64,000 bases of DNA from Desulfurispirillum indicum S5. GTDB taxonomy: Bacteria > Chrysiogenota > Chrysiogenetes > Chrysiogenales > Chrysiogenaceae. The DNA lies in the NCBI RefSeq assembly GCF_000177635.2, contig NC_014836.1:1996001-2060000 (forward strand), written 5' to 3'. The position numbers were made by a program, and so were the translations under genes. Positions 1-64,000 of the stretch are shown here, one piece after another (position 1 is the first letter of the stretch; each line of letters starts with the position of its first letter). Under the pieces are notes generated by a model that worked only from the letters and a program-made list of their open reading frames with translations, was not told the origin of the DNA and searched no databases.

Positions 1-1712
1 AGGGTATCGTGGCGGTTGATCCCCCGCTGATTCTCAATGAAGTACTCGGGCTTCTTCATCTTTCCGATATCGTGATAGTAAGCCCCTACCCTTGCCAGCA
101 GGGGATTGACGCCAATTTCTTCGGCCGCTGCCTCAACCAGGCTGCCCACGATGATGCTGTGGTGATAGGTACCGGGCGCCCGCAGAATCAGCTGCTTCAG
201 CAGAGGATGTCCCATATTGCTCAGTTCCAGCAGCCGCAGGTCACTGGTGACATGGAATCCCGACTCAAAGATGGGCAGCAGGCCCATCACCAGCAGCATG
301 GATATCTGCCCGGAGATAAAGACAAAGGCAAAGGCCCAGAGGGCGCCCCAGGAAAAGAGATCGCCGTTGAAGAGCAGGATGGAGACCATGACCAAAGCGC
401 CTGCGGCACTGGACCACAGGGCGGCGAAGGTCAGATCCATGCGGTTGCGGAACGAGAAACTGCTGTAGGCCGCCACAAGCCCGCTGACGAAGGTATAGAG
501 GGCGAAGCTGATATCGTGACCCACCATCACGCCACAGATGATGGAAAAGACCGTGGTGTAGATCATGGCGATGTGCAGATCCAGCAGGATCGCCACCAGC
601 ATGGCCCCGGCCGCGATAGGCACAGCGTAGATCAGGTAGTCATAACTCACGTAGGGCAGGTTGAAGGAGAGCCCGGCAGCAATAATGGAGAACAGCTTCA
701 CCAGGGCAATGGAGCCAAGCAGGATCGTGAAGAAAATATAGAGGCGGTCACTGCTGTTGAAAATCTTCTTGCGCGCCTTTTCGAAATATTTCCAGGGAAT
801 CAGAATCAGAATACTGGCCATGATCAGGGTGGCCATAAAGGAGAACCAGTGCTCCAGGGGGCTTTTAACCCGTAACAGGGTATTCAGTTTCTGACGGGTC
901 ATGGCGTCGACAATTTCGCCTTCCCGCACGATCATCTCACCCTGGCGCACCACAATGTAGACTGGCTTGACCTGCTGGGAGAGCTCCTCACGCCGGGTGA
1001 TGGTTGCCCGCTCGTTGAAAGTGATATCGGGGGAGAGGTTGGCCATGGTGAACATGACCACGGCAGACTCCTGACAGTGCTGATCGATGACCGCGGCCAC
1101 CTCGGAGGGAGTGCGGGGAGGGCGCTCGGGTACAATACGCTGAACACCGCCGGTGCTGATATCCCGCACAAAGGCGTTGTCAAAGACATGGGAGCGGCTC
1201 CCGGGCAAGTAAACTCCCTGGCCGTAGGCCGTGCCGACACACTGCTTGATGCGCTGCTCCAAAGCTTCCGAGAACTGACGTTCCTGAAAGTGTGCCAACA
1301 CCTCCGGCTGCAGATGAAAGCGCCCCAGCATCGCCTCAAGCTCTTTGACTTCACCGGAGCCTTCCGGCGCCGAAGCAGCGCGCCGCGCTGCCTGAAAAGT
1401 CTCTTCGATGGCAATGACAAAGCTGCGCTCCACTGAGCGGTCATGGTCGAAGAGCAGCCCGGCGTGTTCATGGGCCTCCCGCCGTTTCTGTATGGTGGCG
1501 GCTTCGTCAATGACCAGCAGTTCCCGATCAGATTTGATATTGCGACTGGCAATATCTCCGACCTCATAAATATCTCCGGTGAACCGTTCTTCGGGGATGG
1601 CAAAAAAGGCGACCAGAACCACGGTGACCATGGCGATCACCTTGACCCCCAGAGGCTGATTGATGGTGTGGGCCAGAAAGTACTGGTGCCAGCGACCGAT
1701 GAGATTGCTCAT
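1..1712 (-). CDS. 7TM-HD family cyclic-dinucleotide phosphodiesterase (PgpH/YqfF-like), C-terminus cut by window edge
   Basis: The reading frame starts with ATG at 1712, which overlaps the phoH stop codon (ATGA), and runs off the left edge after 570 codons. The N-terminus has one membrane segment (about residues 12-32), then a large extracytoplasmic 7TMR-HDED region (about 40-280), then a block of hydrophobic helices (about 300-470), then the start of an HD hydrolase domain with GTYHHS near 510 and the HD pair at 547-548 in YYHDIGK. In Listeria the family member PgpH hydrolyses c-di-AMP; the substrate here is inferred. Roughly the last 120-150 residues lie outside the window. The translational coupling to phoH and the phoH-then-7TM-HD order are common in bacteria. 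Confidence 0.9.
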   Translation of the reverse strand, partial: MSNLIGRWHQYFLAHTINQPLGVKVIAMVTVVLVAFFAIPEERFTGDIYEVGDIASRNIKSDRELLVIDEAATIQKRREAHEHAGLLFDHDRSVERSFVIAIEETFQAARRAASAPEGSGEVKELEAMLGRFHLQPEVLAHFQERQFSEALEQRIKQCVGTAYGQGVYLPGSRSHVFDNAFVRDISTGGVQRIVPERPPRTPSEVAAVIDQHCQESAVVMFTMANLSPDITFNERATITRREELSQQVKPVYIVVRQGEMIVREGEIVDAMTRQKLNTLLRVKSPLEHWFSFMATLIMASILILIPWKYFEKARKKIFNSSDRLYIFFTILLGSIALVKLFSIIAAGLSFNLPYVSYDYLIYAVPIAAGAMLVAILLDLHIAMIYTTVFSIICGVMVGHDISFALYTFVSGLVAAYSSFSFRNRMDLTFAALWSSAAGALVMVSILLFNGDLFSWGALWAFAFVFISGQISMLLVMGLLPIFESGFHVTSDLRLLELSNMGHPLLKQLILRAPGTYHHSIIVGSLVEAAAEEIGVNPLLARVGAYYHDIGKMKKPEYFIENQRGINRHDT

Positions 1713-2632
1713 TGCTTGTTTCCTGATTCATAGTGCTCGTAAGCCTGAACGATAGCGCTGACCAGCGGATGGCGCACCACGTCGGCATTGGAAAAAAAGG
1801 TCATGCCCACTTCGGGAATGTGGCGCAGGATATCGATGGCCTGCTGCAGGCCCTGGGAGACACCAGCGGGAAGGTCCGTCTGCGTAGGATCGCCGTTGAT
1901 CGCCATGGTCGAACCGTTGCCGAGGCGGGTAAGAAACATCTTCATCTGGGACGGCGTGGCATTCTGCGCTTCGTCCAGGAGAATAAAGGCACTGGAAAGG
2001 GTACGGCCACGCATGAAGGCGATGGGCGCAACTTCGATGGTTTTTTTCTCCATCAGCTTCTCCACTTTCTCGACACCGAGAAAGTCGTGCAGGGCATCGT
2101 AAATCGGTCGCAGGTAAGGATCGACTTTTTCCTCAAGGTCGCCGGGTAGAAAACCCAGCTTTTCGCCGGCTTCAACAGCGGGCCGGGTGATGATGATCCT
2201 GTCGACCACGCCGCGCTGAAGGCGTTCCACGGCGCAGGCAACCGCCATATAGGTCTTGCCGGTTCCCGCAGGGCCAATGCCGAACGTCAGCTCCCGCTCC
2301 TGCAGGTTGCGCACGTAGGACTGCTGGGAAGCGTTGCGGGGCCGCACAAATTTGCGACCGGCACGCACGACATCCCCGTCGGCATCACTGCGAAAACTGG
2401 GGATTTCACGGGGCACAAAGGTTTCCCCGTGACGCACGCGCTGATTCACCTGCTGCAGAAGCTCCACCGCCTGCTCCACCTGCCGGTCAGAGCCGCCACG
2501 AACGAGGAGCCGGTTCCCACTGCCGGAGATTGTGACATCACAGACACGCTCCACCTCGCGAAGGTTTCCGTCACCTATGCCCATAACCTGGGCCAGGGTA
2601 TCAACATCAAGCTCTATTTCCTGTGTATGCAA
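1709..2632 (-). CDS. phoH: PhoH-family ATPase
   Basis: A 307-residue protein with an N-terminal KH-like region (about 1-65) and a PhoH P-loop ATPase domain. Walker A is GIGPAGTGKT at 118-127 and Walker B ends in LLDEAQ at 218-223, followed by the family-typical ATPSQMKMFLTR. PhoH proteins are cytoplasmic NTPases linked to RNA metabolism; the exact role is unsettled. The start is TTG at 2632: it directly follows an in-frame TAG, and GGAG lies 8 bases upstream, so no longer start is possible. It is probably the first gene of a minus-strand operon whose next gene is the 7TM-HD protein; in many bacteria ybeY follows, but that would lie outside the window. Confidence 0.93.
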   Translation of the reverse strand: MHTQEIELDVDTLAQVMGIGDGNLREVERVCDVTISGSGNRLLVRGGSDRQVEQAVELLQQVNQRVRHGETFVPREIPSFRSDADGDVVRAGRKFVRPRNASQQSYVRNLQERELTFGIGPAGTGKTYMAVACAVERLQRGVVDRIIITRPAVEAGEKLGFLPGDLEEKVDPYLRPIYDALHDFLGVEKVEKLMEKKTIEVAPIAFMRGRTLSSAFILLDEAQNATPSQMKMFLTRLGNGSTMAINGDPTQTDLPAGVSQGLQQAIDILRHIPEVGMTFFSNADVVRHPLVSAIVQAYEHYESGNKQ

Positions 2633-2877
2633 CTATGTACTCCAGAATTGCGGTTTTGCGATCTGCCACCGATTCTTCAGCAGCCTGTCGGAAATATATC
2701 ACACTTTGCCGCGGCAGATGCAAGGGAAGAGGGGAGATTGCAGCCGAAGGCGCACGGGAAAAGCATCTGCACACTGGCCACACTGGCCCCACCCTCCCCT
2801 GGCGGGTCGGCGGACAAACCTGCGGCAACGACATCGCAAAAGCCCGCACCAGTGCTTGTTTCCACGAAAATTCCCGG

Positions 2878-2905
2878 TTGACTGAAATACTCCATGCGCT
2901 ATACT
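2878..2905 (+). promoter_or_regulatory. Sigma70-type promoter of gatCA
   Basis: TTGACT (2878-2883), a 16-base spacer, and TATACT (2900-2905) lie 30 bases before the gatC start. The 300-base gap between phoH and gatC otherwise holds no convincing gene. Confidence 0.7.
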
Positions 2906-2934
2906 TGCAGAAAATTTCTGCGGAGTCACCTGTC

Positions 2935-3222
2935 ATGAAAATACAACAAGTGGAAGTCCTGCACATTGCCCGACTCTCCAGGCTCTCCCTGAGTGAGGCC
3001 GAAGTGGAACAATACGGCGAGGATCTCAACAGCATCCTGGGCTACATGGATGCCCTCAACGCCCTGAACACCGATGACATCCCCCCCACTTCCCACGCCG
3101 TCACCAATGGAACCGTCATGCGCGATGACGCGGTACTTCCCTCCCTGCCCCTTGAGCTGGTCATGGCCAATGCGCCGGATCACGACATGGATCACTTCCG
3201 GGTTCCACCGGTTATCGAGTAG
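2935..3222 (+). CDS. gatC: Asp-tRNA(Asn)/Glu-tRNA(Gln) amidotransferase subunit C
   Basis: A 95-residue protein of the usual GatC length. It opens MKIQQVEVLHIARLSRLSLS, contains the LNSILGYMDAL helix, and ends with the conserved DHFRVPPVIE. GatC stabilises the GatA-GatB complex that converts misacylated Glu-tRNA(Gln) or Asp-tRNA(Asn). ATG at 2935 was chosen over an upstream extension because CGGAG sits 9 bases before it and a strong promoter ends only 29 bases upstream. gatA follows after 45 bases; gatB is not in this window. Confidence 0.95.
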   Translation: MKIQQVEVLHIARLSRLSLSEAEVEQYGEDLNSILGYMDALNALNTDDIPPTSHAVTNGTVMRDDAVLPSLPLELVMANAPDHDMDHFRVPPVIE

Positions 3223-3267
3223 GCCGTCGCACATTCTGCCTCAACACTCTCTTCGCCAGGAGCATTC

Positions 3268-4710
3268 ATGCCGCTGCATAAAACACTGACCCAACTGCAA
3301 CACGCCCTCGCCACTTCGGAGATCACCAGCCAGCAACTGGTGGAAGCCTGCCTGGAAAACATCCGCACCAAAGATGATCAGCTTCAGGTTTTCAACCAGG
3401 TCAATGAACAGGCCCTGGCAGAAGCCACCAGCGCCGACAAACGCCGCAGCCTGGGCGAAAAACTGCCCCTGCTGGGCATTCCCATTGCCGTCAAGGACAA
3501 CATCAACGTCAAGGGCCTTGCCACCACCTGCTCATCGCGCATGCTCGCCAACTATACCGCCATCTATGACGCCACCGTGGCCACCCGCCTGCGCGAAGCC
3601 GGCGCCATCGTCATCGGCAAGGCCTCCATGGACGAATTCGCCATGGGCTCTTCAAACCAGACCGCCTTCCAGAAGCAGACCCGCAACCCCTGGGATCCTA
3701 CCCGCGTTCCGGGCGGCTCCTCCGGTGGCAGCGCCGCTGCCGTCGCCGCGCGCATGGCCCCCGCCGCCCTGGGAAGCGACACCGGCGGTTCCATCCGCCA
3801 GCCGGCAGCCTTCTGCGGCGTCGTTGGACTGAAGCCAACCTATGGCACCGTCTCCCGCTTCGGCCTGGTGGCCTTTGCCTCCAGCCTCGACCAGATCGGT
3901 CCCATCACCCACAGCGTAGCGGACGCTGCGCTGATGCTGAACGTCATCGCCGGACACGACCACAACGACTCCACCAGCCTCGCCTTCGACAAGCCCGACT
4001 ACACCTCCTGCGTGGGCAAAGATATCGCCGGGCTGCGCGTTGGACTGCCCCGTGAGTATTTCATCGAAGGCCTGAATCCGACCATCCGTCGCCAGGTCAT
4101 GGCCGGGGTCGAAGCGCTCAAGGAGCAGGGAGCCATTGTCAAGGAGATATCCCTGCCCCATACCGACTACGCGGTGGCCACCTATTACATCATCGCCACT
4201 GCCGAAGCCAGCTCCAACCTGGCTCGCTACGATGGCGTACGCTATACCCATCGCAGCGAAGGAGCAACGGATCTGATCGACATGTACACCACGACCCGCA
4301 GCCAGGGCTTCGGCCCCGAGGTGAAACGGCGCATCATGCTGGGAACCTATGTGCTCTCCAGCGGCTACTACGACGCCTATTACCGCAAGGCCCAGAAGGT
4401 GCGCACCCTGATCGCCCGCGATTTCCAGCAGGCTTTCAGCGATGTGGATGTCATCGTCACGCCAACCACACCAAGCACCGCTTTTGCCTGCGGAGAGAAA
4501 AATACCAGCCCCCTGGACATGTACCTGGAGGACATCTTCACCCTCTCCTGCAACCTGGCAGGTATCCCCGGCATGAGCATCCCCTGCGGGCTGGATGAAA
4601 AGGGACTGCCCATCGGACTGCAGCTTTATGGCCGGCACTTCGGTGAAGGTGACCTGATCCGCGCCGGATCTGCCATTGAACATTCCATCGGATTTCAGGG
4701 TCTCAGCTGA
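3268..4710 (+). CDS. gatA: Asp-tRNA(Asn)/Glu-tRNA(Gln) amidotransferase subunit A
   Basis: A 480-residue amidase-signature enzyme that releases ammonia from glutamine for tRNA-dependent amidation. The catalytic Ser-cisSer-Lys triad is visible as K76 (IAVKDN), S151 (GGSSGGS) and S175 (DTGGSIRQP); the spacing equals that of characterised GatA proteins. The start has a CAGGAG ribosome site. It is cotranscribed with gatC. A short AGCCTC-CT-GAGGCT inverted repeat follows the stop codon and may slow transcription before the next gene. Confidence 0.97.
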   Translation: MPLHKTLTQLQHALATSEITSQQLVEACLENIRTKDDQLQVFNQVNEQALAEATSADKRRSLGEKLPLLGIPIAVKDNINVKGLATTCSSRMLANYTAIYDATVATRLREAGAIVIGKASMDEFAMGSSNQTAFQKQTRNPWDPTRVPGGSSGGSAAAVAARMAPAALGSDTGGSIRQPAAFCGVVGLKPTYGTVSRFGLVAFASSLDQIGPITHSVADAALMLNVIAGHDHNDSTSLAFDKPDYTSCVGKDIAGLRVGLPREYFIEGLNPTIRRQVMAGVEALKEQGAIVKEISLPHTDYAVATYYIIATAEASSNLARYDGVRYTHRSEGATDLIDMYTTTRSQGFGPEVKRRIMLGTYVLSSGYYDAYYRKAQKVRTLIARDFQQAFSDVDVIVTPTTPSTAFACGEKNTSPLDMYLEDIFTLSCNLAGIPGMSIPCGLDEKGLPIGLQLYGRHFGEGDLIRAGSAIEHSIGFQGLS

Positions 4711-4746
4711 GCGCGTCAGCCTCCTGAGGCTCCACAAAGGAGCTCC

Positions 4747-6747
4747 ATGCACATACTGCTGGTCGATGACTCCAGGACCATAATCGCCATTATCGAGGAG
4801 ATGGTCAGCGAACTCGGTGAACCCACGGTGTTTCACGGGCACCTGGATCCCCTTGAGGCGCTTCAGTGGTGCCAGAACCATGACGTGGATCTGCTGCTGG
4901 TGGATTACATGATGCCCGCTATGAATGGCCTGGAGTTCCTGCGCCATTTTCGCCAGCTGCCTGCCAAGGAGCAGATTCCCGCACTGATGATTACGGCCAA
5001 TCTCGACCCGCAGGTGCGCTATGAAGCGCTGCAGGACGGCGTAAACGACTTCCTCAACAAGCCCCTGGATGAGATAGAGTTCAAGGCCCGCATCCGCAAC
5101 ATGCTGCAGCTGCGACGCCACCAGATATTCATGGCCGATCAGCAGGAGAAGGAGATCCGACGTGAGCGCGAACGTCTGCGGGTTGCACAGCGGGTCGCCC
5201 AGCTTGGAAGCTGGGAGATGGATGCCTCCAGCGGTGACATCTGGCTCAGCGCCGAACACGGTCACCTTCTGGGACACTGCGACTGCCAGAGCAGTGGCTG
5301 CTCCATGCCCCTGAACGATTACATTGATCGCTACGTAGACCCCCTTGACCAGAGCATGGTCCGCGAAACCTGCCGCAACGCCCTGAGCCAGCTCTCCTGC
5401 CAGAGCCTCTCCAGCCTATCCTTTGAGTTCCGCGTCAACACGGCCAATGATACCAGGCGTACTTTCTGGCTCTATGCCACACCAATGGAGCAGCAGGAAG
5501 GCGAAAACCTCACCCGCCTCTTCGGCATTGTCCAGGACATCAGCCAGCGCAAAGAACGCGAATCCCAGCTGCGCAAACTCTCCCTGGCAGTGGAGCAGAG
5601 TGCCAGCACGGTGATGATCACCGACACCGATGGTAACATTGAATATGTCAACCCCCGCTTCACCGAGGCCACTGGGTATACCTTTGCCGAAGTGCAGGGC
5701 AAAAATCCACGACTGCTCAAACCTGAGGGCGTGTGCAGCAGCCACTACAAAGCCCTGTGGGAGAACATCACCGCCGGCCGTCAGTGGCTTGGCGAGCTGC
5801 GCAACCGCTGCAAAGACGGCAGCTGTTACTGGCAGCTGGCCTCGATTTTCCCTCTGCTGGACGATAATGGAACCATAACCCACTATGTTGGCATCGGCGA
5901 AGATATCACTGCCCAGAAGTCCCTGGAGGAAAGCCTGCGTGCCCTGAACCGCGACCTGGAGGAAAAGGTTCAGGAAGAGACCCGGAAGCGCCTGCAGCAA
6001 CAGGCACTGCTCCTGCAGGAGTCCCGGGTTCTGGCCATGGGGGAAATGATCGGCGCCATTGCCCACCACTGGCGACAGCCCCTGAATACCGTCGGCCTGA
6101 TGGTTCAGAAGATGCAGATCGACTACGAGTCCAGCGAACTCAGCTCCGAAACCATGGCAAGATTCGTACGGGAGACCATGATGACCCTCCAGACCATGTC
6201 GCGGGTCATTGATGAGTTTCGCGATATTTTTGAACCCGACTGCTCCCTGGAGCAGTTCTCACTTGAAAGCACTCTGTCAAGCGCCCTGAAAGTGGTTCGG
6301 GCCCAGATGGACAACAACCACATTCAGGTGGGCGTGGACAAACCCTCCCAGGACATCTGGATCAGAGGTTATCCCAAAGAGTTTCAGCAGGTGCTGCTGA
6401 GTGTGCTTGGGAACGCCAAGGATGCCATTGTCCTCTCAGGAGCCACCAGGGGTCGCATCCACATCCAGGTAAACCTGCAGAATCAGCAGGTGGTGCTGTC
6501 GATCCACGATAATGGTGGCGGCATTAACCCCGCCATCATGGACAGAATTTTTGAGCCCTACTTCACCACCAAGGAGCGGGGACGTGGCAGCGGTATCATT
6601 ACCGGTACCGGCATCGGCCTGTTCATGTCAAAAATGATCATCGAAGAGAAAATGCAGGGAAAACTCAGCGCATCCAACATCGACGGCGGCGCCTGTTTTG
6701 AGATTGTCCTTCCCCTACCGACACCACCTCGCGAGGAGCACACATGA
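4747..6747 (+). CDS. REC-PAS-PAS sensor histidine kinase
   Basis: A 666-residue cytoplasmic hybrid kinase with no membrane segment. Order: receiver domain (about 1-120; phospho-acceptor D53 in LLLVDYMMP), a coiled linker, one PAS/PAC region (about 150-265), a second PAS/PAC (about 280-390), a coiled linker, HisKA with the family form IAHHWRQPLN (H440 aligns with the phosphorylated histidine), and HATPase_c with an N box (GNAKDAI) and G boxes DNGGGI and GTGIGLFMS. An N-terminal receiver suggests input from another kinase. AAGGAG precedes the ATG. Its stop overlaps the nikR start (ATGA), so the two are translationally coupled. The sensed signal is unknown. Confidence 0.9.
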   Translation: MHILLVDDSRTIIAIIEEMVSELGEPTVFHGHLDPLEALQWCQNHDVDLLLVDYMMPAMNGLEFLRHFRQLPAKEQIPALMITANLDPQVRYEALQDGVNDFLNKPLDEIEFKARIRNMLQLRRHQIFMADQQEKEIRRERERLRVAQRVAQLGSWEMDASSGDIWLSAEHGHLLGHCDCQSSGCSMPLNDYIDRYVDPLDQSMVRETCRNALSQLSCQSLSSLSFEFRVNTANDTRRTFWLYATPMEQQEGENLTRLFGIVQDISQRKERESQLRKLSLAVEQSASTVMITDTDGNIEYVNPRFTEATGYTFAEVQGKNPRLLKPEGVCSSHYKALWENITAGRQWLGELRNRCKDGSCYWQLASIFPLLDDNGTITHYVGIGEDITAQKSLEESLRALNRDLEEKVQEETRKRLQQQALLLQESRVLAMGEMIGAIAHHWRQPLNTVGLMVQKMQIDYESSELSSETMARFVRETMMTLQTMSRVIDEFRDIFEPDCSLEQFSLESTLSSALKVVRAQMDNNHIQVGVDKPSQDIWIRGYPKEFQQVLLSVLGNAKDAIVLSGATRGRIHIQVNLQNQQVVLSIHDNGGGINPAIMDRIFEPYFTTKERGRGSGIITGTGIGLFMSKMIIEEKMQGKLSASNIDGGACFEIVLPLPTPPREEHT

Positions 6748-7172
6748 GCAATCTGGTACGCTTTGGCATCTCCCTGGATCGTGACCTGCTGGAAACCTTT
6801 GACGAACGCATCCGCAAGAAAAAATACACCAATCGATCCGAAGCGATCCGGGATCTCATCCGCGAAGACCTGCTGCGCCAGGACTGGCGGGAAGGTGAAA
6901 CCGTAGCCGCCGCCATCACCATGGTGTACGATCACCACCAGCGAGGCCTGGTCGCCAGCCTCATGGACATTCAGCACGACTACCACCACGCCATCATCTC
7001 CAGCCAGCATGTTCACCTCGACCACCACAACTGCCTGGAAATTATCGTCGCCAAAGGCACCGCGGAAGTTCTGGAAGAGCTCCATGGACGCCTGAAAGCG
7101 CAAAAGGGCGTTTTCCACGTGGGGCTGGCCATCGCTTCTGCCATGGACGACGAAGGCGAGCATCACCACTGA
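6744..7172 (+). CDS. nikR: Nickel-responsive transcriptional regulator NikR
   Basis: A 142-residue ribbon-helix-helix/ACT protein. The N-terminus (about 1-45) is the DNA-binding MSNLVRFGISLDRDLLETF region. The metal-binding domain keeps the high-affinity nickel ligands: H89, H91 and C97 in QHVHLDHHNC, plus H78 from the partner subunit, matching H87/H89/C95/H76 of E. coli NikR. The tail ends in three histidines. NikR normally represses nickel uptake or nickel-enzyme genes; none lies in this window. It overlaps the preceding histidine kinase gene by four bases, an unusual partner for nikR. Confidence 0.95.
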   Translation: MSNLVRFGISLDRDLLETFDERIRKKKYTNRSEAIRDLIREDLLRQDWREGETVAAAITMVYDHHQRGLVASLMDIQHDYHHAIISSQHVHLDHHNCLEIIVAKGTAEVLEELHGRLKAQKGVFHVGLAIASAMDDEGEHHH

Positions 7173-7375
7173 CCACAGCCCTTGCCCTGTTTGCCCTGCG
7201 GGGGAATGGGCGGCTCTCGCTTCGGTTCTGCAATACAGCAAGCTTTGCGTAAGATCCTGCCTTGCTCTTTTCCCCTTCACTTTCGTGTTTTTGATGCGTT
7301 TTGTGGTCTTCGCTCTTCCTGCATTGTCTTGGACTCTTGCACGGCCTGCCTGTTGCGCCTACCGTCAGCAGCCGC

Positions 7376-8446
7376 TCAGACAATATTGCGGTGGCGGCTG
7401 TAAAGAAAGACAAAGAGTCCCAGGAAGACGCCGTTGGCGATAAACGGTGCGATGTAGGGAGAGATGGCATCGCCTTTGCCGAGGGTCATGGCCAGTGAAT
7501 CCACTATGAAGTACACCATGGCCACCAGCAGGCCCACGGTCACCGAAAAGATCTTGCCCGACTTGCGTTCGCCCGTGACGCCCAGGGGTATGGCCACCAG
7601 GCTCAGGACAATGATGGCCAGTGAGTAGGAGACCCGCCGCAGCAATTCTGAGACATAGAGATGGGAGGGGTGACCGGCTTCGCGCAGGATGGCAATATCG
7701 CTGGCCAGCTCACGGGAGCTGTACTCCTCCAGGGGCTTGATGGATGCCTTGGTGCTCTCCATGATACCGGTAAACTCAACCTGATGCTCCGGCAGGCGGC
7801 TCACCTGCTGGGTCATGAAGTTGCGTATCACCACACCCTCCAGATGAATGCGCCCCTCCTGCAGGCTGCCGTGGTCGGCACTGACATACTCCTGAATCAT
7901 CCCTTCCCGCACCGTGTAAATCTCCACCCCCAGCAGCAGGTTGTTCTCCATGTTAAAACGGCGGATGCGCGCAAAACTCGTTCCGTCATAGTTGCGTACC
8001 CACAGGTTCCCGGCAATGATCGCCGAGGGAGGTCTCTGCTGGCGCGCTTCGTACTTCTGCAGGGCGTCCACTTCCGGCTTGATATGCTGGAAGACCTGTT
8101 CGCCCAGCAGAAAATGCGCGCCAGCAGCGCAGGAGACAAAGACGAGAACCGGCAGTGAGATTTTCTTCAGGGAAATCCCTGCCGAAAGCATGATTTTCAT
8201 CTCGTTATTCACGCCAATGGTGGTGATATACATGACCGTGGCAATCAGCATGATTGCCGGCGTGAGGTGATACAGGCCTATCAGCAGCGTCGCCCCCACG
8301 TAGTAAGCAATCTGCAGGCTTGAAAGGTGCGCAAAATCATCAAGGTTACCGATGATATCCACCACACCGTACAGAGCCACCAGCACCGCCATGGCCAGAA
8401 AGATGATGTGCAGGTACTGGCGGAAGGTATAGAGAAGCAGGGTCAC
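7376..8446 (-). CDS. lptG: LPS export ABC transporter permease LptG
   Basis: A 356-residue YjgP/YjgQ-family permease with three N-terminal and three C-terminal membrane helices flanking a periplasmic beta-jellyroll (about residues 120-260). With LptF and the ATPase LptB it extracts lipopolysaccharide from the inner membrane. I placed the start at GTG 8446 because it overlaps the lptF stop (GTGA) and GGAGGA lies 8-9 bases upstream; a longer frame exists but would read far into lptF. Assignment as LptG rather than LptF rests on being second in the pair. It converges on nikR; the 203-base gap between them shows nothing clear. Confidence 0.88.
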   Translation of the reverse strand: MTLLLYTFRQYLHIIFLAMAVLVALYGVVDIIGNLDDFAHLSSLQIAYYVGATLLIGLYHLTPAIMLIATVMYITTIGVNNEMKIMLSAGISLKKISLPVLVFVSCAAGAHFLLGEQVFQHIKPEVDALQKYEARQQRPPSAIIAGNLWVRNYDGTSFARIRRFNMENNLLLGVEIYTVREGMIQEYVSADHGSLQEGRIHLEGVVIRNFMTQQVSRLPEHQVEFTGIMESTKASIKPLEEYSSRELASDIAILREAGHPSHLYVSELLRRVSYSLAIIVLSLVAIPLGVTGERKSGKIFSVTVGLLVAMVYFIVDSLAMTLGKGDAISPYIAPFIANGVFLGLFVFLYSRHRNIV

Positions 8447-9471
8447 AGGATATTCCTCCGGAAACGGAAATAGACGAAAACGGTAACGGCTGCCATGACC
8501 CCCGGGCCGATCCACTCTACCTGCTGGGGCGCGATCAGGCCGGCATCCATACTGTGTACGCCAATGGCCCGGATAAGGTAAAAGGCCAGCACCACCATGA
8601 GGCTGGTCAGTACGCTGGCTCCCTTGCCGGAGCGCCCTCCGCGTGCTCCCAGCATGAACCCGAGGACACCGAACAGCAGGGTGGACACTGAGAGCGCGTA
8701 GCGTTTGTGTATTTCCAGGATGGCTTTGGAACCCTTGAGCTGGCGCAGCTGCTCCACCGACATCATGGAGTAGCTCAGGCGCAGCGAGTCCACTGCGGTT
8801 TCCAGTGGAATTTCGTGTACGGCGAAGCGAGTGAAACTCTGGCCCTGACGCGCATCGACAATGGTACCATCGCGCAGCAGCAGCACCATGGACTCATCCC
8901 CCTGCACCAGCGAGCCACTGCGGGCACTGAGCACCAGGTCGCCCTGGGCAACCATGACGTCGTGGAATCCCTCACGGCCAAGGTGATAATAGAAGAGTGT
9001 CGTGTCCCCCAGCTTGTTAAAGACACCGGGCAGAATCACGCGGTAGGAGACATTCTCCGCCATATCCGCATAGACATGCTGAATCTGTTTGGAGGCCAGA
9101 GGGGCCAGAACAAAGCTGTTGGCTATGGCGATTCCGGTGATGACGGTCGAGGCGAAGAGGATCACCTTCATGATGCCAAAAGGGGAGATGCCCGCTGAAT
9201 AGAGAATCACCATCTCATTGGAGCGGTTCAGGGCCGAGGAGAGGGCCATGGCGGCGATCAGTGCGCTGACCGGAATGGTAATAAAAGCAGTGGAAGGCAG
9301 GGAGAGAAGAGTCAGCTGCGCCAGGCTCATCAGGCTGATACCCTTTTCCAGGGTGGAGCTTCCCATACGGATAAGGGAGTTGGAAGCCATGATCAGGGAG
9401 AGCGAGGCCAGAGCGGCAAAAAAGTAAAAAAAACACTCCCGCAGGAGGTAACGCTGCCAGGTGGAAAGCAT
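8443..9471 (-). CDS. lptF: LPS export ABC transporter permease LptF
   Basis: A 342-residue YjgP/YjgQ-family permease with the same three-plus-three helix plan as its neighbour and a periplasmic domain in between. The opening MLSTWQRYLLRECFFYFF matches the family N-terminus, so ATG 9471 was chosen over a longer frame that begins with non-hydrophobic, non-conserved residues; the ribosome site is weak. The C-terminal half contains the KRYALSVSTLLFGVLGF stretch seen in LptF/G. It is divergent from aroC across 118 bases, which must hold both promoters. Confidence 0.87.
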   Translation of the reverse strand: MLSTWQRYLLRECFFYFFAALASLSLIMASNSLIRMGSSTLEKGISLMSLAQLTLLSLPSTAFITIPVSALIAAMALSSALNRSNEMVILYSAGISPFGIMKVILFASTVITGIAIANSFVLAPLASKQIQHVYADMAENVSYRVILPGVFNKLGDTTLFYYHLGREGFHDVMVAQGDLVLSARSGSLVQGDESMVLLLRDGTIVDARQGQSFTRFAVHEIPLETAVDSLRLSYSMMSVEQLRQLKGSKAILEIHKRYALSVSTLLFGVLGFMLGARGGRSGKGASVLTSLMVVLAFYLIRAIGVHSMDAGLIAPQQVEWIGPGVMAAVTVFVYFRFRRNIL

Positions 9472-9589
9472 AGGGTTCAGTATGTCCTGTGTCGGGATTT
9501 CCGTGTTCCGGTCAAAGGATATTTGCGTTGCCCGAAACCGCGCCTTATGTAAAAATAGAGAAAAACCGAGCAAATGAGAAGGAAAATCT

Positions 9590-10759
9590 ATGCGCTATAT
9601 CACCGCCGGCGAATCCCATGGTCGCGGCCTCTTTGCCATCGTGGAGAATTTCCCCGCAGGGCTTTCCATCGACGCCGAATATATCAACACGGACCTCAGA
9701 AGACGCCAGATGGGATACGGGCGCGGTGGTCGCATGAAAATCGAAACCGATGCCGTGGAGTTTCTCAGTGGCGTCCGCTGGGGAAAAACCTTCGGATCTC
9801 CCATTACCATGGCTGTCTGGAACCGTGACAACAAGAACTGGCAATCCATGATGTCTCCACTGGCCTCCGAAGAGAACCCCGAAGCCAGAGTACGCCATCC
9901 GCGCCCTGGCCACGCCGATCTTGGTGGCTGCCTCAAGCGCAACATGCACGACGTACGCAATATCCTGGAGCGCTCCAGTGCCCGTGAAACCGCCATCCGG
10001 GTTGCCCTGGGCGGACTGTGCCGCAGACTGCTGGAACACTTCGGCGTCAGCATCCAGAGCCATGTATGCTCCATCGGCGCCATTGAGTCACAGGTGAAGG
10101 CCACGGATATCGACGACCTCACCAGCATCAGCGCCCGCGCCGATCAGAGCATCGTTCGCTTCCTCCACACCTCCCAGGATGACGAAGCCCGCGAATACAT
10201 CGACACCATCCGCCGCCAGGGCAACACCCTGGGTGGCGTCATCGAAATCATTGTCACCGGAGTGGTTCCCGGCCTGGGCGACTATGCCTCCTATGGCGAC
10301 AAGCTGGATGGACGCATCGGACAGGCCCTGCTGGGCATGCAGGCCATCAAGGGCGTGGAAATCGGCATCGGCTTCGAGGCAGCCCGCCGTCCGGGCTCGG
10401 AAGTCCATGACGAAATTTTTTTCGATCAACAGCAGCACCGCTTCTATCGCGGCACCAATCGCGCCGGGGGCATTGAAGGGGGGATGAGTAACGGAATGCC
10501 CATGGTCATCCGCGTGGCCAAAAAACCCATTCCCACCCTCTATACGCCCCTGAAAAGCGTTGACATTGACACAAAAGAGCCCTACGAAGCTACCATTGAA
10601 CGTTCTGACACCACGGCAGTGCCGGCGGCTTCTGTCATCACCGAAGCGATCTGCGCCACCGTCATTGCCCAGGCGTATATGGAAAAATTCGGCCACGACA
10701 GCCTGGAGGAGATGCTGCGCAACTTCCACGGCTACCAGGAACAGCTTCGCCACTTTTAG
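9590..10759 (+). CDS. aroC: Chorismate synthase
   Basis: A 389-residue enzyme of full length for the family. It converts 5-enolpyruvylshikimate-3-phosphate to chorismate with reduced FMN. Visible signatures are the N-terminal GESHGRGLFAIVENFPAG, the RPGHADLGG block near residue 105, RSSARETA, and the C-terminal DTTAVPAA region. It opens a plus-strand aromatic-amino-acid operon aroC-aroK-aroB-TPR-aroQ; aroK follows after 44 bases. AGAAGGAAA precedes the ATG. Confidence 0.97.
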   Translation: MRYITAGESHGRGLFAIVENFPAGLSIDAEYINTDLRRRQMGYGRGGRMKIETDAVEFLSGVRWGKTFGSPITMAVWNRDNKNWQSMMSPLASEENPEARVRHPRPGHADLGGCLKRNMHDVRNILERSSARETAIRVALGGLCRRLLEHFGVSIQSHVCSIGAIESQVKATDIDDLTSISARADQSIVRFLHTSQDDEAREYIDTIRRQGNTLGGVIEIIVTGVVPGLGDYASYGDKLDGRIGQALLGMQAIKGVEIGIGFEAARRPGSEVHDEIFFDQQQHRFYRGTNRAGGIEGGMSNGMPMVIRVAKKPIPTLYTPLKSVDIDTKEPYEATIERSDTTAVPAASVITEAICATVIAQAYMEKFGHDSLEEMLRNFHGYQEQLRHF

Positions 10760-10803
10760 CAGACAACAGACGAGGGCTTTTGAGGCCTGCCAGAGGAGCA
10801 TTG

Positions 10804-11310
10804 ATGCAGCGACATATCATTCTCAGCGGCTTTATGGGTTCGGGCAAGAGCACCGTGGGACGTATCCTCTCGCGCAGACTTTCCCTGCCATTTCATGACG
10901 TTGATGATGTGATCGAAAAGCAAACGGGCATGAAAATCATGGACATTTTCAGCCAGCACTCCGAAGCCTACTTCCGTGAGCTGGAGACCCGCGTACTCCG
11001 GGATATCCTGGCCACGCCTCCCTCGGTAATCGCCACGGGAGGAGGGACGCTGATGGAACCGGAAAACCTCACCCTCTCCAAGCAGCAGGGCGTGCTCTTC
11101 TACCTCAGCGCTTCCGCAAAAACCCTCCATGAACGGGTACGTCACTCCCAGCACCGCCCGCTGGTGAAAAAGCACTCCTCCCTTGAAGCGTTCGCCCGCC
11201 TGCTGGAAGCCCGCATCCCCTTCTACAAGAAGTGCGACTACATCATTGATGCCGACAACATGAGCCCCGATGAAGTGGCCACCTACATCCAGGAGATACT
11301 GACCCCATGA
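10804..11310 (+). CDS. aroK: Shikimate kinase
   Basis: A 168-residue P-loop kinase that phosphorylates shikimate. Walker A is GFMGSGKST (residues 10-18), the shikimate-binding DVDDVIE follows, then the FRELETRVL and GGGTLMEP motifs, and the lid arginine region VRHSQHRPL. ATG 10804 was preferred over an upstream in-frame start because GAGGAGC lies just before it. Its stop overlaps the aroB start (ATGA). Confidence 0.95.
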   Translation: MQRHIILSGFMGSGKSTVGRILSRRLSLPFHDVDDVIEKQTGMKIMDIFSQHSEAYFRELETRVLRDILATPPSVIATGGGTLMEPENLTLSKQQGVLFYLSASAKTLHERVRHSQHRPLVKKHSSLEAFARLLEARIPFYKKCDYIIDADNMSPDEVATYIQEILTP

Positions 11311-12371
11311 AGCAGATCACGCTGCAGGTCCCCATCGGCGCCACTGCGGCCACCTCCTATCCCATTCGCATTGATGACCGATTCTGTCTGCCCGAGGGCA
11401 TCGGCAAGCGCCGCACCTACATCATCACGCAGCCACGGATACTGGAGCTCTGGGGCAATCAGCTGCTTGAACACAGCGGTCTGCAGCCCACAGCCACCTA
11501 CTGTATGGGCGACGGCGAAGAGCACAAATCCCTGGACACCTTCGCAGCCATCCAGGAGTGGCTGCTGGAAAACGGTGCCAATCGCTCATCGCTGCTTATC
11601 GCCTTCGGCGGCGGTGTGGTGGGCGATATGACCGGCTTTGTGGCAGCCACCTTCATGCGTGGCATCGACTTCATCCAGATACCCACAACGCTGCTCAGTC
11701 AGGTGGACTCCAGTGTCGGCGGCAAAACCGGTGTCAACCTGACAAGGGGAAAGAACATGGTAGGGGCCTTCCACCAGCCCGTCCATGTCGCTATCAACAC
11801 CGACACTCTCACCACCCTCGACAGCCGCAACTACGCTGCCGGCATAGCCGAAGTGATCAAGTACGGCTTCGCCATGGATGCAGAACTCTTTGACACCCTG
11901 TGCCGCCAGCGAGCTGCCCTGAAGGCACGCGATCCGGAAGTGCTCTCAGAAATCATCCGTCACTGCTGCCTCATAAAATCCCACATCGTCTCACAGGATG
12001 AACGGGAATCTGGCCTGCGGGCGGTTCTCAACTTTGGCCATACCATCGGCCATATTGTGGAAAAGTGGGGCAAATATCAAAGCCATCTCCACGGCGAAGC
12101 CGTCGCCATCGGCATGGTGGCCGCCGCCCGCCTGTCGGAGCAACTCCTTGGGCTTGACCCCGAAAGCACCCGTCGTCTGGTGGAACTGCTGGACTTTTTT
12201 GACCTGCCCGTATCACTGCCCTTGCCTTTTGATATTATAAATCAGTACATTGGTTCCGATAAGAAAAGCACCGACACCGCAATACGGTTTGTTCTCGTGC
12301 CCGCCACCGGGCAATGGGAATTCGTGGACATCCCTCTGCCCTTCGCCCTCCAGGAGTACATCAGTGAGTGA
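11307..12371 (+). CDS. aroB: 3-dehydroquinate synthase
   Basis: A 354-residue NAD- and metal-dependent cyclase that turns DAHP into 3-dehydroquinate. The dinucleotide motif GGGVVGDMTGF, the substrate region IPTTLLSQVDSSVGGKTGVN, and the metal ligands in EVIKYG (Glu) and NFGHTIGH (His) are all present. Coupled to aroK by ATGA overlap and to the following TPR gene by an 8-base overlap. Confidence 0.96.
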   Translation: MKQITLQVPIGATAATSYPIRIDDRFCLPEGIGKRRTYIITQPRILELWGNQLLEHSGLQPTATYCMGDGEEHKSLDTFAAIQEWLLENGANRSSLLIAFGGGVVGDMTGFVAATFMRGIDFIQIPTTLLSQVDSSVGGKTGVNLTRGKNMVGAFHQPVHVAINTDTLTTLDSRNYAAGIAEVIKYGFAMDAELFDTLCRQRAALKARDPEVLSEIIRHCCLIKSHIVSQDERESGLRAVLNFGHTIGHIVEKWGKYQSHLHGEAVAIGMVAAARLSEQLLGLDPESTRRLVELLDFFDLPVSLPLPFDIINQYIGSDKKSTDTAIRFVLVPATGQWEFVDIPLPFALQEYISE

Positions 12372-14031
12372 AAAGCCAAAAAAAAAGCAGCTGGAAGAAA
12401 AGGTAAGAATTCTCACCAAGGCTCTCTCCAAAGATCCCAAGTCGCGGCTCTTTGTGCCCCTGGCGGTCGCGTACCTTGACCTGGAAAGGCCGAAGGAAGC
12501 GGAAGAAGTCTGCCGCGAAGGCATCAACCACTATCGGGACTACTACCAGGCCTATACCGTCCTGGCCCTGTCACTGATTCGGCAGAACCGTAACGAAGAG
12601 GCAAAAAAGGCTTTACAGGAGACAGTGGGACACACCCGCGGCAATATCAAGGCCACCCGGCTGCTCTCTTCGCTCTACGAAGAAGAAGGCGACTACGACC
12701 AGGCCATTGAGTGCCTGCAGCAGATTTTACCGTACTGCACCGCTGAAGAGCGCACAAAACTTGAAGATAAAATTCGTCTGATGAAGACCAACCGGGAACA
12801 GCAGAAAAACGCTGCTGCCGAAGCGGAGGCGGAAGCCGACGACGTCCTGGACTTCCTGGAGTCAGATGACGAGCCCGGCGCCGGGGAACCCGCAGACGAA
12901 GATTCCGCGGCAGAAACAGCCCAGGCATTCAACGAAGAGACTCCGGAAGAAGCGCCCGCCTACAGCGCTGACGAGGCTTCCCGGGAGGAATATGAAAACC
13001 TCGGCGACCAGATCACCGATGCGGAACTGGAGCGACAGGAACGCGAAGCCGAGGCAGAGGGCAACACCATCGTCCTCGAAGATGAGGACAGTGACTTCTC
13101 ATCGGCCTTTGGCGCAGACGCCCTCATGGGCGACATGGATGCCCCCGTGGAAGACGAGGAGGAGACCGACGAAGACCTCGAGGATATCCTGGGCGATCTG
13201 GACAGCGATTCCGTCCAGCCAACCCTGCCCACGGAGCCAGTCGAAGTCGAAGTCCCCGAGCCCGCTGAACCCACCGGCAGCCTGGAAGAGGAGCTGAGCG
13301 CCCTGGACACGGAAGAAATCAGCGCGACTGAAAGCCCTGACGATGAACCTGAAAGCTTTGAACTGGACGAAGAGGTGCCCCTCACAGGTGACGACTTCGA
13401 CGTTGAGGGAGAAGATCTTGAGGATATTCTCTCCCTGCAGCCTGAACAGGAGGCAGTGGAGGAGCACCAGCCTGACATACCTGCATCTGAGCCAGAGCCG
13501 GAACCCGAGTCCATGGCACCCCACAGCAGCATGCCGATTCCACCGGCCACTCCCCCCGCTGAAGGCGTTGAAAAGTATCTGGGCATTCCCGACGACATCT
13601 GGAACAGTTCCCTGGAAGAAGTTGCCCGGGATATGGATGATATTATCGACCTGGGACGGGAAGTCCTCGATGTCAAGGATATTCGGGCCGATGAGCAGCT
13701 CTACAAGGAGTACGCCCAATCACTGGGTCTCGACGAGGAAACAGACACTCAGCAGGCCAGGCAGCACGGCGAGCATATCACCATCGATGGTGTTGACTAC
13801 ATGCCCACGGCTACCCTGGCGCGGGTTTTTGAAGGGCAGGGCTTTCCCGAGAAGGCGCTGCAGGTCTACCGCCACATGGATGCCGATCAGTACGCCGAGG
13901 AAATTGCCGCCCTGGAACAGCTGATCGCCAGAAATGAGAATGACCTCAAGCGCTACGACCTGCATCGCTCCATGGAAGCCATCCAGGCTTTCCGAAAAAA
14001 ACTGCAGGTGCTGGAACAGGAAGGAAAGTGA
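12364..14031 (+). CDS. TPR protein with long acidic low-complexity middle, embedded in the aro operon
   Basis: A 555-residue protein without signal peptide or membrane segment. Residues about 1-145 are lysine-rich and then form three to four tetratricopeptide-type helix pairs ([20 protein letters not shown] and following). Residues about 150-395 are extremely rich in Asp and Glu with a repeated DLEDIL motif and are probably disordered. The last about 150 residues are mixed and end in a helical VLEQEGK tail. GTG 12364 was chosen because CAGGAG lies 10 bases upstream and it overlaps aroB by 8 bases. No enzymatic motif is visible; function unknown. Its place between aroB and aroQ suggests co-expression, not necessarily a metabolic role. 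Confidence 0.82.
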
Positions 14032-14033
14032 CC

Positions 14034-14468
14034 ATGCATATCGCCGTGATCCATGGCCCGAATCTGAATATGCTCGGAATCCGTGAGCCGCAGACCTACG
14101 GAACCATGACCATCGCCGACATCAACGCCATGATCGCCACCAAAGCCAGCGAGCTCGGCATCAGTACCCAGTGCTTCCAGAGCAACCACGAAGGGGAGCT
14201 GATCGATTTCATTCACCGCCAGCATGGCACCGCTGACGCCATTATCATCAATCCCGGCGGGCTGACCCACACCTCTGTCGCGTTGCGGGACGCCCTGCTC
14301 AGCGTCAGCATTCCCTATGTGGAAGTCCACCTCTCCAACGTCTACAGCCGGGAGCCCTTCCGCCACCACTCCTACCTCAGCGACAAGGCCAAAGCCGTCA
14401 TCAGTGGAGCTGGCCATCGCGGCTACCTCTACGCCCTGGACGCTCTTTCAGCGACACAGAGCAGCTGA
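14034..14468 (+). CDS. aroQ: Type II 3-dehydroquinate dehydratase
   Basis: A 144-residue protein of normal type II length. It opens [14 protein letters not shown] (nucleotide-like loop), has the catalytic tyrosine in REPQTYG, the SNHEGELID block, the [16 protein letters not shown] motif and EVHLSN near the C-terminus, and GHRGYLYAL. It dehydrates 3-dehydroquinate. ATG 14034 fits an AAGGAAAG site; a GTG six bases earlier is possible. Last gene of the aro operon, convergent with mqnC. Confidence 0.95.
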
Positions 14469-14520
14469 ACGGCACCTCAACACTGCCACCCTTACACTGC
14501 CAGAGGTACTCCCGGGTATT

Positions 14521-15612
14521 TTACACAGTGTGCCGACGCAGTGGCTCGTAGAAAACATTACGCTCCAGCGCCACATAACCGGCGCTGCTGATGGTATGCA
14601 CCAGCTCCTCCAGGCTCATGCGGAAGGAGACGCCCGCACTCTTGACCACATTCTCCTCCAGCATCAGGCTGCCGAAGTCATTGGCCCCGAAGCGCAGGGC
14701 CACCTGGGCCACCTTGGCACCCTGGGTCACCCAGCTCACCTGCAGATTGTCAAAATTATCAAGGTAAATACGGCACAGAGCCAGCACCCGAAGGTAGTCA
14801 TAGCTGGTCAGTTTCCTGAGGCTGGCCCCCTGGGTACGGGCCAGCTCGGTGTGATCCGGCTGATATGTCCATGGAATAAAAGCGGTGAAACCACCCGTCT
14901 CATCCTGGGCTTCCCGCAACATATCCAGGTGCTCGACCAACTCCTCGGGGCTCTCGCCGGCACCGAACATCATGGTGGCGGTGGTACGCAGCCCCTCGCG
15001 GTGAGCCTCTTTCATGATATCAATCCACTGCCTGCCGCGTATCTTGTTGGGAGAGATGCGCTGGCGCACGCGATCGGCCAGAATTTCCGCACCACCACCG
15101 GGAATGGAACCAAGGCCGGCGCCAATCAGGCGCCGCAGGCACTCCCGCACACTGAGAGCGCTGAGGGAGGCAATATGGTGGATTTCGGGAGCGCCAAAGG
15201 CATGGATATTGACTTCGGGGAAGTCCTCCTTGATCTGCCGCAGCATCAGTTCATAATCTTCGATGGTCTTCGAGGGATGCAGCCCTCCCTGCAGCAGGAT
15301 CTGCCGCCCCCCCACCTCGACCGTCTGGCGGATCTTCTCCCGGAAGGCTTCACGGTCAAGCCAGTAGGCATCCGCGCTGTCCTCATCGCGGTAGAAGGCG
15401 CAGAAGGTGCACTTGCAGGTGCAGATATTGGAGTAGTTGATATTGCGGTCGATGATAAAGGTCACGACGCCGGGATCGGTCTTGCGGTTGCGCAGACTGT
15501 TGGCGACGGCTCCCAGCTTCAGCAGATCGCCATGCTGGAGAAGCTCCAGGGCCTCAGTGCGGCTGACGCGCTGTCCATTCAATACGTTGGCATATATGGC
15601 ATCCAGTGACAT
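14521..15612 (-). CDS. mqnC: Cyclic dehypoxanthine futalosine synthase MqnC (radical SAM)
   Basis: A 363-residue radical SAM enzyme of the CofG/MqnC group that cyclises dehypoxanthine futalosine in the futalosine route from chorismate to menaquinone. The cluster ligands are C64, C68 and C71 (CX3CX2C in NICTCKCTFCAFYR); an extra C66 sits between. Family blocks FIIDRNINYSN, QILLQGGLHP, FGAPEIHHIA and SIPGGGAEIL are clear. The start at 15612 was set by a GAGGAA site and by the family N-terminus, rejecting a much longer frame. MqnE is the closest alternative, but the QGGLHP and PEIHHIA forms favour MqnC. Confidence 0.92.
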   Translation of the reverse strand: MSLDAIYANVLNGQRVSRTEALELLQHGDLLKLGAVANSLRNRKTDPGVVTFIIDRNINYSNICTCKCTFCAFYRDEDSADAYWLDREAFREKIRQTVEVGGRQILLQGGLHPSKTIEDYELMLRQIKEDFPEVNIHAFGAPEIHHIASLSALSVRECLRRLIGAGLGSIPGGGAEILADRVRQRISPNKIRGRQWIDIMKEAHREGLRTTATMMFGAGESPEELVEHLDMLREAQDETGGFTAFIPWTYQPDHTELARTQGASLRKLTSYDYLRVLALCRIYLDNFDNLQVSWVTQGAKVAQVALRFGANDFGSLMLEENVVKSAGVSFRMSLEELVHTISSAGYVALERNVFYEPLRRHTV

Positions 15613-15722
15613 GGGGAATTCCTCGGAGTAATGTTCCGGCGAAGCGCCGACGCTTATGCTACTGGGAATACGTCGGGAATTCAAGCCAATGACTGCCACT
15701 GGTGCTTTTTCATCAACATTTC

Positions 15723-15752
15723 TTGACACGGCAACGCGAATCATTGTATGCA
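15723..15752 (+). promoter_or_regulatory. Promoter of the BFD-like gene
   Basis: A consensus -35 box TTGACA at 15723-15728 with a weaker -10 (TGTATG or TATGCA, 16-18 bases downstream) lies about 40 bases before the small ferredoxin-like gene. Confidence 0.5.
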
Positions 15753-15786
15753 GCACCTGTGAAACCTCAGTAACAAGGAGCGCACT

Positions 15787-15960
15787 ATGTCTGAAACCAT
15801 TTGCCACTGCATGGACGTTGATCGTGATACCATCGTCGAAGCCATCAAGAGCCAGAGCCTGAGCACTGTTGAAGATGTCCAGGAAGCCACATCGGCCGGA
15901 ACAGGCTGCGGAGGCTGCATTCCTGAAATCGAAGCCATTCTGGATGAAATCAACGGCTAA
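15787..15960 (+). CDS. Small BFD-type [2Fe-2S]-binding protein
   Basis: A 57-residue protein whose four cysteines (C6, C8, C41, C44) form the CXC...CXXC pattern of the BFD-like [2Fe-2S] fold, found in bacterioferritin-associated ferredoxin and as a domain in NifU and nitrite reductase. It opens MSETICHCMDVDRDTIVEAI and has TGCGGCIPEI at the cluster end. AAGGAG precedes the start. It has its own promoter and a strong terminator, so it is a single-gene unit expressed separately from mqnC and the radical SAM gene. Partner protein unknown. Confidence 0.9.
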   Translation: MSETICHCMDVDRDTIVEAIKSQSLSTVEDVQEATSAGTGCGGCIPEIEAILDEING

Positions 15961-15976
15961 ACATGTACAGGTCGGC

Positions 15977-16010
15977 AAGGCTGGTTTATTATAAACCAGC
16001 CTTTTTTTTA
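15977..16010 (+). terminator. Strong rho-independent terminator after the BFD-like gene
   Basis: A perfect 12-bp stem (AAGGCTGGTTTA at 15977-15988 with its complement at 15992-16003) with a 3-base loop, continuing into a run of eight T residues. Confidence 0.93.
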
Positions 16011-16030
16011 TTGTTTCCTCTGGCAGGTGA

Positions 16031-17350
16031 GTGGTGGATCTGACACGCAAACTGGAAGTTCTCAGTAACTCGGCGAAGTATGACGCCTCCTGCTCATCCA
16101 GTGGCAGCTCGCGGCAGTCACCCCGCCATGGCACCGGCGCCGCCGTGCCCAGCGGCGTCTGCCACTCCTGGAGTGCCGATGGGCGCTGCGTTTCCCTGCT
16201 CAAGGTTCTCTACACCAATCTGTGCATCTACGACTGCGCCTACTGCCTGAGCCGTCGCAGCAACGACATTGAGCGCGCCTCCTTTACCCCCAATGAGCTG
16301 GCCCGCCTCACCATGGATTTCTACCGCCGCAACTTTATCGAGGGCCTCTTCCTCAGTTCGGCGGTTGCCGTCAGCCCCGATCACACTATGGAGCGCATGC
16401 TGCGTGTCCTGGAACTGCTGCGCTGGCGACACCACTTCGGAGGCTACATCCACCTCAAACTCATCCCCGGAGCCAGTGAGACCCTGATACAGAAGGCCTC
16501 ACTGCTGGCCGACCGCCTCAGCTCCAATATCGAACTGCCCAGCAGCGGAAGCCTGGCCCGCCTGGCTCCCCAGAAAGACAAGGCACGACTTCTCGCTCCC
16601 ATGCGTCAGGTGAAACAGCTGGTTCAGCAGGGGCAGGACGAAGCCCGACACCTGCGCCATGCCCCCCGGCACCACCGCGCCGGCATGACCACCCAGATGA
16701 TCGTAGGTGCCAGCGATGACTCCGACCACACCATTCTGACCCTTTCCGAAAACCTCTATGACTCCATGGGCCTCAAGCGGGTTTACTACTCCGCCTATGT
16801 GCCACTCAACCAGGACAGCCTCCTGCCTCCCCTCACCCAGGAGCCACCCCTGCTGCGTGAACACCGCCTCTATCAGGCCGACTGGCTGCTGCGCTTCTAC
16901 GGGTTCCGCGCGGCTGAACTCCTCTCCAGGGACCTCCCCAATCTGGACACCCGCTTTGATCCTAAACTCTTCTGGGCTCTGCATCACCTGGAATCCTTTC
17001 CACTGCATGTGGAGAGCGCCAGCTACGAGGAGCTGCTGCGAGTGCCGGGAATCGGCGTGCGCGGCGCCAGACAGCTGGTAACCGCCCGACGACAGTGCCG
17101 GCTGCGCGAGGAGGATTTAAAGAAGCTGGGGATTGTGATGAAGCGCGCGCGCTTCTTCCTCTGCCTTGGCGGGCGTTACCTGGGAAACAGTGCCGACCTG
17201 ACCCGCGAATCCCTGCTGGAAAGTCTGCTGAGCCGGAAACAGCAGCGCACACGGGCAAAGTTCGCCGGCGCTCCAGCCCTCTTTGATGAACCGGATCTGT
17301 TCGACCCGTCCACGGACATTCGCCTCAGCGCCCTGAGTGGTGAGCTGTGA
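16031..17350 (+). CDS. Putative DNA modification/repair radical SAM protein (TIGR03916-like)
   Basis: A 439-residue radical SAM protein. It opens DLTRKLEVLSNSAKYDASCSSS in the way typical of this family, has the cluster motif C65-X3-C69-X2-C72 (NLCIYDCAYC), and a C-terminal helix-hairpin-helix-like LLRVPGIGVRGARQLV near residue 345 that could contact DNA. The family is predicted to act on nucleic acids, and it nearly always sits beside the partner encoded next; a biochemical reaction is not established. GTG 16031 is the first start and the ribosome site is weak. It overlaps the next gene by four bases (GTGA). Confidence 0.88.
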   Translation: MVDLTRKLEVLSNSAKYDASCSSSGSSRQSPRHGTGAAVPSGVCHSWSADGRCVSLLKVLYTNLCIYDCAYCLSRRSNDIERASFTPNELARLTMDFYRRNFIEGLFLSSAVAVSPDHTMERMLRVLELLRWRHHFGGYIHLKLIPGASETLIQKASLLADRLSSNIELPSSGSLARLAPQKDKARLLAPMRQVKQLVQQGQDEARHLRHAPRHHRAGMTTQMIVGASDDSDHTILTLSENLYDSMGLKRVYYSAYVPLNQDSLLPPLTQEPPLLREHRLYQADWLLRFYGFRAAELLSRDLPNLDTRFDPKLFWALHHLESFPLHVESASYEELLRVPGIGVRGARQLVTARRQCRLREEDLKKLGIVMKRARFFLCLGGRYLGNSADLTRESLLESLLSRKQQRTRAKFAGAPALFDEPDLFDPSTDIRLSALSGEL

Positions 17351-18102
17351 ATATACTGCAGTATGATGGCACCTTTGAAGGGCTGCTGAGTATAGTGGCT
17401 GCGAGTATGGAAGAAAGCGATGCGCCCGACGCCATTGAGGCCCGACGCCCCTGGCAGGCAGAAGCTGCGCCCGTGCTTTTCGGTGAAGTACGGTACGTGG
17501 AAACCGATGATGAACGAGCGCAAAACCTCATCGGACAGCTGCGCCTGCAGCCGGACGGTTTGCTGCGCTCCATCGGCTGCGCCTTTCTCAGCGAAGATGA
17601 TGGTATAGAACTGAGCATACTGCGCCTGATCCGACAGTGCCTCTTCCAGGCAAAGGCGCCAGCTCACCGGCTGCGAGACCCCGACCTGGCCGCCATCGAA
17701 GAGAGCGCCCGCCGTACCATACGCGAGCGCCACCGCATGCTGGGGCTGGTACGCTTTCAAAAACTCAGGAATGGAATCTTCTGGAGCCGGATCAGGCCGC
17801 GTCACAACATCCTGCCCCTGCTGGGGGAGCACTTTCGAAGGCGCATGGGTAATGACGAATGGGTAATTACCGATCAGCAGCGCACCAGCGCGCTGTGGTT
17901 TCAGCAGGGCAGGCTGGAGTATGCTCCGCTCACGGAGCTGGAGCACCTTCCGCAGATGCACCGTGAAGAGGAATTCATTCAGGATCTGTGGCGTCGATAC
18001 TTCGACCAGATAGCCATCGCCGAACGGGCCAACCCCAGCCTGCAGCGCTCCTTCCTGCCCCGGCGTTACCGCAGCGCCCTCGTGGAGCTGGGATTCACGT
18101 GA
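17347..18102 (+). CDS. Probable DNA metabolism protein, partner of the radical SAM enzyme (TIGR03915/DUF4130-like)
   Basis: A 251-residue soluble protein. It opens MNILQYDGTFEGLLSIVAAS, matching the (Y)DGSFEGLL start of the family that in other genomes is fused to a uracil-DNA-glycosylase domain. Here there is no glycosylase domain, only the linker-type protein. The C-terminal half has RIRPRHNILPLLGEHFRRR and WFQQGRLEYAPL. It is coupled to the radical SAM gene by GTGA overlap, so the two are surely made together. Function is predicted from the fusion partners, not shown. Confidence 0.85.
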   Translation: MNILQYDGTFEGLLSIVAASMEESDAPDAIEARRPWQAEAAPVLFGEVRYVETDDERAQNLIGQLRLQPDGLLRSIGCAFLSEDDGIELSILRLIRQCLFQAKAPAHRLRDPDLAAIEESARRTIRERHRMLGLVRFQKLRNGIFWSRIRPRHNILPLLGEHFRRRMGNDEWVITDQQRTSALWFQQGRLEYAPLTELEHLPQMHREEEFIQDLWRRYFDQIAIAERANPSLQRSFLPRRYRSALVELGFT

Positions 18103-18229
18103 CCGTCTGGCCAGTGTTCTCGTCAAACCATCTGCTACCACACCATGGGAAGTTCCATTTCAAAAAGAGATGCCTTGTCCCTTTTGAGCAGCAGTAAGTC
18201 CCCCAAAATGCTCACGGAAAAGTCCGGGA

Positions 18230-18676
18230 TTACTCGCTGGTGAACTTCAGGGTCAGCACCGGGCAGGTGGCCTTGCGCACGACTTTTTCCGTCACGCTGC
18301 CGATAAGGATGCTGTCCAGGCCACTGTAGCCGTGGGAAGCCATGATGATCAGATCTATATGCTTCTTTTTGGCGTACTCGCAGATAGCCAGGTAGGGATT
18401 GCCCTCTTCCACCACGGTCTTGATGGTGACAGGGGACTGGTCGTACTTCTGGACCACTTCCCTGAGGTTTTTCTCCACCTGCTGGTGCACGGAGTCCACG
18501 ATGTTCTCCAGATCCAGCACGTTCATATAGGTATTGGTATAGAAGGAGCCATTGACGACGCTGAGGACCGTCAGTTCGGCGCCGTACTTCTGGGCCATCT
18601 CCACTGCGTAGTCCAGTGCCTGCAGGGAAAAGTCACTCATGTCCACGGGGGCGAGAATGCGCTTGAAATCTACCAT
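18230..18676 (-). CDS. Universal stress protein (UspA family)
   Basis: A 148-residue single Usp domain. It begins FKRILAPVDMSDFSLQAL and ends with the ATP-binding-type HGYSGLDSILIGSVTEKV followed by CPVLTLK. The GX2GX6G(S) pattern suggests an ATP-binding member. It is the last gene of a minus-strand run after smc and the GAF protein, 48 bases downstream of the latter. The 127-base gap to the convergent radical SAM operon shows no clear terminator. Confidence 0.93.
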   Translation of the reverse strand: MVDFKRILAPVDMSDFSLQALDYAVEMAQKYGAELTVLSVVNGSFYTNTYMNVLDLENIVDSVHQQVEKNLREVVQKYDQSPVTIKTVVEEGNPYLAICEYAKKKHIDLIIMASHGYSGLDSILIGSVTEKVVRKATCPVLTLKFTSE

Positions 18677-18724
18677 GGGGTCCTCCAGTTACAGTATTCT
18701 TTCAGTATCACAGCGGGTATGCCC

Positions 18725-20137
18725 TCAGGAGAGTTCGCCGTTTCTCACGGCGTGCCCCTTGCCCGCATGCAGTTTGCCCTGGGCGTAGGCCAGCACGGAA
18801 GGAGCGTCCACTCCCGTGCTGCCCCGGGCGATGGTCATGCGGAAGAAGACCTGAAACTTCTTGCCATCTGCCTCCAGGGCCTCATCGGAAAGCTGTTCCG
18901 CAACGCCATCCATATACTGTTGGGCCTCTACGGTGGAGTATTCGGTGGGAATAAGCACACCGAAGTGCCCCGGAGTAAAGGCGGCGACGATCATGCCCGG
19001 CCCGGCAATACGCTCCAGGCAGGAGGCCACTTTGCGCAGCAGTTTTTCAATGGTGGCAAAGCCAAACTTGTTCATGAGCTTATCCACCCGCTCCAGCTCA
19101 ATATAGACAATGTAGGCCTCGCCGGCCTTTTTGACAATACTGTCGTAGGTCTGCACGAAAAAGCGCTCGTTGTAGAGCCTGGTCAGGGGGTCTATCTCGC
19201 TGAACTTGTGGCGCAGAATCATGCATTCGCGGGTAATGGCCAGGTAATTGACCAGCAGCTGAAAAATCGCCTGGTCATTGGCGGCAAAGAACTCCTCGCG
19301 CTCGCTGAGCAGGGCGATAACCGCCACCACATTTCCCTCGCTGATGATGGGATAGCCCAGAAAAGAGCGGAATTGGAAGGGTTCATTGAAGGAGTAGGCG
19401 CAGGTGTTGCCGCCATCCTTGCGCACATTTCCCAGGATAAGCGGCTTTTTGTTATAGCAGATCCAGCCCATGAGGCCCGTGCCAAAGTCCGCCGCCGGGC
19501 GCTCGGAGCTGCGAAAGGTCTGCCCGGTGACAAACTGGATGCGGTACTTCTTCTGGGTCGGATCCACCGTAGCCATCAGGCCTGTATCCACATGCAGGCG
19601 CGCGCACAGAAGTTTCACCATCTGACAGAGGATGATATTGAACTCGTAGCCTTCCTGGATGATGCGGTTGAAGCCATGCACGATATCCAGGTAACCGGCC
19701 TTCTCCTCGTAGTATTTGTAGTGCTGATAGGTGTTGAGGATCGTCTTGATCTGCAGGGAGAACATGCTGAGGATCTTCTTGTCGCGGTCATTGAAACCAA
19801 ACTGGCGCTTGGTATCGACCACCAGAATACCCTGCCCCTCGATGGGAACCCCGATGAAGGACTTGATGTCCTCGTCCTTGGCGTAGTAGGGAAAATTGTG
19901 GATCTCCCGCTCGGTGCGGGAGACGTCGTAGACCTTACCGTGCTTGTAGATAACCCCGAGCAGGGAGTTCTCCAGGGGGACACTGAAGTCCTCGACGATA
20001 TTGCGACTCAAGGTCTGGCAGGCCACCAGCTTCAGGCTGGTGTGGGAAGAGTTCAGAATGAAAAACGCGGCAGTGAATGCGTCGGTCACCGAGGCCACCA
20101 GTTGCATCAGATTCTGCAGATCCCTGTTGATATCCAT
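18725..20137 (-). CDS. GAF-GAF protein with degenerate GGDEF domain
   Basis: A 470-residue cytoplasmic protein with two GAF-type modules (about 5-140 and 150-305) and a GGDEF-fold domain from about 310. The fold entry DPLTRLYNERFF is normal, but the active-site loop reads TPGHFG instead of GG[DE]EF, so it should not make c-di-GMP; it may be a binding or regulatory module. It starts three bases after the smc stop codon, so it is almost certainly cotranscribed with smc, an unusual partner. The ligand of the GAF domains is unknown. Confidence 0.85.
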   Translation of the reverse strand: MDINRDLQNLMQLVASVTDAFTAAFFILNSSHTSLKLVACQTLSRNIVEDFSVPLENSLLGVIYKHGKVYDVSRTEREIHNFPYYAKDEDIKSFIGVPIEGQGILVVDTKRQFGFNDRDKKILSMFSLQIKTILNTYQHYKYYEEKAGYLDIVHGFNRIIQEGYEFNIILCQMVKLLCARLHVDTGLMATVDPTQKKYRIQFVTGQTFRSSERPAADFGTGLMGWICYNKKPLILGNVRKDGGNTCAYSFNEPFQFRSFLGYPIISEGNVVAVIALLSEREEFFAANDQAIFQLLVNYLAITRECMILRHKFSEIDPLTRLYNERFFVQTYDSIVKKAGEAYIVYIELERVDKLMNKFGFATIEKLLRKVASCLERIAGPGMIVAAFTPGHFGVLIPTEYSTVEAQQYMDGVAEQLSDEALEADGKKFQVFFRMTIARGSTGVDAPSVLAYAQGKLHAGKGHAVRNGELS

Positions 20138-20140
20138 ACT

Positions 20141-23100
20141 CTATCCTTTGGCGGGGGCGTATTGGGTGTGCTGCTCCACATGGGCCAGGTCAACGCCGAC
20201 AATCTTGCTGACTCCCGGCTCCTGCATGGTAATGCCGTAGAGGCGGTCGGCCGACTCCATGGTGCGCTGGTTGTGGGTGATGATGATAAACTGGGTATCC
20301 TGGGCCAGCTCTTTGATCATGGAGCTGAAGCGTACCACGTTTGAGTCGTCCAGGGGAGCGTCCACTTCATCCATGAAGCAAAAAGGGCTCGGTTTGACCA
20401 GGAAAATGGCGAAAATCAACGCCGCTGCGGTCAGGGTCTTCTGGCCCCCGCTGAGCAGGTTGAGGGTCTTGGGACGGGCACCGGGAGGCTCGGCGATGAT
20501 TTCCAGCCCCGCTTCCAGGGGGTCGGAGTCCGTAAGCTTCAGGTAGGCCGTGCCCCCCTGAAAGAGACGGGGGAAGACCAGCTGGAACTTCTCGTTGACC
20601 TGATTGAAGGTCTCCATGAAGCGCGTCTTGGTGGTCTGGTCTATCTTGTCAATACCGGCGCGGATGGAATCCACACTCTTCTGCAGGTCTTCCTGCTGCT
20701 GGCTGAGAAACTCATAGCGCTCCCGTACCTCTTCATAGGTATCTATGGCTTCCATATTCACACTGCCAAGGGCGCTGAGGGAAGCCCGCAACATCTTGAG
20801 CTGATCCAGGACTTCCTGTTCATCCATGAGCAGCGCTGAGCCTGAAGGATTTTTCAGGCTGGCCAGTTCGATATTTTTCTCATCGGCCTGCCTGGTCACG
20901 TTTTCCATGGTCAGCTTATTCTTTTCGATGACCAGGTAGAGGTTTTTTTCCTTTTCTTCCAGCTTTTCAATGGAATCGCGGTAGCTGGCCAGCCTGTCCT
21001 TGAACTGCCGAGCCTCGCCGCCCATCTCATCGAGCTCGCGGCTGGTGCGGGCAATAATCTCCTCGTTTTCAATGGCCTGGGTGTCAATCTCCTCCAGGCG
21101 CTTCTCAATACTCTGCAGTTCGGTCTTCGAGGTGCTCTCACGCTGGCGGTGTTCCTCCAGGCGCTGCAGCATATCCTGGCTGCGCTGTTTCACCTCCGCC
21201 AGTTTCCGGTGCTTTTCCTCCAGCACATTGCGGTCGGACTGCAGTACCTCTTCGGCCCGCGCCAGGCGCACCCGTTCCTCACCCAGGGCAGCCTGGTCAT
21301 CTTCCAGCTGCGGTTCCAGGTGCTCAATACTGTGGGTCAGGTCTTCAATTTCCTCTTCCAGATCCTGCTTGCGGTTACCATGCTCCTTGAGCTCCTCGTT
21401 CAGCGACTGGATCTGCTGACGCGACTCTTCCTGGCGCTGCTCTATGCGCTGGCGCTCGCGATTCATCAGTTCCAGGTGCTTCTCCACCCGGGAGATAATG
21501 GCCTTCTGCTCCTGTATGGCGGCGGCTTTGGCTTCCACCAGTGGAGCCAGGCGCGCGCACTCGGCCTGCTGTTCCTGCACAGCGGCAAAGACCTGCTGCA
21601 TCTGCTCCTGGGAGAGATCCAGCCGACGGGTCAGGTCATCCTCCTGCTTCAGCAGCGCCTGCTCCTGCTCCTCCAGGTGCGCGATATTGTCCAGCACGTC
21701 CAGGGCCTGGGCAGCGGAGAGGTCGGCACTGCCAATGCAGCAGCTGTCGCGGTACACGGTGCCACTGGCGTCGGCAAAAATCTGCCCCGGATAACGGCGG
21801 CAAAGCTCAGACGCCTGCTCTGCGTAGTAGAGATTGCCGGGCAGAGCGATGTGGTGTCCCGGTGCGGCCTGGCAAAGCTGCGCCACCGGCACGGCCCCCT
21901 CAATGGGACTTGCTGGCTGCTGCCGGGTGAGAATCTGAGGAGTGGTTCCGTCAAACTTCTCCACCAGGTACCCCAGGGCCAGAGTGCCCAGCAGGCTCAG
22001 GACGGGAACGCGAAAAGCGGGATCGGGAATGTGCAGCGCCTCAATCATGCGCTCCTGAAAATCTGCCGGCGGGTTGGCCTGCAGGGACTGCAGAATTTTG
22101 CGGGCACTCTCGATCTGATAGGCGACTTCATACTTTCTGCCGCGCACCTCGCCAAGCTCCTTGCGCAGGCCATCCATGGTGCTCTCCAGCTCCTGCTTGC
22201 GCTCCTGGGCTTCCTGCAGGCGCTGACGCGCCACTTCCTGCCGCGCCACCAGAGCGTCGTACTCGCCATGCACCACACTGTGCTGATGCTGGGCAGTGCC
22301 CAGTTCCTGCTCCAGCTCCTGCTGATCACGACGGCAGTTCTCCAGCTCCTGCTGAGCCTCCTTGATATTGTTTTCCATATCGATGAGGCGATTGCGGCAG
22401 TTGGTGATGCGGGTCAGGGTTTCAAAGGAGTCCTGACGGGCCAGTTCCAGCTCTTCTTTATAGCTCTCGATTTTTTCCTTTTTGCGCTGCAGGGCCTCCG
22501 AGGCCTCGGCGATGGTTGCCCTGAGCTGCTCCATGCGGTTGGTGGCACTGTCGATGCGGGAGCTGAAGTGACGGACTTCGTCCTGCAGGGCGTCCTGCAG
22601 GCGTGAAAGCTCGGTGAGCTCCCCCGCTTCGCGGGAAGAAAAGTCCTCAAACTGGCGCATGGACTCCTGAATCGACTGCTGCTTCTGCTCCAGCAGGGCT
22701 TTTTCCTGCAGAAAGCTCTCCCGCTGGCGAGTGTGATAGGTCAGCTTGGCTTCCATCTGGGCGATATGCTGATGCTCACGCTGCAGCTGCTCCTGCAGCT
22801 CAGCCATATGCTTCTTCTGTTCCTCCAGCTGCTCCTGAACATGACGGGACTGCTCCAGCGCCTCGGTCAGCAGATTGCTGGCCTCGAAGTACTGCTTGGA
22901 GAGCACCTGCACCTCCAGCTCGTAAATCCTGCTGGTGAGCTCCCGGTGCTGCAGTGCCTTGGCGGCCTGCTTCTTCAGGTAGTGGTACTGCTTCTCCACT
23001 TCCTGGGTGACATCCTGCACCCGCAGCAGGTTATTGTTGACATCCTCCAGCTTGGCCAGAGCCTCTTTCTTGCTCTCCTTGAACTTGTTGATGCCGGCGG

Positions 23101-23593
23101 CCTCCTCAATGACCCCCCGGCGGTCTTCGGGTCTGGAGGTAACGATCTGGTGAATTTTCCCCTGCTCGATGATACTCATGGCGCGGGTGCCCACGCCAGA
23201 GTCCATGAAGAGACCGCGCACATCCTTGAGGCGGCTGGCGGCCCCATTGATGCGGTATTCGGAAACGCCGTTCATGGTGAGGCGGCGGATGACTTCAACT
23301 TCGTGAAATTCTGAATAGGGGTAGGGGAAGCTGTCGGACTCCAGCTTCAGCTTGACTTCGGCCATCTGGGCCGGAGAGCGGCGCTGGGTCCCGGCAAAGA
23401 TCACGTCGGCCATACTGGCACCGCGCAGATCCTTGGCCCGCTGCTCGCCCATCACCCAGCGAATGGCGTCACTGATGTTGCTCTTGCCGCATCCGTTGGG
23501 GCCCACGATGGCGGTGATGCCATCGCGGAAATCCAGGACGCTGCGCTCGCTAAAGGACTTGAAGCCTGATATCTCAAGGCGCTTGAATTTCAA
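20141..23593 (-). CDS. smc: Chromosome segregation protein SMC
   Basis: A 1150-residue ATPase of the standard bacterial SMC architecture. Walker A GPNGCGKSN is at residues 31-39, then a coiled coil to about 500, the hinge (about 510-650), the returning coiled coil, the ABC signature LSGGQKTLTA near 1047 and the Walker B FMDEVDAPLDD near 1075. SMC with ScpA/ScpB organises and segregates the chromosome. The start is TTG 23593: family proteins begin (M)KFKRLEISGFKSF, and the frame upstream is unconserved. No good ribosome site is visible for this start, so a few residues of uncertainty remain. Confidence 0.94.
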   Translation of the reverse strand: MKFKRLEISGFKSFSERSVLDFRDGITAIVGPNGCGKSNISDAIRWVMGEQRAKDLRGASMADVIFAGTQRRSPAQMAEVKLKLESDSFPYPYSEFHEVEVIRRLTMNGVSEYRINGAASRLKDVRGLFMDSGVGTRAMSIIEQGKIHQIVTSRPEDRRGVIEEAAGINKFKESKKEALAKLEDVNNNLLRVQDVTQEVEKQYHYLKKQAAKALQHRELTSRIYELEVQVLSKQYFEASNLLTEALEQSRHVQEQLEEQKKHMAELQEQLQREHQHIAQMEAKLTYHTRQRESFLQEKALLEQKQQSIQESMRQFEDFSSREAGELTELSRLQDALQDEVRHFSSRIDSATNRMEQLRATIAEASEALQRKKEKIESYKEELELARQDSFETLTRITNCRNRLIDMENNIKEAQQELENCRRDQQELEQELGTAQHQHSVVHGEYDALVARQEVARQRLQEAQERKQELESTMDGLRKELGEVRGRKYEVAYQIESARKILQSLQANPPADFQERMIEALHIPDPAFRVPVLSLLGTLALGYLVEKFDGTTPQILTRQQPASPIEGAVPVAQLCQAAPGHHIALPGNLYYAEQASELCRRYPGQIFADASGTVYRDSCCIGSADLSAAQALDVLDNIAHLEEQEQALLKQEDDLTRRLDLSQEQMQQVFAAVQEQQAECARLAPLVEAKAAAIQEQKAIISRVEKHLELMNRERQRIEQRQEESRQQIQSLNEELKEHGNRKQDLEEEIEDLTHSIEHLEPQLEDDQAALGEERVRLARAEEVLQSDRNVLEEKHRKLAEVKQRSQDMLQRLEEHRQRESTSKTELQSIEKRLEEIDTQAIENEEIIARTSRELDEMGGEARQFKDRLASYRDSIEKLEEKEKNLYLVIEKNKLTMENVTRQADEKNIELASLKNPSGSALLMDEQEVLDQLKMLRASLSALGSVNMEAIDTYEEVRERYEFLSQQQEDLQKSVDSIRAGIDKIDQTTKTRFMETFNQVNEKFQLVFPRLFQGGTAYLKLTDSDPLEAGLEIIAEPPGARPKTLNLLSGGQKTLTAAALIFAIFLVKPSPFCFMDEVDAPLDDSNVVRFSSMIKELAQDTQFIIITHNQRTMESADRLYGITMQEPGVSKIVGVDLAHVEQHTQYAPAKG

Positions 23594-23766
23594 AAAAACA
23601 CCATTTCCCGTGAAACGAACCGCGATAAGGTCGTTTTCCGTAAAGCATTGGTATATATGAACTGAAGCGCCATAACATAGCATAAGGTGACAATGAAAAA
23701 AAGCGGAAAAAATCGTCTGAATGGGCATGGGAAAAAGATCAGGCAGAACAGCGCGCACCGAAAACA

Positions 23767-23807
23767 GTTGCGTCGTCAAGAAAGCACCACTTTCCTGACG
23801 ACGCAAC
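23767..23807 (-). terminator. Hairpin terminator downstream of aroF
   Basis: Two 18-base arms (23767-23784 and 23790-23807) complementary at 17 positions around a 5-base loop, followed on the minus strand by TGTTTTC. It lies 24 bases after the aroF stop and probably ends or attenuates aroF transcription before smc. Confidence 0.65.
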
Positions 23808-23830
23808 ACGGAGAGAACCAGGAGAAGATA

Positions 23831-24841
23831 TTACCCTCGCAGCGAAGCCTGCAGACGATCCAGGCGAACCATCAGCTCGGCGAACTGGGGCGGATTCAAA
23901 CTCTGGGGACCGTCACACAGCGCCATATCGGGATTGGGGTGAACCTCGATCATCAGGCCGTCAGCTCCAGCCGCCATGGCCGCCAGGGAGAGACTGGGAA
24001 CCAGGGAAGCGAATCCCGTGGCGTGACTGGGGTCAATGATAATGGGCAAGTGGGTGCGCTGGTGCAGCACGGGAATAGCGCTGATATCCAGGGTGTTACG
24101 GGTGGCTGTCTCAAAGGTGCGGATACCCCGCTCGCACAGAATAACATCGCGATTACCCTCGCTGAGAATGTACTCAGCGCTCATGAGAAATTCCTCAATG
24201 GTGGTGCTCATGCCGCGCTTCAGCAGTACCGGCTTGCGGGTTTCGCCCACCAGCTTGAGTAGCGAGAAGTTCTGAATATTGCGGGCACCGATCTGCAGTA
24301 CATCGGCGTAGCGCTCCACCAGATCAAGATCACGGGGATTCATGACCTCGGTCACGATGGGCAGCCCCACCTCATCGCCAGCAGCGCGCAACCACTTCAG
24401 GCCATCTTCACCCATGCCCTGGAAAGAGTAGGGGCTGGTGCGCGGCTTGAAGGCACCGCCACGCAACGCCTTCGCACCGGCCTGCTTGACAGCGACGGCA
24501 GCTTCCAGAACCTGCTCAGGAGTCTCCACGCTGCACGGTCCCGCGATAACCGAGGTGTAACCTCCACCAAAGCGGGCCGGGCCAACTTCCACAATGGTCG
24601 GAGTGGGTTTGGTTTCCAGACTGGCCAGTTTGTAGGGTTTCTGAATGGGGACCACCGAGTCCACACACGCGATTTTGTGCAGATCCAGCAGGCTTTCGCG
24701 ATTTCCACCGACGCCCACCGCGCCGATAATGGTCCGCTCTTCTCCCACGATCACATGGGGACGAAAGCCGAAAGCCACCACCCGTTCACAGACATGTTCG
24801 CGATCTTCCTCTGTTGCCGTTGCCTTGAGTACGATAACCAT
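23831..24841 (-). CDS. aroF: 3-deoxy-7-phosphoheptulonate synthase (DAHP synthase, AroF/AroG type with N-terminal regulatory domain)
   Basis: A 336-residue enzyme that condenses PEP and erythrose-4-phosphate, the first step toward chorismate. The N-terminal about 70 residues (MVIVLKATATEEDREHV) form the ferredoxin-like regulatory domain seen in the Thermotoga type, in which tyrosine or phenylalanine inhibits. The barrel follows with VIAGPCSVE, GGAFKPRTSPYSFQG, LLKRGMS and IIDPSHATG. ATG 24841 has AAGGAGA upstream. It sits apart from the aroCKBQ operon and behind an attenuator-like leader (24880-24980). Confidence 0.95.
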   Translation of the reverse strand: MVIVLKATATEEDREHVCERVVAFGFRPHVIVGEERTIIGAVGVGGNRESLLDLHKIACVDSVVPIQKPYKLASLETKPTPTIVEVGPARFGGGYTSVIAGPCSVETPEQVLEAAVAVKQAGAKALRGGAFKPRTSPYSFQGMGEDGLKWLRAAGDEVGLPIVTEVMNPRDLDLVERYADVLQIGARNIQNFSLLKLVGETRKPVLLKRGMSTTIEEFLMSAEYILSEGNRDVILCERGIRTFETATRNTLDISAIPVLHQRTHLPIIIDPSHATGFASLVPSLSLAAMAAGADGLMIEVHPNPDMALCDGPQSLNPPQFAELMVRLDRLQASLRG

Positions 24842-24879
24842 AGTGTTCTCCTTCAGTACTGAGGTTGTTGCTGGTGAAT

Positions 24880-24980
24880 AAAAAAAAGCCGCCGGAAAAG
24901 GGGGTCTCCCTTCTCCTGCGGCCTTTGGCTTCTGAATATAGACAAAAGACCGCAAACAGAACCATGTCCTGCTTGCGGTC
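24880..24980 (-). promoter_or_regulatory. Attenuator-type leader of aroF (competing hairpins and terminator)
   Basis: On the transcribed (minus) strand three elements can be drawn. An early 12-bp hairpin with one G-U pair spans 24980-24948. A terminator hairpin with arms from 24922 to 24888 has a GCCGC/GCGGC base plus a GGAGAAGGG upper stem and runs into eight U residues (24887-24880). A 7-base segment of the first hairpin (24954-24948) can instead pair with 24923-24917, which is the 5' arm of the terminator. The folds are mutually exclusive, which is how attenuators work. No convincing leader peptide or known aptamer was recognised. Confidence 0.68.
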
Positions 24981-25082
24981 CGTTGTGTCGGTTACCCAAA
25001 CAGGCAGCTACCTAAAAAAGTAATACTGCCAAAAATATACTGTCTGAAGCGTTTGCACGGTATTGACATCCTTATGATGCGG

Positions 25083-25110
25083 TTGTTTTCAGCTGGAATT
25101 TATGCATAAT
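25083..25110 (+). promoter_or_regulatory. Likely hemB operon promoter
   Basis: TTGTTT (25083-25088), 16 bases, CATAAT (25105-25110), 47 bases before the hemB start. An isolated TTGACA at 25063 has no well-placed -10 partner. Confidence 0.4.
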
Positions 25111-25157
25111 ATGGACCTCTGTTACCCGTGTCAATAAAAAAATCTGGAGCATACCGC

Positions 25158-26135
25158 ATGCAGGAACTCATCCGCCGCCCCCGAAGACTTCGCACCTCGC
25201 CAACGCTGCGCCGCATGGTGCAGGAAACCACCCTGACCCCCAGCGACTTTGTCATGCCGCTGTTCATCTGCCATGGTGAAAAGATCAGTCAGCCCGTGGG
25301 CTCCATGCCCGGCGTGAACCGCGTCAGCATTGACGTGGCCGTGGCCGAATGTCGCGAGCTGCAGCAGCTGGGCATTCCAGCCGTGATCCTCTTCGGCATA
25401 CCCGCAGCCAAGGACCCCCTCGGCAAGGAAGGCTATGACGACAACGGCATCATTCAGCAGGCCGTGCGCGCCATCAAGCAGGCGGTGCCCGAGCTGCTGG
25501 TCATCACCGATGTCTGCCTGTGCGAATACACGGATCACGGCCACTGCGGCGTTATCGTCGACGGCGACGTCCATAACGACACCACCGTTGAGCTGCTGGT
25601 GAAGGAAGCGATCTCACACGCCCGCGCGGGTGCCGATATCGTGGCCCCTTCTGACATGATGGATGGCCGCATCGGCTCCATCCGCGAAGGCCTTGACGAA
25701 GCGGGTTTCAGCCAGATCCCCGTCATGAGCTACTCCGTGAAATACTGCTCGGCATTCTATGGGCCCTTCCGCGACGCGGCCGACTCCACCCCCCAGTTCG
25801 GCGACCGCAAAACCTATCAGATGGATCCCGCCAACAGCCGCGAAGCCATCGTGGAGGCCTCCCTCGACGTGGAAGAGGGCGCGGACTTCCTGATGGTGAA
25901 ACCCGCCCTGCCCTACCTGGACATCATCGCCTCCCTCAAGGAGAACTTCTCCCTGCCCCTGGCGGCCTATCACGTCAGCGGTGAATACGCCATGATCAAG
26001 GCAGCAGGCCGCAACGGCTGGCTGGACGAAGCCAAGGCCATGGAGGAGTCGCTGCTCTCCATCAAGCGCGCCGGCGCCGACATCATCATATCCTACTACG
26101 CCAAAGAGTTCGCTCAGCGCTATCAGGGGAAATAA
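25158..26135 (+). CDS. hemB: Delta-aminolevulinic acid dehydratase (porphobilinogen synthase)
   Basis: A 325-residue enzyme joining two 5-aminolevulinate molecules in heme synthesis. Both Schiff-base lysines are visible, in [14 protein letters not shown] and [12 protein letters not shown]. The [12 protein letters not shown] segment replaces the cysteine-rich zinc site of the zinc-only enzymes, suggesting a different metal dependence. SDMMDGRIG is conserved. ATG 25158 was chosen because CTGGAG lies 8 bases upstream; a GTG-type start 30 bases earlier has no such site. Six bases separate it from the pyrophosphatase gene. Confidence 0.95.
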
Positions 26136-26141
26136 CGACCC

Positions 26142-27800
26142 ATGCAGGATACCATCGTCATCGGCCACAAAAATCCCGATACGGATTCCATCTGCTCGGC
26201 CATCGCCTACGCGCAGCTGAAGTCGCAGCTTGCTCCGGACACCAGCTTCGTGGCCGGGCGCTGTGGGCAGCTCAACAAGCAGACCCGCTACATTCTTGAG
26301 CGCTTCGGCGTTGCCGCTCCCCGCTTTCTGCGCGACGTGCATCCCCGGGTGCGCGACGCCCTGCAGGAGGAGGCCGTCTGGGCCCACTGCAACACGCCCA
26401 TTTTTCAGGTCATGCGCAATATCGATGAAAAACGCATTCGCATAACCCCCATAGTGGACGACCACGGCATCTTCAATGGAGTCGTCAGTATTCTGGAGGT
26501 GGCGGAATTCTTCCTGGAGAAAGACACTGTCCACCACCCCAACTTCCTGATCCGCCCGGAGAACTTTCCCGCCGTGCTCCCCGGAACCTTCCACCGTGAG
26601 GGGGAGCTGGAGGAATTCCCCGCGCGTATCTTTGCCGCAGCCATGCCTTCCGAACGCGCAGTGGAGCGTTTTGAGCGCATGCAGAGTGATGACATCCTGC
26701 TCATCACCGGCAAGCGCCGCGACATTCTCGAATACGCGATCCGTAAACAGTTCCCCGCCATTATCCTCACTGGCATTGAAGGCCCCGATGACCTGGATAT
26801 CGACTTCAGCAACTATCGCGGCTGGGTCTACATCTCCCAGTGGGACACAGCGGAAACCCTGCGCCGCTGTACCCTGGCCGTTCCCTGCAAATCCATCATG
26901 AACCGGGATGTGCCGGTGGCAACCCCAGAGATGCTCTTTGAAGAGGCCCGGGACATCGTGGCCAGCTCTGAGCATAAAGGGCTGCCGGTTCTGGACGAAC
27001 AGCGGCGGCTGCTGGGTATGGTGACGCGCACCAACTTCCTGCATCGCCCACAGCCCCGACTGGTGCTCATGGATCACAATGAGCTGGCCCAGGCCGTGGA
27101 TGGCGCGGAAAATGCCCGCATCGTCGAGATCGTGGATCACCACCGGCTCGGTTCCCTCAAAACCACCCACCCGATCCACGTTCTGGCCAAACCCGTGGGC
27201 AGCACCTGCACCCTGGTTTACCAGCAGTACCGCTTCCACGGCATCACCCCTGACCCGGTGACGGCAGGCCTGCTGCTGTGCGGCATTCTCAGCGATACCG
27301 TCATCACCAAGTCCCCCACCACCACCGTGGAGGACACCGATGCCCTGGAACGCCTGGCCACCCTCGCGGGAGTTGACTCCCAGAAGCTCGGCCTGGAAAT
27401 ATTCTCAGCTTCCGACAGCCTGGCCAATGCGGAACCCCGTGCCGTAGTGAACGGTGACCTGAAGATCTACAGCGAATTCGGCGTCAGCGTCGGTATTGCC
27501 CAGGTGGAAGTGGTGACCCTCTCCGAACCAGCCGAGATCTATCAGCAGCTGCAGGCGGCCCTGGATGACCTGCGTTCCAGCCGCAAGCTGGACTGGACTA
27601 TGCTGCTGATCACCGATATTATCAAGGAAGAGAGCATTCTACTCACCAGCGCCTACCCCTGCGGTGAGCAACGACTCAGTTATGGGCGCCGCGATGACCA
27701 TGTGTACCACCTGCCTGGAGTGCTCTCCCGCAAGAAGCAACTGCTGCCGGAAATACTGCGCATACTCGAAGAGTGTGGCAACGAAACCCTGAGGAAATAA
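26142..27800 (+). CDS. ppaC: Manganese-dependent inorganic pyrophosphatase with regulatory CBS-DRTGG insert (CBS-PPase)
   Basis: A 552-residue family II pyrophosphatase. The DHH phosphoesterase domain is split: residues 1-60 carry GHKNPDTDS (metal ligands H9, D13, D15), then comes an insert of about 240 residues with two CBS motifs (IDEKRIRITPIVDD... and SSEHKGLPVLDEQ) flanking a DRTGG-like region, then DHHRLGS and the DHHA2 domain to the end with the substrate-binding GRRDD. CBS-PPases are inhibited by AMP or ADP and activated by ATP or diadenosine tetraphosphate. The length fits CBS-DRTGG members. It is in an operon with hemB, whose pathway and macromolecule synthesis in general release pyrophosphate. 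Confidence 0.93.
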   Translation: MQDTIVIGHKNPDTDSICSAIAYAQLKSQLAPDTSFVAGRCGQLNKQTRYILERFGVAAPRFLRDVHPRVRDALQEEAVWAHCNTPIFQVMRNIDEKRIRITPIVDDHGIFNGVVSILEVAEFFLEKDTVHHPNFLIRPENFPAVLPGTFHREGELEEFPARIFAAAMPSERAVERFERMQSDDILLITGKRRDILEYAIRKQFPAIILTGIEGPDDLDIDFSNYRGWVYISQWDTAETLRRCTLAVPCKSIMNRDVPVATPEMLFEEARDIVASSEHKGLPVLDEQRRLLGMVTRTNFLHRPQPRLVLMDHNELAQAVDGAENARIVEIVDHHRLGSLKTTHPIHVLAKPVGSTCTLVYQQYRFHGITPDPVTAGLLLCGILSDTVITKSPTTTVEDTDALERLATLAGVDSQKLGLEIFSASDSLANAEPRAVVNGDLKIYSEFGVSVGIAQVEVVTLSEPAEIYQQLQAALDDLRSSRKLDWTMLLITDIIKEESILLTSAYPCGEQRLSYGRRDDHVYHLPGVLSRKKQLLPEILRILEECGNETLRK

Positions 27801-27802
27801 TC

Positions 27803-28294
27803 ATGGCTGCCAAGAATGATGCCGCCCGCCCCAACCGCATCACCATCCGCAACCCCAACATCGACGATCTGGCCCCCGTCTTTCACCTGGGCGAGAAGAT
27901 CTTCACCTACCGCATGTCCCCAACCCTCTACCGTACCTGGGACGAATTCGAAGTGGTGGAATTCTTCCTCAGCAGCCAGGAATGCTGTTTTGTGGCGGAA
28001 AGTGATGAGGAGATTGTCGGCTTCCTGCTCGGCTACATTATCGACCGCAAAAACGCCACCCGCAAGGTGGGTTACCTGACCTGGATCGGCGTTGATCCTG
28101 ACTTTGAGAGTAAAGGATTGGCAGGAAAACTCTTTGCCAAATTCCGCAGGGTCATGCATGAAAATGAAGTGGAGCTGCTGCTGGTGGACACCGAAGCCAA
28201 TAACCACCGCGCCCTGAATTTCTTTCAGCGGGTAGGCTTCAAATCCCCGCGTGACCACCTCTACCTGACCCTGAAGATGGATGAGGAAGAGTGA
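27803..28294 (+). CDS. GNAT-family N-acetyltransferase
   Basis: A 163-residue acetyltransferase. The acetyl-CoA loop is in GVDPDFESKGLAGKL (R/Q-x-x-G-x-G/A variant), followed by the late-domain motif NNHRALNFFQRVGF. It starts two bases after the pyrophosphatase stop, with GAGGAA upstream, so it is cotranscribed. The general layout resembles RimI-like or small-molecule acetyltransferases; the substrate cannot be told from sequence. Confidence 0.88.
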   Translation: MAAKNDAARPNRITIRNPNIDDLAPVFHLGEKIFTYRMSPTLYRTWDEFEVVEFFLSSQECCFVAESDEEIVGFLLGYIIDRKNATRKVGYLTWIGVDPDFESKGLAGKLFAKFRRVMHENEVELLLVDTEANNHRALNFFQRVGFKSPRDHLYLTLKMDEEE

Positions 28295-28333
28295 TCCGCG
28301 CAAAACTGCACGCTGAGAGCTTACTGAAAGGGA

Positions 28334-28487
28334 ACTCTTTACGGTGTGTTGGTACTCGCGCCAGCATTCCTCCCAGAGACGCTCACTTTCGTCCGAGGAC
28401 CTCCGTCTCTGCCGCTCGCCATCCGGGCTCGCTCTCGGAATACTGGCGCTCCTGCTGAAAAAAACGTTGGGGAGCCGTGAATGGTTA
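28334..28487 (+). repeat. 150-bp intergenic repeat, copy A
   Basis: From CTCTTTACGGTGTG to CCGTGAATGG it aligns with 32810-32953 in the same orientation at an estimated 80% identity or more; the segment TGCCGCTCGCCATCCGGGCT is identical in both. Read on the minus strand it can encode SASIPRASPDGERQRR-like peptide, which could be a gene relic but has no known counterpart to me. Confidence 0.75.
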
Positions 28488-28623
28488 CGCTGAAAGTACA
28501 TTCTCAAGTTTCGCATCTTGTAGTCTTGACTTAAGGCATTGTTGTCCTGATGTATACCATGCGGAAACCGTATTGATTTTGCATGCTTGATTCATCTGGA
28601 GTCTTTTTTCGTTTCCGGATATT

Positions 28624-28649
28624 GTCCTTTTTGACCGCGCAAAAAGGAC
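28624..28649. repeat. Perfect stem-loop with ACCGCG loop
   Basis: Arms GTCCTTTTTG (28624-28633) and CAAAAAGGAC (28640-28649) around ACCGCG. The design resembles the second stem-loop at 29137-29160, whose minus-strand loop is ACCCGC. Confidence 0.75.
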
Positions 28650-28717
28650 GTAAAAACGCGCCGCCCGAAAGCCCGTTTTTCCGGATCGCCTGCTCGCCTG
28701 TTCTGGAGATCCGACAG

Positions 28718-28832
28718 CAGGCTGATCAAAGAGGCCCATCTGCTGCGTTGCCGGGCATCGCTCGTCACTGCGACGTACAGGGAGTACGCCTCGCTCCTCG
28801 CTTTGCCCGCGCCTTGCACCTGGGCCTCTTTG
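28718..28832 (+). repeat. Palindromic intergenic element, plus-oriented copy
   Basis: Contains ATCTGCTGCGTTGC and, about 35 bases on, GTACAGGGAGTACGC; both blocks recur in inverted orientation at 32964-33046. The copy is bounded by a perfect 12-bp inverted repeat, CAAAGAGGCCCA (28727-28738) and TGGGCCTCTTTG (28821-28832), so the whole element can fold as one long hairpin. Confidence 0.75.
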
Positions 28833-29136
28833 CGTTGCCTGACCCCTGCCTCCCTGCAGTGCTGCCGGACCACTCACTTCCTGTGAGTGTCCCTTCGGGT
28901 CTTGCCAGCCAGGCGTCGCACTCACCGGACGGGCTCAGGGGGGAACTGTCTGCTTCTGTCTCTCCCCCGTGTGCTGTCCCAGCCAGGACGCGAAGACTGG
29001 AACGCTATGGACCCGCAGGGTTGCCGCCACGAGGGCGGCAACCGCAAACCAAAAGCCATGGAGGGCGGTTGTTTGCGGTCCCCAGTTCCAGGCAAGCGGA
29101 TGGCTGAAAAGGACAGCACTGGGGGCCGCTTCCCAG

Positions 29137-29160
29137 CCACTTTGGGCGGGTCCAAAGTGG
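29137..29160. repeat. Perfect stem-loop with GCGGGT loop
   Basis: Arms CCACTTTGG (29137-29145) and CCAAAGTGG (29152-29160) around GCGGGT. No T-run follows, so it is not an obvious terminator. Confidence 0.75.
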
Positions 29161-29389
29161 CAAAGGAAACTCATAAACAAGTTGAGGGCAATGTGAAGCG
29201 ACACAGTCTGTACAGAACCATTTCGGCCATTACAGCATGGCATAAGAGTCGGCACCGACAAACTCCCTCTCCGGGGGTGCGAAAGTTGAGTACATTGAAT
29301 GAATCGGGCAATGGAAAAATCCTCGGACGCAAGGCGCCTGCCGCCGTTCGTCACAGGTGTTTTTTCAGCAGCCTGCCAAAGGAAGTCCT

Positions 29390-30499
29390 ATGATCAACTC
29401 CGCCCGCCTGCGCCAGCTTCTGCTGGACATGATTGACATCTACAGCCCTTCCGGCAAGGAAGAGGAGGTCGTCAGCTATCTGGAAGCTCACCTTACCCGC
29501 ATGGGTCTGCCCTTTGTGCGTCAGGAGGTGGAGGAGGGCCGCTTCAACCTGATCGTAATGCCCGACGATGCCGAACCGGAAGTGGTCTTCGTGGGCCATG
29601 TGGACACCGTGGTGCCCGCCCACATCGACGCCTACCGCCCTGAGGAGGACGGCGACACCATCTACGGCCTCGGATCAGCGGATATGAAAGGCGGGGTTGC
29701 CGCCATGGTGGAAGCGTTCGCGGCCTACCTGCAGCAGCACGGTACACTTCCCCATGCCGCCCTGGCCCTGGTGGTGGGAGAAGAGGCCGCCCAGGACGGG
29801 GCCGCCAGACTGGTGGACGAATACTCCTTCGACTGGGCCATTGTGGGGGAACCCACCCACCTTGACCCCTGCTTCTCCCACTACGGCTACCTGGAAATGG
29901 AACTGGCCACCACCGGGCGGCGGGTGCATGCCTCCATGGCCGGCATGCAGACCCACGCCGTCAAGGATATGCTGCAGGTGCTGCTGGGATTCGGCAACTT
30001 CATGGATGCCCGCTACCCGGAAATCGTCTATAACATCCGCGACCTCAACAGCACCCGCTGCGGCTTCGCCGCGCCCGAACGTTGTGAAACCGCCATAGAC
30101 ATGCACTTTCCGCCGCGCTTTCCCGCCGGGGAACTCATGGCGGAAATCGAAGAACAGCTGGCCCGCCATGAGGGTGTGGAAATGGAGCTGTCCTTCATCA
30201 CCGTGCGACCCGGCTACGACATTCCCGTCAAGGGCAGTTTTCCAGGGATTCTGCAAAGCGTCTACGAGCAGCTGGCCCTCCCCTGGAACCCCAAGGCCTT
30301 TGTCAGCGACTCCGACGCCGCCATTTTGTGGCGCGAAGGCATCCGCCCCGTGGTACTCGGCCCTGGCAGGCTCGAAGAGGCCCATACCCAGGACGAATCG
30401 GTAAGCTTTAACTCCGTGGCCCAGGCTGCCGCCATCTACCTGTGCATGCTCGGGGAGCTTGGGGCCACACAAGGCCCCGGGAAAGACCAGGGGACATAA
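29390..30499 (+). CDS. M20-family metallopeptidase/deacylase (ArgE/DapE/LysK-like)
   Basis: A 369-residue cytoplasmic zinc hydrolase. Metal and catalytic motifs are GHVDTV (His, Asp), GSADMKGG (Asp), GEEAAQDGA (catalytic Glu and ligand Glu), an Asp in WAIVGEPT-type position and the late EAHTQDE with a histidine ligand. ATG 29390 was chosen because AAAGGAAG lies 6 bases before it. The family removes acyl or succinyl groups from amino acids or cleaves dipeptides; the LysK/ArgE branch seems closest, but the substrate is not certain. The next gene starts three bases after its stop. Confidence 0.9.
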   Translation: MINSARLRQLLLDMIDIYSPSGKEEEVVSYLEAHLTRMGLPFVRQEVEEGRFNLIVMPDDAEPEVVFVGHVDTVVPAHIDAYRPEEDGDTIYGLGSADMKGGVAAMVEAFAAYLQQHGTLPHAALALVVGEEAAQDGAARLVDEYSFDWAIVGEPTHLDPCFSHYGYLEMELATTGRRVHASMAGMQTHAVKDMLQVLLGFGNFMDARYPEIVYNIRDLNSTRCGFAAPERCETAIDMHFPPRFPAGELMAEIEEQLARHEGVEMELSFITVRPGYDIPVKGSFPGILQSVYEQLALPWNPKAFVSDSDAAILWREGIRPVVLGPGRLEEAHTQDESVSFNSVAQAAAIYLCMLGELGATQGPGKDQGT

Positions 30500-30502
30500 C
30501 CC

Positions 30503-31081
30503 ATGGCCCGGAAGATCACCATTATCCTCGGACACCCCGATGCAGCAAGTTTCTGCAGTGCCCTCGCCGAGGCCTACGCCGCTTCGGCCACCGCAGCCGG
30601 CCACGAGATCCGGCTCTTCCGACTTGGCGAAATCGACTTCGACCCCGTACTGCGCCATGGCTACCAAAGGGACCAGGAGCTGGAACCAGGGCTGCGGGAG
30701 ATACAGGAAGCCATCACCTGGGCATCACACCTGGTACTGGTATACCCCAACTGGTGGGGAGCCCTGCCCGCTCTGCTCAAAGGCATGTTCGACCGCATAT
30801 TCCTGCCCGGCTACGCCTTTCGCTACCGTGAAGACGCCCCCTTCTGGGATCGACTGCTGACCGGACGCAGCGCCCAGGTCATCGTCACCATGGACACCCC
30901 TCCCTGGTATTACCGCCTGGCCTATACCATGCCGGGCCACCATCAGATCCGCAAAACCATCCTGGAGTTCTGCGGTATCCGCCCGGTGAAGATCACCTCC
31001 TTCGGCCCGGTGCGCAGCGCGACAGCACAGAAGCGCGAGCTGTGGCTGCAGAAGGTGCGCGAGCTGGCGCAGTCCCTCTGA
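30503..31081 (+). CDS. NAD(P)H-dependent oxidoreductase / quinone reductase (flavodoxin-like fold)
   Basis: A 192-residue protein of the Flavodoxin_2 (KefF/MdaB/NQO) type. It opens KITIILGHPDAASFCSAL (phosphate-binding loop), has the isoalloxazine-side VLVYPNWWGALPALLKGMFDR, and the C-terminal TILEFCGIRPVKITSFGPV block. It should bind FMN or FAD and reduce quinones by two electrons from NAD(P)H. Cotranscribed with the M20 gene and convergent with modC. A CCTGTG-CGA-CACAGG hairpin follows at 31090-31104. Confidence 0.9.
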   Translation: MARKITIILGHPDAASFCSALAEAYAASATAAGHEIRLFRLGEIDFDPVLRHGYQRDQELEPGLREIQEAITWASHLVLVYPNWWGALPALLKGMFDRIFLPGYAFRYREDAPFWDRLLTGRSAQVIVTMDTPPWYYRLAYTMPGHHQIRKTILEFCGIRPVKITSFGPVRSATAQKRELWLQKVRELAQSL

Positions 31082-31114
31082 CACCCGGTTCCTGTGCGAC
31101 ACAGGCTGCCCTGC

Positions 31115-31993
31115 CTACTCCGCCAGGGGTATTATCAGCGGATTAAACGCTTTGGAGGCAATCATCACCCGCTTGCCCACCTGCAGCTCCCGACACTCCT
31201 GCCCGCTGGCCACCACCTGCACAATGTCACTGCCCACCAGGATATGCACAATACTCACCACGCCGCTGGGCACCATGTGGACCACCTCGCCTGTGAAGCG
31301 GAACTTGTTGCTGATGCCGGAGCTGGCAAAGACCTCCGCCGGGCTGCCGCTGCGGGCCACCTGACCCCGCTCCAGTACAAAGACCCGGCTGCTGAGGCGA
31401 AAGACTTCGCTCATATCGTGGCTGACCAGCAACGTGGTGGGCTGGTAGCGCCTGTGCAGACTCAATAGCTCCTCCTGCAGCTTCAGGCGCATCTGCAGAT
31501 CCAGCGCACTCAGAGGCTCATCCAGCAGCAGCAGGCTTGGCCGCAGGGCCAGGGCGCGGGCCAGGGCCACCCGCTGGCGCTGGCCACCGGAGAGCTGATC
31601 GGGCTTCCGACTGGCCAGCTCCTGCAGGCCCGCCACTTCCAGCAGTTCGCGTACCACACTGTGTCGCTTTGCTCTGGGCAGAGCAGCGCCGATATTCTGG
31701 GCCACGCTCATATGGGGAAAGAGGGCGTAGTCCTGAAAGACCATGCCGATGGAGCGCTGACGGGGACTCAGGTTGATCCGTCGATTGGAATCAAACCAGG
31801 TCTGGCCGTTGACCTCGATCGTCCCTTGATCGGGAGCCGTCAATCCCGCCACCATGCGCAGCAGGGTCGTCTTGCCCGCCCCCGAGGGACCGAAGAGGGT
31901 GACAAACTGTCCATCTTCCACCGTGGCCCGAAACTCCAGCTCCATGGGGCCATCGGCAGTGTGCAGGCGCTTGGTGACGTTTATGCTGATCAT
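31115..31993 (-). CDS. modC: Molybdate ABC transporter ATP-binding protein
   Basis: A 292-residue ABC ATPase. Walker A is FGPSGAGKTT, the Q loop FQDYALFP, the signature LSGGQRQRVALARAL and the Walker B LLLLDEPLSALD. The C-terminal about 70 residues are a Mop/TOBE domain (ISNKFRFTGEVVHM...), which binds oxyanion in ModC proteins. Its start overlaps the modB stop (ATGA). It is the last gene of the molybdate locus modE-modA-mop-modB-modC. Tungstate import is possible but the neighbours favour molybdate. Confidence 0.93.
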   Translation of the reverse strand: MISINVTKRLHTADGPMELEFRATVEDGQFVTLFGPSGAGKTTLLRMVAGLTAPDQGTIEVNGQTWFDSNRRINLSPRQRSIGMVFQDYALFPHMSVAQNIGAALPRAKRHSVVRELLEVAGLQELASRKPDQLSGGQRQRVALARALALRPSLLLLDEPLSALDLQMRLKLQEELLSLHRRYQPTTLLVSHDMSEVFRLSSRVFVLERGQVARSGSPAEVFASSGISNKFRFTGEVVHMVPSGVVSIVHILVGSDIVQVVASGQECRELQVGKRVMIASKAFNPLIIPLAE

Positions 31994-32670
31994 GACAGCT
32001 CCATACGGGCAAAGCGCCGGTTCACCACATAGACAATCAGCAGAATGGCAAAGGTGATGGCAAAGAGCACAAAGGCGTACTGGTGGGCCGTGGCGTAATC
32101 CAGGGCCTCCACCCGGTCATAGATGGCGATGGAAGCCATGCGGGTTTCACCGGAAATATTGCCCCCCACCATCAGCACCACCCCGAACTCCCCCACCGTG
32201 TGGGCAAAGCTCAGGATGCACCCGGCCAGAATCCCCGGCTTCATGTTGGGCAGCAGGATGGTGAACAGGGTTCTGTTACGGGAGATGCCCAAGGTGGCCG
32301 CCGCCTCCCGCAGATTGGCCGGAATAGCGGTAAAAGCACTCTGCAGCGGATGGATCATAAAGGGCAGGCTGAAGAGCACCGAACCCACAATCACCCCCTC
32401 AAAGCTGAACACCAGCCGCAGATTGAACCAGGAATCCAGGAAGCCACCCACCGGATTGACCGGACTGAAAAAGACCAGCAGATAGAAACCCAGCACCGTG
32501 GGCGGCAGCACCAGCGGCATGCTCACCAGCGTCTCCACCACCGACTTTGCCCGACTGCGGGTATAGGCCAGCCAGTACGCCAGGGGAATCCCCAGCACCA
32601 GCAGGATGATGGTGGTGATGAGCGCCACCTGGAAGGTGAGGGTCATGGTCTGGATGAAATCGGGATTCAT
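31990..32670 (-). CDS. modB: Molybdate ABC transporter permease
   Basis: A 226-residue permease with five to six membrane helices and the ABC-coupling EAA loop (REAAATLGISRNRTLFTILLP). ATG 32670 follows GAGGAG by 7 bases; a TTG two codons earlier lies inside that site and was rejected. It is separated from mop by 377 bases holding repeats, whereas the rest of the locus overlaps tightly, so its expression may depend on read-through or on a promoter in the repeat region. Confidence 0.93.
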   Translation of the reverse strand: MNPDFIQTMTLTFQVALITTIILLVLGIPLAYWLAYTRSRAKSVVETLVSMPLVLPPTVLGFYLLVFFSPVNPVGGFLDSWFNLRLVFSFEGVIVGSVLFSLPFMIHPLQSAFTAIPANLREAAATLGISRNRTLFTILLPNMKPGILAGCILSFAHTVGEFGVVLMVGGNISGETRMASIAIYDRVEALDYATAHQYAFVLFAITFAILLIVYVVNRRFARMELS

Positions 32671-32809
32671 GTACAACTCCTCGAAAATGGCGTTCTCTAT
32701 CTCTCAGGAAAAAGGTCTCACACCAAGTCCACAAAGGCACAAAGAACGGCAGACTGTCTGGTGGATGCGCTGCGCTTATCCACCCTGCGTACTGAAATAC
32801 TTCATGAGC

Positions 32810-32960
32810 TCTTTACAGTGTAACAGCACTCGCGCCCGCATTCCTCCCAGAGACGCTCACTTTCATCCATGGCTCGAGTCTCTGCCGCTCGCCATCCGGG
32901 CTCGCTCTCGGAACGCTGGCGCTCCTGCTGAAAGTTCGCCGCGCAGTCGTGAATGGCGAT
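32810..32960 (+). repeat. 150-bp intergenic repeat, copy B (inside the mod locus)
   Basis: Same orientation and order of blocks as 28334-28487: CTCTTTACAGTG, CATTCCTCCCAGAGACGCTC, TGCCGCTCGCCATCCGGGCT, GCGCTCCTGCTGAAA, GTGAATGG. Together with the next element it fills the gap between mop and modB. Confidence 0.75.
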
Positions 32961-32963
32961 TCC

Positions 32964-33046
32964 TTCACAAATGAAGCGTACTCCCCGTACGCTGCTGTGA
33001 CGCGCGACGGCGAGCAACGCAGCAGATGAGGGTTTTTCAGAAGCCT
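32964..33046 (-). repeat. Palindromic intergenic element, minus-oriented copy
   Basis: Reverse complement of the 28718-28800 element: GCGTACTCCCCGTACGC, then GAGCAACGCAGCAGATGAGG and TTTTTCAGAAGCCTG. It ends next to the mop stop codon. A half copy lies at 63371-63402. Confidence 0.75.
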
Positions 33047-33047
33047 G

Positions 33048-33449
33048 TTAGCCTGAAAGTGAGATTTCATTGGCCTTCACAAGCCACTCCACACCATCCC
33101 CCACCTTCAACTCCATACGCCTGGCCGAGCGGCTGGTGATGATGGAGACGATCTGCTGACCAGCAAAGTCCAGGCTGATTTCCGCCAGCATCCCTTCGCT
33201 GCGCACGGCGGTGACGGTGGCGCTCAGGCGGTTGCGCAGGCTGATTTGACCTCGCAGTTCCTTGGCAATGGAGACCTCCGTCTCCTTGAACAGCACCCGC
33301 ACATTGTTGCCCTGGCGCAGCCAGGGGCACTGTTCAGGGGTTTCCACCACCAGGGCGCTCATGGTGTGCGTGCCGGCTACAGCTATATCCACCAGGCTGA
33401 GGCTGCCGTCGCTGTCAATGGCGTTGATAATTCCGGTCAGGGTGTTCAT
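33048..33449 (-). CDS. Molybdopterin/molybdate-binding di-Mop (TOBE) protein
   Basis: A 133-residue protein made of two TOBE/Mop domains (about 1-65 and 66-133). The second has the typical RNRLSATVTAVRSEGMLAEISLDFAG-like strand pattern and a TSRSARRMELKVGD end. Such molbindins store or buffer molybdate in the cytoplasm. Its start overlaps the modA stop (TGATG). It is homologous to the C-terminal half of ModE here, and probably serves as a molybdate sink or delivery protein. Confidence 0.88.
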   Translation of the reverse strand: MNTLTGIINAIDSDGSLSLVDIAVAGTHTMSALVVETPEQCPWLRQGNNVRVLFKETEVSIAKELRGQISLRNRLSATVTAVRSEGMLAEISLDFAGQQIVSIITSRSARRMELKVGDGVEWLVKANEISLSG

Positions 33450-34198
33450 CAGAATCCATACCGCGCGAGAACTTCCTTGCCTTCTGGCCCCACAATAAAC
33501 GCGGCAAAATCCTGGGCCAGGGCGTTGCCTTCGGCCCTTTTTAAGATCACAAATCCCAGAGGCATGGGGCTATGCATGGACTCATCTATCAAGACGAATT
33601 CGCCAATGCGCTGCATGTCATCAGAAAGAGCCAGGGAGTAGGCAATAATACCTGCCTGAGCGGCTCCACTGGCAGCAAAGTGTGATGCCTGGGAGATATT
33701 CTCTCCCATGACCAAACGACGCGACAACTTTTCCCATAAACCCGCCGTTTCCAGCGCTTCCTGTGCGGCAAAACCATAGGGTGCCAGCTCGGGATTCGCA
33801 ATGGCAAGACGGCGTACGGCGGGGGTATCCAGTCCAGCTATTCCCTTGTTCAGGTCCACTGCCCCCCCTTTACGCTGCCACAACACAATGCGGCCAACAG
33901 CGTACTCATGGGCTTCGCCCATGGTATATCCTTCCCTGTGCAGCGTCTGGGGATAGTGCATATCAGCTGAAAAGAACATGTCAAACGGAGCGCCATTGAT
34001 AATCTGGGCATAAGCTTTACCACTGGAACTATAGACGACTTCCACGGAACTGCCCGGATGTGCCCTTTCAAAGCTCCTGGCAGCATCCTCCATGGCAAAG
34101 CGCATGCTGGCAGCTGCAACCACGGTCAGGGATTGAGCCAGAGCACTGCTTATACAAATTGAAACCAGAATCATAACCAACAGAAAACGCCTCATCAT
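33449..34198 (-). CDS. modA: Molybdate ABC transporter substrate-binding protein
   Basis: A 249-residue periplasmic protein with a Sec signal peptide (MMRRFLLVMILVSICISSALA, probable cleavage after ALA near residue 21). The mature part opens LTVVAAASMRFAMEDAA, the ModA oxyanion-binding strand, and has the SSSGKAYAQI and GENISQASHFAASG segments that line the site. AGGAGAGAG precedes the double ATG. A ModE box lies 42 bases upstream of the start, so it is probably repressed when molybdate is plentiful. Confidence 0.92.
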   Translation of the reverse strand: MMRRFLLVMILVSICISSALAQSLTVVAAASMRFAMEDAARSFERAHPGSSVEVVYSSSGKAYAQIINGAPFDMFFSADMHYPQTLHREGYTMGEAHEYAVGRIVLWQRKGGAVDLNKGIAGLDTPAVRRLAIANPELAPYGFAAQEALETAGLWEKLSRRLVMGENISQASHFAASGAAQAGIIAYSLALSDDMQRIGEFVLIDESMHSPMPLGFVILKRAEGNALAQDFAAFIVGPEGKEVLARYGF

Positions 34199-34239
34199 CT
34201 CTCTCCTTTGGCAGAACCTTTGATACTGCTAAAATCTTT

Positions 34240-34263
34240 CGCTATATACATAACTATATAGCG
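34240..34263. promoter_or_regulatory. ModE-binding site upstream of modA
   Basis: Half-sites CGCTATATA (34240-34248) and TATATAGCG (34255-34263) around CATAAC. This is a perfect palindrome with the 6-base spacer of known ModE boxes, and lies between the modE stop and the modA start. Confidence 0.9.
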
Positions 34264-34277
34264 GTTGCGAAAAAAAT

Positions 34278-35042
34278 TTACACCCCGAGTATCACGCTGG
34301 AAGCCTTGAACACAGCCCAGGCGGGCTGTCCGGCCTTCAATTCCATGCGCTCCAGGGATTCGCGGGTGATGACTGCGGCCAAACGCGCCTGGCCGGGCAG
34401 CTCAAGGACCACTTCGGCGTTCACTTCGCCCCCGGTCACTCGCTCCACTGTACCGCCCAGCACATTGCGGGCACTGATGTTCTCCGGCTTCTGCGTCGCC
34501 AGCAAAATTGAGCTGGCTTTCACGAGGGCGTACACTTCCCTGCCCTCGGCCAGTTCCATGGCTTCGGCGCTGTCGCGGGTGACGATGGCCGTGATCTCGT
34601 CGCCACCACTGAGGCCTACCACCACCTCGTCATTAACGGCTCCACGGCGCAGCCTTGATACCCGCCCACTGAACTGATTTCTGGCACTGGTCTTCATGCC
34701 GATCCTCCGGAAAAAATTCTCCATACTCTGGGCAGAGCCTCCGTGGCGGGCAATTTCCTCCAGAAAACGACGCTGTGCTTCGGCGTAGAGGTCGTACATG
34801 CGCAGCACCCGCTTCCCTTCCTCGGTAAGAAGGCTGCCACCGCCGCCACGACCACCACTGATGCGCTCCACCAGAACCTTCTCGGCAAGGTTGTTGATGG
34901 CGTCAACGGCGTCCCAGGCTCCCTTGTAACTCATGCCCGCCGCCTTGGCGGCAGCGCTGAGGGAACCGCAGCGGTCGATCTGGCGCAAGAGCTCAATGCG
35001 CTTTTCGCTCAGGGCAAAAGGCTGATTGCCGGTCATTCCCAT
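34278..35042 (-). CDS. modE: Molybdate-dependent transcriptional regulator ModE
   Basis: A 254-residue full-length ModE. The N-terminal winged helix (about 12-75) has the family sequence SLSAAAKAAGMSYKGAWDAVD; the glycine-rich SGGRGGGGSLLTEEG follows. Two TOBE domains (about 120-187 and 190-254) bind molybdate. It should dimerise and repress the mod genes when loaded. It is first in the mod locus and has its own perfect operator at 35068-35093, so autoregulation is expected. AGGAGGGTGTC precedes the ATG. Confidence 0.95.
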   Translation of the reverse strand: MGMTGNQPFALSEKRIELLRQIDRCGSLSAAAKAAGMSYKGAWDAVDAINNLAEKVLVERISGGRGGGGSLLTEEGKRVLRMYDLYAEAQRRFLEEIARHGGSAQSMENFFRRIGMKTSARNQFSGRVSRLRRGAVNDEVVVGLSGGDEITAIVTRDSAEAMELAEGREVYALVKASSILLATQKPENISARNVLGGTVERVTGGEVNAEVVLELPGQARLAAVITRESLERMELKAGQPAWAVFKASSVILGV

Positions 35043-35067
35043 GACACCCTCCTGAAAACACTTCTCG

Positions 35068-35093
35068 TCGCTATATAGTGCACTATATAGCGA
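35068..35093. promoter_or_regulatory. ModE-binding site upstream of modE
   Basis: A perfect 26-bp palindrome: TCGCTATATA (35068-35077), GTGCAC, TATATAGCGA (35084-35093), 25 bases before the modE start. It shares the nine-base half-sites of the modA box. Confidence 0.9.
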
Positions 35094-35227
35094 TAGTCAA
35101 GTAGCAAAGTGCGTGCCACTTCCCTGGATCTGCCCGCAATGAGGGCACGGGAAGAGGCAGCACAGAAAATGTCATGTTTATGCCCATCATATTTCTGTCA
35201 AGTGAAGGAAAACCGACAGGAAAAATC

Positions 35228-36301
35228 TCAGCGCCGCCCCTTGTCTGCCAGGTGCTTGCGCAGGGCCTTGCTGCTGGATTTTTCCCGCTGCTTGCGCTCG
35301 GTGATGCCCCGCAGAGTGCGGCGCTGCTGCAGCTCCCGGGTCTGTTCCACCAGCTTCAGATAGGCTTCATAGCGATTGGCATCCAGAGTTTCGTCATCCA
35401 CAGCGGCCAGTACAGCGCAGCCTGGTTCCGCGGTATGGGTACAGTCACCAAAACGGCACTGGGCTGCCAGCTCCTCAAGGTCATCAAAGGCCAGGCTCAC
35501 CTGGCTTTCGTCCATGATCCAGGGGGCAAACTCGCGCATGCCTGGTGTATCAATCACCGTGATGCCACCGGGCAGAAAGAGCATCTGGCGCATGGTGGTA
35601 GTATGGCGGCCCTTGCCATCCCAGTGGCGGTTGTGGGAAGTGGCCATGACCTCTTCACCGGCCAGGGCGTTTACCAGGCTCGACTTGCCGACACCCGACG
35701 AACCGATGAAGCATATGGTCTGGCCGCTGGTGGCATAGGCGCCAAGACCGTCCATACCACGGCCCGTATGGGCACTGACAGCATGAATGGGGACATTACC
35801 GAGGATACCGCGTATCTCTTCCAGCAGCTCATCGATTTCGGCGGATTCCACCAGGTCGGCCTTGTTGATGAGAATCGTGCATTCAATGCCACAGGCCCGC
35901 ACGGCCAGCACATAGCGTTCCAGCCGTCGCAGGTTGAAATCGGGGCCAAAACAGGTGATGACAAAAACCACGTCCACATTGGCGGCAATGGCCTGAGCCT
36001 GCAGATCCTTGACAACGGATTTGCGCAGCAGAATATTCCTGCGGGGCAGAACCTCCACCACCATGGTCTTTTCGCCGCGACTATCGGCCAGTACCATATC
36101 ACCCACCACGGGCAGGTCGATGGCTTCGCGGGCGCTGTGCTGCAGGGCTCCCGCCACCACGGCATCCAGCTCCGTGTCGGGACGCACCAGGGTCAGCAGG
36201 TTTTTGGCCATAACGCAGCTGACACGGGCCATCACCATGCCGGGTTCCGCTGGCTCAAGGTGGTGGTACGCGGCAAACAGGGAGGCGTGTTCACTGTGCA
36301 T
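35228..36301 (-). CDS. rsgA: Small ribosomal subunit biogenesis GTPase RsgA
   Basis: A 357-residue circularly permuted GTPase. An OB-fold (about 20-95) precedes G4 NKADL, then G1 GSSGVGKSS and G3 DTPGM. The zinc site CRFGDCTHTAEPGC follows, with a basic helical tail RRTLRGITERKQREK. It helps mature the 30S subunit. ATG 36301 overlaps the end of the upstream gene by 11 bases; the family N-terminus supports it over a longer frame. The ribosome site (AAGGAA) is rather distant. Confidence 0.92.
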   Translation of the reverse strand: MHSEHASLFAAYHHLEPAEPGMVMARVSCVMAKNLLTLVRPDTELDAVVAGALQHSAREAIDLPVVGDMVLADSRGEKTMVVEVLPRRNILLRKSVVKDLQAQAIAANVDVVFVITCFGPDFNLRRLERYVLAVRACGIECTILINKADLVESAEIDELLEEIRGILGNVPIHAVSAHTGRGMDGLGAYATSGQTICFIGSSGVGKSSLVNALAGEEVMATSHNRHWDGKGRHTTTMRQMLFLPGGITVIDTPGMREFAPWIMDESQVSLAFDDLEELAAQCRFGDCTHTAEPGCAVLAAVDDETLDANRYEAYLKLVEQTRELQQRRTLRGITERKQREKSSSKALRKHLADKGRR

Positions 36302-37670
36302 TGGCGGAGTTTCCTTGTGTCTGTTGAAGCTGGCGGGCGTGATGCTGGCGGGCCTGGTACATGAAGGTCTGCAGGGCGACTTCCCGACCAGGGGGCGTGG
36401 AGTCGTCGCAGCTGATATCCAGGTAGGGAACATGGCGATCGTGCAGCATGGGTTTGAGGATGGAGGAGGCCACGGTGCTGGGCATACAGGTGAAGGGATA
36501 GAGGTTCACGACACCGTTGAAGCCTGCGGCGATATACTCCAGCGCCCCACCGATGCTCAGGGGCGCTTCGGTGCCTATGGCAAAGTCAAAGAGCCCCTGA
36601 CCTTCCACCAGGTGACGCACTTCATCCACGGAGTGATCGCGCTGGATGTCCAGGTGTTGCAGGGCACTGGCATACAGCTGGTGCTGGCGACGCGCCAGGT
36701 AGCGTTTTTCCACTTCGCCCAGCAGCCACCGTTTCAGGTACCGGGGTACCTGGGAAAGCCTGCGGGTCTTCCAGCTGTCCCTGAGGGATTTGCGATGGTT
36801 CAGGGTGGTCTCATAGGAGACAAACTGCACCCACTCCCCCAAAGAGGCGTTGACCACTTCCGCCCCGAAATACTCCAGCTGGGCGATGACATCGCGGTTG
36901 GATTCAGGGTGGCTGCGGATATAGATTTCACCGACTATACCAATGCGTGGCCGCCGCTCCAGCGTTCGATCCATCAGTTCAGCGGCACCACGGGCGATGC
37001 GGGCCACTTCCTGGCGCAACGCGTCCAGATCGAGATCAGCACCGCGCTGTTCAATCAGCTGTTCCATGGACTGCAGCCCCCGGGTGATCCAGGTGTTCAC
37101 GCTGCCGGGCTCCTGCTCGTAAGGCCGGGTGCGCCAGGTGATGCGTCCCAGAATATCGGCGATGATGGTCGCCATGTAGGCCAGCTTGCGAAAGCTCTTT
37201 GTCCTGCCGTCCGGCAGAATGCCCGAGGAAGAGTAACCATCCTTGGTGGAGAGATAGAGAATGGGTACATCCCGGAAATGGGGAAAACGATCCAGCACCA
37301 GGCGCTGCATTTTATTGTACATGCCGAAGCGGCAGGGACCATCGGCCTCCGGCATGAAGTAGACGTACTCTTCGGCGCGAAAGTCCTCCCCAAGGCGTTT
37401 GCGCTCACCTTCCAGGTGGTGGAGCACATCCCCCAGGGTCACCTGACAGGGAAAGCACTCCTTGCCCGAGGTGAACTCCTTACCGAGGGCCAGGCCGGTG
37501 TAGGTTTCCATCACGCGGGCGTTGACGCCAAAGGCGCGGAAGGAGGCCGCCAGCAGGCGGGCACCGAAGGGTTCCATATCGGGAATCAGCAGGGTCTTGG
37601 CCGATACATCAAAACGCGCCACACTGCGCAGGTTATCAAAAAAAACACGGGGTTCTGGTTGTTGCTCCAT
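36291..37670 (-). CDS. 2-hydroxyacyl-CoA dehydratase (HgdB)-like Fe-S protein
   Basis: A 459-residue cytoplasmic protein of the HgdB/DUF2229-associated type (COG3581-like). Recognisable parts are LLIPDMEPFGARLLAASFRAFG, SGKECFPCQVTLGD with two cysteines, EADGPCRFGMYN and FTCMPSTVASSILKP, giving four cysteines suited to an Fe-S cluster. ATG 37670 was chosen because AAAGGATC lies just upstream; an ATG 36 bases earlier overlaps the preceding stop but has no ribosome site. It forms a pair with the two-headed activase upstream. Such pairs are common in anaerobes, but the reaction of this branch is not known to me. Confidence 0.83.
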   Translation of the reverse strand: MEQQPEPRVFFDNLRSVARFDVSAKTLLIPDMEPFGARLLAASFRAFGVNARVMETYTGLALGKEFTSGKECFPCQVTLGDVLHHLEGERKRLGEDFRAEEYVYFMPEADGPCRFGMYNKMQRLVLDRFPHFRDVPILYLSTKDGYSSSGILPDGRTKSFRKLAYMATIIADILGRITWRTRPYEQEPGSVNTWITRGLQSMEQLIEQRGADLDLDALRQEVARIARGAAELMDRTLERRPRIGIVGEIYIRSHPESNRDVIAQLEYFGAEVVNASLGEWVQFVSYETTLNHRKSLRDSWKTRRLSQVPRYLKRWLLGEVEKRYLARRQHQLYASALQHLDIQRDHSVDEVRHLVEGQGLFDFAIGTEAPLSIGGALEYIAAGFNGVVNLYPFTCMPSTVASSILKPMLHDRHVPYLDISCDDSTPPGREVALQTFMYQARQHHARQLQQTQGNSANAQ

Positions 37671-37705
37671 TTGATCCTTTCCTGTGATCGGGGAAGCGTG
37701 CGTCA

Positions 37706-40700
37706 TCAGCCGGAAGTGGTCGCGCGCTGACGCATCATAATATTATTCACGACATTACGGAAGGCCTCCACCCTGGTCAGGGTTCCGGCCACGCCGCTGT
37801 GTTCATCCAGCTCCAGCATCAGCGACGGTTTTTCCTGGAGAATATGCTGGTAAAAATGCTCCAGGAAGGAGTCAGCACCACAGGAGAAGTTGCTGATATG
37901 CAGACCGAACCAGTTGGGGTGGCGGGCAATGGCCTTGGCCGTCTTCAGGATGCGTCCGCCCAGGCCCCAGTACATGCCGGGAAAGTCACTGAGGTCTTCG
38001 CCATCCAGGTGGAGGAAGTCCATGGGCAGCGCGGCTATGCCAAGCTTTGACAGATGTTTGCCAATCTGCAGATTCAGTCCTTCGTCATAGAGATTATAGG
38101 GACGGCCCGTCACCACCCACAAGGGTTCGTCAGGGTCAGCGTCACGCAGAATCTCCTCGCCCCGCTGCCTGATGGCGCGGGTGAACTCCTGCTGGACCTG
38201 CCAGGCGCTTTCCACGGCACGGCGGAAGGTCTTGCGATCGGCGCGCAGTACTGCCGGAAAACCCTCCCACAGGGCCTCTGTCACCAGTTGCACACCATCC
38301 TTGAGGTGCACGGTGGGGCTGATCACCTGCTGCTCTTTCAGCCGCAGGGCCGCTTTGGTCATAAAATGGGAGCTTTCCACCAGGGGACACAGATACCCCC
38401 GTTCATCGGATTCCGCGATGGGCACATTGATGACATTGGGCAGGAAGAGCCACTCCACCTGATCCACAAGGGCCGCCACATGGCCATGGAACACCTTGAC
38501 GGGATAGCAGGTTTCGGCAGTCATGGACTCGGTGCCAAGCAGGGCAAGCGCCCCGTTGGTAGGTGGTGTCAGGACCACCTGGAGTCCAAGGCCGGACAGA
38601 AAGTGAGTCCAGAATATACCCCAGTCAAGGACATGCAGGGAAGCCGGCAGCCCAACGGTGCCGGGCTGCCGGGACAGGGATGGTGTGGCGAAAATGACCG
38701 GCTGCCGCTCCAGGTACTCTCGGAAGAGCTGCTGACGCTCCAGGAAATAGTTGGACGCGGCTCTGCCTTCGTGGTGGGAGACTTCAAAACGTCCGCAGTC
38801 GCCACCCCAGATGCTTTTGCGCTGGCCGAACTGGTAGATCTTCAGCTTACACTCATTGTGACAGTCTTTCTCCGCCCGGCAAATGCTTTCGCGGGCCTCC
38901 ACAGTGGCCTCGCACAACTGGGAGAGGTCGCGCTGGCGCACACTCAGGCCCTGGTTACGAGAGGAGCGCATCAGAGTCAGAGCCGCGCCAAAGGCTCCCA
39001 TGACCTCGCGGTGCTTCGGCACCAGCACCGGCCGGTCCAACACCCGTTCGAATGCCGCCACAATACCCTTGTTGAGGGAGGGGCCACCCAGGAACATGAC
39101 CTTCTTGCCAATGGGGCGATTCTCCACCACGCGATGCAGGTAGTTATGCACAATGGCGTAACACAGCCCGGCGATCAGTTCGTCGCGGCCGGCGCCCTTC
39201 TGTGCGTAACCGGCCATATCCGACTCCATAAAGACCGTACAGCGTTCCGCCAGGTGTACCGGTGCCGGCGACGAGAGGGCGATCTCCTGAAACTCGCCAA
39301 ATATATTGATCTTCATCTTGTTGGCCAGCTCATGAATAAAGCTGCCGGTACCCGCCGCACAGACCTTGTTCATGACAAAGTCCACTGGATAGGCACCATC
39401 GATGGCGATATATTTGGAATCCTGACCACCGATTTCAAAGATGGTGTCGATGGAGGGATCAACGGCGACTGCCCCGGTGGCATGGGCGGTGATCTCGTCG
39501 AGAATCAGGTCGGCGCTGACAAAATCCCCCACCACATTGCGCCCCGAGCCGGTGGTGGCAATACCCAGCAGCTCCACCTGCGGCCCGGAGTGTTCCAGCA
39601 TGTGGCGCAGCAGCTTCTGGCTGACCTCAATGGGCTTGCCCTGGGTGGGACGGTAGCACTTGCCGATCAGAGTGCCCTGTTCATCGATGAGGGCGTATTT
39701 GGTGGAAGTGGAGCCGATGTCGATCCCCAGAAACGCCCTGACCGGTTTATCGGGGGCAAAGGGTTTCAGGGAGTTATCGGTCTCAAAATGAGTATAGCGC
39801 AGCTCCAGTGGAGCCGTGCGGGGAAAATCACTGCTGTGCTGATGGTTCTGGCGCAGGGCATCCATATCAATACCGGCGGTCCCGTCGCCACGGTTGCGAA
39901 CGCGCAGGGCCGCGCCCAGAGCGCCCAGTGAGGTATGGTGCAAGGGCACCTGCAGGTCGGGGAAATAACGGCGGAAAGCCTCCACCTGCAACGCATTGGA
40001 AGCCATGCCGCCAATGAAAATCACCGGGGAAAGCACTTCGCGATTGGCCACGATGGTACTCATGTAATTTGCGGCGTTGCCGCTGTGCAGGCCGGCAATG
40101 ATATTACTCAGGGACTCGCCCTTGTTCTGCAGGTGAATCATGTCGGATTTGGTGAAGACGGTGCAGCGGCAGGCCACCGCCGCTGGCGACGTGCTCTGCT
40201 GGCCCAGATTGATAAAGTCCTGCAGCAGGCTGTCCAGGCGTTCGTGGCTGAGCTGAAAGTCATCGCCATAGAGGGCGCAGGCCAGACGCTCAGCCTGCTG
40301 GTCGATAAAGGAGCCCGTCCCTGAGGCGCAGGGCCCGTTCATGTGAAAGGCGTCCAGATACCAGGAGCCGTCCCCGTTGTGTCCGATCTGGAACAGCGAC
40401 GCATCCTGTCCGCCCATACTGATGATGGAGCGCGTCGACGGGGCAATGTGCAGCGCACCGGCAACCTGGGCGATGGTCTCCACCTCAAAGGGAGCGCCCA
40501 CCACGGAAGCCACGCGCTGTCCCTGGATTCCCGTAAAGCAGATGCCACCAATCTCATTGGTGGCAAAGCGCTCCAGGACACCCTGCAGGGTGGTGGCAAC
40601 ATCCTCGTTTACCAGGCCGAAGTGCCGACGGTAAGGTTCCTCGTGAACAATATGGCCGTGGCTGTCGATAACAACCGCGTTAATACTGACAGAGCCTACA

Positions 40701-40720
40701 TCAAGGCCAATAAAATACAC
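37706..40720 (-). CDS. Tandem HgdC-like activase (two BcrAD/BadF ATPase domains plus DUF2229)
   Basis: A 1004-residue protein. Two ASKHA ATPase domains occupy about 1-275 (FIGLDVGSVS) and 328-610 (FLGIDIGSTSTK). Each keeps both cysteines that in the HgdC homodimer hold one bridging [4Fe-4S] cluster: C131 with C186, and C454 with C494. The remaining about 390 residues are a DUF2229/HgdB-like region with further cysteines. Activases of this family use ATP to push low-potential electrons onto a partner. GTG 40720 follows GAGGAG. The gene precedes and probably serves the HgdB-like protein; the substrate is unknown. Confidence 0.86.
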   Translation of the reverse strand: MYFIGLDVGSVSINAVVIDSHGHIVHEEPYRRHFGLVNEDVATTLQGVLERFATNEIGGICFTGIQGQRVASVVGAPFEVETIAQVAGALHIAPSTRSIISMGGQDASLFQIGHNGDGSWYLDAFHMNGPCASGTGSFIDQQAERLACALYGDDFQLSHERLDSLLQDFINLGQQSTSPAAVACRCTVFTKSDMIHLQNKGESLSNIIAGLHSGNAANYMSTIVANREVLSPVIFIGGMASNALQVEAFRRYFPDLQVPLHHTSLGALGAALRVRNRGDGTAGIDMDALRQNHQHSSDFPRTAPLELRYTHFETDNSLKPFAPDKPVRAFLGIDIGSTSTKYALIDEQGTLIGKCYRPTQGKPIEVSQKLLRHMLEHSGPQVELLGIATTGSGRNVVGDFVSADLILDEITAHATGAVAVDPSIDTIFEIGGQDSKYIAIDGAYPVDFVMNKVCAAGTGSFIHELANKMKINIFGEFQEIALSSPAPVHLAERCTVFMESDMAGYAQKGAGRDELIAGLCYAIVHNYLHRVVENRPIGKKVMFLGGPSLNKGIVAAFERVLDRPVLVPKHREVMGAFGAALTLMRSSRNQGLSVRQRDLSQLCEATVEARESICRAEKDCHNECKLKIYQFGQRKSIWGGDCGRFEVSHHEGRAASNYFLERQQLFREYLERQPVIFATPSLSRQPGTVGLPASLHVLDWGIFWTHFLSGLGLQVVLTPPTNGALALLGTESMTAETCYPVKVFHGHVAALVDQVEWLFLPNVINVPIAESDERGYLCPLVESSHFMTKAALRLKEQQVISPTVHLKDGVQLVTEALWEGFPAVLRADRKTFRRAVESAWQVQQEFTRAIRQRGEEILRDADPDEPLWVVTGRPYNLYDEGLNLQIGKHLSKLGIAALPMDFLHLDGEDLSDFPGMYWGLGGRILKTAKAIARHPNWFGLHISNFSCGADSFLEHFYQHILQEKPSLMLELDEHSGVAGTLTRVEAFRNVVNNIMMRQRATTSG

Positions 40721-40906
40721 AGGCAGCTCCTCAACACCGGCAATGCTCACTGGCAACCGCAGTAACGGTAACAATTGCCAACCAGTGTTTGAATTTTACC
40801 ACTTTGTAACTATTGCTACAACGAAAAGGCGCCACCACTGCCGTGAAAATACCCCTACGCACCGAACTGCTGCGGCCGCAGAATTTGCCATATAAAAGAA
40901 TTCCAA

Positions 40907-40937
40907 TTGACATTGTCATCTTTAGCGGGCAGGATAT
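40907..40937 (+). promoter_or_regulatory. Probable promoter of the O-acetylhomoserine sulfhydrylase gene
   Basis: TTGACA at 40907-40912 with AGGATA/GGATAT 18-19 bases downstream. A perfect TATAAT at 40944-40949 is also present but would start transcription on top of the ribosome site. Confidence 0.45.
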
Positions 40938-40966
40938 CACCACTATAATCCACAGGAGAGTGATCT

Positions 40967-42259
40967 ATGGCAAAGAAACCCTATCGCTTTGAAACCCTGG
41001 CCCTGCACGGCGGACAAGAGCCCGACCCGGTCACCCTCTCCCGTGGGGTGCCCGTATACCGCACCAGTTCCTATGTTTTCAAGAACACCGAACATGCCGC
41101 CAACCTCTTCGGCCTCAAGGAACTTGGCAACATCTACTCGCGACTGATGAACCCCACCAATGACATGCTGGAGCAGCGGGTCAGCCTGCTGGAAGGCGGA
41201 GCAGCCTCGGTCGCCCTGGCTTCCGGCACCAGCGCCATCCACTATACCGTCATCAACATCGCCCGTGCCGGGGATGAAATCGTCGCCGCCAACAACCTCT
41301 ACGGTGGCACCTACACTATGTTTGACGCCATTCTGCCCCAGCTTGGCATCAACACGAAATTCGTCGACGCAAAAAATCCGGCTGCCTTCGCCGAAGCCAT
41401 TACCGACAAGACGCGGCTCATCTTCATTGAAACCATCGGCAACCCGGTTCTCGACTTCACCGACATTGCCGCCATAGCGAAAATCGCCCGCGAACACCAG
41501 CTGCCCCTGGTGGTGGACGGCACCTTCACCACCCCCTACCTCCTGCGGGCCATCGACCACGGCGCCGACATTGTCATCAACTCCCTCACCAAGTGGATGG
41601 GGGGCCACGGCAATGCCATCGGCGGCATGGTGACCGATTCGGGCACATTCAACTGGCAGAACCCGCGCTTCGCTCTTTTCAATGAACCGGACCCCAACTA
41701 CCACGGCCTGCGCTGGGCCCATGATCTGCCCGAAGCCCTGGCCCCCATCGCCTTTGCCCTGCGCCTGCGCACCGTTCCCCTGCGCAACCTGGGCGCCTGC
41801 CTCTCCCCCGACAACGCCTGGATGTTCCTGCAGGGCATTGAAACCCTGCCCTTCCGCATGGATAGACACTGCGAGAACGCCGTGGCCGTAGCACAGTTCC
41901 TGAAAAAGCACCCCAAGGTGGAGTGGGTTCGCTACCCGGGACTGGAAAGCGATCGCACCTACCCCATCGCCAGCAGGTATCTGAAAAACGGCTTTGGCGC
42001 CATGGTGGTCTTCGGTGTGCAAGGTGGCGCGCAAGCCGGAGCGCGCTTTATCGACAACCTGCAGCTCTTCTCCCACCTGGCCAATGTGGGTGACGCCAAA
42101 TCCCTGGCGCTGCATCCCGCCAGCACCTCCCACTCTCAGCTGAACCCTGAGCAGCAGAAGGCCAGTGGACTCACCCCTGAGCTGGTGCGCCTCTCTGTTG
42201 GACTGGAGCACATTGACGACATCCTGGAAGACATCGACCAGGCCCTGCTGAAGGCCTGA
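40967..42259 (+). CDS. metY: O-acetylhomoserine aminocarboxypropyltransferase (sulfhydrylase)
   Basis: A 430-residue Cys/Met-metabolism PLP enzyme. It opens RFETLALHGGQEPDPVTLSR, typical of O-acetylhomoserine sulfhydrylases. The PLP lysine lies in INSLTKWMGGHG, and VDGTFTTPYLLRA and YSRLMNPTND are conserved. It makes homocysteine from O-acetylhomoserine and sulfide, or methionine with methanethiol. Length and the long central insertion (FNWQNPRFALFNEPDPNYHG) distinguish it from cystathionine gamma-synthase. AGGAGAG precedes the ATG. Single gene with its own promoter. Confidence 0.93.
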   Translation: MAKKPYRFETLALHGGQEPDPVTLSRGVPVYRTSSYVFKNTEHAANLFGLKELGNIYSRLMNPTNDMLEQRVSLLEGGAASVALASGTSAIHYTVINIARAGDEIVAANNLYGGTYTMFDAILPQLGINTKFVDAKNPAAFAEAITDKTRLIFIETIGNPVLDFTDIAAIAKIAREHQLPLVVDGTFTTPYLLRAIDHGADIVINSLTKWMGGHGNAIGGMVTDSGTFNWQNPRFALFNEPDPNYHGLRWAHDLPEALAPIAFALRLRTVPLRNLGACLSPDNAWMFLQGIETLPFRMDRHCENAVAVAQFLKKHPKVEWVRYPGLESDRTYPIASRYLKNGFGAMVVFGVQGGAQAGARFIDNLQLFSHLANVGDAKSLALHPASTSHSQLNPEQQKASGLTPELVRLSVGLEHIDDILEDIDQALLKA

Positions 42260-42336
42260 CCAGCAGCATCACGACTCCCCCCCTGGCAACAATTCACCAG
42301 TTCACTGTTGAGGAGTTCCGCTTTCTATTGTACTAT

Positions 42337-42367
42337 CCCCCACGGTTCCAATTCGGAAACGTGGGGG
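42337..42367 (+). other. Stem-loop immediately before the Cache-PAS gene
   Basis: CCCCCAC (42337-42343) pairs with GTGGGGG (42361-42367), with extra pairing inside (GGTTCC with GGAAAC, imperfect). It ends 7 bases before the ATG at 42375, and its 3' arm is the only Shine-Dalgarno-like sequence. It could be a weak terminator for the preceding gene or a translational control hairpin. Confidence 0.5.
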
Positions 42368-42374
42368 TGTTTTC

Positions 42375-43823
42375 ATGAAGCAGAGCCGAAAAAGCTGGCA
42401 GCTCTTCTTTCTCAGGATTGCCTTTCCTGCTGCCATCGCCATCCTTCTTTTCCTTTTCAGCATTCTCTTCCTGGTCATTCCCGCTACCGAAAACGCCCTG
42501 ATCAGCGAGCGCCAGGAGACGACGCGCCAGCTGACCGAAACCGCCTGGAGTGTGCTCAAGGACATGCACATGGAGTACGAAAGGGGGGCTGTCAGTGAAG
42601 CGTCGGCCAAAGAGATTGCCAGTAACGTCATACGAACCATGCGCTATGGCGAGGATGGCAAGGATTACTTCTGGCTGCTGGATCAGCAGCCGCGCATGCT
42701 GGCCCACCCCCACCGCCCCGATCTGGAAGGTCAGGATGTCAGCGACTTCGAGGACTGCCAGGGCAAACGGCTTTTTGCAGAGTTTGCCGAGCTGACCCGC
42801 AGCCAGCACAGCGGTTTTGTGGACTACCACTGGCAGACACGGGATCAGGATGGCATCGCCCCAAAGATCTCTTATGTCAAACTCTTCGAACCCTGGGGCT
42901 GGATCGTGGGAACGGGCATCTATGTGGATGATGTGCGCCATGACATTCAGAAAATGACCGAAAACACCCTGCTGATCTCCCTGGGAATCACCTTCGTCAT
43001 CGCGGGCATCGTGCTCTTTGTCGTGGTCCAGGGCATCACCATCGAACGCGCCCGACAGCGCGCCGAAACTGACCTGGCCCATTCCAAGGAGAAATACCAC
43101 GCCCTGGTGGAAGCCTCCACCGACGGCTTCATCCTGCTGCTTGGCAACTGGGATATGGTTACCAACAGGAGCCTGGCACTGATGCTGGGATATACCGATG
43201 AAGAACTCAGGCTCCTGAGCATTTTCGACCTCTTCGCCAGAGCCGATGTCAATCAGCATCCGGCACTGGAACACATCAAGGCGCTCATGGCCGGCCACAA
43301 GGCCGCCGAAAAGTTCGAAGCCCAGCTGCTGACGCGCACAGGAGCAGCCCTGGATGCGCTTATAACCTGCTCGGCCATCGAAGTTGCCGGTCAGCGCGCC
43401 CTGACCCTGATCATCCGGGACATCAGCGCCATATCGCGCATGGAGAACCGCCGCGCCGAAGAGGAGCGCGACGCCCTGGTGGCAGAACTGCAGGCGGCAC
43501 TGCAGTTCTTTCATCACGGCATCAAGGACTTTATCCGGCCCCTGCTCTCCTGCGACATGAACACCAGCATCCGACGCGCCGCCAGACTCATGGGCCAGAA
43601 AGGTACCGGCGCCCTCATGGTCACCAGCGACCGCGACCAGTACCTGGGCATCCTCACCGATTACGATATCCGTGAGCGGGTCGTCGCCCGCAAAGTCGAC
43701 CCGGAGCTTCCGGTGCTCAGCATCATGACCGCGCCCTCGTCTTTGAGGCGGCGCTGGTCATGCAGGATGAGGATATCCCCTGGCTGGCGGTGGAAGACAG
43801 CAATGGCGTGCTGTGCGGAATGA
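42375..43823 (+). CDS. Cache-PAS-CBS sensor protein, 5' part of a frame-disrupted gene
   Basis: A 482-residue frame. A membrane helix (about 12-34), an extracytoplasmic single Cache domain (about 40-195; DYFWLLDQQPRMLAHP...), a second membrane helix (about 198-220), a PAS domain (about 235-360) and one CBS motif (about 395-450) are clear. After VLSIMTAP near 43733 the frame changes: the last about 30 residues are Arg/Trp-rich nonsense, while the expected CBS sequence LVFEAALVMQD continues in another frame. Together with the next entry it forms the known Cache-PAS-CBS-CBS-DUF294 layout. Protein made from this frame alone would lack the nucleotidyltransferase-like part. Confidence 0.8.
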   Translation: MKQSRKSWQLFFLRIAFPAAIAILLFLFSILFLVIPATENALISERQETTRQLTETAWSVLKDMHMEYERGAVSEASAKEIASNVIRTMRYGEDGKDYFWLLDQQPRMLAHPHRPDLEGQDVSDFEDCQGKRLFAEFAELTRSQHSGFVDYHWQTRDQDGIAPKISYVKLFEPWGWIVGTGIYVDDVRHDIQKMTENTLLISLGITFVIAGIVLFVVVQGITIERARQRAETDLAHSKEKYHALVEASTDGFILLLGNWDMVTNRSLALMLGYTDEELRLLSIFDLFARADVNQHPALEHIKALMAGHKAAEKFEAQLLTRTGAALDALITCSAIEVAGQRALTLIIRDISAISRMENRRAEEERDALVAELQAALQFFHHGIKDFIRPLLSCDMNTSIRRAARLMGQKGTGALMVTSDRDQYLGILTDYDIRERVVARKVDPELPVLSIMTAPSSLRRRWSCRMRISPGWRWKTAMACCAE

Positions 43824-44908
43824 TCAACCGCGCCGACCTGCTGAAAATCCAGGGCTACTCCGCCGTATCGCTGGTGCAGTCCATCCAGAGCGCCGAATCC
43901 CCCGAAGAGATCCGCCAGCGCCGCGAAAAACTCCCCATGCTCATCAAGGCGGTTCTCGACAGCGGAACCCGCCCCCGCAACGTCACCCGCATCATCTCCA
44001 ATCTCTCCGACGCCATCATCCGCAAGCTGCTGCACTTTGCCATGGCCGAACTGGGCGACCCACCCACCCGCTTTGCCTTTATCACCCTGGGCAGCGTTGG
44101 ACGCGAAGAACAGACCCTGTGTACGGATCAGGACAACGCCATTCTCTTTGATGACACGGTTCCTGAGTCACAGATGGACGAGGTGCGCCAGTACTTCCTG
44201 GCCATGGCCGAGAAGGTCTGCGCCTGGCTGGACGACATCGGCTACAGCTACTGCCCGGGAAAAATCATGGCCCAGAACCCCGACTGGTGCCAGCCCCTGA
44301 GTACATGGAAGCGCTATTTCACCACCTGGGTCCACACCGCTGAACCCCAGGATATGCTGGAAATCAATATTTTCTTCGACTTCCGCTGTGTGTACGGCGA
44401 ACGGAGCATGGTGGAAGAGCTTCGCGAGCACATCCAGGGCGAATGGCAGCAGAATCCGCTGTTTATCTACCTGCTTGCGGAGAATGCCTTCCGCTACAAA
44501 CCGCCCATCGGACTCTTCGGCAACATCATGACCAGCTCCCCCAAAGACGAGCAGCAGGGCAGCTTTGACATCAAGGACGCCATGATGCCCGTGGTGAACA
44601 TCGCCCGCGCCCAGGCACTGCGCTATGGTGTCGGCGAAACCCACACCCTCGACCGCATCCAGCGACTGCACGAACGGGGCATCTTCAAGGAAAGCGAGTA
44701 CAGTGAGATGCTGCTGGTGTACGACTTCCTGATGCAGCTGCGCCTGAAATATCAGGCCCTGGAAGCCAAAGAGGGTCTGCCCATCGACAACCTGATTCAG
44801 CTGAAATCTCTGACCCATATCGAACAGATGACGCTGAAGAATGTCTTCAACAAGATCAACGATTTCCTGGCAAAACTCCGACAGGATTTCACCGGGAGGA
44901 CCCAGTGA
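43760..44908 (+). CDS. CBS-DUF294 nucleotidyltransferase-like protein, 3' part of the frame-disrupted gene
   Basis: A 382-residue frame from the first ATG; related sequence (LVFEAALV) extends upstream to about 43733 without a start. It holds half a CBS pair (DEDIPWLAVEDSNGVLCGMI), then DUF294 (about 75-215) with the nucleotidyltransferase-fold motif ITLGSVGREEQTLCTDQDNAIL, then DUF294_C to the end. Related proteins resemble GlnD-type transferases and regulate signalling or nucleotidylation. Whether this half is translated on its own is unclear; no ribosome site is obvious at 43760. Its stop overlaps the next start (TGATG). Confidence 0.78.
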   Translation: MQDEDIPWLAVEDSNGVLCGMINRADLLKIQGYSAVSLVQSIQSAESPEEIRQRREKLPMLIKAVLDSGTRPRNVTRIISNLSDAIIRKLLHFAMAELGDPPTRFAFITLGSVGREEQTLCTDQDNAILFDDTVPESQMDEVRQYFLAMAEKVCAWLDDIGYSYCPGKIMAQNPDWCQPLSTWKRYFTTWVHTAEPQDMLEINIFFDFRCVYGERSMVEELREHIQGEWQQNPLFIYLLAENAFRYKPPIGLFGNIMTSSPKDEQQGSFDIKDAMMPVVNIARAQALRYGVGETHTLDRIQRLHERGIFKESEYSEMLLVYDFLMQLRLKYQALEAKEGLPIDNLIQLKSLTHIEQMTLKNVFNKINDFLAKLRQDFTGRTQ

Positions 44909-45720
44909 TGGTTCCGTCATCCTGGGCCGGCACCGGAGCGGCCACTCGGCGAACGCTGCAGGCGCAGGTTCTTTCCGATCTGCATTTCGAATGCGGCACT
45001 CCCTTCGATGTCCCCGCAGCACAGGCAGATATCCTCATTCTGGCCGGCGACATCCACGAAGGGCTCAGGGGTGTGGAGTGGGCCATTGCCCAAGCCAGGC
45101 GGCTGGAGATTCCGGTACTCTACGTCTTCGGTAACCATGAATTCTACGGCCAGCGCTTCCCCTCGCTCTTTACCGAGGCGCGTCTGCGCTGCCACGGCAG
45201 CGGCGTCCACATCCTGGAGCGTGACACCTTCACCTTCGGTGACGTGCGCTTCCTGGGCTGCACCCTCTGGAGTGACTTTCAGCTCTATGGCGCCGGTCAC
45301 GCCGACTTCTGCCGTGAGTACGCGCGAGTACACATGCCCGATTACGAAGCCATCCTGACTCGGGACGGCCGCCCCCTGCAGCCCGAAGACACCACCTGGG
45401 TTTTCCAGCAGTCTCTGCAGTGGCTTGAACAGCAGCTGAAGAGCCCGTGGAAGGGACGAACCGTTGTCATCACCCACCACGCGCCCATTTACTACGCCAG
45501 TGAGCCGGAAAACGACAACAGCCCACTGGCAGCAGCCATGATCAGCAACCACCCCTCCCTTCTGCAAAACACCTGCGTTGATACCTGGATCCACGGACAC
45601 ACTCATCACAACATCAATGCCCGCATTCTGAATACCCATGTCATAAGCCACCAGCAGGGCTACCCCCATGAAGAGGTCTGTGGTGAGCCCTTTGCTCCCG
45701 AGCGCACCTTCGCCCTCTGA
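44908..45720 (+). CDS. Calcineurin-like metallophosphoesterase
   Basis: A 270-residue cytoplasmic phosphoesterase. All signature blocks are present: SDLHFE, GDIHEG, GNHEF, THHAP and GHTHHN, giving the two-metal site. ATG 44908 follows GGAGGA by 7 bases and overlaps the preceding stop. The substrate cannot be deduced. It is coupled to the disrupted sensor gene and may have been its operon partner. Confidence 0.9.
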   Translation: MVPSSWAGTGAATRRTLQAQVLSDLHFECGTPFDVPAAQADILILAGDIHEGLRGVEWAIAQARRLEIPVLYVFGNHEFYGQRFPSLFTEARLRCHGSGVHILERDTFTFGDVRFLGCTLWSDFQLYGAGHADFCREYARVHMPDYEAILTRDGRPLQPEDTTWVFQQSLQWLEQQLKSPWKGRTVVITHHAPIYYASEPENDNSPLAAAMISNHPSLLQNTCVDTWIHGHTHHNINARILNTHVISHQQGYPHEEVCGEPFAPERTFAL

Positions 45721-45804
45721 AAAGCCGCGACAACGCCCCCATATCGTAAACCGGGAATCACGCACACCCCTATCAGTAAACCAAAACATGGTTTTACATT
45801 TCAT

Positions 45805-45833
45805 TTGACCGGGAAACATATACCCATTACAAT
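45805..45833 (+). promoter_or_regulatory. Strong promoter of satP
   Basis: TTGACC (45805-45810), 17 bases, TACAAT (45828-45833). Just upstream, AAACCA (45778-45783) and TGGTTT (45789-45794) form a small inverted repeat that could be an operator. Confidence 0.75.
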
Positions 45834-45877
45834 ATTCGCATCTGCACAAAAGACCATGTTTCACAAAGGAGAGCATT

Positions 45878-46498
45878 ATGGCTAAAGCCCCGGAATTTCA
45901 GCAACCACACATGCCCCATCCCGTCATCAACCGTCCCTACACGGCCAAGGACCTTCCCTCGGTCAACTTCGGCCCCCTGGGACTCATGGCATTTGGCATG
46001 ACGACCATTCTGCTGAATATTCACAATGCCGGATTTTACCCCGTCAGCGTCATGATTATCGCCATGGGGATTTTCTATGGCGGTCTCGCCCAGATCGTAG
46101 CGGGCATTCTCGGTTCACGAACCGGGAACACCTTTGCCACCACCGCATTTATTTCCTATGGTTTTTTCTGGCTGTCCCTGTCGGCTATCTGGATTTTTCC
46201 CGAAATGGGAATCGCGGAGAAGACACCCGCGGGATACCTGGGCTGGTACCTCTTCATGTGGGGGCTTTTCTCATTCTTCATGTTTGTGGGCACCCTCAAG
46301 GCCAACCGGGTCCTGCAGCTCATCTTCTTCCTGCTCTTTATCCTCTTTTTCCTGCTGGCCGTACGGGACTGGACAGGCTCGGAACTCATCGGGAAAATCG
46401 CCGGCTGGGAAGGCATCCTCTGCGGTGCCTGCGCCTTTTACCTGGCCATAGCTGAGATCCTGAACGAGCAGTTCGGGCGCGATGTCCTGCCCATCTAA
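45878..46498 (+). CDS. satP: Acetate/succinate uptake permease (GPR1/FUN34/YaaH family)
   Basis: A 206-residue inner-membrane protein with six hydrophobic helices. The family signature appears as NFGPLGLMAFG at the first helix (NPAPLGL in E. coli SatP), and YGGLAQIVAGILGSRTGNTF follows. It carries acetate or succinate with protons. AAAGGAGAG precedes the ATG. It is a single-gene unit with a strong promoter and a terminator. Confidence 0.92.
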   Translation: MAKAPEFQQPHMPHPVINRPYTAKDLPSVNFGPLGLMAFGMTTILLNIHNAGFYPVSVMIIAMGIFYGGLAQIVAGILGSRTGNTFATTAFISYGFFWLSLSAIWIFPEMGIAEKTPAGYLGWYLFMWGLFSFFMFVGTLKANRVLQLIFFLLFILFFLLAVRDWTGSELIGKIAGWEGILCGACAFYLAIAEILNEQFGRDVLPI

Positions 46499-46533
46499 AC
46501 AGGGCGCCTGATACATTCAGATGCAAGCATTAT

Positions 46534-46570
46534 CGGGGCAAGGCCATTCCGGCTTCGCCCCGTTTCAGTT
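46534..46570 (+). terminator. Terminator after satP
   Basis: CGGGGCAAGGCC (46534-46545) pairs with GGCTTCGCCCCG (46551-46562) at 10 of 12 positions around a 5-base loop, followed by TTTCAGTTT. It may also insulate the convergent antiporter operon. Confidence 0.7.
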
Positions 46571-48280
46571 TCCGGCTACGAAAAGCGCCACCAGGCCAAG
46601 CAGCAGGAGCAACACCGCGATTCCAACCAGCGGGGTGCGGCACAGGTACGCCTCAAGGCGAATCAGGGGCTTTTCCAGGGGCATGGGGCCGGATTGCGGC
46701 AGAGATTTCTCTTTGGGAAAGAGCCACTGACTGCGTTCCAGAATCAGCCAGAAGAGCAGCCGATTGAGCCATCCGGTCACCGGATTCAGCAGATCCCCTT
46801 CGCGAATACGCGCCCAGCGAGGCAGCGTGCCAACAAAACGCCACAGCAGCCAGGCAAAGGCAGCGGCGGCCAGAATCGTAAGGGCGCCCTCCAGCAGGGA
46901 ACCGAGGGGGAACTGGCTGAGCACCGGCCTGCTGACAAAGTGAGCAGCGAAAAAAGGCAGCAGGAGCAGCAGCCAGATATTCAGAAGCCAGGGCAGGGTG
47001 CACCAGCGCAAAAGCGATGCCTGAAATGTGCCGGTTCTCGCGCGCTCAGGCCAGGCCAGAAAGACAAAGCGCGCCAGCAGAAGCGTGGTCAGAACCGTGC
47101 TCAGGCTGAGCAGCACTGGTCCGTACAGGCTGATGGCTTCATGGGGCAGGGCAGAGACCACCTCCTTGAAGCCACCCTTTGCCAGGAATCCGCTGGTGAA
47201 GGGGAAACCCGCCAGAGCCAGGGCGGGAATCAACAGCAGGGGGCCGCTGTATCTGGCATGATGGCTGGTCATACCGACCCCCAGGAAGAGGGCCGATTTG
47301 GCCAGGCCATGGTGCAGGATAAAGATGAGAAGAACGGCGAATATGATCTCCCAGGAGTGGGGAAAGAGCAGTCCCAGGCCGACCAGGCACGTCACCAGGC
47401 CCATCTGACTGATACTGGAGTAGGCCAGCACCGTCTTTGGCTTGCGCTGCACCATGCCCACCACCGCCCCGAAGAGGGCAGACACCACCCCCATGATCAC
47501 CATGGCGACCCCCAGTCCATCCATAACCAGAAAGGTGCCGAGGGGCAAAAAGCGCAGCCAGCCCAGCAGACCCGTCTTGATGATAATACCACTGAGCACC
47601 GCGCTGGCGGGCACGGGGGCGCTGGGGTGCGCCAGCGCAAGCCAGACATGCACGGGCACCGCGCCCATTTTCACGGCAAAACCCGCCATCAGCAGACCAG
47701 CAGTCACGGTGGGGTTGGCGAGCTGATCATACACCAAGGGCAGCTGCTGCAGATCCACATTGCCAAGCTGACGCCCGATGGTGAACATGCCGGCCAGCAG
47801 CAGCGCTTCTCCCATGATGGCCAGCACCAGATACACCTTTCCCGCCCGCAGGGAGCTGTCACGGCCATCCTGAATAATCATGCCGTAGGCGCAGAAGGTC
47901 ATCATGGCGAAGAACGTGTAAAAACTCACCAGATCCAGAGCCAGTATGGCTCCGAGGTTCCCCGCCATACTCAGCAGAAAAAACAGATAGAAGCGCTTGA
48001 GATTCACCTTGTCGGCCATATAACCACGGGCGAAGAGCGCACTGATGCTCCACAGAACCCCAGCCAGCAGCAAAAAGACCACATTGACCGCGTCGGTACC
48101 AATACGACTCCCCAGCAGCAGCCAGGGCATTGAAAGCTGCTGATAGGGCAGCAGGGCCACCCCAATGGCCACCAGGGCGCTGGCGGGAATCAGCAGCAGC
48201 ACGTAGCGCCGGGCTTTGGTTCCCAGCAGGAGCGCTACAGCCAGGGGAAAGACGATGGTGAGCCACAGCAGCGCATCCAT
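46565..48280 (-). CDS. Proton-conducting antiporter-like membrane subunit (Mrp/NuoL/HyfB type), third of three
   Basis: A 571-residue protein with about fourteen core helices plus a C-terminal extension from about 430. The key lysines are kept: AVKMGAVPVHVWL (TM7) and IIIKTGLLG (TM8). However, the TM5 glutamate of proton-translocating subunits is replaced by alanine (A125 in VSFYTFFAMMTF), while the two sister subunits retain it (E139 and E145). This subunit is therefore probably altered or impaired in proton transfer. It is the last gene of the operon and starts one base after the previous stop. Confidence 0.87.
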   Translation of the reverse strand: MDALLWLTIVFPLAVALLLGTKARRYVLLLIPASALVAIGVALLPYQQLSMPWLLLGSRIGTDAVNVVFLLLAGVLWSISALFARGYMADKVNLKRFYLFFLLSMAGNLGAILALDLVSFYTFFAMMTFCAYGMIIQDGRDSSLRAGKVYLVLAIMGEALLLAGMFTIGRQLGNVDLQQLPLVYDQLANPTVTAGLLMAGFAVKMGAVPVHVWLALAHPSAPVPASAVLSGIIIKTGLLGWLRFLPLGTFLVMDGLGVAMVIMGVVSALFGAVVGMVQRKPKTVLAYSSISQMGLVTCLVGLGLLFPHSWEIIFAVLLIFILHHGLAKSALFLGVGMTSHHARYSGPLLLIPALALAGFPFTSGFLAKGGFKEVVSALPHEAISLYGPVLLSLSTVLTTLLLARFVFLAWPERARTGTFQASLLRWCTLPWLLNIWLLLLLPFFAAHFVSRPVLSQFPLGSLLEGALTILAAAAFAWLLWRFVGTLPRWARIREGDLLNPVTGWLNRLLFWLILERSQWLFPKEKSLPQSGPMPLEKPLIRLEAYLCRTPLVGIAVLLLLLGLVALFVAGN

Positions 48281-48281
48281 A

Positions 48282-49775
48282 TCACATCACCAGGCCGCGC
48301 ACGATAAACTCCACCCAGCTTTTCGGACTGTAGGCCACGCCGGCGAAAAGTCCGGCGCTCAAAGCCAGGAGAGCCGTAATCAGAGTCGGAATCAACAGGC
48401 CAAGATGCGTCTCATGGCGAAACCCCAGCTCCGAAGGACGGGGCCATTCAATGGTGGGCTGCCTGAACCAGGCGCGATAGATCAGGGGCAGGAAGTAGGC
48501 GGCATTGAGGATGGTGCTGGCCAGTAGCACAGCGATAACCCAGTAGTGGCGGGACTCCACCGCGCCAAGCCCCAGGTACCACTTGCTGATGAAGCCAGCC
48601 ATGGGCGGAATGCCGATCATGGCCAGTGCCGCCAGGCTGAAGGCGCCCATGGTCCAGGGCATGCGCCGGGCGATGCCGTTCATCTGATCAACACGACTGA
48701 TGTCATACGTCTCCGCCAGATTTCCGGCACAGAAGAAGAGGGTGATTTTCATCAGTCCCTGGTGCATCAGGTGCACAATCCCCCCCATGGCCGCCAGTGG
48801 GCTGCCCATGGCGATACCCAGGGTAATATAGGAGACCTGACTGACCGTGGAGTAGGCCAGCCGTTTCTTGATATCCGTCTGCATCAGGGCGCGCACCGAG
48901 CCGTAGACAATGGTCGCGGCGGCAAAGATCAGCAGGATCTGCGCCATACCCAGAAGTTTGACCAGGGGCACCCCGAAGACATCGTGGACGATGCGCACAA
49001 TGCCGAAGGCTCCCGCTTTCACCACCGCAACCGCATGCAGCAGGGCGCTGACCGGCGCGGGGGCCACCATGGCTTCAGGCAGCCAGCCATGGAAGGGAAT
49101 CAGAGCGGACTTGACCCCCACACCGATGATCATGAGCACGAATATCGCCTGTAGCTGCCAGCGATATTCCGCCAGCAGAAACCCGATGGTCCCCCCCTCC
49201 ACAAAGTGCTGTCCGCCACCCAGGCTCTGCAACCAGACCATGCCCAGCAGCAGCAGCGCTCCGCCGCCAAGGGTATAGGCCAGGTAGACTTTCCCGCCAC
49301 GCAGTGCCTTGGCTGTGCCGCGATGCACAACCAGCGGATAGGTGGACAGGGTGAGCAGTTCGTAGAAGATGAAGAAGGTGAACATGTTGGCCGCCGTGGC
49401 AATCCCCATGGTGGCTGCCATGCACAGGCTGAAGAAGCCGAAGAAACGGCAGCGGTTCGGGGCGTGTTCCAGGTAGGCAATGGCGTAGATAGTGGTAATC
49501 AGCCACAGCAGCGCTGAGAGCACCAGAAAGAGCATGGTGAAGCCATCGGCGAAGAACGCCAGAGAGATGCCCGGCACCACCTCAAAGGTGAGGCCAAAGA
49601 AGTGACCACGCTCCACCCCCCAGAGCATGATCCCCACCAGCACCATCTTGAGCACCGCTGCCAGGATATTGACCACGATCCGCAGGAACTGGCGTTCTTC
49701 CCCAAGGGCAAATATAATCAGGGCTGCCGTCAGGGGCGTCAGGAGAATCCACAGGGGCAGCAGGCTGTAGATCAT
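48282..49775 (-). CDS. Proton-conducting antiporter-like membrane subunit (MrpD/MnhD type), second of three
   Basis: A 497-residue protein with about fourteen membrane helices. TM5 glutamate E139 (FFIFYELLTLSTYPL), TM7 lysine (GVKSALIPFHGWLPEA) and TM8 lysine (AVVKAGAFGI) are all present, as is the TM12-type KITLFF. The HGWLPEAMVAPAPVSALLHAV segment is the family hallmark. It should be a working cation/proton channel subunit of the complex. ATGA overlap with the preceding gene. Confidence 0.9.
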   Translation of the reverse strand: MIYSLLPLWILLTPLTAALIIFALGEERQFLRIVVNILAAVLKMVLVGIMLWGVERGHFFGLTFEVVPGISLAFFADGFTMLFLVLSALLWLITTIYAIAYLEHAPNRCRFFGFFSLCMAATMGIATAANMFTFFIFYELLTLSTYPLVVHRGTAKALRGGKVYLAYTLGGGALLLLGMVWLQSLGGGQHFVEGGTIGFLLAEYRWQLQAIFVLMIIGVGVKSALIPFHGWLPEAMVAPAPVSALLHAVAVVKAGAFGIVRIVHDVFGVPLVKLLGMAQILLIFAAATIVYGSVRALMQTDIKKRLAYSTVSQVSYITLGIAMGSPLAAMGGIVHLMHQGLMKITLFFCAGNLAETYDISRVDQMNGIARRMPWTMGAFSLAALAMIGIPPMAGFISKWYLGLGAVESRHYWVIAVLLASTILNAAYFLPLIYRAWFRQPTIEWPRPSELGFRHETHLGLLIPTLITALLALSAGLFAGVAYSPKSWVEFIVRGLVM

Positions 49776-51271
49776 GGCGCACCTCCCGGCGTATCCACCG
49801 GAAAAGACGCCGTCAGCATATCAAAGACCGGCATTCCCAGAAAACCCATGGCTATGGCCCCCAGAGCCAGAATCAGTGGAGCCGCGTTCATGGCAAAGGG
49901 TATTCGCGCAACAGGCGTGGCCGTGGAGCGGGATATGGCGCTGCCATCGGCTTCCCGCATAAAAATGGCACGCAGAACCTTAAAGAGGTAAGCCGCCGCC
50001 AGCAGTCCTCCCACCAGGGCAACCAGGGCCCACCACCACTGGCCCAGGTTCATGGCTGCCCGCAGCAGCAGCCATTTGGCCAGAAAGCCGCCGCTGGGTG
50101 GCAGGCCCATAATACTGATGGCCCCCAGTGCAAAGGCAAAGAGGCTCACCGCCAGGTGGGAGTGGGGCATACGCAGCCCCTCCAGGCGATCATGGCCGTT
50201 GACGAGGATCACATTGCCCGCCGCCAGAAAGAGCGCCGACTTGGCCAGGCCATGGGCCAGCAGCTGGTACATGGCTCCGTGCCATGCCACAAGGGTTGCC
50301 AGGGGAAACAGCAGCAGCATATAGCCAAGCTGGGCTACCGTGGAATAGGCGATAATCAGCTTCAGACGCTCCTGTCGCAAGGCCTGCAGCGAGCCGTAGA
50401 GGATGGCACAGGATCCCAGCAGACCGATCAACTGCCCGGTCAGAACCGAGTTCAACTCAGCAAAAGGCCAGAACCACAGTCGTATCAGCAGGTACAACGA
50501 GCCCTTCACCACCAGAGCCGAGAGCAGGGCGCTCACCGGTGCCGGCGCGCTGGAGTGGGCAGGGGGAAGCCAGAAATGCAGCGGAAAGAGGGCGGATTTG
50601 ATGAACAGTCCGCAGGACATGAGTCCCAGCGCCGCAAAGGCGTAGGGTTGCGACATATCCAGATTCTGACCCAGGGCATACAGGTTGAGGGTTCCCGCGC
50701 CCGCATAGGCCAGCGCCACCCCCAGCAGGTAGACAAGAGACCCTACCATGGCGGCAATCAGATAGCGCATACTGGCATGAAAGGCCGGAGTGGTAGCCGC
50801 CAATGTGATCAGGGCAATGGAGGCGAAGGTGAGCAGCTCCAGGGTGATATAGAGATTAAAAATATCCGCCGACAGGTAGAGGGCGTTCAGTGCCGCGATC
50901 AACACGAAAAACGCACTCCAGAAAAGGTGTTGCCGCGCCGTGCGCTCCCGCCAGTAGCCAAGAGCGTACAGGCCGATGCAGACACCGCAGAACCAGGTCA
51001 GCCACAGCAGCAGCAGGCTGAAGCCATCGGCGGCGAAAGCAATGCCCAGGGGCGGCTCCCACCCTCCCATGGCGTAGTGCACCACTCTGGTCCGGGCAAC
51101 CCCGCTGCTGAGCTGCAACAGCGCCAGCAGAAGCGATGAAAAAACCGCCAGCCACAGTATCCACAACGAGGAGCGCAGACTGGCCAGAAAGCAGAACATC
51201 GCCCCCAGCAGGGGAACAAAAACCAGCAAAACCATGGACGAAGCGGCATCCAGAGACAGGAAGGCACTCAT
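49772..51271 (-). CDS. Proton-conducting antiporter-like membrane subunit (MrpD/MnhD type), first of three
   Basis: A 499-residue protein with about fourteen membrane helices. TM5 glutamate E145 (FNLYITLELLTFASI), TM7 lysine (FIKSALFPLHFWLPPAHSS) and TM8 lysine (LVVKGSLYLL) are kept. It is closest in plan to MnhD/MbhH. It overlaps the mrpC-like gene by four bases at its start and the next subunit at its end. Because the operon has no MrpA gene, one of the three large subunits probably fills that role. Confidence 0.9.
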   Translation of the reverse strand: MSAFLSLDAASSMVLLVFVPLLGAMFCFLASLRSSLWILWLAVFSSLLLALLQLSSGVARTRVVHYAMGGWEPPLGIAFAADGFSLLLLWLTWFCGVCIGLYALGYWRERTARQHLFWSAFFVLIAALNALYLSADIFNLYITLELLTFASIALITLAATTPAFHASMRYLIAAMVGSLVYLLGVALAYAGAGTLNLYALGQNLDMSQPYAFAALGLMSCGLFIKSALFPLHFWLPPAHSSAPAPVSALLSALVVKGSLYLLIRLWFWPFAELNSVLTGQLIGLLGSCAILYGSLQALRQERLKLIIAYSTVAQLGYMLLLFPLATLVAWHGAMYQLLAHGLAKSALFLAAGNVILVNGHDRLEGLRMPHSHLAVSLFAFALGAISIMGLPPSGGFLAKWLLLRAAMNLGQWWWALVALVGGLLAAAYLFKVLRAIFMREADGSAISRSTATPVARIPFAMNAAPLILALGAIAMGFLGMPVFDMLTASFPVDTPGGAP

Positions 51272-51615
51272 GTCTCCTCCCCGGTTTTGGTCACCGCGCG
51301 CGCGTCGGCTTCGGGCTCGACACAGACATCCAGATAGGGCGGAATCTGACGACGATTCAGGCGGCGCAGCAGCGACAGGCCGAAGGCGGTGGCACTGACG
51401 GAAACCACGATCCCCGTCAGCACCATGGCGTGGGGAACCGGGTCCGCCAGCTCGGGATTGCGCTGGGCAATGGTGATCAGCAGCAGGAAAACCGATACGG
51501 CCATGATATTGGCGGCCAGAATCTTGCGAAAGAGATGGGGACGCGTGAATATGCCATACAGCCCCATGGCAAAGAGGATAATGGACGTGGTTCCGAAAAT
51601 GGCAAACTGACTCAT
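51268..51615 (-). CDS. Mrp/Mnh antiporter subunit C (NuoK-like)
   Basis: A 115-residue protein with three membrane helices: IILFAMGLYGIFT, ILAANIMAVSVFLLLI and a third, ending in a cytoplasmic tail. Length, helix plan and the HAMVLTGIVVSVSATAFGLSLL segment (DPVPHAMVLTAIVI in MnhC) fit MnhC/MrpC, which is homologous to NuoK of complex I. Four-base overlaps on both sides show tight coupling. Confidence 0.9.
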   Translation of the reverse strand: MSQFAIFGTTSIILFAMGLYGIFTRPHLFRKILAANIMAVSVFLLLITIAQRNPELADPVPHAMVLTGIVVSVSATAFGLSLLRRLNRRQIPPYLDVCVEPEADARAVTKTGEET

Positions 51616-52574
51616 CGTCGCCTCATCCCCGCTGCGTTGTTGAAGAGCAGCACCAGGATCAAGGCAATGGAGATCATCAGGGAGAACTCTATGGTGAGAA
51701 TCAGCGCGCCGGCCCAGGCATGGGGAAAATCCAGAAAGCCTTCGTGGAAGATCATGGTACCAAAGCCAACCCCGATAAAGACCAGCAGCCCGAGAATGAT
51801 GAAGAAGCGAACTCCCGGCGTCGATTCCGCCGCCGGTGCCAGATTTCCGGTCAGGCTGAAGATAATGCCGATGGAAGCCAGGATAACCCCCGCCTGAAAG
51901 GCGCCGCCAGGCCCGTGGGCCCCTACCCAGAGCAGGTATCCGGAAACGATAATAATCAGGGGAACCAGGCGGTGCACCAGTGCCACCACCAGCTCGGAGT
52001 AGTCCAGGGGAAGCTGACGGCCATCATCGATGGGAGAGAGGACGTGGAAACTCCAGACGCCGATAATAGCCAGAAACAACACCACGATTTCCAGCAGGGT
52101 ATCGTAGCCGCGAAAGTTCAGCAGAACCGCCGTTACCGGATGGGAAGCGCCGCTGTGGGCAAGGTTCTGCTGCACCGCGCCGGCAATCAGCAGCTCCGAG
52201 TCGGGCAGACGCCACAGACTCCAGCCCAGCAGGGCCAGCAGCACCAGGGCACCCGCCGAAAGAAACAATGTGGAAGGATTGAGGCGGGAAGCCTCCAGCT
52301 CATCATGCAGCTCGCTCCAGTGGCCCGGCTTCCCCTTTTCCAGATCGCGATAGGTATTGAGGAGCATGGCTCCGGTCAGGCCCGCCCCCACCGCCGCTTC
52401 CACCAGGGCCAGGTCGGGCGCCTGGAGGCGGGCCCAGGAGATCGCCATCACCAGGCCAAAGACCACGAAGAACACCAGTGAGCGAAAGAGCTGGGGATGC
52501 ACCAGCGTCCGCCAGGCCAGCCACAGCAGGCCGATTGCCAGCAGCAGATCGAACAGGGAACCAAGGGTCGTCAT
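51612..52574 (-). CDS. Fused MbhD-MbhE-MrpB antiporter subunit
   Basis: A 320-residue membrane protein. Residues about 1-80 match DUF4040/MbhD (LQAPDLALVEAAVGAGLTGAML), about 95-185 match MbhE (NFRGYDTLLEIVVLFLAIIGVWSF), and about 190-315 match MrpB/MnhB (GAHGPGGAFQAGVILA). In standard Mrp systems the first two are the C-terminal part of MrpA and the third is a separate gene. Here they are one polypeptide, detached from the large MrpA channel domain. Coupled by ATGA overlap at both ends. Confidence 0.88.
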   Translation of the reverse strand: MTTLGSLFDLLLAIGLLWLAWRTLVHPQLFRSLVFFVVFGLVMAISWARLQAPDLALVEAAVGAGLTGAMLLNTYRDLEKGKPGHWSELHDELEASRLNPSTLFLSAGALVLLALLGWSLWRLPDSELLIAGAVQQNLAHSGASHPVTAVLLNFRGYDTLLEIVVLFLAIIGVWSFHVLSPIDDGRQLPLDYSELVVALVHRLVPLIIIVSGYLLWVGAHGPGGAFQAGVILASIGIIFSLTGNLAPAAESTPGVRFFIILGLLVFIGVGFGTMIFHEGFLDFPHAWAGALILTIEFSLMISIALILVLLFNNAAGMRRR

Positions 52575-52879
52575 GACCCACCATCCCGCTTCTCACCACC
52601 GCGCAGCATGCTGTAGAGGCCATAGCGAGCCAGCAGATAACAGGAAACCGTGGAAGCGAAGAGGGCCAGCAGCCAGATCAGAAAAATTTTGAGGGCAACC
52701 CAGATGGAAGCCGCATTGACCACCAGGCCCAGGCATACAAAACCCAGTCCCACGTTGTCGGCTTTGGTCAGGGCATGCAGGCGAGTGAAGACGTCAGGAA
52801 AGCGCAGCAGGCCCACCGTGCCAGCGAAAAAAAAGATGCAGCCGATGATGATCAGGATGATGGACAGAATTTCCAGCAC
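52571..52879 (-). CDS. Mrp/Mnh antiporter subunit G
   Basis: A 102-residue protein with three membrane helices and the family signature GTVGLLRFPDVFTRLHALTKADN. I placed the start at GTG 52879 because GAGGAGG lies 8 bases before it and the protein then begins with its first helix; a start 99 bases upstream would add a non-conserved tail. There is a gap of 114 bases to the F subunit, the only sizeable gap in the operon. Confidence 0.88.
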   Translation of the reverse strand: MLEILSIILIIIGCIFFFAGTVGLLRFPDVFTRLHALTKADNVGLGFVCLGLVVNAASIWVALKIFLIWLLALFASTVSCYLLARYGLYSMLRGGEKRDGGS

Positions 52880-52993
52880 AGCATGCACCTCCTCAGGGTT
52901 CGCAAAAGCATACCAAAAGATGGCTCCTGCACCAAGCACACAAAGATCTCTCTGGAAGGGAAACGCCTCTCGGCACACAGGGGCAGAGGCCGC

Positions 52994-53254
52994 TCAGCGG
53001 AAGAACTTCCCGGTACCCCGCACAAAGGCGATGGTGGCCACCACTGCCAGCAGTACCAGCAGCAAGGCCACGTCCAGCAGGGCGGTCATATCCATGGCGT
53101 AGGCCAGCAGCAGGAGCATGGCAACCGTAGTGGTACCGAAGAGCTCCACCGAGAGCATGCGGTCGGCATGGGTGGGGCCGCGAAAGACACGCAGCAGCCC
53201 CGCGAAGAGGTTCAGCAATAAAAAGAGAGCTGCTCCCAGATACCAGGCGCTCAT
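52994..53254 (-). CDS. Mrp/Mnh antiporter subunit F
   Basis: An 86-residue protein with three membrane helices. The conserved FRGPTHADRMLSVELFGTTT, with the essential aspartate region DVALLLVLLAVVATIAF, identifies MrpF, the subunit whose Asp is needed for sodium/proton exchange in Bacillus. Start overlaps the E subunit stop. Confidence 0.92.
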   Translation of the reverse strand: MSAWYLGAALFLLLNLFAGLLRVFRGPTHADRMLSVELFGTTTVAMLLLLAYAMDMTALLDVALLLVLLAVVATIAFVRGTGKFFR

Positions 53255-53793
53255 AGGCCATACTCCTGTTCTATGGATTGCTGATCGGCGTCAAGCTTCT
53301 CACCGAAAGTTGCGGCCACATGCTCCTCAAGGTCAAAAAGTTGTTTCGCGAGGCGCTCGCGGGTGGCAGTACTGTCGGCCCCCACGGTGTGGATACGCAC
53401 GAAATCCTCTTCCATGTCGGCGCTGAGCGTTCCCGGCAGCAGACTGATGATGGCCACAAAGAGGGTACGGGCCGGCCCTGGCGGCAGGTGAAAGCGGTAA
53501 CGCATCCAGAACGGGTAGAGGGGCAGCGCGGGATGGAAGGCGATACGCGCGACGGAAATACCACTTTGCAGGGAATTGGTGACAAAATAGAAAAAGAAAC
53601 CCAGAGCCTTGCGGGGATGAAAGTTCAGCAGGGGAACCGGGAACAGGGTGACGCTTACCATGGCACCGGCAATGGCAATCAGGCCGATACCCCAGCCCTG
53701 GTTACCGGAGACAATCGCCCACAGGAAGCAGAAGAACAGCAGGTAGTAGACATAGAGCAGCAGGCGCAGACGTGGCGAACGAAACAGGGGCAC
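53251..53793 (-). CDS. Mrp/Mnh antiporter subunit E
   Basis: A 180-residue membrane-associated protein. Two N-terminal helices are followed by LNFHPRKALGFFFYFVTNSLQSGI and a cytoplasmic part with LFVAIISLLPGTLSADMEEDF, matching MnhE (TPGTLS). GTG 53793 has a perfect AAGGAGG 6-7 bases upstream. It starts 10 bases after the dehydrogenase stop, so the operon includes that gene. Confidence 0.9.
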   Translation of the reverse strand: MPLFRSPRLRLLLYVYYLLFFCFLWAIVSGNQGWGIGLIAIAGAMVSVTLFPVPLLNFHPRKALGFFFYFVTNSLQSGISVARIAFHPALPLYPFWMRYRFHLPPGPARTLFVAIISLLPGTLSADMEEDFVRIHTVGADSTATRERLAKQLFDLEEHVAATFGEKLDADQQSIEQEYGL

Positions 53794-53803
53794 AGCCGCC
53801 TCC

Positions 53804-54787
53804 TTAACCCGGCCCGTGCTGACTGGGCACCGGCCACAGGAAAGCACCGTGCAGCAGGAAGTGCTCCACCTGCTCCACACTCTGGCGGGATTTGCGCTGC
53901 ACCGATTCGGTGGTATTGAAGGCATTATGGGGCGTCAGGATGACATTCTGCCGCTTCGCCAGTTCCATGGTCCAGCGGGCACTGTCACTGGCGGCACTAC
54001 CGCCTTCGCGCAGGCTGACGGCCAGCTCCTTTTCCTCCTCATACACATCCAGCGCGACACCGGAGAGCACGCCCATATCCAGCGCCTCAACCAGATCAAT
54101 GGCCGGCGAGAGCTCGCCCCTGGCGATATTGACAAACACCGCACCCCGTTTGGCCTGCTGAAAGCGAGTGGAGTTGAAGTAGTGGCGGTTGCCGTGGTTA
54201 AGGGACATGGAACAGACGATCACATCAGCCCGGCCGATGGCCTCATCGGGGCCCAGGTAGTAGACATCGCGGTGACGCTCATCGATATCGACACCGATCA
54301 CCTCCATGTCCAGGCCGCGACCGATGCGACAGACCTCGTAGCCGATATTGCCGACGCCCGCCACCATGAGGGTGCGCCCCGCCGCCTCACAACCCGTGAT
54401 GCCGTCGCGGTGAAACCTGTTGAACTGATCCATCTGCTGGGGCAGACGGCGCAGCAGAGCCATCCACAGGAGCATGGCCTGCTCCGCGACGGAGCGATGA
54501 CAGTAGAGGGGCAGGTAGCCGGCATGCACCGAGTGGCCGGTTTCCCAACGATAGCGCTGAATATGATCAAAGCCCGTACTGCGGCTGAGTACTCCTTTGA
54601 GCGCCGTTGCCCAGTGTCCGGGAATCGCCGACTGAGTACGGATGCTGATGATATCCGCGGGAGGGTGAACGTGGCGTTCCTCCTGAATGGTATGGGCAGT
54701 GAACCCGGCCCGAATCCCGGCAGGCAGGAAACGGCGCAGCGCCTCGGCTTCTTCTTCAAAGGCTTCATAGAAAAAAACGTCCAGCAT
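53804..54787 (-). CDS. D-isomer-specific 2-hydroxyacid dehydrogenase (D-lactate dehydrogenase-like)
   Basis: A 327-residue NAD-dependent dehydrogenase. The dinucleotide motif VAGVGNIGYEVCR and acidic residue VIGVDID suggest NAD. The catalytic triad is visible as Arg in VNIARGELS, Glu in LDVYEEEK and His in LTPHNAFNT. GAGGAGAG precedes ATG 54787. It heads the antiporter operon, 10 bases before the mrpE-like gene, an uncommon pairing. The true substrate may be lactate, glycerate or another 2-oxoacid. Confidence 0.88.
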   Translation of the reverse strand: MLDVFFYEAFEEEAEALRRFLPAGIRAGFTAHTIQEERHVHPPADIISIRTQSAIPGHWATALKGVLSRSTGFDHIQRYRWETGHSVHAGYLPLYCHRSVAEQAMLLWMALLRRLPQQMDQFNRFHRDGITGCEAAGRTLMVAGVGNIGYEVCRIGRGLDMEVIGVDIDERHRDVYYLGPDEAIGRADVIVCSMSLNHGNRHYFNSTRFQQAKRGAVFVNIARGELSPAIDLVEALDMGVLSGVALDVYEEEKELAVSLREGGSAASDSARWTMELAKRQNVILTPHNAFNTTESVQRKSRQSVEQVEHFLLHGAFLWPVPSQHGPG

Positions 54788-54863
54788 AGACTCTCCTCAC
54801 GAAGGGCAGGTTTTGATCCCACCGCGTCATTTTTGTACCACAGCAGCGGCTGGCTGAAAATAA

Positions 54864-56963
54864 TCATTCACCCAGGGGACGGCTCCCGTTCCCACACTCA
54901 AATGGCGGCTGAAGCAGAAGCTCCGGCTCTGGCCTGCCGATGGCATACCCCTGGGCATAGGCGATACCCAGACGCCGGACTATTTCCACCAGCTCCTGTT
55001 CGCTGACAAACTCGGCCACGATGTGAATGCCCACCTTCCCGGCGAAAAAGACAATACTTTCCACTATATGGAGATTCCTGGGGTCGTCGCGCAGACCATG
55101 CACCAGTGAGCCATCGAGCTTGATATAGTCAACCTGCAGCTTCATGATGTGTTCAAAGTTGGAGTATCCGCTGCCGAAATCGTCAATGGCAACCTTGCAC
55201 CCCAGCTCCTTGACCTGCTGAATAAAGCGCGAAACCTCCCCGTAGTTGTCGATACCTTCTGACTCCAGGATCTCAAAAATCACGCGAGCTGCGTTGTGAG
55301 GCGTCAGCAGATCCATGATGGACTGGCGGATATCCTCGTTGACGATGTCGGCGTAGGAGAGATTGATGCTGAACATGTAATGGTTGTTGGCAAAGGCTGC
55401 AAAGGATTTGCGCAGCATGATCCCCACCAGGCGCGGGTAGAGTTTGGAGCGCTGAGCCACACTGAGAAACTCTCCGGGACTCAGGACCTCGTCGCCATGG
55501 CGGATGCGCATCAGACACTCATACTTGGTAATCTCGCAGCTCTGCAGGTCGCAGATAGGCTGAAACACCGGAAAGACACTATCCTCATCAATCGCCTGCC
55601 GGATCTTCTGCGTGATGGCAATATTCTGGCGATAGCGCTGCACCGCGTTAAACTCCTCGGAATAGCACAAGGTATTGCGGCGCTGCGCCTTGGCGTGATG
55701 CATGGTCATCTCCAGGCGTCCAAGGGGATTGGAAGCCTCGTTGGTGCCCACTACCGTCACATTGAACTGCACATCGGCAATAGCGGGAGGTGTGTGGGAA
55801 TTATCCACCAGGCAGTCGTGGAGAGTTTCCAGGTAGCGGCTCAGTGCTGAATCCTCAACCCGGGGACAGAGAACCACAAAGTTGTCGCCGGAAAAACGGT
55901 AGACCACCCCGCCCTCACAGCACTCCTGAATGCGGCGAGCCAGCTCCTGCAGCAGAATATCGCCACTGCTGATGCCGAATATTTCGTTAATCTCCCGAAA
56001 ACCATCCACATCCACCAGGCAGAAGGTACGTGGACTGCGCACAAAAGCCAGATCCCTGGCCAGACGAGCGCGATTGCCCATGCCCGTCAGCGCATCCACC
56101 AGATACTGACGCTCCAGCTCGACAGCCGCCTGGTCCACCCGGTTCTGCAGACTGTTATTCAGGGCAACCAGCTTCTCTTCGCGATCCTGGATCTGCTTGC
56201 GCAGACTCCTCAGCAGGGACATCAGGTTCAGATTATAATTCCAGGCAAAGTACAGCGCCGCCACAATAAAGACCGCCGTGATCAGCACCGAGAAGACAAA
56301 GCTGGCCAGCAGACGCTGGCGCTGCTGGTGGGTATGGGAGGCAATAACCTCTTCAATGTCATCAAGATAGAGACCTGCACCAATAATCCAGTCCAGCTCA
56401 GGCAGAAGCACCAGATAACTGGTCTTTTCGCTGACGGTTCGCTCGGCATCCGGCTTTTCGTACCAGTAGGTAACCCGCGCCGTACCCGTTTCCCGCAGCT
56501 GCTGCAGATAGACTTCGCGGTAGGCAAAACCATGCTTGTCCTGCAATGACGAGTCCATGGGGACACCGACCTGGGAAGGATCTATCGGCAACAGCAGATG
56601 CCGGGCAAAATCCGGGCCGCCACGCATACTCCTCACCTCCAGGGCAAAGAAGTAGCCATTGAGCCTCGGACCGATGCGATGCTGGCGCAGGCGCTCCAGA
56701 GTCATGGCAGGATCAAACGTGCCCTGGAGCAGCTCTGAGCGAATTATCGTCACCTCGCGCTGCAGGTGCTCGCGCAGAAGAGCAAACTGGCTGTCGATAT
56801 AGGAATCTTTAAAATCGCTGCTGTACTGCTTCAGAAGCTGAAGCTGCTGATAGGAGTAAAATCCGCTGAGACCGAAAGCCAGAAAGGCAATCAGCAGAAC
56901 AAACCCCCTCAGAATACGCCTGAAAAGACGCCGCTCGGTTCTGGCCAAAAATTCCGCAGGCAT
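54864..56963 (-). CDS. Cache-GGDEF-EAL membrane protein
   Basis: A 699-residue protein. Two membrane helices (about 18-38 and 220-242) bracket an extracytoplasmic Cache domain (YWYEKPDAERTVSEKTSYL...), then a GGDEF domain (about 285-425) and an EAL domain (about 450-690). The GGDEF loop is SGDNF, so cyclase activity is unlikely. The EAL motif reads ECL, with the remaining c-di-GMP hydrolysis residues kept (INLSY, EILESEG, DDFGSGYSNF, YIKLDGSLV, VAEFVSEQEL). It may be a phosphodiesterase controlled by a small ligand. Confidence 0.9.
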   Translation of the reverse strand: MPAEFLARTERRLFRRILRGFVLLIAFLAFGLSGFYSYQQLQLLKQYSSDFKDSYIDSQFALLREHLQREVTIIRSELLQGTFDPAMTLERLRQHRIGPRLNGYFFALEVRSMRGGPDFARHLLLPIDPSQVGVPMDSSLQDKHGFAYREVYLQQLRETGTARVTYWYEKPDAERTVSEKTSYLVLLPELDWIIGAGLYLDDIEEVIASHTHQQRQRLLASFVFSVLITAVFIVAALYFAWNYNLNLMSLLRSLRKQIQDREEKLVALNNSLQNRVDQAAVELERQYLVDALTGMGNRARLARDLAFVRSPRTFCLVDVDGFREINEIFGISSGDILLQELARRIQECCEGGVVYRFSGDNFVVLCPRVEDSALSRYLETLHDCLVDNSHTPPAIADVQFNVTVVGTNEASNPLGRLEMTMHHAKAQRRNTLCYSEEFNAVQRYRQNIAITQKIRQAIDEDSVFPVFQPICDLQSCEITKYECLMRIRHGDEVLSPGEFLSVAQRSKLYPRLVGIMLRKSFAAFANNHYMFSINLSYADIVNEDIRQSIMDLLTPHNAARVIFEILESEGIDNYGEVSRFIQQVKELGCKVAIDDFGSGYSNFEHIMKLQVDYIKLDGSLVHGLRDDPRNLHIVESIVFFAGKVGIHIVAEFVSEQELVEIVRRLGIAYAQGYAIGRPEPELLLQPPFECGNGSRPLGE

Positions 56964-57386
56964 AGGACACCACCTGTGTCTGTATGGAAACGGTTATTGG
57001 AGAAAGCGGTACTGACGCATCGTCTGATACACAGGCATGTCAGAAAAATCCTGTCCATGGGAACCACTCTCTTATACCACACCCGACCAGTTCCCACGAT
57101 ACCCTTCTTTGATCCAGGGGAAAACAATCAAAGACAGCACCTCGCACACAGCCCTCAAAGCATCGGGGGAAGAGAGCAACAGCCAGGTTTACCGCAAACG
57201 GACACGGAGAAACGCGCAGAGAAAGACAACTGCAGAAAGGCAATTTCTCACACCAAGCTCACAAAGACGCCAAGGAAAGGCAAGGGGATTAACCACGGAA
57301 GGCAGGGCAGTTACCGCAAATGGACGCAAATACCCGCGAATGAGGAAATGTCATACAAGGTCTATGGGAAGAGAAGGCGGTACTGT

Positions 57387-57524
57387 CCGCAGATGGACGC
57401 AGATTTGCGCAGATAAATGCAGTGGAACATGAAGACAGGTTTCTCGCGGAGCACGCAGAGACGCAGTGAAAAGGCAGGGAAAGATTTGACCACGGAAAAC
57501 ACGGAGGGCACGGAAAAAGAGGGG
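57387..57524 (+). repeat. Left arm of a large imperfect inverted repeat
   Basis: From CCGCAGATGGACGCAGATTT through TGAAGACAGGTTTCTC and ACCACGGAA to GGGCACGGAAA. It matches the reverse complement of 58028-58157 with the same block order, at an estimated 75-85% identity. Confidence 0.8.
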
Positions 57525-57851
57525 AAGACATACCTCTCGCCGCAAAGCTCGCTAAGGAAAGCGCGGAAGTAACCGCGAATGGGAAAGCACATGGAGTGCA
57601 AACGACAACGGCAACACCGCAGATGGGGGGAGTAGCTTGTTAAGTCGATCTAAACGCAGAGCATTTCCATGAGCCGATTCAGGAGCAAAATCACATATCT
57701 GTCATTTTCATGGATGTTAACAGTGTCCCGTAACATTTACCATGATATCATGCAGACTGAATCGACTGGCGCGACAATGCTTCGCTTCAGAAGTACGCTT
57801 TTTCAAATTGCATGTTTAATGGAGAAACTGGCTCAGGTGAAAGCCTGATTT

Positions 57852-57896
57852 CATTCGCGTTTATTCGCGTCCATTCGCGGTTGTCATCGGCTGTTC
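57852..57896 (+). repeat. 45-bp direct repeat, first copy
   Basis: Identical, base for base, to 58185-58229; begins CATTCGCGTTTATTCGCGTC and ends ATCGGCTGTTC. Confidence 0.9.
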
Positions 57897-58027
57897 CGTT
57901 TTTCCACATCCGTCTTTATCCGAGTCCATCCGTGGTTACAAACGGCTGCTAGGATTTCCCCTGGCGTCTTTGCGCCTTGGCGTGAGAAACTGCCTTTCTC
58001 TATTTGCCTTTATCTACGAAATCTGCC

Positions 58028-58157
58028 TCTCCTCTTTCCGTGCCCTCTGTGTATTCCGTGGTTAATCTCACCGCCTTTCCTTCGCGTCCCTGCGTGCTCC
58101 GTGAGAAACCTGTCTTCACCACCCTGCATTTATCTGCAAATCTGCGTCCATCTGCGG
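58028..58157 (-). repeat. Right arm of the large imperfect inverted repeat
   Basis: Reverse-complement counterpart of 57387-57524, separated from it by about 500 bases. Contains TTTCCGTGCCCTCTG, GAGAAACCTGTCTTCA and AAATCTGCGTCCATCTGCGG. Confidence 0.8.
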
Positions 58158-58184
58158 ATAATATCTCTTGTTTTTGCAGCTCCC

Positions 58185-58229
58185 CATTCGCGTTTATTCG
58201 CGTCCATTCGCGGTTGTCATCGGCTGTTC
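58185..58229 (+). repeat. 45-bp direct repeat, second copy
   Basis: Identical to 57852-57896. It ends 25 bases before the hisA stop codon. Confidence 0.9.
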
Positions 58230-58254
58230 TGTACCCGTGTCCATCCGGGTTTCT

Positions 58255-58980
58255 TCACTCCCCTGCCAACGCTATTGCCTCGTGCAGGTCGATGGCCCCG
58301 GTATAGATCGCTTTGCCCGCGATGACTCCGCAGATGCCTTCATGTTCATGCTCTTTAAGGCGACGGATGTCGTCCAGGGAGGTCAGGCCGCCGCTGGCGA
58401 TGACGGGGATGCTGATGCTGCGGGCCAGGTTGGCGCACTCTTCCACGTTCATGCCCTGCATCAGGCCATCGCGGGAGATGTCGGTGTAGATGATGGCTTC
58501 CACTCCGGCGTCTTCCAGGGATTTGGCCAGTTCGGTGGCGCGTACGTCAGTGATTTCGGCCCAACCGTTGACGGCAACCATGCCGTTCTGGGCGTCTATG
58601 CCCACGCGAACGCGGCCGGGGTAGGCGGCGCAGGCCTGGCGCACGAATTCGGGGTCGGAGACGGCCACGGTGCCCAGGATGGGGTTGGTAATGCCGAGCT
58701 CCATGACGGTGTGCAGGGTTTCCATGTTGCGGATGCCGCCGCCCAGCTCTGTTGGTATATTGATGGCCGAGACTATCTGCTTGATGGCTTCCTGGTTGAC
58801 GGGTTTGCGGGCGAAGGCGCCGTTGAGGTCGACGATGTGGAGCATGGCGGCTCCGGCGCTGGCCCAGCGGGTGGCCATTGCAGCGGGGTTGTCGCCAAAT
58901 ACGGTTGCCTGCTGCATGTCGCCCTGTACGAGGCGTACGCAATTTCCGTCTTTAAGGTCTATGGCGGGTATTACCATCAT
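58255..58980 (-). CDS. hisA: ProFAR isomerase (HisA)
   Basis: A 241-residue TIM-barrel isomerase of histidine synthesis. It opens [19 protein letters not shown], with the catalytic aspartates in AIDLKDG and YTDISRDG, and phosphate-binding glycines in ELGGGIR and [11 protein letters not shown] 58980 or the ATG directly after it may be used. It follows hisH with a 6-base gap. hisF and the other his genes are not in the window. Confidence 0.95.
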
Positions 58981-58986
58981 GGGGAT

Positions 58987-59616
58987 TTATCCTTTTTCTG
59001 CGAAATTTTTGAGTATCTGGAGTCCGGCGGCGGAGGATTTTTCGGGGTGGAACTGGGTGCCGTAGAGGCGGCCTTTCTGCAGGGCGGTGCAGTAGGTGAT
59101 GCCGTATTCGGTCTGGCCCAGGATGGCTCCGGGTTCCTGCACGTCGCAGTAGAAGGAGTGGACGAAGTAGAAGTGCTCCTGCTCTGCCAGACCCTGGGTC
59201 AGGACACTGGGCTGCAGAAAACGCACGGTGTTCCAGCCCATCTGGGGGATTTTCAGTTCGGCGGAGACGGCGCCGCGAAAGGGTTTGACTTCGCCTTTGA
59301 TGACTCCCAGCCCTTGGTGGGTGCCAAATTCGTGGGAGCGCTCCAGCAGCATCTGAAAACCGACGCAGATGCCGAGCAGGGGCTTGCCGTCGGCGATCCA
59401 CTGCTCAGCCAGGGGGCGCAGGCCGGAGGCTTCCAGGCCCTTCATGCAGTCGCCGAAGGCGCCGACTCCGGGCAGCACCAGTTTGTCGCACTGCTGCAGC
59501 TGTTCGGCGGTGGTGTAGAGGTGGGCTTCGACGCCCTGAACTTCAAAGGCTTTCTGGACGCTGCGCAGGTTGCCGATGCCGTAGTCGAAGATGCCAACGC
59601 GGGGGGTGCTGCCCAT
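58987..59616 (-). CDS. hisH: Imidazole glycerol phosphate synthase glutaminase subunit HisH
   Basis: A 209-residue class I amidotransferase. The catalytic triad is C84 (GICVGFQML), H190 and E192 (FHPEKS). It provides ammonia to HisF. Start overlaps the hisB stop by one base (TGATG). Confidence 0.95.
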   Translation of the reverse strand: MGSTPRVGIFDYGIGNLRSVQKAFEVQGVEAHLYTTAEQLQQCDKLVLPGVGAFGDCMKGLEASGLRPLAEQWIADGKPLLGICVGFQMLLERSHEFGTHQGLGVIKGEVKPFRGAVSAELKIPQMGWNTVRFLQPSVLTQGLAEQEHFYFVHSFYCDVQEPGAILGQTEYGITYCTALQKGRLYGTQFHPEKSSAAGLQILKNFAEKG

Positions 59617-60200
59617 CAGAGGACTCCCTTAGTGGAGAGCACACCGTCGCGGTTGCGGGCCAGGGCCTGCCGGCAGGCGTGGGCAAAGGCTTTGAAGCAG
59701 GCTTCGATGATGTGGTGCTTGTTGGTGCCATAACGCACGTTGATGTGCAGGTTCATGTCGGCACTGGCGGCCACGGCGGCGAAGAATTCGCGCACCAGCT
59801 CCACGTCAAAGCTGCCCACCTTGCCGGTGATTTCAAAGCCGTTCATGACGAAGCAGGGGCGTCCGCCAAAGTCCACACTCACTTCCACCAGGCTTTCGTC
59901 CATGGGGATGACGGCCCAGCCAAAGCGGGCCATGCCCGACTTGTCAGCGGCGGCTTCCTGAAAGGCCTGGCCGAGGCAGATGCCCGTGTCTTCCACGCTG
60001 TGGTGGTCGTCCACGTGCACATCCCCTTCAACGCTGAGTGTGAGGCCAAAGCCGGAGTGTTTGGCAAAGGCTTCCATCATATGGGTGAAAAAGCCGACGG
60101 GGGTGCGAATTGACGCGGCTTCAGGCGTGGTATCAAGATCCAGCTGCAGGTGGATTTCCGTTTCGCGGGTCTTTCTTGCAATGGACGCGGTGCGTGTCAT
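59616..60200 (-). CDS. hisB: Imidazoleglycerol-phosphate dehydratase
   Basis: A 194-residue stand-alone dehydratase, without the phosphatase domain found in enterobacterial HisB. The metal-binding histidine motifs GDVHVDDHHSVEDTG and GTNKHHIIEACFKA and the FFTHM segment are conserved. AAGGAGTT precedes the ATG. It starts the hisB-hisH-hisA run; the UbiD-like gene lies 48 bases upstream on the same strand, so it may be part of one transcript. Confidence 0.95.
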   Translation of the reverse strand: MTRTASIARKTRETEIHLQLDLDTTPEAASIRTPVGFFTHMMEAFAKHSGFGLTLSVEGDVHVDDHHSVEDTGICLGQAFQEAAADKSGMARFGWAVIPMDESLVEVSVDFGGRPCFVMNGFEITGKVGSFDVELVREFFAAVAASADMNLHINVRYGTNKHHIIEACFKAFAHACRQALARNRDGVLSTKGVL

Positions 60201-60248
60201 GGGAACTCCTTCAAGGGGTGCGGTTTCATACAGGCGGCAGTTCCCCGT

Positions 60249-61880
60249 CTACCACAGGGGAATGGGTTGCCTGGGAGGCTGCGTGTCGAGGGCATTGAGC
60301 ATCAGGGTGTCGCCAACCCGGCACAGCCCCTGGGACAGCTCGACGTTATTCAGGGCTCGCCAGAAGAGGGTCGTATCGTCACCGCCACGGTGGTGCGGAC
60401 TGAGTACCACCACCACATCGGGTGCCAGTGGGGAGCTGTCTTCCACGGCTTGCCTGGCATCGGCAAAAGATGACGCAAAGCAGAAGGCGATCCGCCTCTG
60501 CTGCCCGTGCCAGGCAAAGGCGAATTCTACACTTTTTTGTCGCATTTGCTCAAGGAGCTTTTGCCTCTGCGTGGACAAAGCCCGCCCATTGCTGGCAGAA
60601 CCGGTGGCATTCACCACCAGACACCCGTCATGCAGAGAAATTCCCCGCTGACAGTCCAGACCGGCAAGCGCCGTCTGCCATGGTGGCCAATGAAGACCGT
60701 CATGGCTGACCACAAAGACCAGCAGCCGCGAGCGGACGAAGGGCTTCAGCCTGCGCAGCAGGGGAAGGATATCCGCGACATCGGTGCCGGGTTTCAGCAG
60801 GATCAGGGCGGCACCGTGGTACATGCCCCACGGGAGAAAGCGAAAATCCACAATGCCTGGCAGCCTGTGATTCAGCAGCGGTGCAAGCATGCGCTCCACC
60901 ACGCCGCCCAGCACATGGCTCTCGGTGGGCGGCCTGCCGGTGACAATGCCCTGACACACGGGCCGCGCCTTCAGCCACATGCGTTCCAGGTGAAAAACCG
61001 GGCAGGGTCGGGGTTCGGTATAGTAGCCGGTATGGTTTCCGAAGGGGCTTTCCCGTTGCTGTTCGGTGGGATGAAGAAAGCCGCTGAGCACGATCTGCGC
61101 ATCGGCGGGAATCTCTGCTCCTGCCATGGAGACCAGGGGCAAGGGACCACCCAGCCACTGGGCGAAGCTGATCTCATCCAACTGGGGTGGCAGGGGAGCG
61201 GCGGCGGCCACCAGCAGGGATGCCGGCACCCCCAGGGCAATATGCACGGGCAGGGGCTCTTCGCGCTGGCGATACCGCTGAAAGATCCGCTCGCCATCGC
61301 TGCCGGGCAGGAAATGCACCGTGGCCGTTCGCGGGCCGAGAATACCAATCCGGTAGATGCCGGCGTGGGTGATGCCATTGGCCTCGTCGCGGGCGAAGAG
61401 CACTGCGGCGGTCAGGAAGCTGCCCGTCTCGGCGGGGAAATTGCGCTGGGCGGGCAGCAGCGCCAGGGAGGCGGATTGATCAAGGCTATGGGGAAATGCG
61501 GCACTCCTGTCCTGATACTGTCGCCGGGGCTCCTGCAGGGCGCTCCAGGCGGTACGCCAATCCGCTGACGGCTGGAGCAGGGTATCCAGGGCCTGACGCA
61601 CCCTGCGGCTCAGGTCATCGGCGCAACCGATGCCCAGCGCCCTGAGCAGGCGCGCTTCGGTGGAGTAGGTGTTGAGCACCAGTGAGATGGGCAGCGCGGC
61701 TGAAGCTGGCGCATGCAGCTGCAAGGCGCAGCCCTGGTCGCCGAGGCGCAGCTGCTCCAGGGCCATCCGGGCTGCCAGCGTCGGGGCGTACTCACCCTGG
61801 ACAGCGTGTATGATTTTGTGTTCTGAATCCAGGCGCGTGAGGTAGTCGTCCAGTCGCAAAAGGTTCTCCATAGGTATCAT
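60249..61880 (-). CDS. UbiD-family prenylated-FMN-dependent decarboxylase
   Basis: A protein of about 543 residues. UbiD features are SPFGNHTGYYTEPRPCPVFH, the KARPVCQGIVTGRPPTESHVLGG block and the VDFRFLPWGMYHGAALI core strand. UbiD enzymes remove carboxyl groups from aromatic or unsaturated acids; with mqnC in the window a role as the menaquinone (futalosine route) decarboxylase is plausible but not shown. Start uncertain: ATG 61880 or ATG 61871, neither with a strong ribosome site; upstream sequence in frame is unconserved. It is rather divergent from E. coli UbiD. Confidence 0.83.
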   Translation of the reverse strand: MIPMENLLRLDDYLTRLDSEHKIIHAVQGEYAPTLAARMALEQLRLGDQGCALQLHAPASAALPISLVLNTYSTEARLLRALGIGCADDLSRRVRQALDTLLQPSADWRTAWSALQEPRRQYQDRSAAFPHSLDQSASLALLPAQRNFPAETGSFLTAAVLFARDEANGITHAGIYRIGILGPRTATVHFLPGSDGERIFQRYRQREEPLPVHIALGVPASLLVAAAAPLPPQLDEISFAQWLGGPLPLVSMAGAEIPADAQIVLSGFLHPTEQQRESPFGNHTGYYTEPRPCPVFHLERMWLKARPVCQGIVTGRPPTESHVLGGVVERMLAPLLNHRLPGIVDFRFLPWGMYHGAALILLKPGTDVADILPLLRRLKPFVRSRLLVFVVSHDGLHWPPWQTALAGLDCQRGISLHDGCLVVNATGSASNGRALSTQRQKLLEQMRQKSVEFAFAWHGQQRRIAFCFASSFADARQAVEDSSPLAPDVVVVLSPHHRGGDDTTLFWRALNNVELSQGLCRVGDTLMLNALDTQPPRQPIPLW

Positions 61881-61923
61881 CGGGTGAGGGTTCTGAAATT
61901 TTTTTTTGAGGAAACAGCATTTT

Positions 61924-61952
61924 ATAGTATGGTGAGTTCGTTTTCCAGGCAA
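61924..61952 (-). promoter_or_regulatory. Promoter of the UbiD-like gene
   Basis: On the minus strand TTGCCT (61952-61947), 17 bases, TACTAT (61929-61924), about 44 bases before the start at 61880. Confidence 0.5.
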
Positions 61953-62021
61953 CAATACTGCCTTTGCACAGACATGAACCTGGAGCTTGAAGCAGACTTT
62001 TGGGGCAGGTTGTAGAAAAAA

Positions 62022-62498
62022 ATGCGTGAACACATTGTGGATATTGGCTCTTATCTCCTCTCCAGCCATCTGGACGATGTATTGGCAACACGCTCACTGG
62101 TGTCCAATGTGGCCATCTGCGTTCACGACCAGCAACGACGCCTCGGTGGCCTCTTTCACTTTGCCCTGCCTGAATGCACCATCTCCGACAACAACCCATA
62201 TCTCTACGGAATTCCTGGGCTGGCCCTCTTTTTTGAAGCCTGTTATGGCGCCGGCATGGATCCTGGAAGAATCCGCATCGGCCTTGCCGGTGGCGGCGGA
62301 CTGCCGGGAAACCCGGTTTCATCGGGACTGGGAAGCCATAACCGTCGGGTACTGCTGGATTTTCTGAAAAAAGAGCGACTCCCCATAGCCGCCGCCAGCC
62401 TCGGTCAGGCCGCTGATGCCTGCTCCCTGCGCCTGCATATCGGTACGGGAAAAATCATGACCTTTCGCATTGGATGTTCTGAGGAGGAACCCCTATGA
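62022..62498 (+). CDS. CheD-like protein lacking the catalytic cysteine
   Basis: A 158-residue protein with the CheD fold order: SLVSNVAICVHDQQRRLGGLFHFALPE at the N-terminus, GLAGGGGLPG in the middle, IGSHNRR-like GLGSHNRRVLLDFL, and a final LHIGTGKIMTFRI strand. CheD deamidases use Cys and His 17 residues apart; here the His is kept (H46) but the Cys position is Asn (N29 in LVSNVAICV), so deamidase activity is not expected. Its stop overlaps the HDOD gene start (ATGA). It is probably a binding or regulatory relative of CheD. Confidence 0.78.
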   Translation: MREHIVDIGSYLLSSHLDDVLATRSLVSNVAICVHDQQRRLGGLFHFALPECTISDNNPYLYGIPGLALFFEACYGAGMDPGRIRIGLAGGGGLPGNPVSSGLGSHNRRVLLDFLKKERLPIAAASLGQAADACSLRLHIGTGKIMTFRIGCSEEEPL

Positions 62499-63349
62499 AG
62501 CCCTTGACCCTGGAAGAGTTACTGCAGAATATCAACACCCTTCCTCCCATCCCCAGCCTGGTCATCCATGTGCTTGAGCTGCTGGACGACAAAAACTCCG
62601 ACACGCGGCTTATTTCCGACCAGCTGGCCTGCGACCCGGCGCTGACGGCGTCCATCCTGGCGGTGTGCAATTCCGGCTACTACTCCGTGCGCCAGGAGAT
62701 TACCAGCATCCAGATGGCCATCTCCTACCTGGGACGCAATACCATCAAGCGGATTCTCATCACTTCACTGGTCAGTCGTTACTATCAGAATCTGCCCAAA
62801 GGATACGAGGCATATCCCGGCCAGCTCTGGGAGCACTGCATCGCGGTGGCGATTTTCGCCGAACTGCTGGGCGAGCACTCAGCTCAGCTCAACCGCGACA
62901 CGCTCTTCACCGTGGGTCTGCTCCACGATGTGGGGAAAATCGTCCTCAACAGCCTGCTCCATGAGGAGTATCAGAAAGTTCTGGAAATAACCCGGCAGAA
63001 CTCACGGCCCTTTGAGGAGGTGGAAAGGGAATTGTTCGGATTCACCCACGGCGAAGCGGGTGCCTACCTGCTGGAAAAGTGGAAAATGCCTTCGGTTTTT
63101 ATCGATGTGGCGCGTCACCACTGCTCGCCAGCGCCATCACACGCCCCCGAGGTGCACGTGGTGGCAGCCGCCAACACCATGGCACGTTCCATGGGCCTTG
63201 GCACCGATATATATATCGTCGAGTGCGCACCCGATCACCCGCTGCTGGACAAAATCTCCCAGCAAGAAGGGCTGATGGAAGATCTCATCGCCCGCTTCCA
63301 GCAATCGTTCCAGCGTACCAGCGAGCTCTATCGCAACGCGGTGAAATAA
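62495..63349 (+). CDS. HDOD-domain signalling protein
   Basis: A 284-residue protein with an HDOD domain over about residues 10-215: LPPIPSLVIHVLELL, CDPALTASILAVCNSGYY, SIQMAISYLGRNTIKRI, and an HD-type LLHDVGK followed by THGEAGAYLLEKW. HDOD proteins are cytoplasmic regulators in signalling, often without enzymatic activity, though the HD pair is present here. AGGAGGA precedes the ATG. It is translationally coupled to the CheD-like protein. Confidence 0.9.
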   Translation: MKPLTLEELLQNINTLPPIPSLVIHVLELLDDKNSDTRLISDQLACDPALTASILAVCNSGYYSVRQEITSIQMAISYLGRNTIKRILITSLVSRYYQNLPKGYEAYPGQLWEHCIAVAIFAELLGEHSAQLNRDTLFTVGLLHDVGKIVLNSLLHEEYQKVLEITRQNSRPFEEVERELFGFTHGEAGAYLLEKWKMPSVFIDVARHHCSPAPSHAPEVHVVAAANTMARSMGLGTDIYIVECAPDHPLLDKISQQEGLMEDLIARFQQSFQRTSELYRNAVK

Positions 63350-63370
63350 CCCTGGAGCACTGCGTGCAAC

Positions 63371-63402
63371 GCCGCAGATAAGGGCTTCCCAGCCTGTCAG
63401 AG
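63371..63402 (-). repeat. Half copy of the palindromic intergenic element
   Basis: GTGCAACGCCGCAGATAAGG followed by GCTTCCCAGCCTGTCAG resembles 33013-33050 (GAGCAACGCAGCAGATGAGG, then AGAAGCCTGTTAG). It lies between the HDOD gene and the hemerythrin stop codon. Confidence 0.55.
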
Positions 63403-63861
63403 GTGACGGGGAGACGGTTTGTGCGCAACCCCGGACTGACTCCAGCTGGCAATGCGCCGATCATCATACTTGATGTGATTCACCAGCCACTCCACGATCT
63501 CCCGGTGAAAGACTTCAGCGAGCCCTTCATTGAAGCCTTCCTGTTTAAAGCGGTTCTTGAATTCCACCAGACGCGTGATGTAGTAGCTGTGAGCTATGCG
63601 GTGGGAGAGGAAATCGGGAAAATCACTCTCAATCATAATGCGCTCTTCATGGGAAAAGTGCGCAATCACGTAATCCAGCAAAAACACCACAAGATCCAGA
63701 ATTTCCAGCTCTTCTTCAAAGGAAAACTCGTGGGGCGCGTTCAGGGAGGCAATGCACTGCCCCATCCGCTTCACCAGTTCCCGGTGCTGCGCGTCAATAC
63801 TCTCATTGTGGGTCAGCAGCTCATCGCTCCACTGACATTCGGGGATATTCCATCGTGCCAT
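63397..63861 (-). CDS. Bacteriohemerythrin
   Basis: A 154-residue four-helix protein with the non-heme diiron ligands of hemerythrin: H in HNESIDAQHRELV, HFSHEERIM with the bridging glutamate, LSHRIAHSYY with two histidines, and WLVNHIKYDDRRI. It binds O2 reversibly and in anaerobes serves in oxygen sensing or scavenging. AAGGAGTTATT precedes the ATG. Single minus-strand gene, convergent with the HDOD gene. Confidence 0.93.
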   Translation of the reverse strand: MARWNIPECQWSDELLTHNESIDAQHRELVKRMGQCIASLNAPHEFSFEEELEILDLVVFLLDYVIAHFSHEERIMIESDFPDFLSHRIAHSYYITRLVEFKNRFKQEGFNEGLAEVFHREIVEWLVNHIKYDDRRIASWSQSGVAHKPSPRHL

Positions 63862-63918
63862 AATAACTCCTTGTCTGGGTTCGCGCGCATGCGCGTGTCG
63901 TGAGAAAACTTCAGCTGG

Positions 63919-64000
63919 TTACGGGTGTTCCGGATGCGCGGCAATGGTGGTGCGATTCCTGCCAGCGCGTTTTGAGGCATACATGGCCTGGTCGGCCCGG
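63919..64000 (-). CDS. C-terminal end of a GGDEF-domain protein, cut by the right window edge
   Basis: The last 26 residues of a minus-strand frame read ADQAMYASKRAGRNRT and then a short tail to TAA. ADxAMYxAKxxGRNR is the standard C-terminus of diguanylate cyclase GGDEF domains. The rest, including the active-site loop, lies outside the window. Confidence 0.85.
   Translation of the reverse strand, partial: RADQAMYASKRAGRNRTTIAAHPEHP

Follow-up and report, generated by a model that had tools for sequence, protein, structure and literature searches.

A predicted leader-peptide attenuator reading Trp, Tyr and Phe codons before the DAHP synthase gene of Desulfurispirillum indicum

The aroF locus, its promoter and its leader peptide

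The aroF gene of Desulfurispirillum indicum S5 (Chrysiogenota) and the leader region that precedes it lie on the minus strand of the 64-kb stretch of DNA that was analysed (the window; Table 1). The product of aroF, 3-deoxy-7-phosphoheptulonate (DAHP) synthase, is the enzyme with which the synthesis of aromatic amino acids begins. AroF matches NF006421 with 488.5 bits (cut-off 335) and is also matched by PF00793 and PF18152; its N-terminal ferredoxin-like domain is the regulatory domain. The upstream neighbour, hemB (25155-26135, plus strand), is divergent, and there is therefore no transcript from upstream for hairpins between the two genes to end. The sole good promoter, predicted from sequence, lies upstream of the whole aroF leader element, with transcription expected to start near 25098. 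An earlier sequence-only reading of this DNA, which had proposed an RNA switch before aroF, had staked that proposal on transcription starting no further downstream than 24922, and the promoter is placed accordingly.

Table 1. Coordinates of aroF and of the features of its leader in the window
Feature	Position	Strand	Basis
aroF, DAHP synthase, N-terminal ferredoxin-like domain; regulated gene	23834..24841	minus	NF006421, PF00793, PF18152
Predicted sigma-70-type promoter TTGACA-17-TATTAT	25106..25134	minus	11/12 consensus positions; same place and 17-nt spacing in both Chrysiogenota relatives
Putative Shine-Dalgarno AAGGA of leader peptide	25069..25073	minus	sequence; 10 nt before GTG
Leader peptide ORF GTG...TAG, 16 codons, (M)QTLQTVYFWQYYFFR*	25008..25058	minus	7 aromatic codons in 9; conserved in L083 and L084
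Segment a, UUGGCAG, Trp-Gln codons; partner b	25026..25032	minus	a:b 5-7 bp in three species
Segment b, CUGCCUGUUUGGG, immediately 3' of leader stop codon; partner a or c	24995..25007	minus	pairing comparison, shuffles, ribosome masks
Segment c, 5' arm of first hairpin; partner b (antitermination) or d (termination)	24966..24981	minus	pairing comparison, shuffles
Segment d, 3' arm of first hairpin and short U tract; partner c or e	24943..24962	minus	pairing comparison; c:d terminator-like
Segment e, 5' arm of main terminator; partner d or f	24908..24926	minus	pairing comparison, shuffles
Segment f, 3' arm of main terminator and eight U	24880..24904	minus	sequence, pairing comparison

The leader ORF (codons 25058-25008: GTG CAA ACG CTT CAG ACA GTA TAT TTT TGG CAG TAT TAC TTT TTT AGG TAG) carries a control run, YFWQYYFF, in which Trp, Tyr and Phe codons occur together. 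The window contains 2,342 start-to-stop readings of 8-40 codons, and apart from this ORF none of them has at least six aromatic residues in nine; the ORF's density of seven in nine was reached by none of 3000 shuffles of the aroF upstream region. With its ribosome site and this dense aromatic run the ORF looks to be translated; the GTG start codon counts against reading it as the leader of an attenuator. The sequence-only reading had described a switch with no recognised ligand or leader peptide, a description that is overturned by this conserved ORF, located outside the segment then considered. The frame that had been noticed instead, from an ATG at 24965 (MVLFAVFCLY...), does exist, in a hairpin loop, but as a leader peptide it was rejected: the two relatives have no matching ATG, and the GTG of the true leader starts 93 nt upstream of it.

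The comparison within Chrysiogenota rests on the three genomes in the set (D. indicum, L083 and L084), which there make up the whole class. The leader peptide is VQLVTTTYFWQFYFFS in L083 (run TYFWQFYFFS), whose AroF is 89% identical to that of D. indicum, and MSTKITTKQPHSLAFFWQYYFR in L084 (run AFFWQYYFR), with 75% identity. Leader ORF, promoter and promoter spacing are thus kept in all three species despite an AroF identity of only 75-89%.

Leader RNA pairings and a proposed ribosome-dependent relay

The 204-nt leader has a folding energy of -85.3 kcal/mol, compared with -53 +/- 4.8 for dinucleotide shuffles (z = -6.8). Its main terminator (stem 24926-24888, eight U at 24887-24880) lies 38 nt upstream of the aroF ATG at 24841, and the upstream hairpin, c:d, occupies 24981-24947 with 16 bp, G-U pairs counted. 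Both structures had been seen from the letters, with a distance of 39 nt and a stem of 12 bp, as had the pairing of the upstream hairpin's 3' arm with the terminator's 5' arm (d:e), then put at 7 bp and here found to span 9 bp without interruption (GCGGUCUUU/AAAGGCCGC), or 16 bp if one bulge is allowed. The central proposal of an attenuator with mutually exclusive folds also stands: the alternative pairings are kept in both Chrysiogenota relatives, and helices a:b, b:c, c:d, d:e and e:f can all be formed in each of the three species.

The helices were compared on hand-cut segments because the MAFFT alignment of the three leaders misaligned the e/f region. When partners were swapped among the species, c:d and e:f paired best with their own-species partner in every case, and d:e was retained though its arms have diverged. 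Against shuffles, b:c gave p = 0.0085, 0.08 and 0.0045 (better in two of the three species), values that are not independent, two of the three species sharing nearly the same b and c; the leaders being related, combined p-values overstate the case. For D. indicum alone, d:e is modestly above chance when the arm is shuffled (p = 0.018) and not significant in a whole-linker search (p = 0.26). Judged from the sequences compared, conservation of d:e in three species is a stronger argument for the pairing than these single-sequence statistics.

Conservation downstream of the leader ORF, as far as the terminator, is confined to hairpin arms and short linkers, and this bears on what the RNA would sense. 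The strong folding of the leader could also be that of an aptamer riboswitch, a T-box or a protein-binding attenuator responding directly to an aromatic amino acid or to chorismate, as the first reading of the sequence had supposed; we hold such a sensor to be highly improbable, given that the leader ORF explains the conserved part, that no thresholded Rfam match was found in the window and that scans of six relatives gave none to the leader. No riboswitch, T-box or leader family reached its gathering threshold for the aroF leader in the window, in keeping with the earlier failure to recognise a T-box or other aptamer there, and at their own thresholds no Rfam models reported aroF leaders in the sequences scanned. 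Membership of Phe_leader (RF01859) was considered and rejected, the best match being a weak one of 22.4 bits against a cut-off of 55. The predicted signal is accordingly the charging of aromatic tRNAs as read by a ribosome, rather than a ligand bound by an aptamer.

Both hairpins resemble intrinsic terminators, and in principle they might regulate nothing and be simply two terminators in tandem that, for example, shield aroF from read-through. There is very little to recommend this explanation: with hemB divergent there is no upstream transcript to end, the promoter precedes the hairpins, a terminator acting constitutively downstream of that promoter would shut aroF off, and the aromatic leader would be left unexplained.

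The promoter, the ORF and its aromatic codons, the five pairings in three species and the recurrence before homologous genes (described in the next section), all established by sequence and comparison, argue instead for a ribosome-mediated transcription attenuator that reads the charging of Trp-, Tyr- and Phe-tRNA, with a probability of about 0.92. In such an attenuator the ORF would be translated, ribosomes would stall in it, transcription would end prematurely, and each of the three amino acids would elicit a response. Every defining feature of ribosome-mediated attenuators that sequence can test is present: an ORF dense in product codons with a ribosome site, an intrinsic terminator between the ORF and aroF, a (predicted) upstream promoter and, as computed, a mutually exclusive antiterminator that depends on ribosome position.

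The proposed sequence of events is a six-segment relay with an off state of a:b, c:d and e:f and an on state of b:c and d:e. RNA polymerase would start near 25098 and a ribosome would begin the 16-codon leader. Were charged Trp-, Tyr- or Phe-tRNA scarce, the ribosome would stall in YFWQYYFF and cover segment a; b:c would then form and leave d free for e, so that neither c:d nor e:f would form and aroF would be transcribed. With all three charged tRNAs plentiful, the ribosome would reach the UAG and cover b; c:d and then e:f would form, and transcription would end before aroF.

The dependence on ribosome position was modelled by placing a ribosome computationally on the codons, with the transcript ending after c. 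With the ribosome at the Trp or Tyr codons, this masked, staged model gives about 13 expected b:c pairs, and 9 in L084 (9-14 overall); at the next Phe the numbers are about 13 in two species and 5.9 in L084, and at the stop codon 4.8, 4.6 and 0.2 in the three species. A stalled ribosome would therefore promote b:c followed by d:e, giving read-through; one that finishes the peptide would promote c:d followed by e:f, giving termination. Equilibrium folding with ribosome masks does not discriminate: the termination fold wins at every position tested. Antitermination must therefore be kinetic, the choice falling while the RNA is still being made, which is also the accepted view of known attenuators. 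When no ribosome is placed, b:c persists in the model for two of the three species, which counts against the attenuator reading and implies that untranslated leaders may not be super-terminated as they are in the classical model.

The first hairpin complicates the picture, since c:d was scored as terminator-like in all three Chrysiogenota species and may itself act as a first terminator, making tandem, coupled terminators a live variant of the attenuator. In its fullest form, which we offer tentatively and at somewhat less than even odds, the single peptide would be a three-input sensor (of Trp or Tyr or Phe shortage) that acts through the d:e relay on both tandem terminators together, an arrangement specific to Chrysiogenota in which a terminator has been added to an aroF attenuator of older, one-terminator design that Deferribacterota and deltaproteobacteria have in common. 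A simpler attenuator, which seems to us rather unlikely, would have c:d as the ancestral, ribosome-controlled terminator (with b:c its antiterminator) and e:f as an added back-up, the d:e pairing arising only from the similarity of the arms. The terminator-like character of c:d in three of three species suits this simpler scheme, as do the weakness of d:e in the whole-linker test and the distance from the leader stop to c:d, which approximates that to the terminator in Deferribacterota and deltaproteobacteria. Against it, c:d is followed in D. indicum by no more than a short U tract (UUUUG), all three species retain d:e although its arms have diverged and, with d:e removed from the scheme, transcription would still end at e:f when the ribosome stalls.

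Recurrence before aroF homologues in other bacteria

Regions upstream of AroF homologues were collected from 80 named contigs and 147 whole genomes, giving 182 distinct upstreams. An ORF with at least six aromatic residues in nine precedes 43 of the 182, compared with 0.9% of shuffles; the sample was picked by similarity to D. indicum AroF, and 43/182 is not a natural frequency. All 43 leader-bearing upstreams contain an intrinsic terminator, and at 30 of these loci the 5' arm of the terminator has an alternative partner at p <= 0.05, mostly in the last leader codons. Leader-peptide attenuation of DAHP synthase would thus recur in several phyla.

The deltaproteobacterial leaders end ...YYGYYFWFTRGEPPVG*, and their PPVG codons form the antiterminator arm. 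This arm and that of the terminator covary: pairing holds in 98.1% of cells, there are 4 double changes, and an equally high value came from 1 of 500 shuffles. The conserved peptide letters PPVG in these leaders reflect RNA pairing. The conserved PPVG* end occurs in the aroF leaders of L029, L030, L037, L038, L040, L050, L057, L058, L065 and L069. On one deltaproteobacterial contig a Cobalamin riboswitch (82.1 bits) lies near aroF (L057:2470-2645, minus strand).

Deferribacterota, which the genome set treats as a single phylum together with Chrysiogenota, have two aroF copies. A Phe/Tyr leader (for example MLGRLFYGFFFGFFFYCFFSNRSVAV*) precedes all 23 of the copies nearest to D. indicum aroF; an aromatic leader was found before none of the 22 second copies. 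The Deferribacterota copies are L087-L121 against L116, L117, L126, L128, L129, L147, L151, L154 and others. The control runs of the Deferribacterota leaders are without Trp, so that the codon mix is Phe and Tyr in this group and Trp, Tyr and Phe in Chrysiogenota and deltaproteobacteria. Since the mix differs between groups, one could test whether each leader is matched to the feedback that its enzyme copy has to obey.

Shorter aromatic runs (such as YGYFGFITVRPRA) stand upstream of aroF in the Nitrospinota L049, L052 and L017, possibly as further leaders. Outside the window, an HMGL-like (LeuA-type) gene of D. indicum is preceded by a Leu-rich leader ORF, MKDVTPHHPSVSLLLLLGIYREA*, with a hairpin and U tract after the ORF (L199:1283-1354); this is probably a second leader-peptide attenuator in the organism. 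A simple scan found no convincing leader before D. indicum trpE or pheA.

Relation to known attenuators

In the papers searched, no regulation of the aromatic pathway in Chrysiogenota was found, and the attenuator proposed here gives a concrete prediction of how that phylum controls the entry step of the pathway. The open-access papers searched, whose silence is weak evidence, describe no such aroF leader in Chrysiogenota, Deferribacterota or deltaproteobacteria, and none that combines Trp, Tyr and Phe codons.

The attenuator of the his operon in Salmonella and E. coli has a six-segment, a-f scheme of alternating pairings. The aroF leader resembles it in these pairings, in a leader rich in codons for the pathway's product and in an extra middle hairpin; it differs in encoding three aromatic residues rather than His, in gene and phylum, and in the U tract that its middle hairpin carries. 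The extra hairpin between the first structure and the terminator of the his attenuator is thought to lower basal read-through (PMC1183508). With the pheA (pheL) attenuator (RF01859) the aroF leader shares a Phe-rich leader peptide, the aromatic pathway and the logic of alternative hairpins; it differs in mixing Trp, Tyr and Phe codons and in regulating DAHP synthase.

The kind of aroF leader described here is already known, from Corynebacterium and Acholeplasma. In the aroR-aroF attenuator of Corynebacterium glutamicum, ribosomes stall at the aromatic codons of a Phe-Tyr-Phe leader (PMC4046766); the same leader figures in a passage of a review that cites Neshat et al. 2014 (PMC11802643). The analogy, a functional one drawn from these papers, lies in the function of the regulated gene and in stalling at aromatic codons; the actinobacterial leader has its Phe-Tyr-Phe, that of D. 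indicum a run of seven aromatics including Trp. The uORFC-13-1 motif, found upstream of aroF only in Acholeplasma and environmental DNA and only suggested to function as an attenuator (PMC8632094), likewise places a uORF with one or more Phe codons and a terminator before DAHP synthase. Against this background, what is possibly new in the aroF leader of D. indicum and its relatives is the tandem-terminator relay, the control run combining Trp, Tyr and Phe, and the breadth across phyla.
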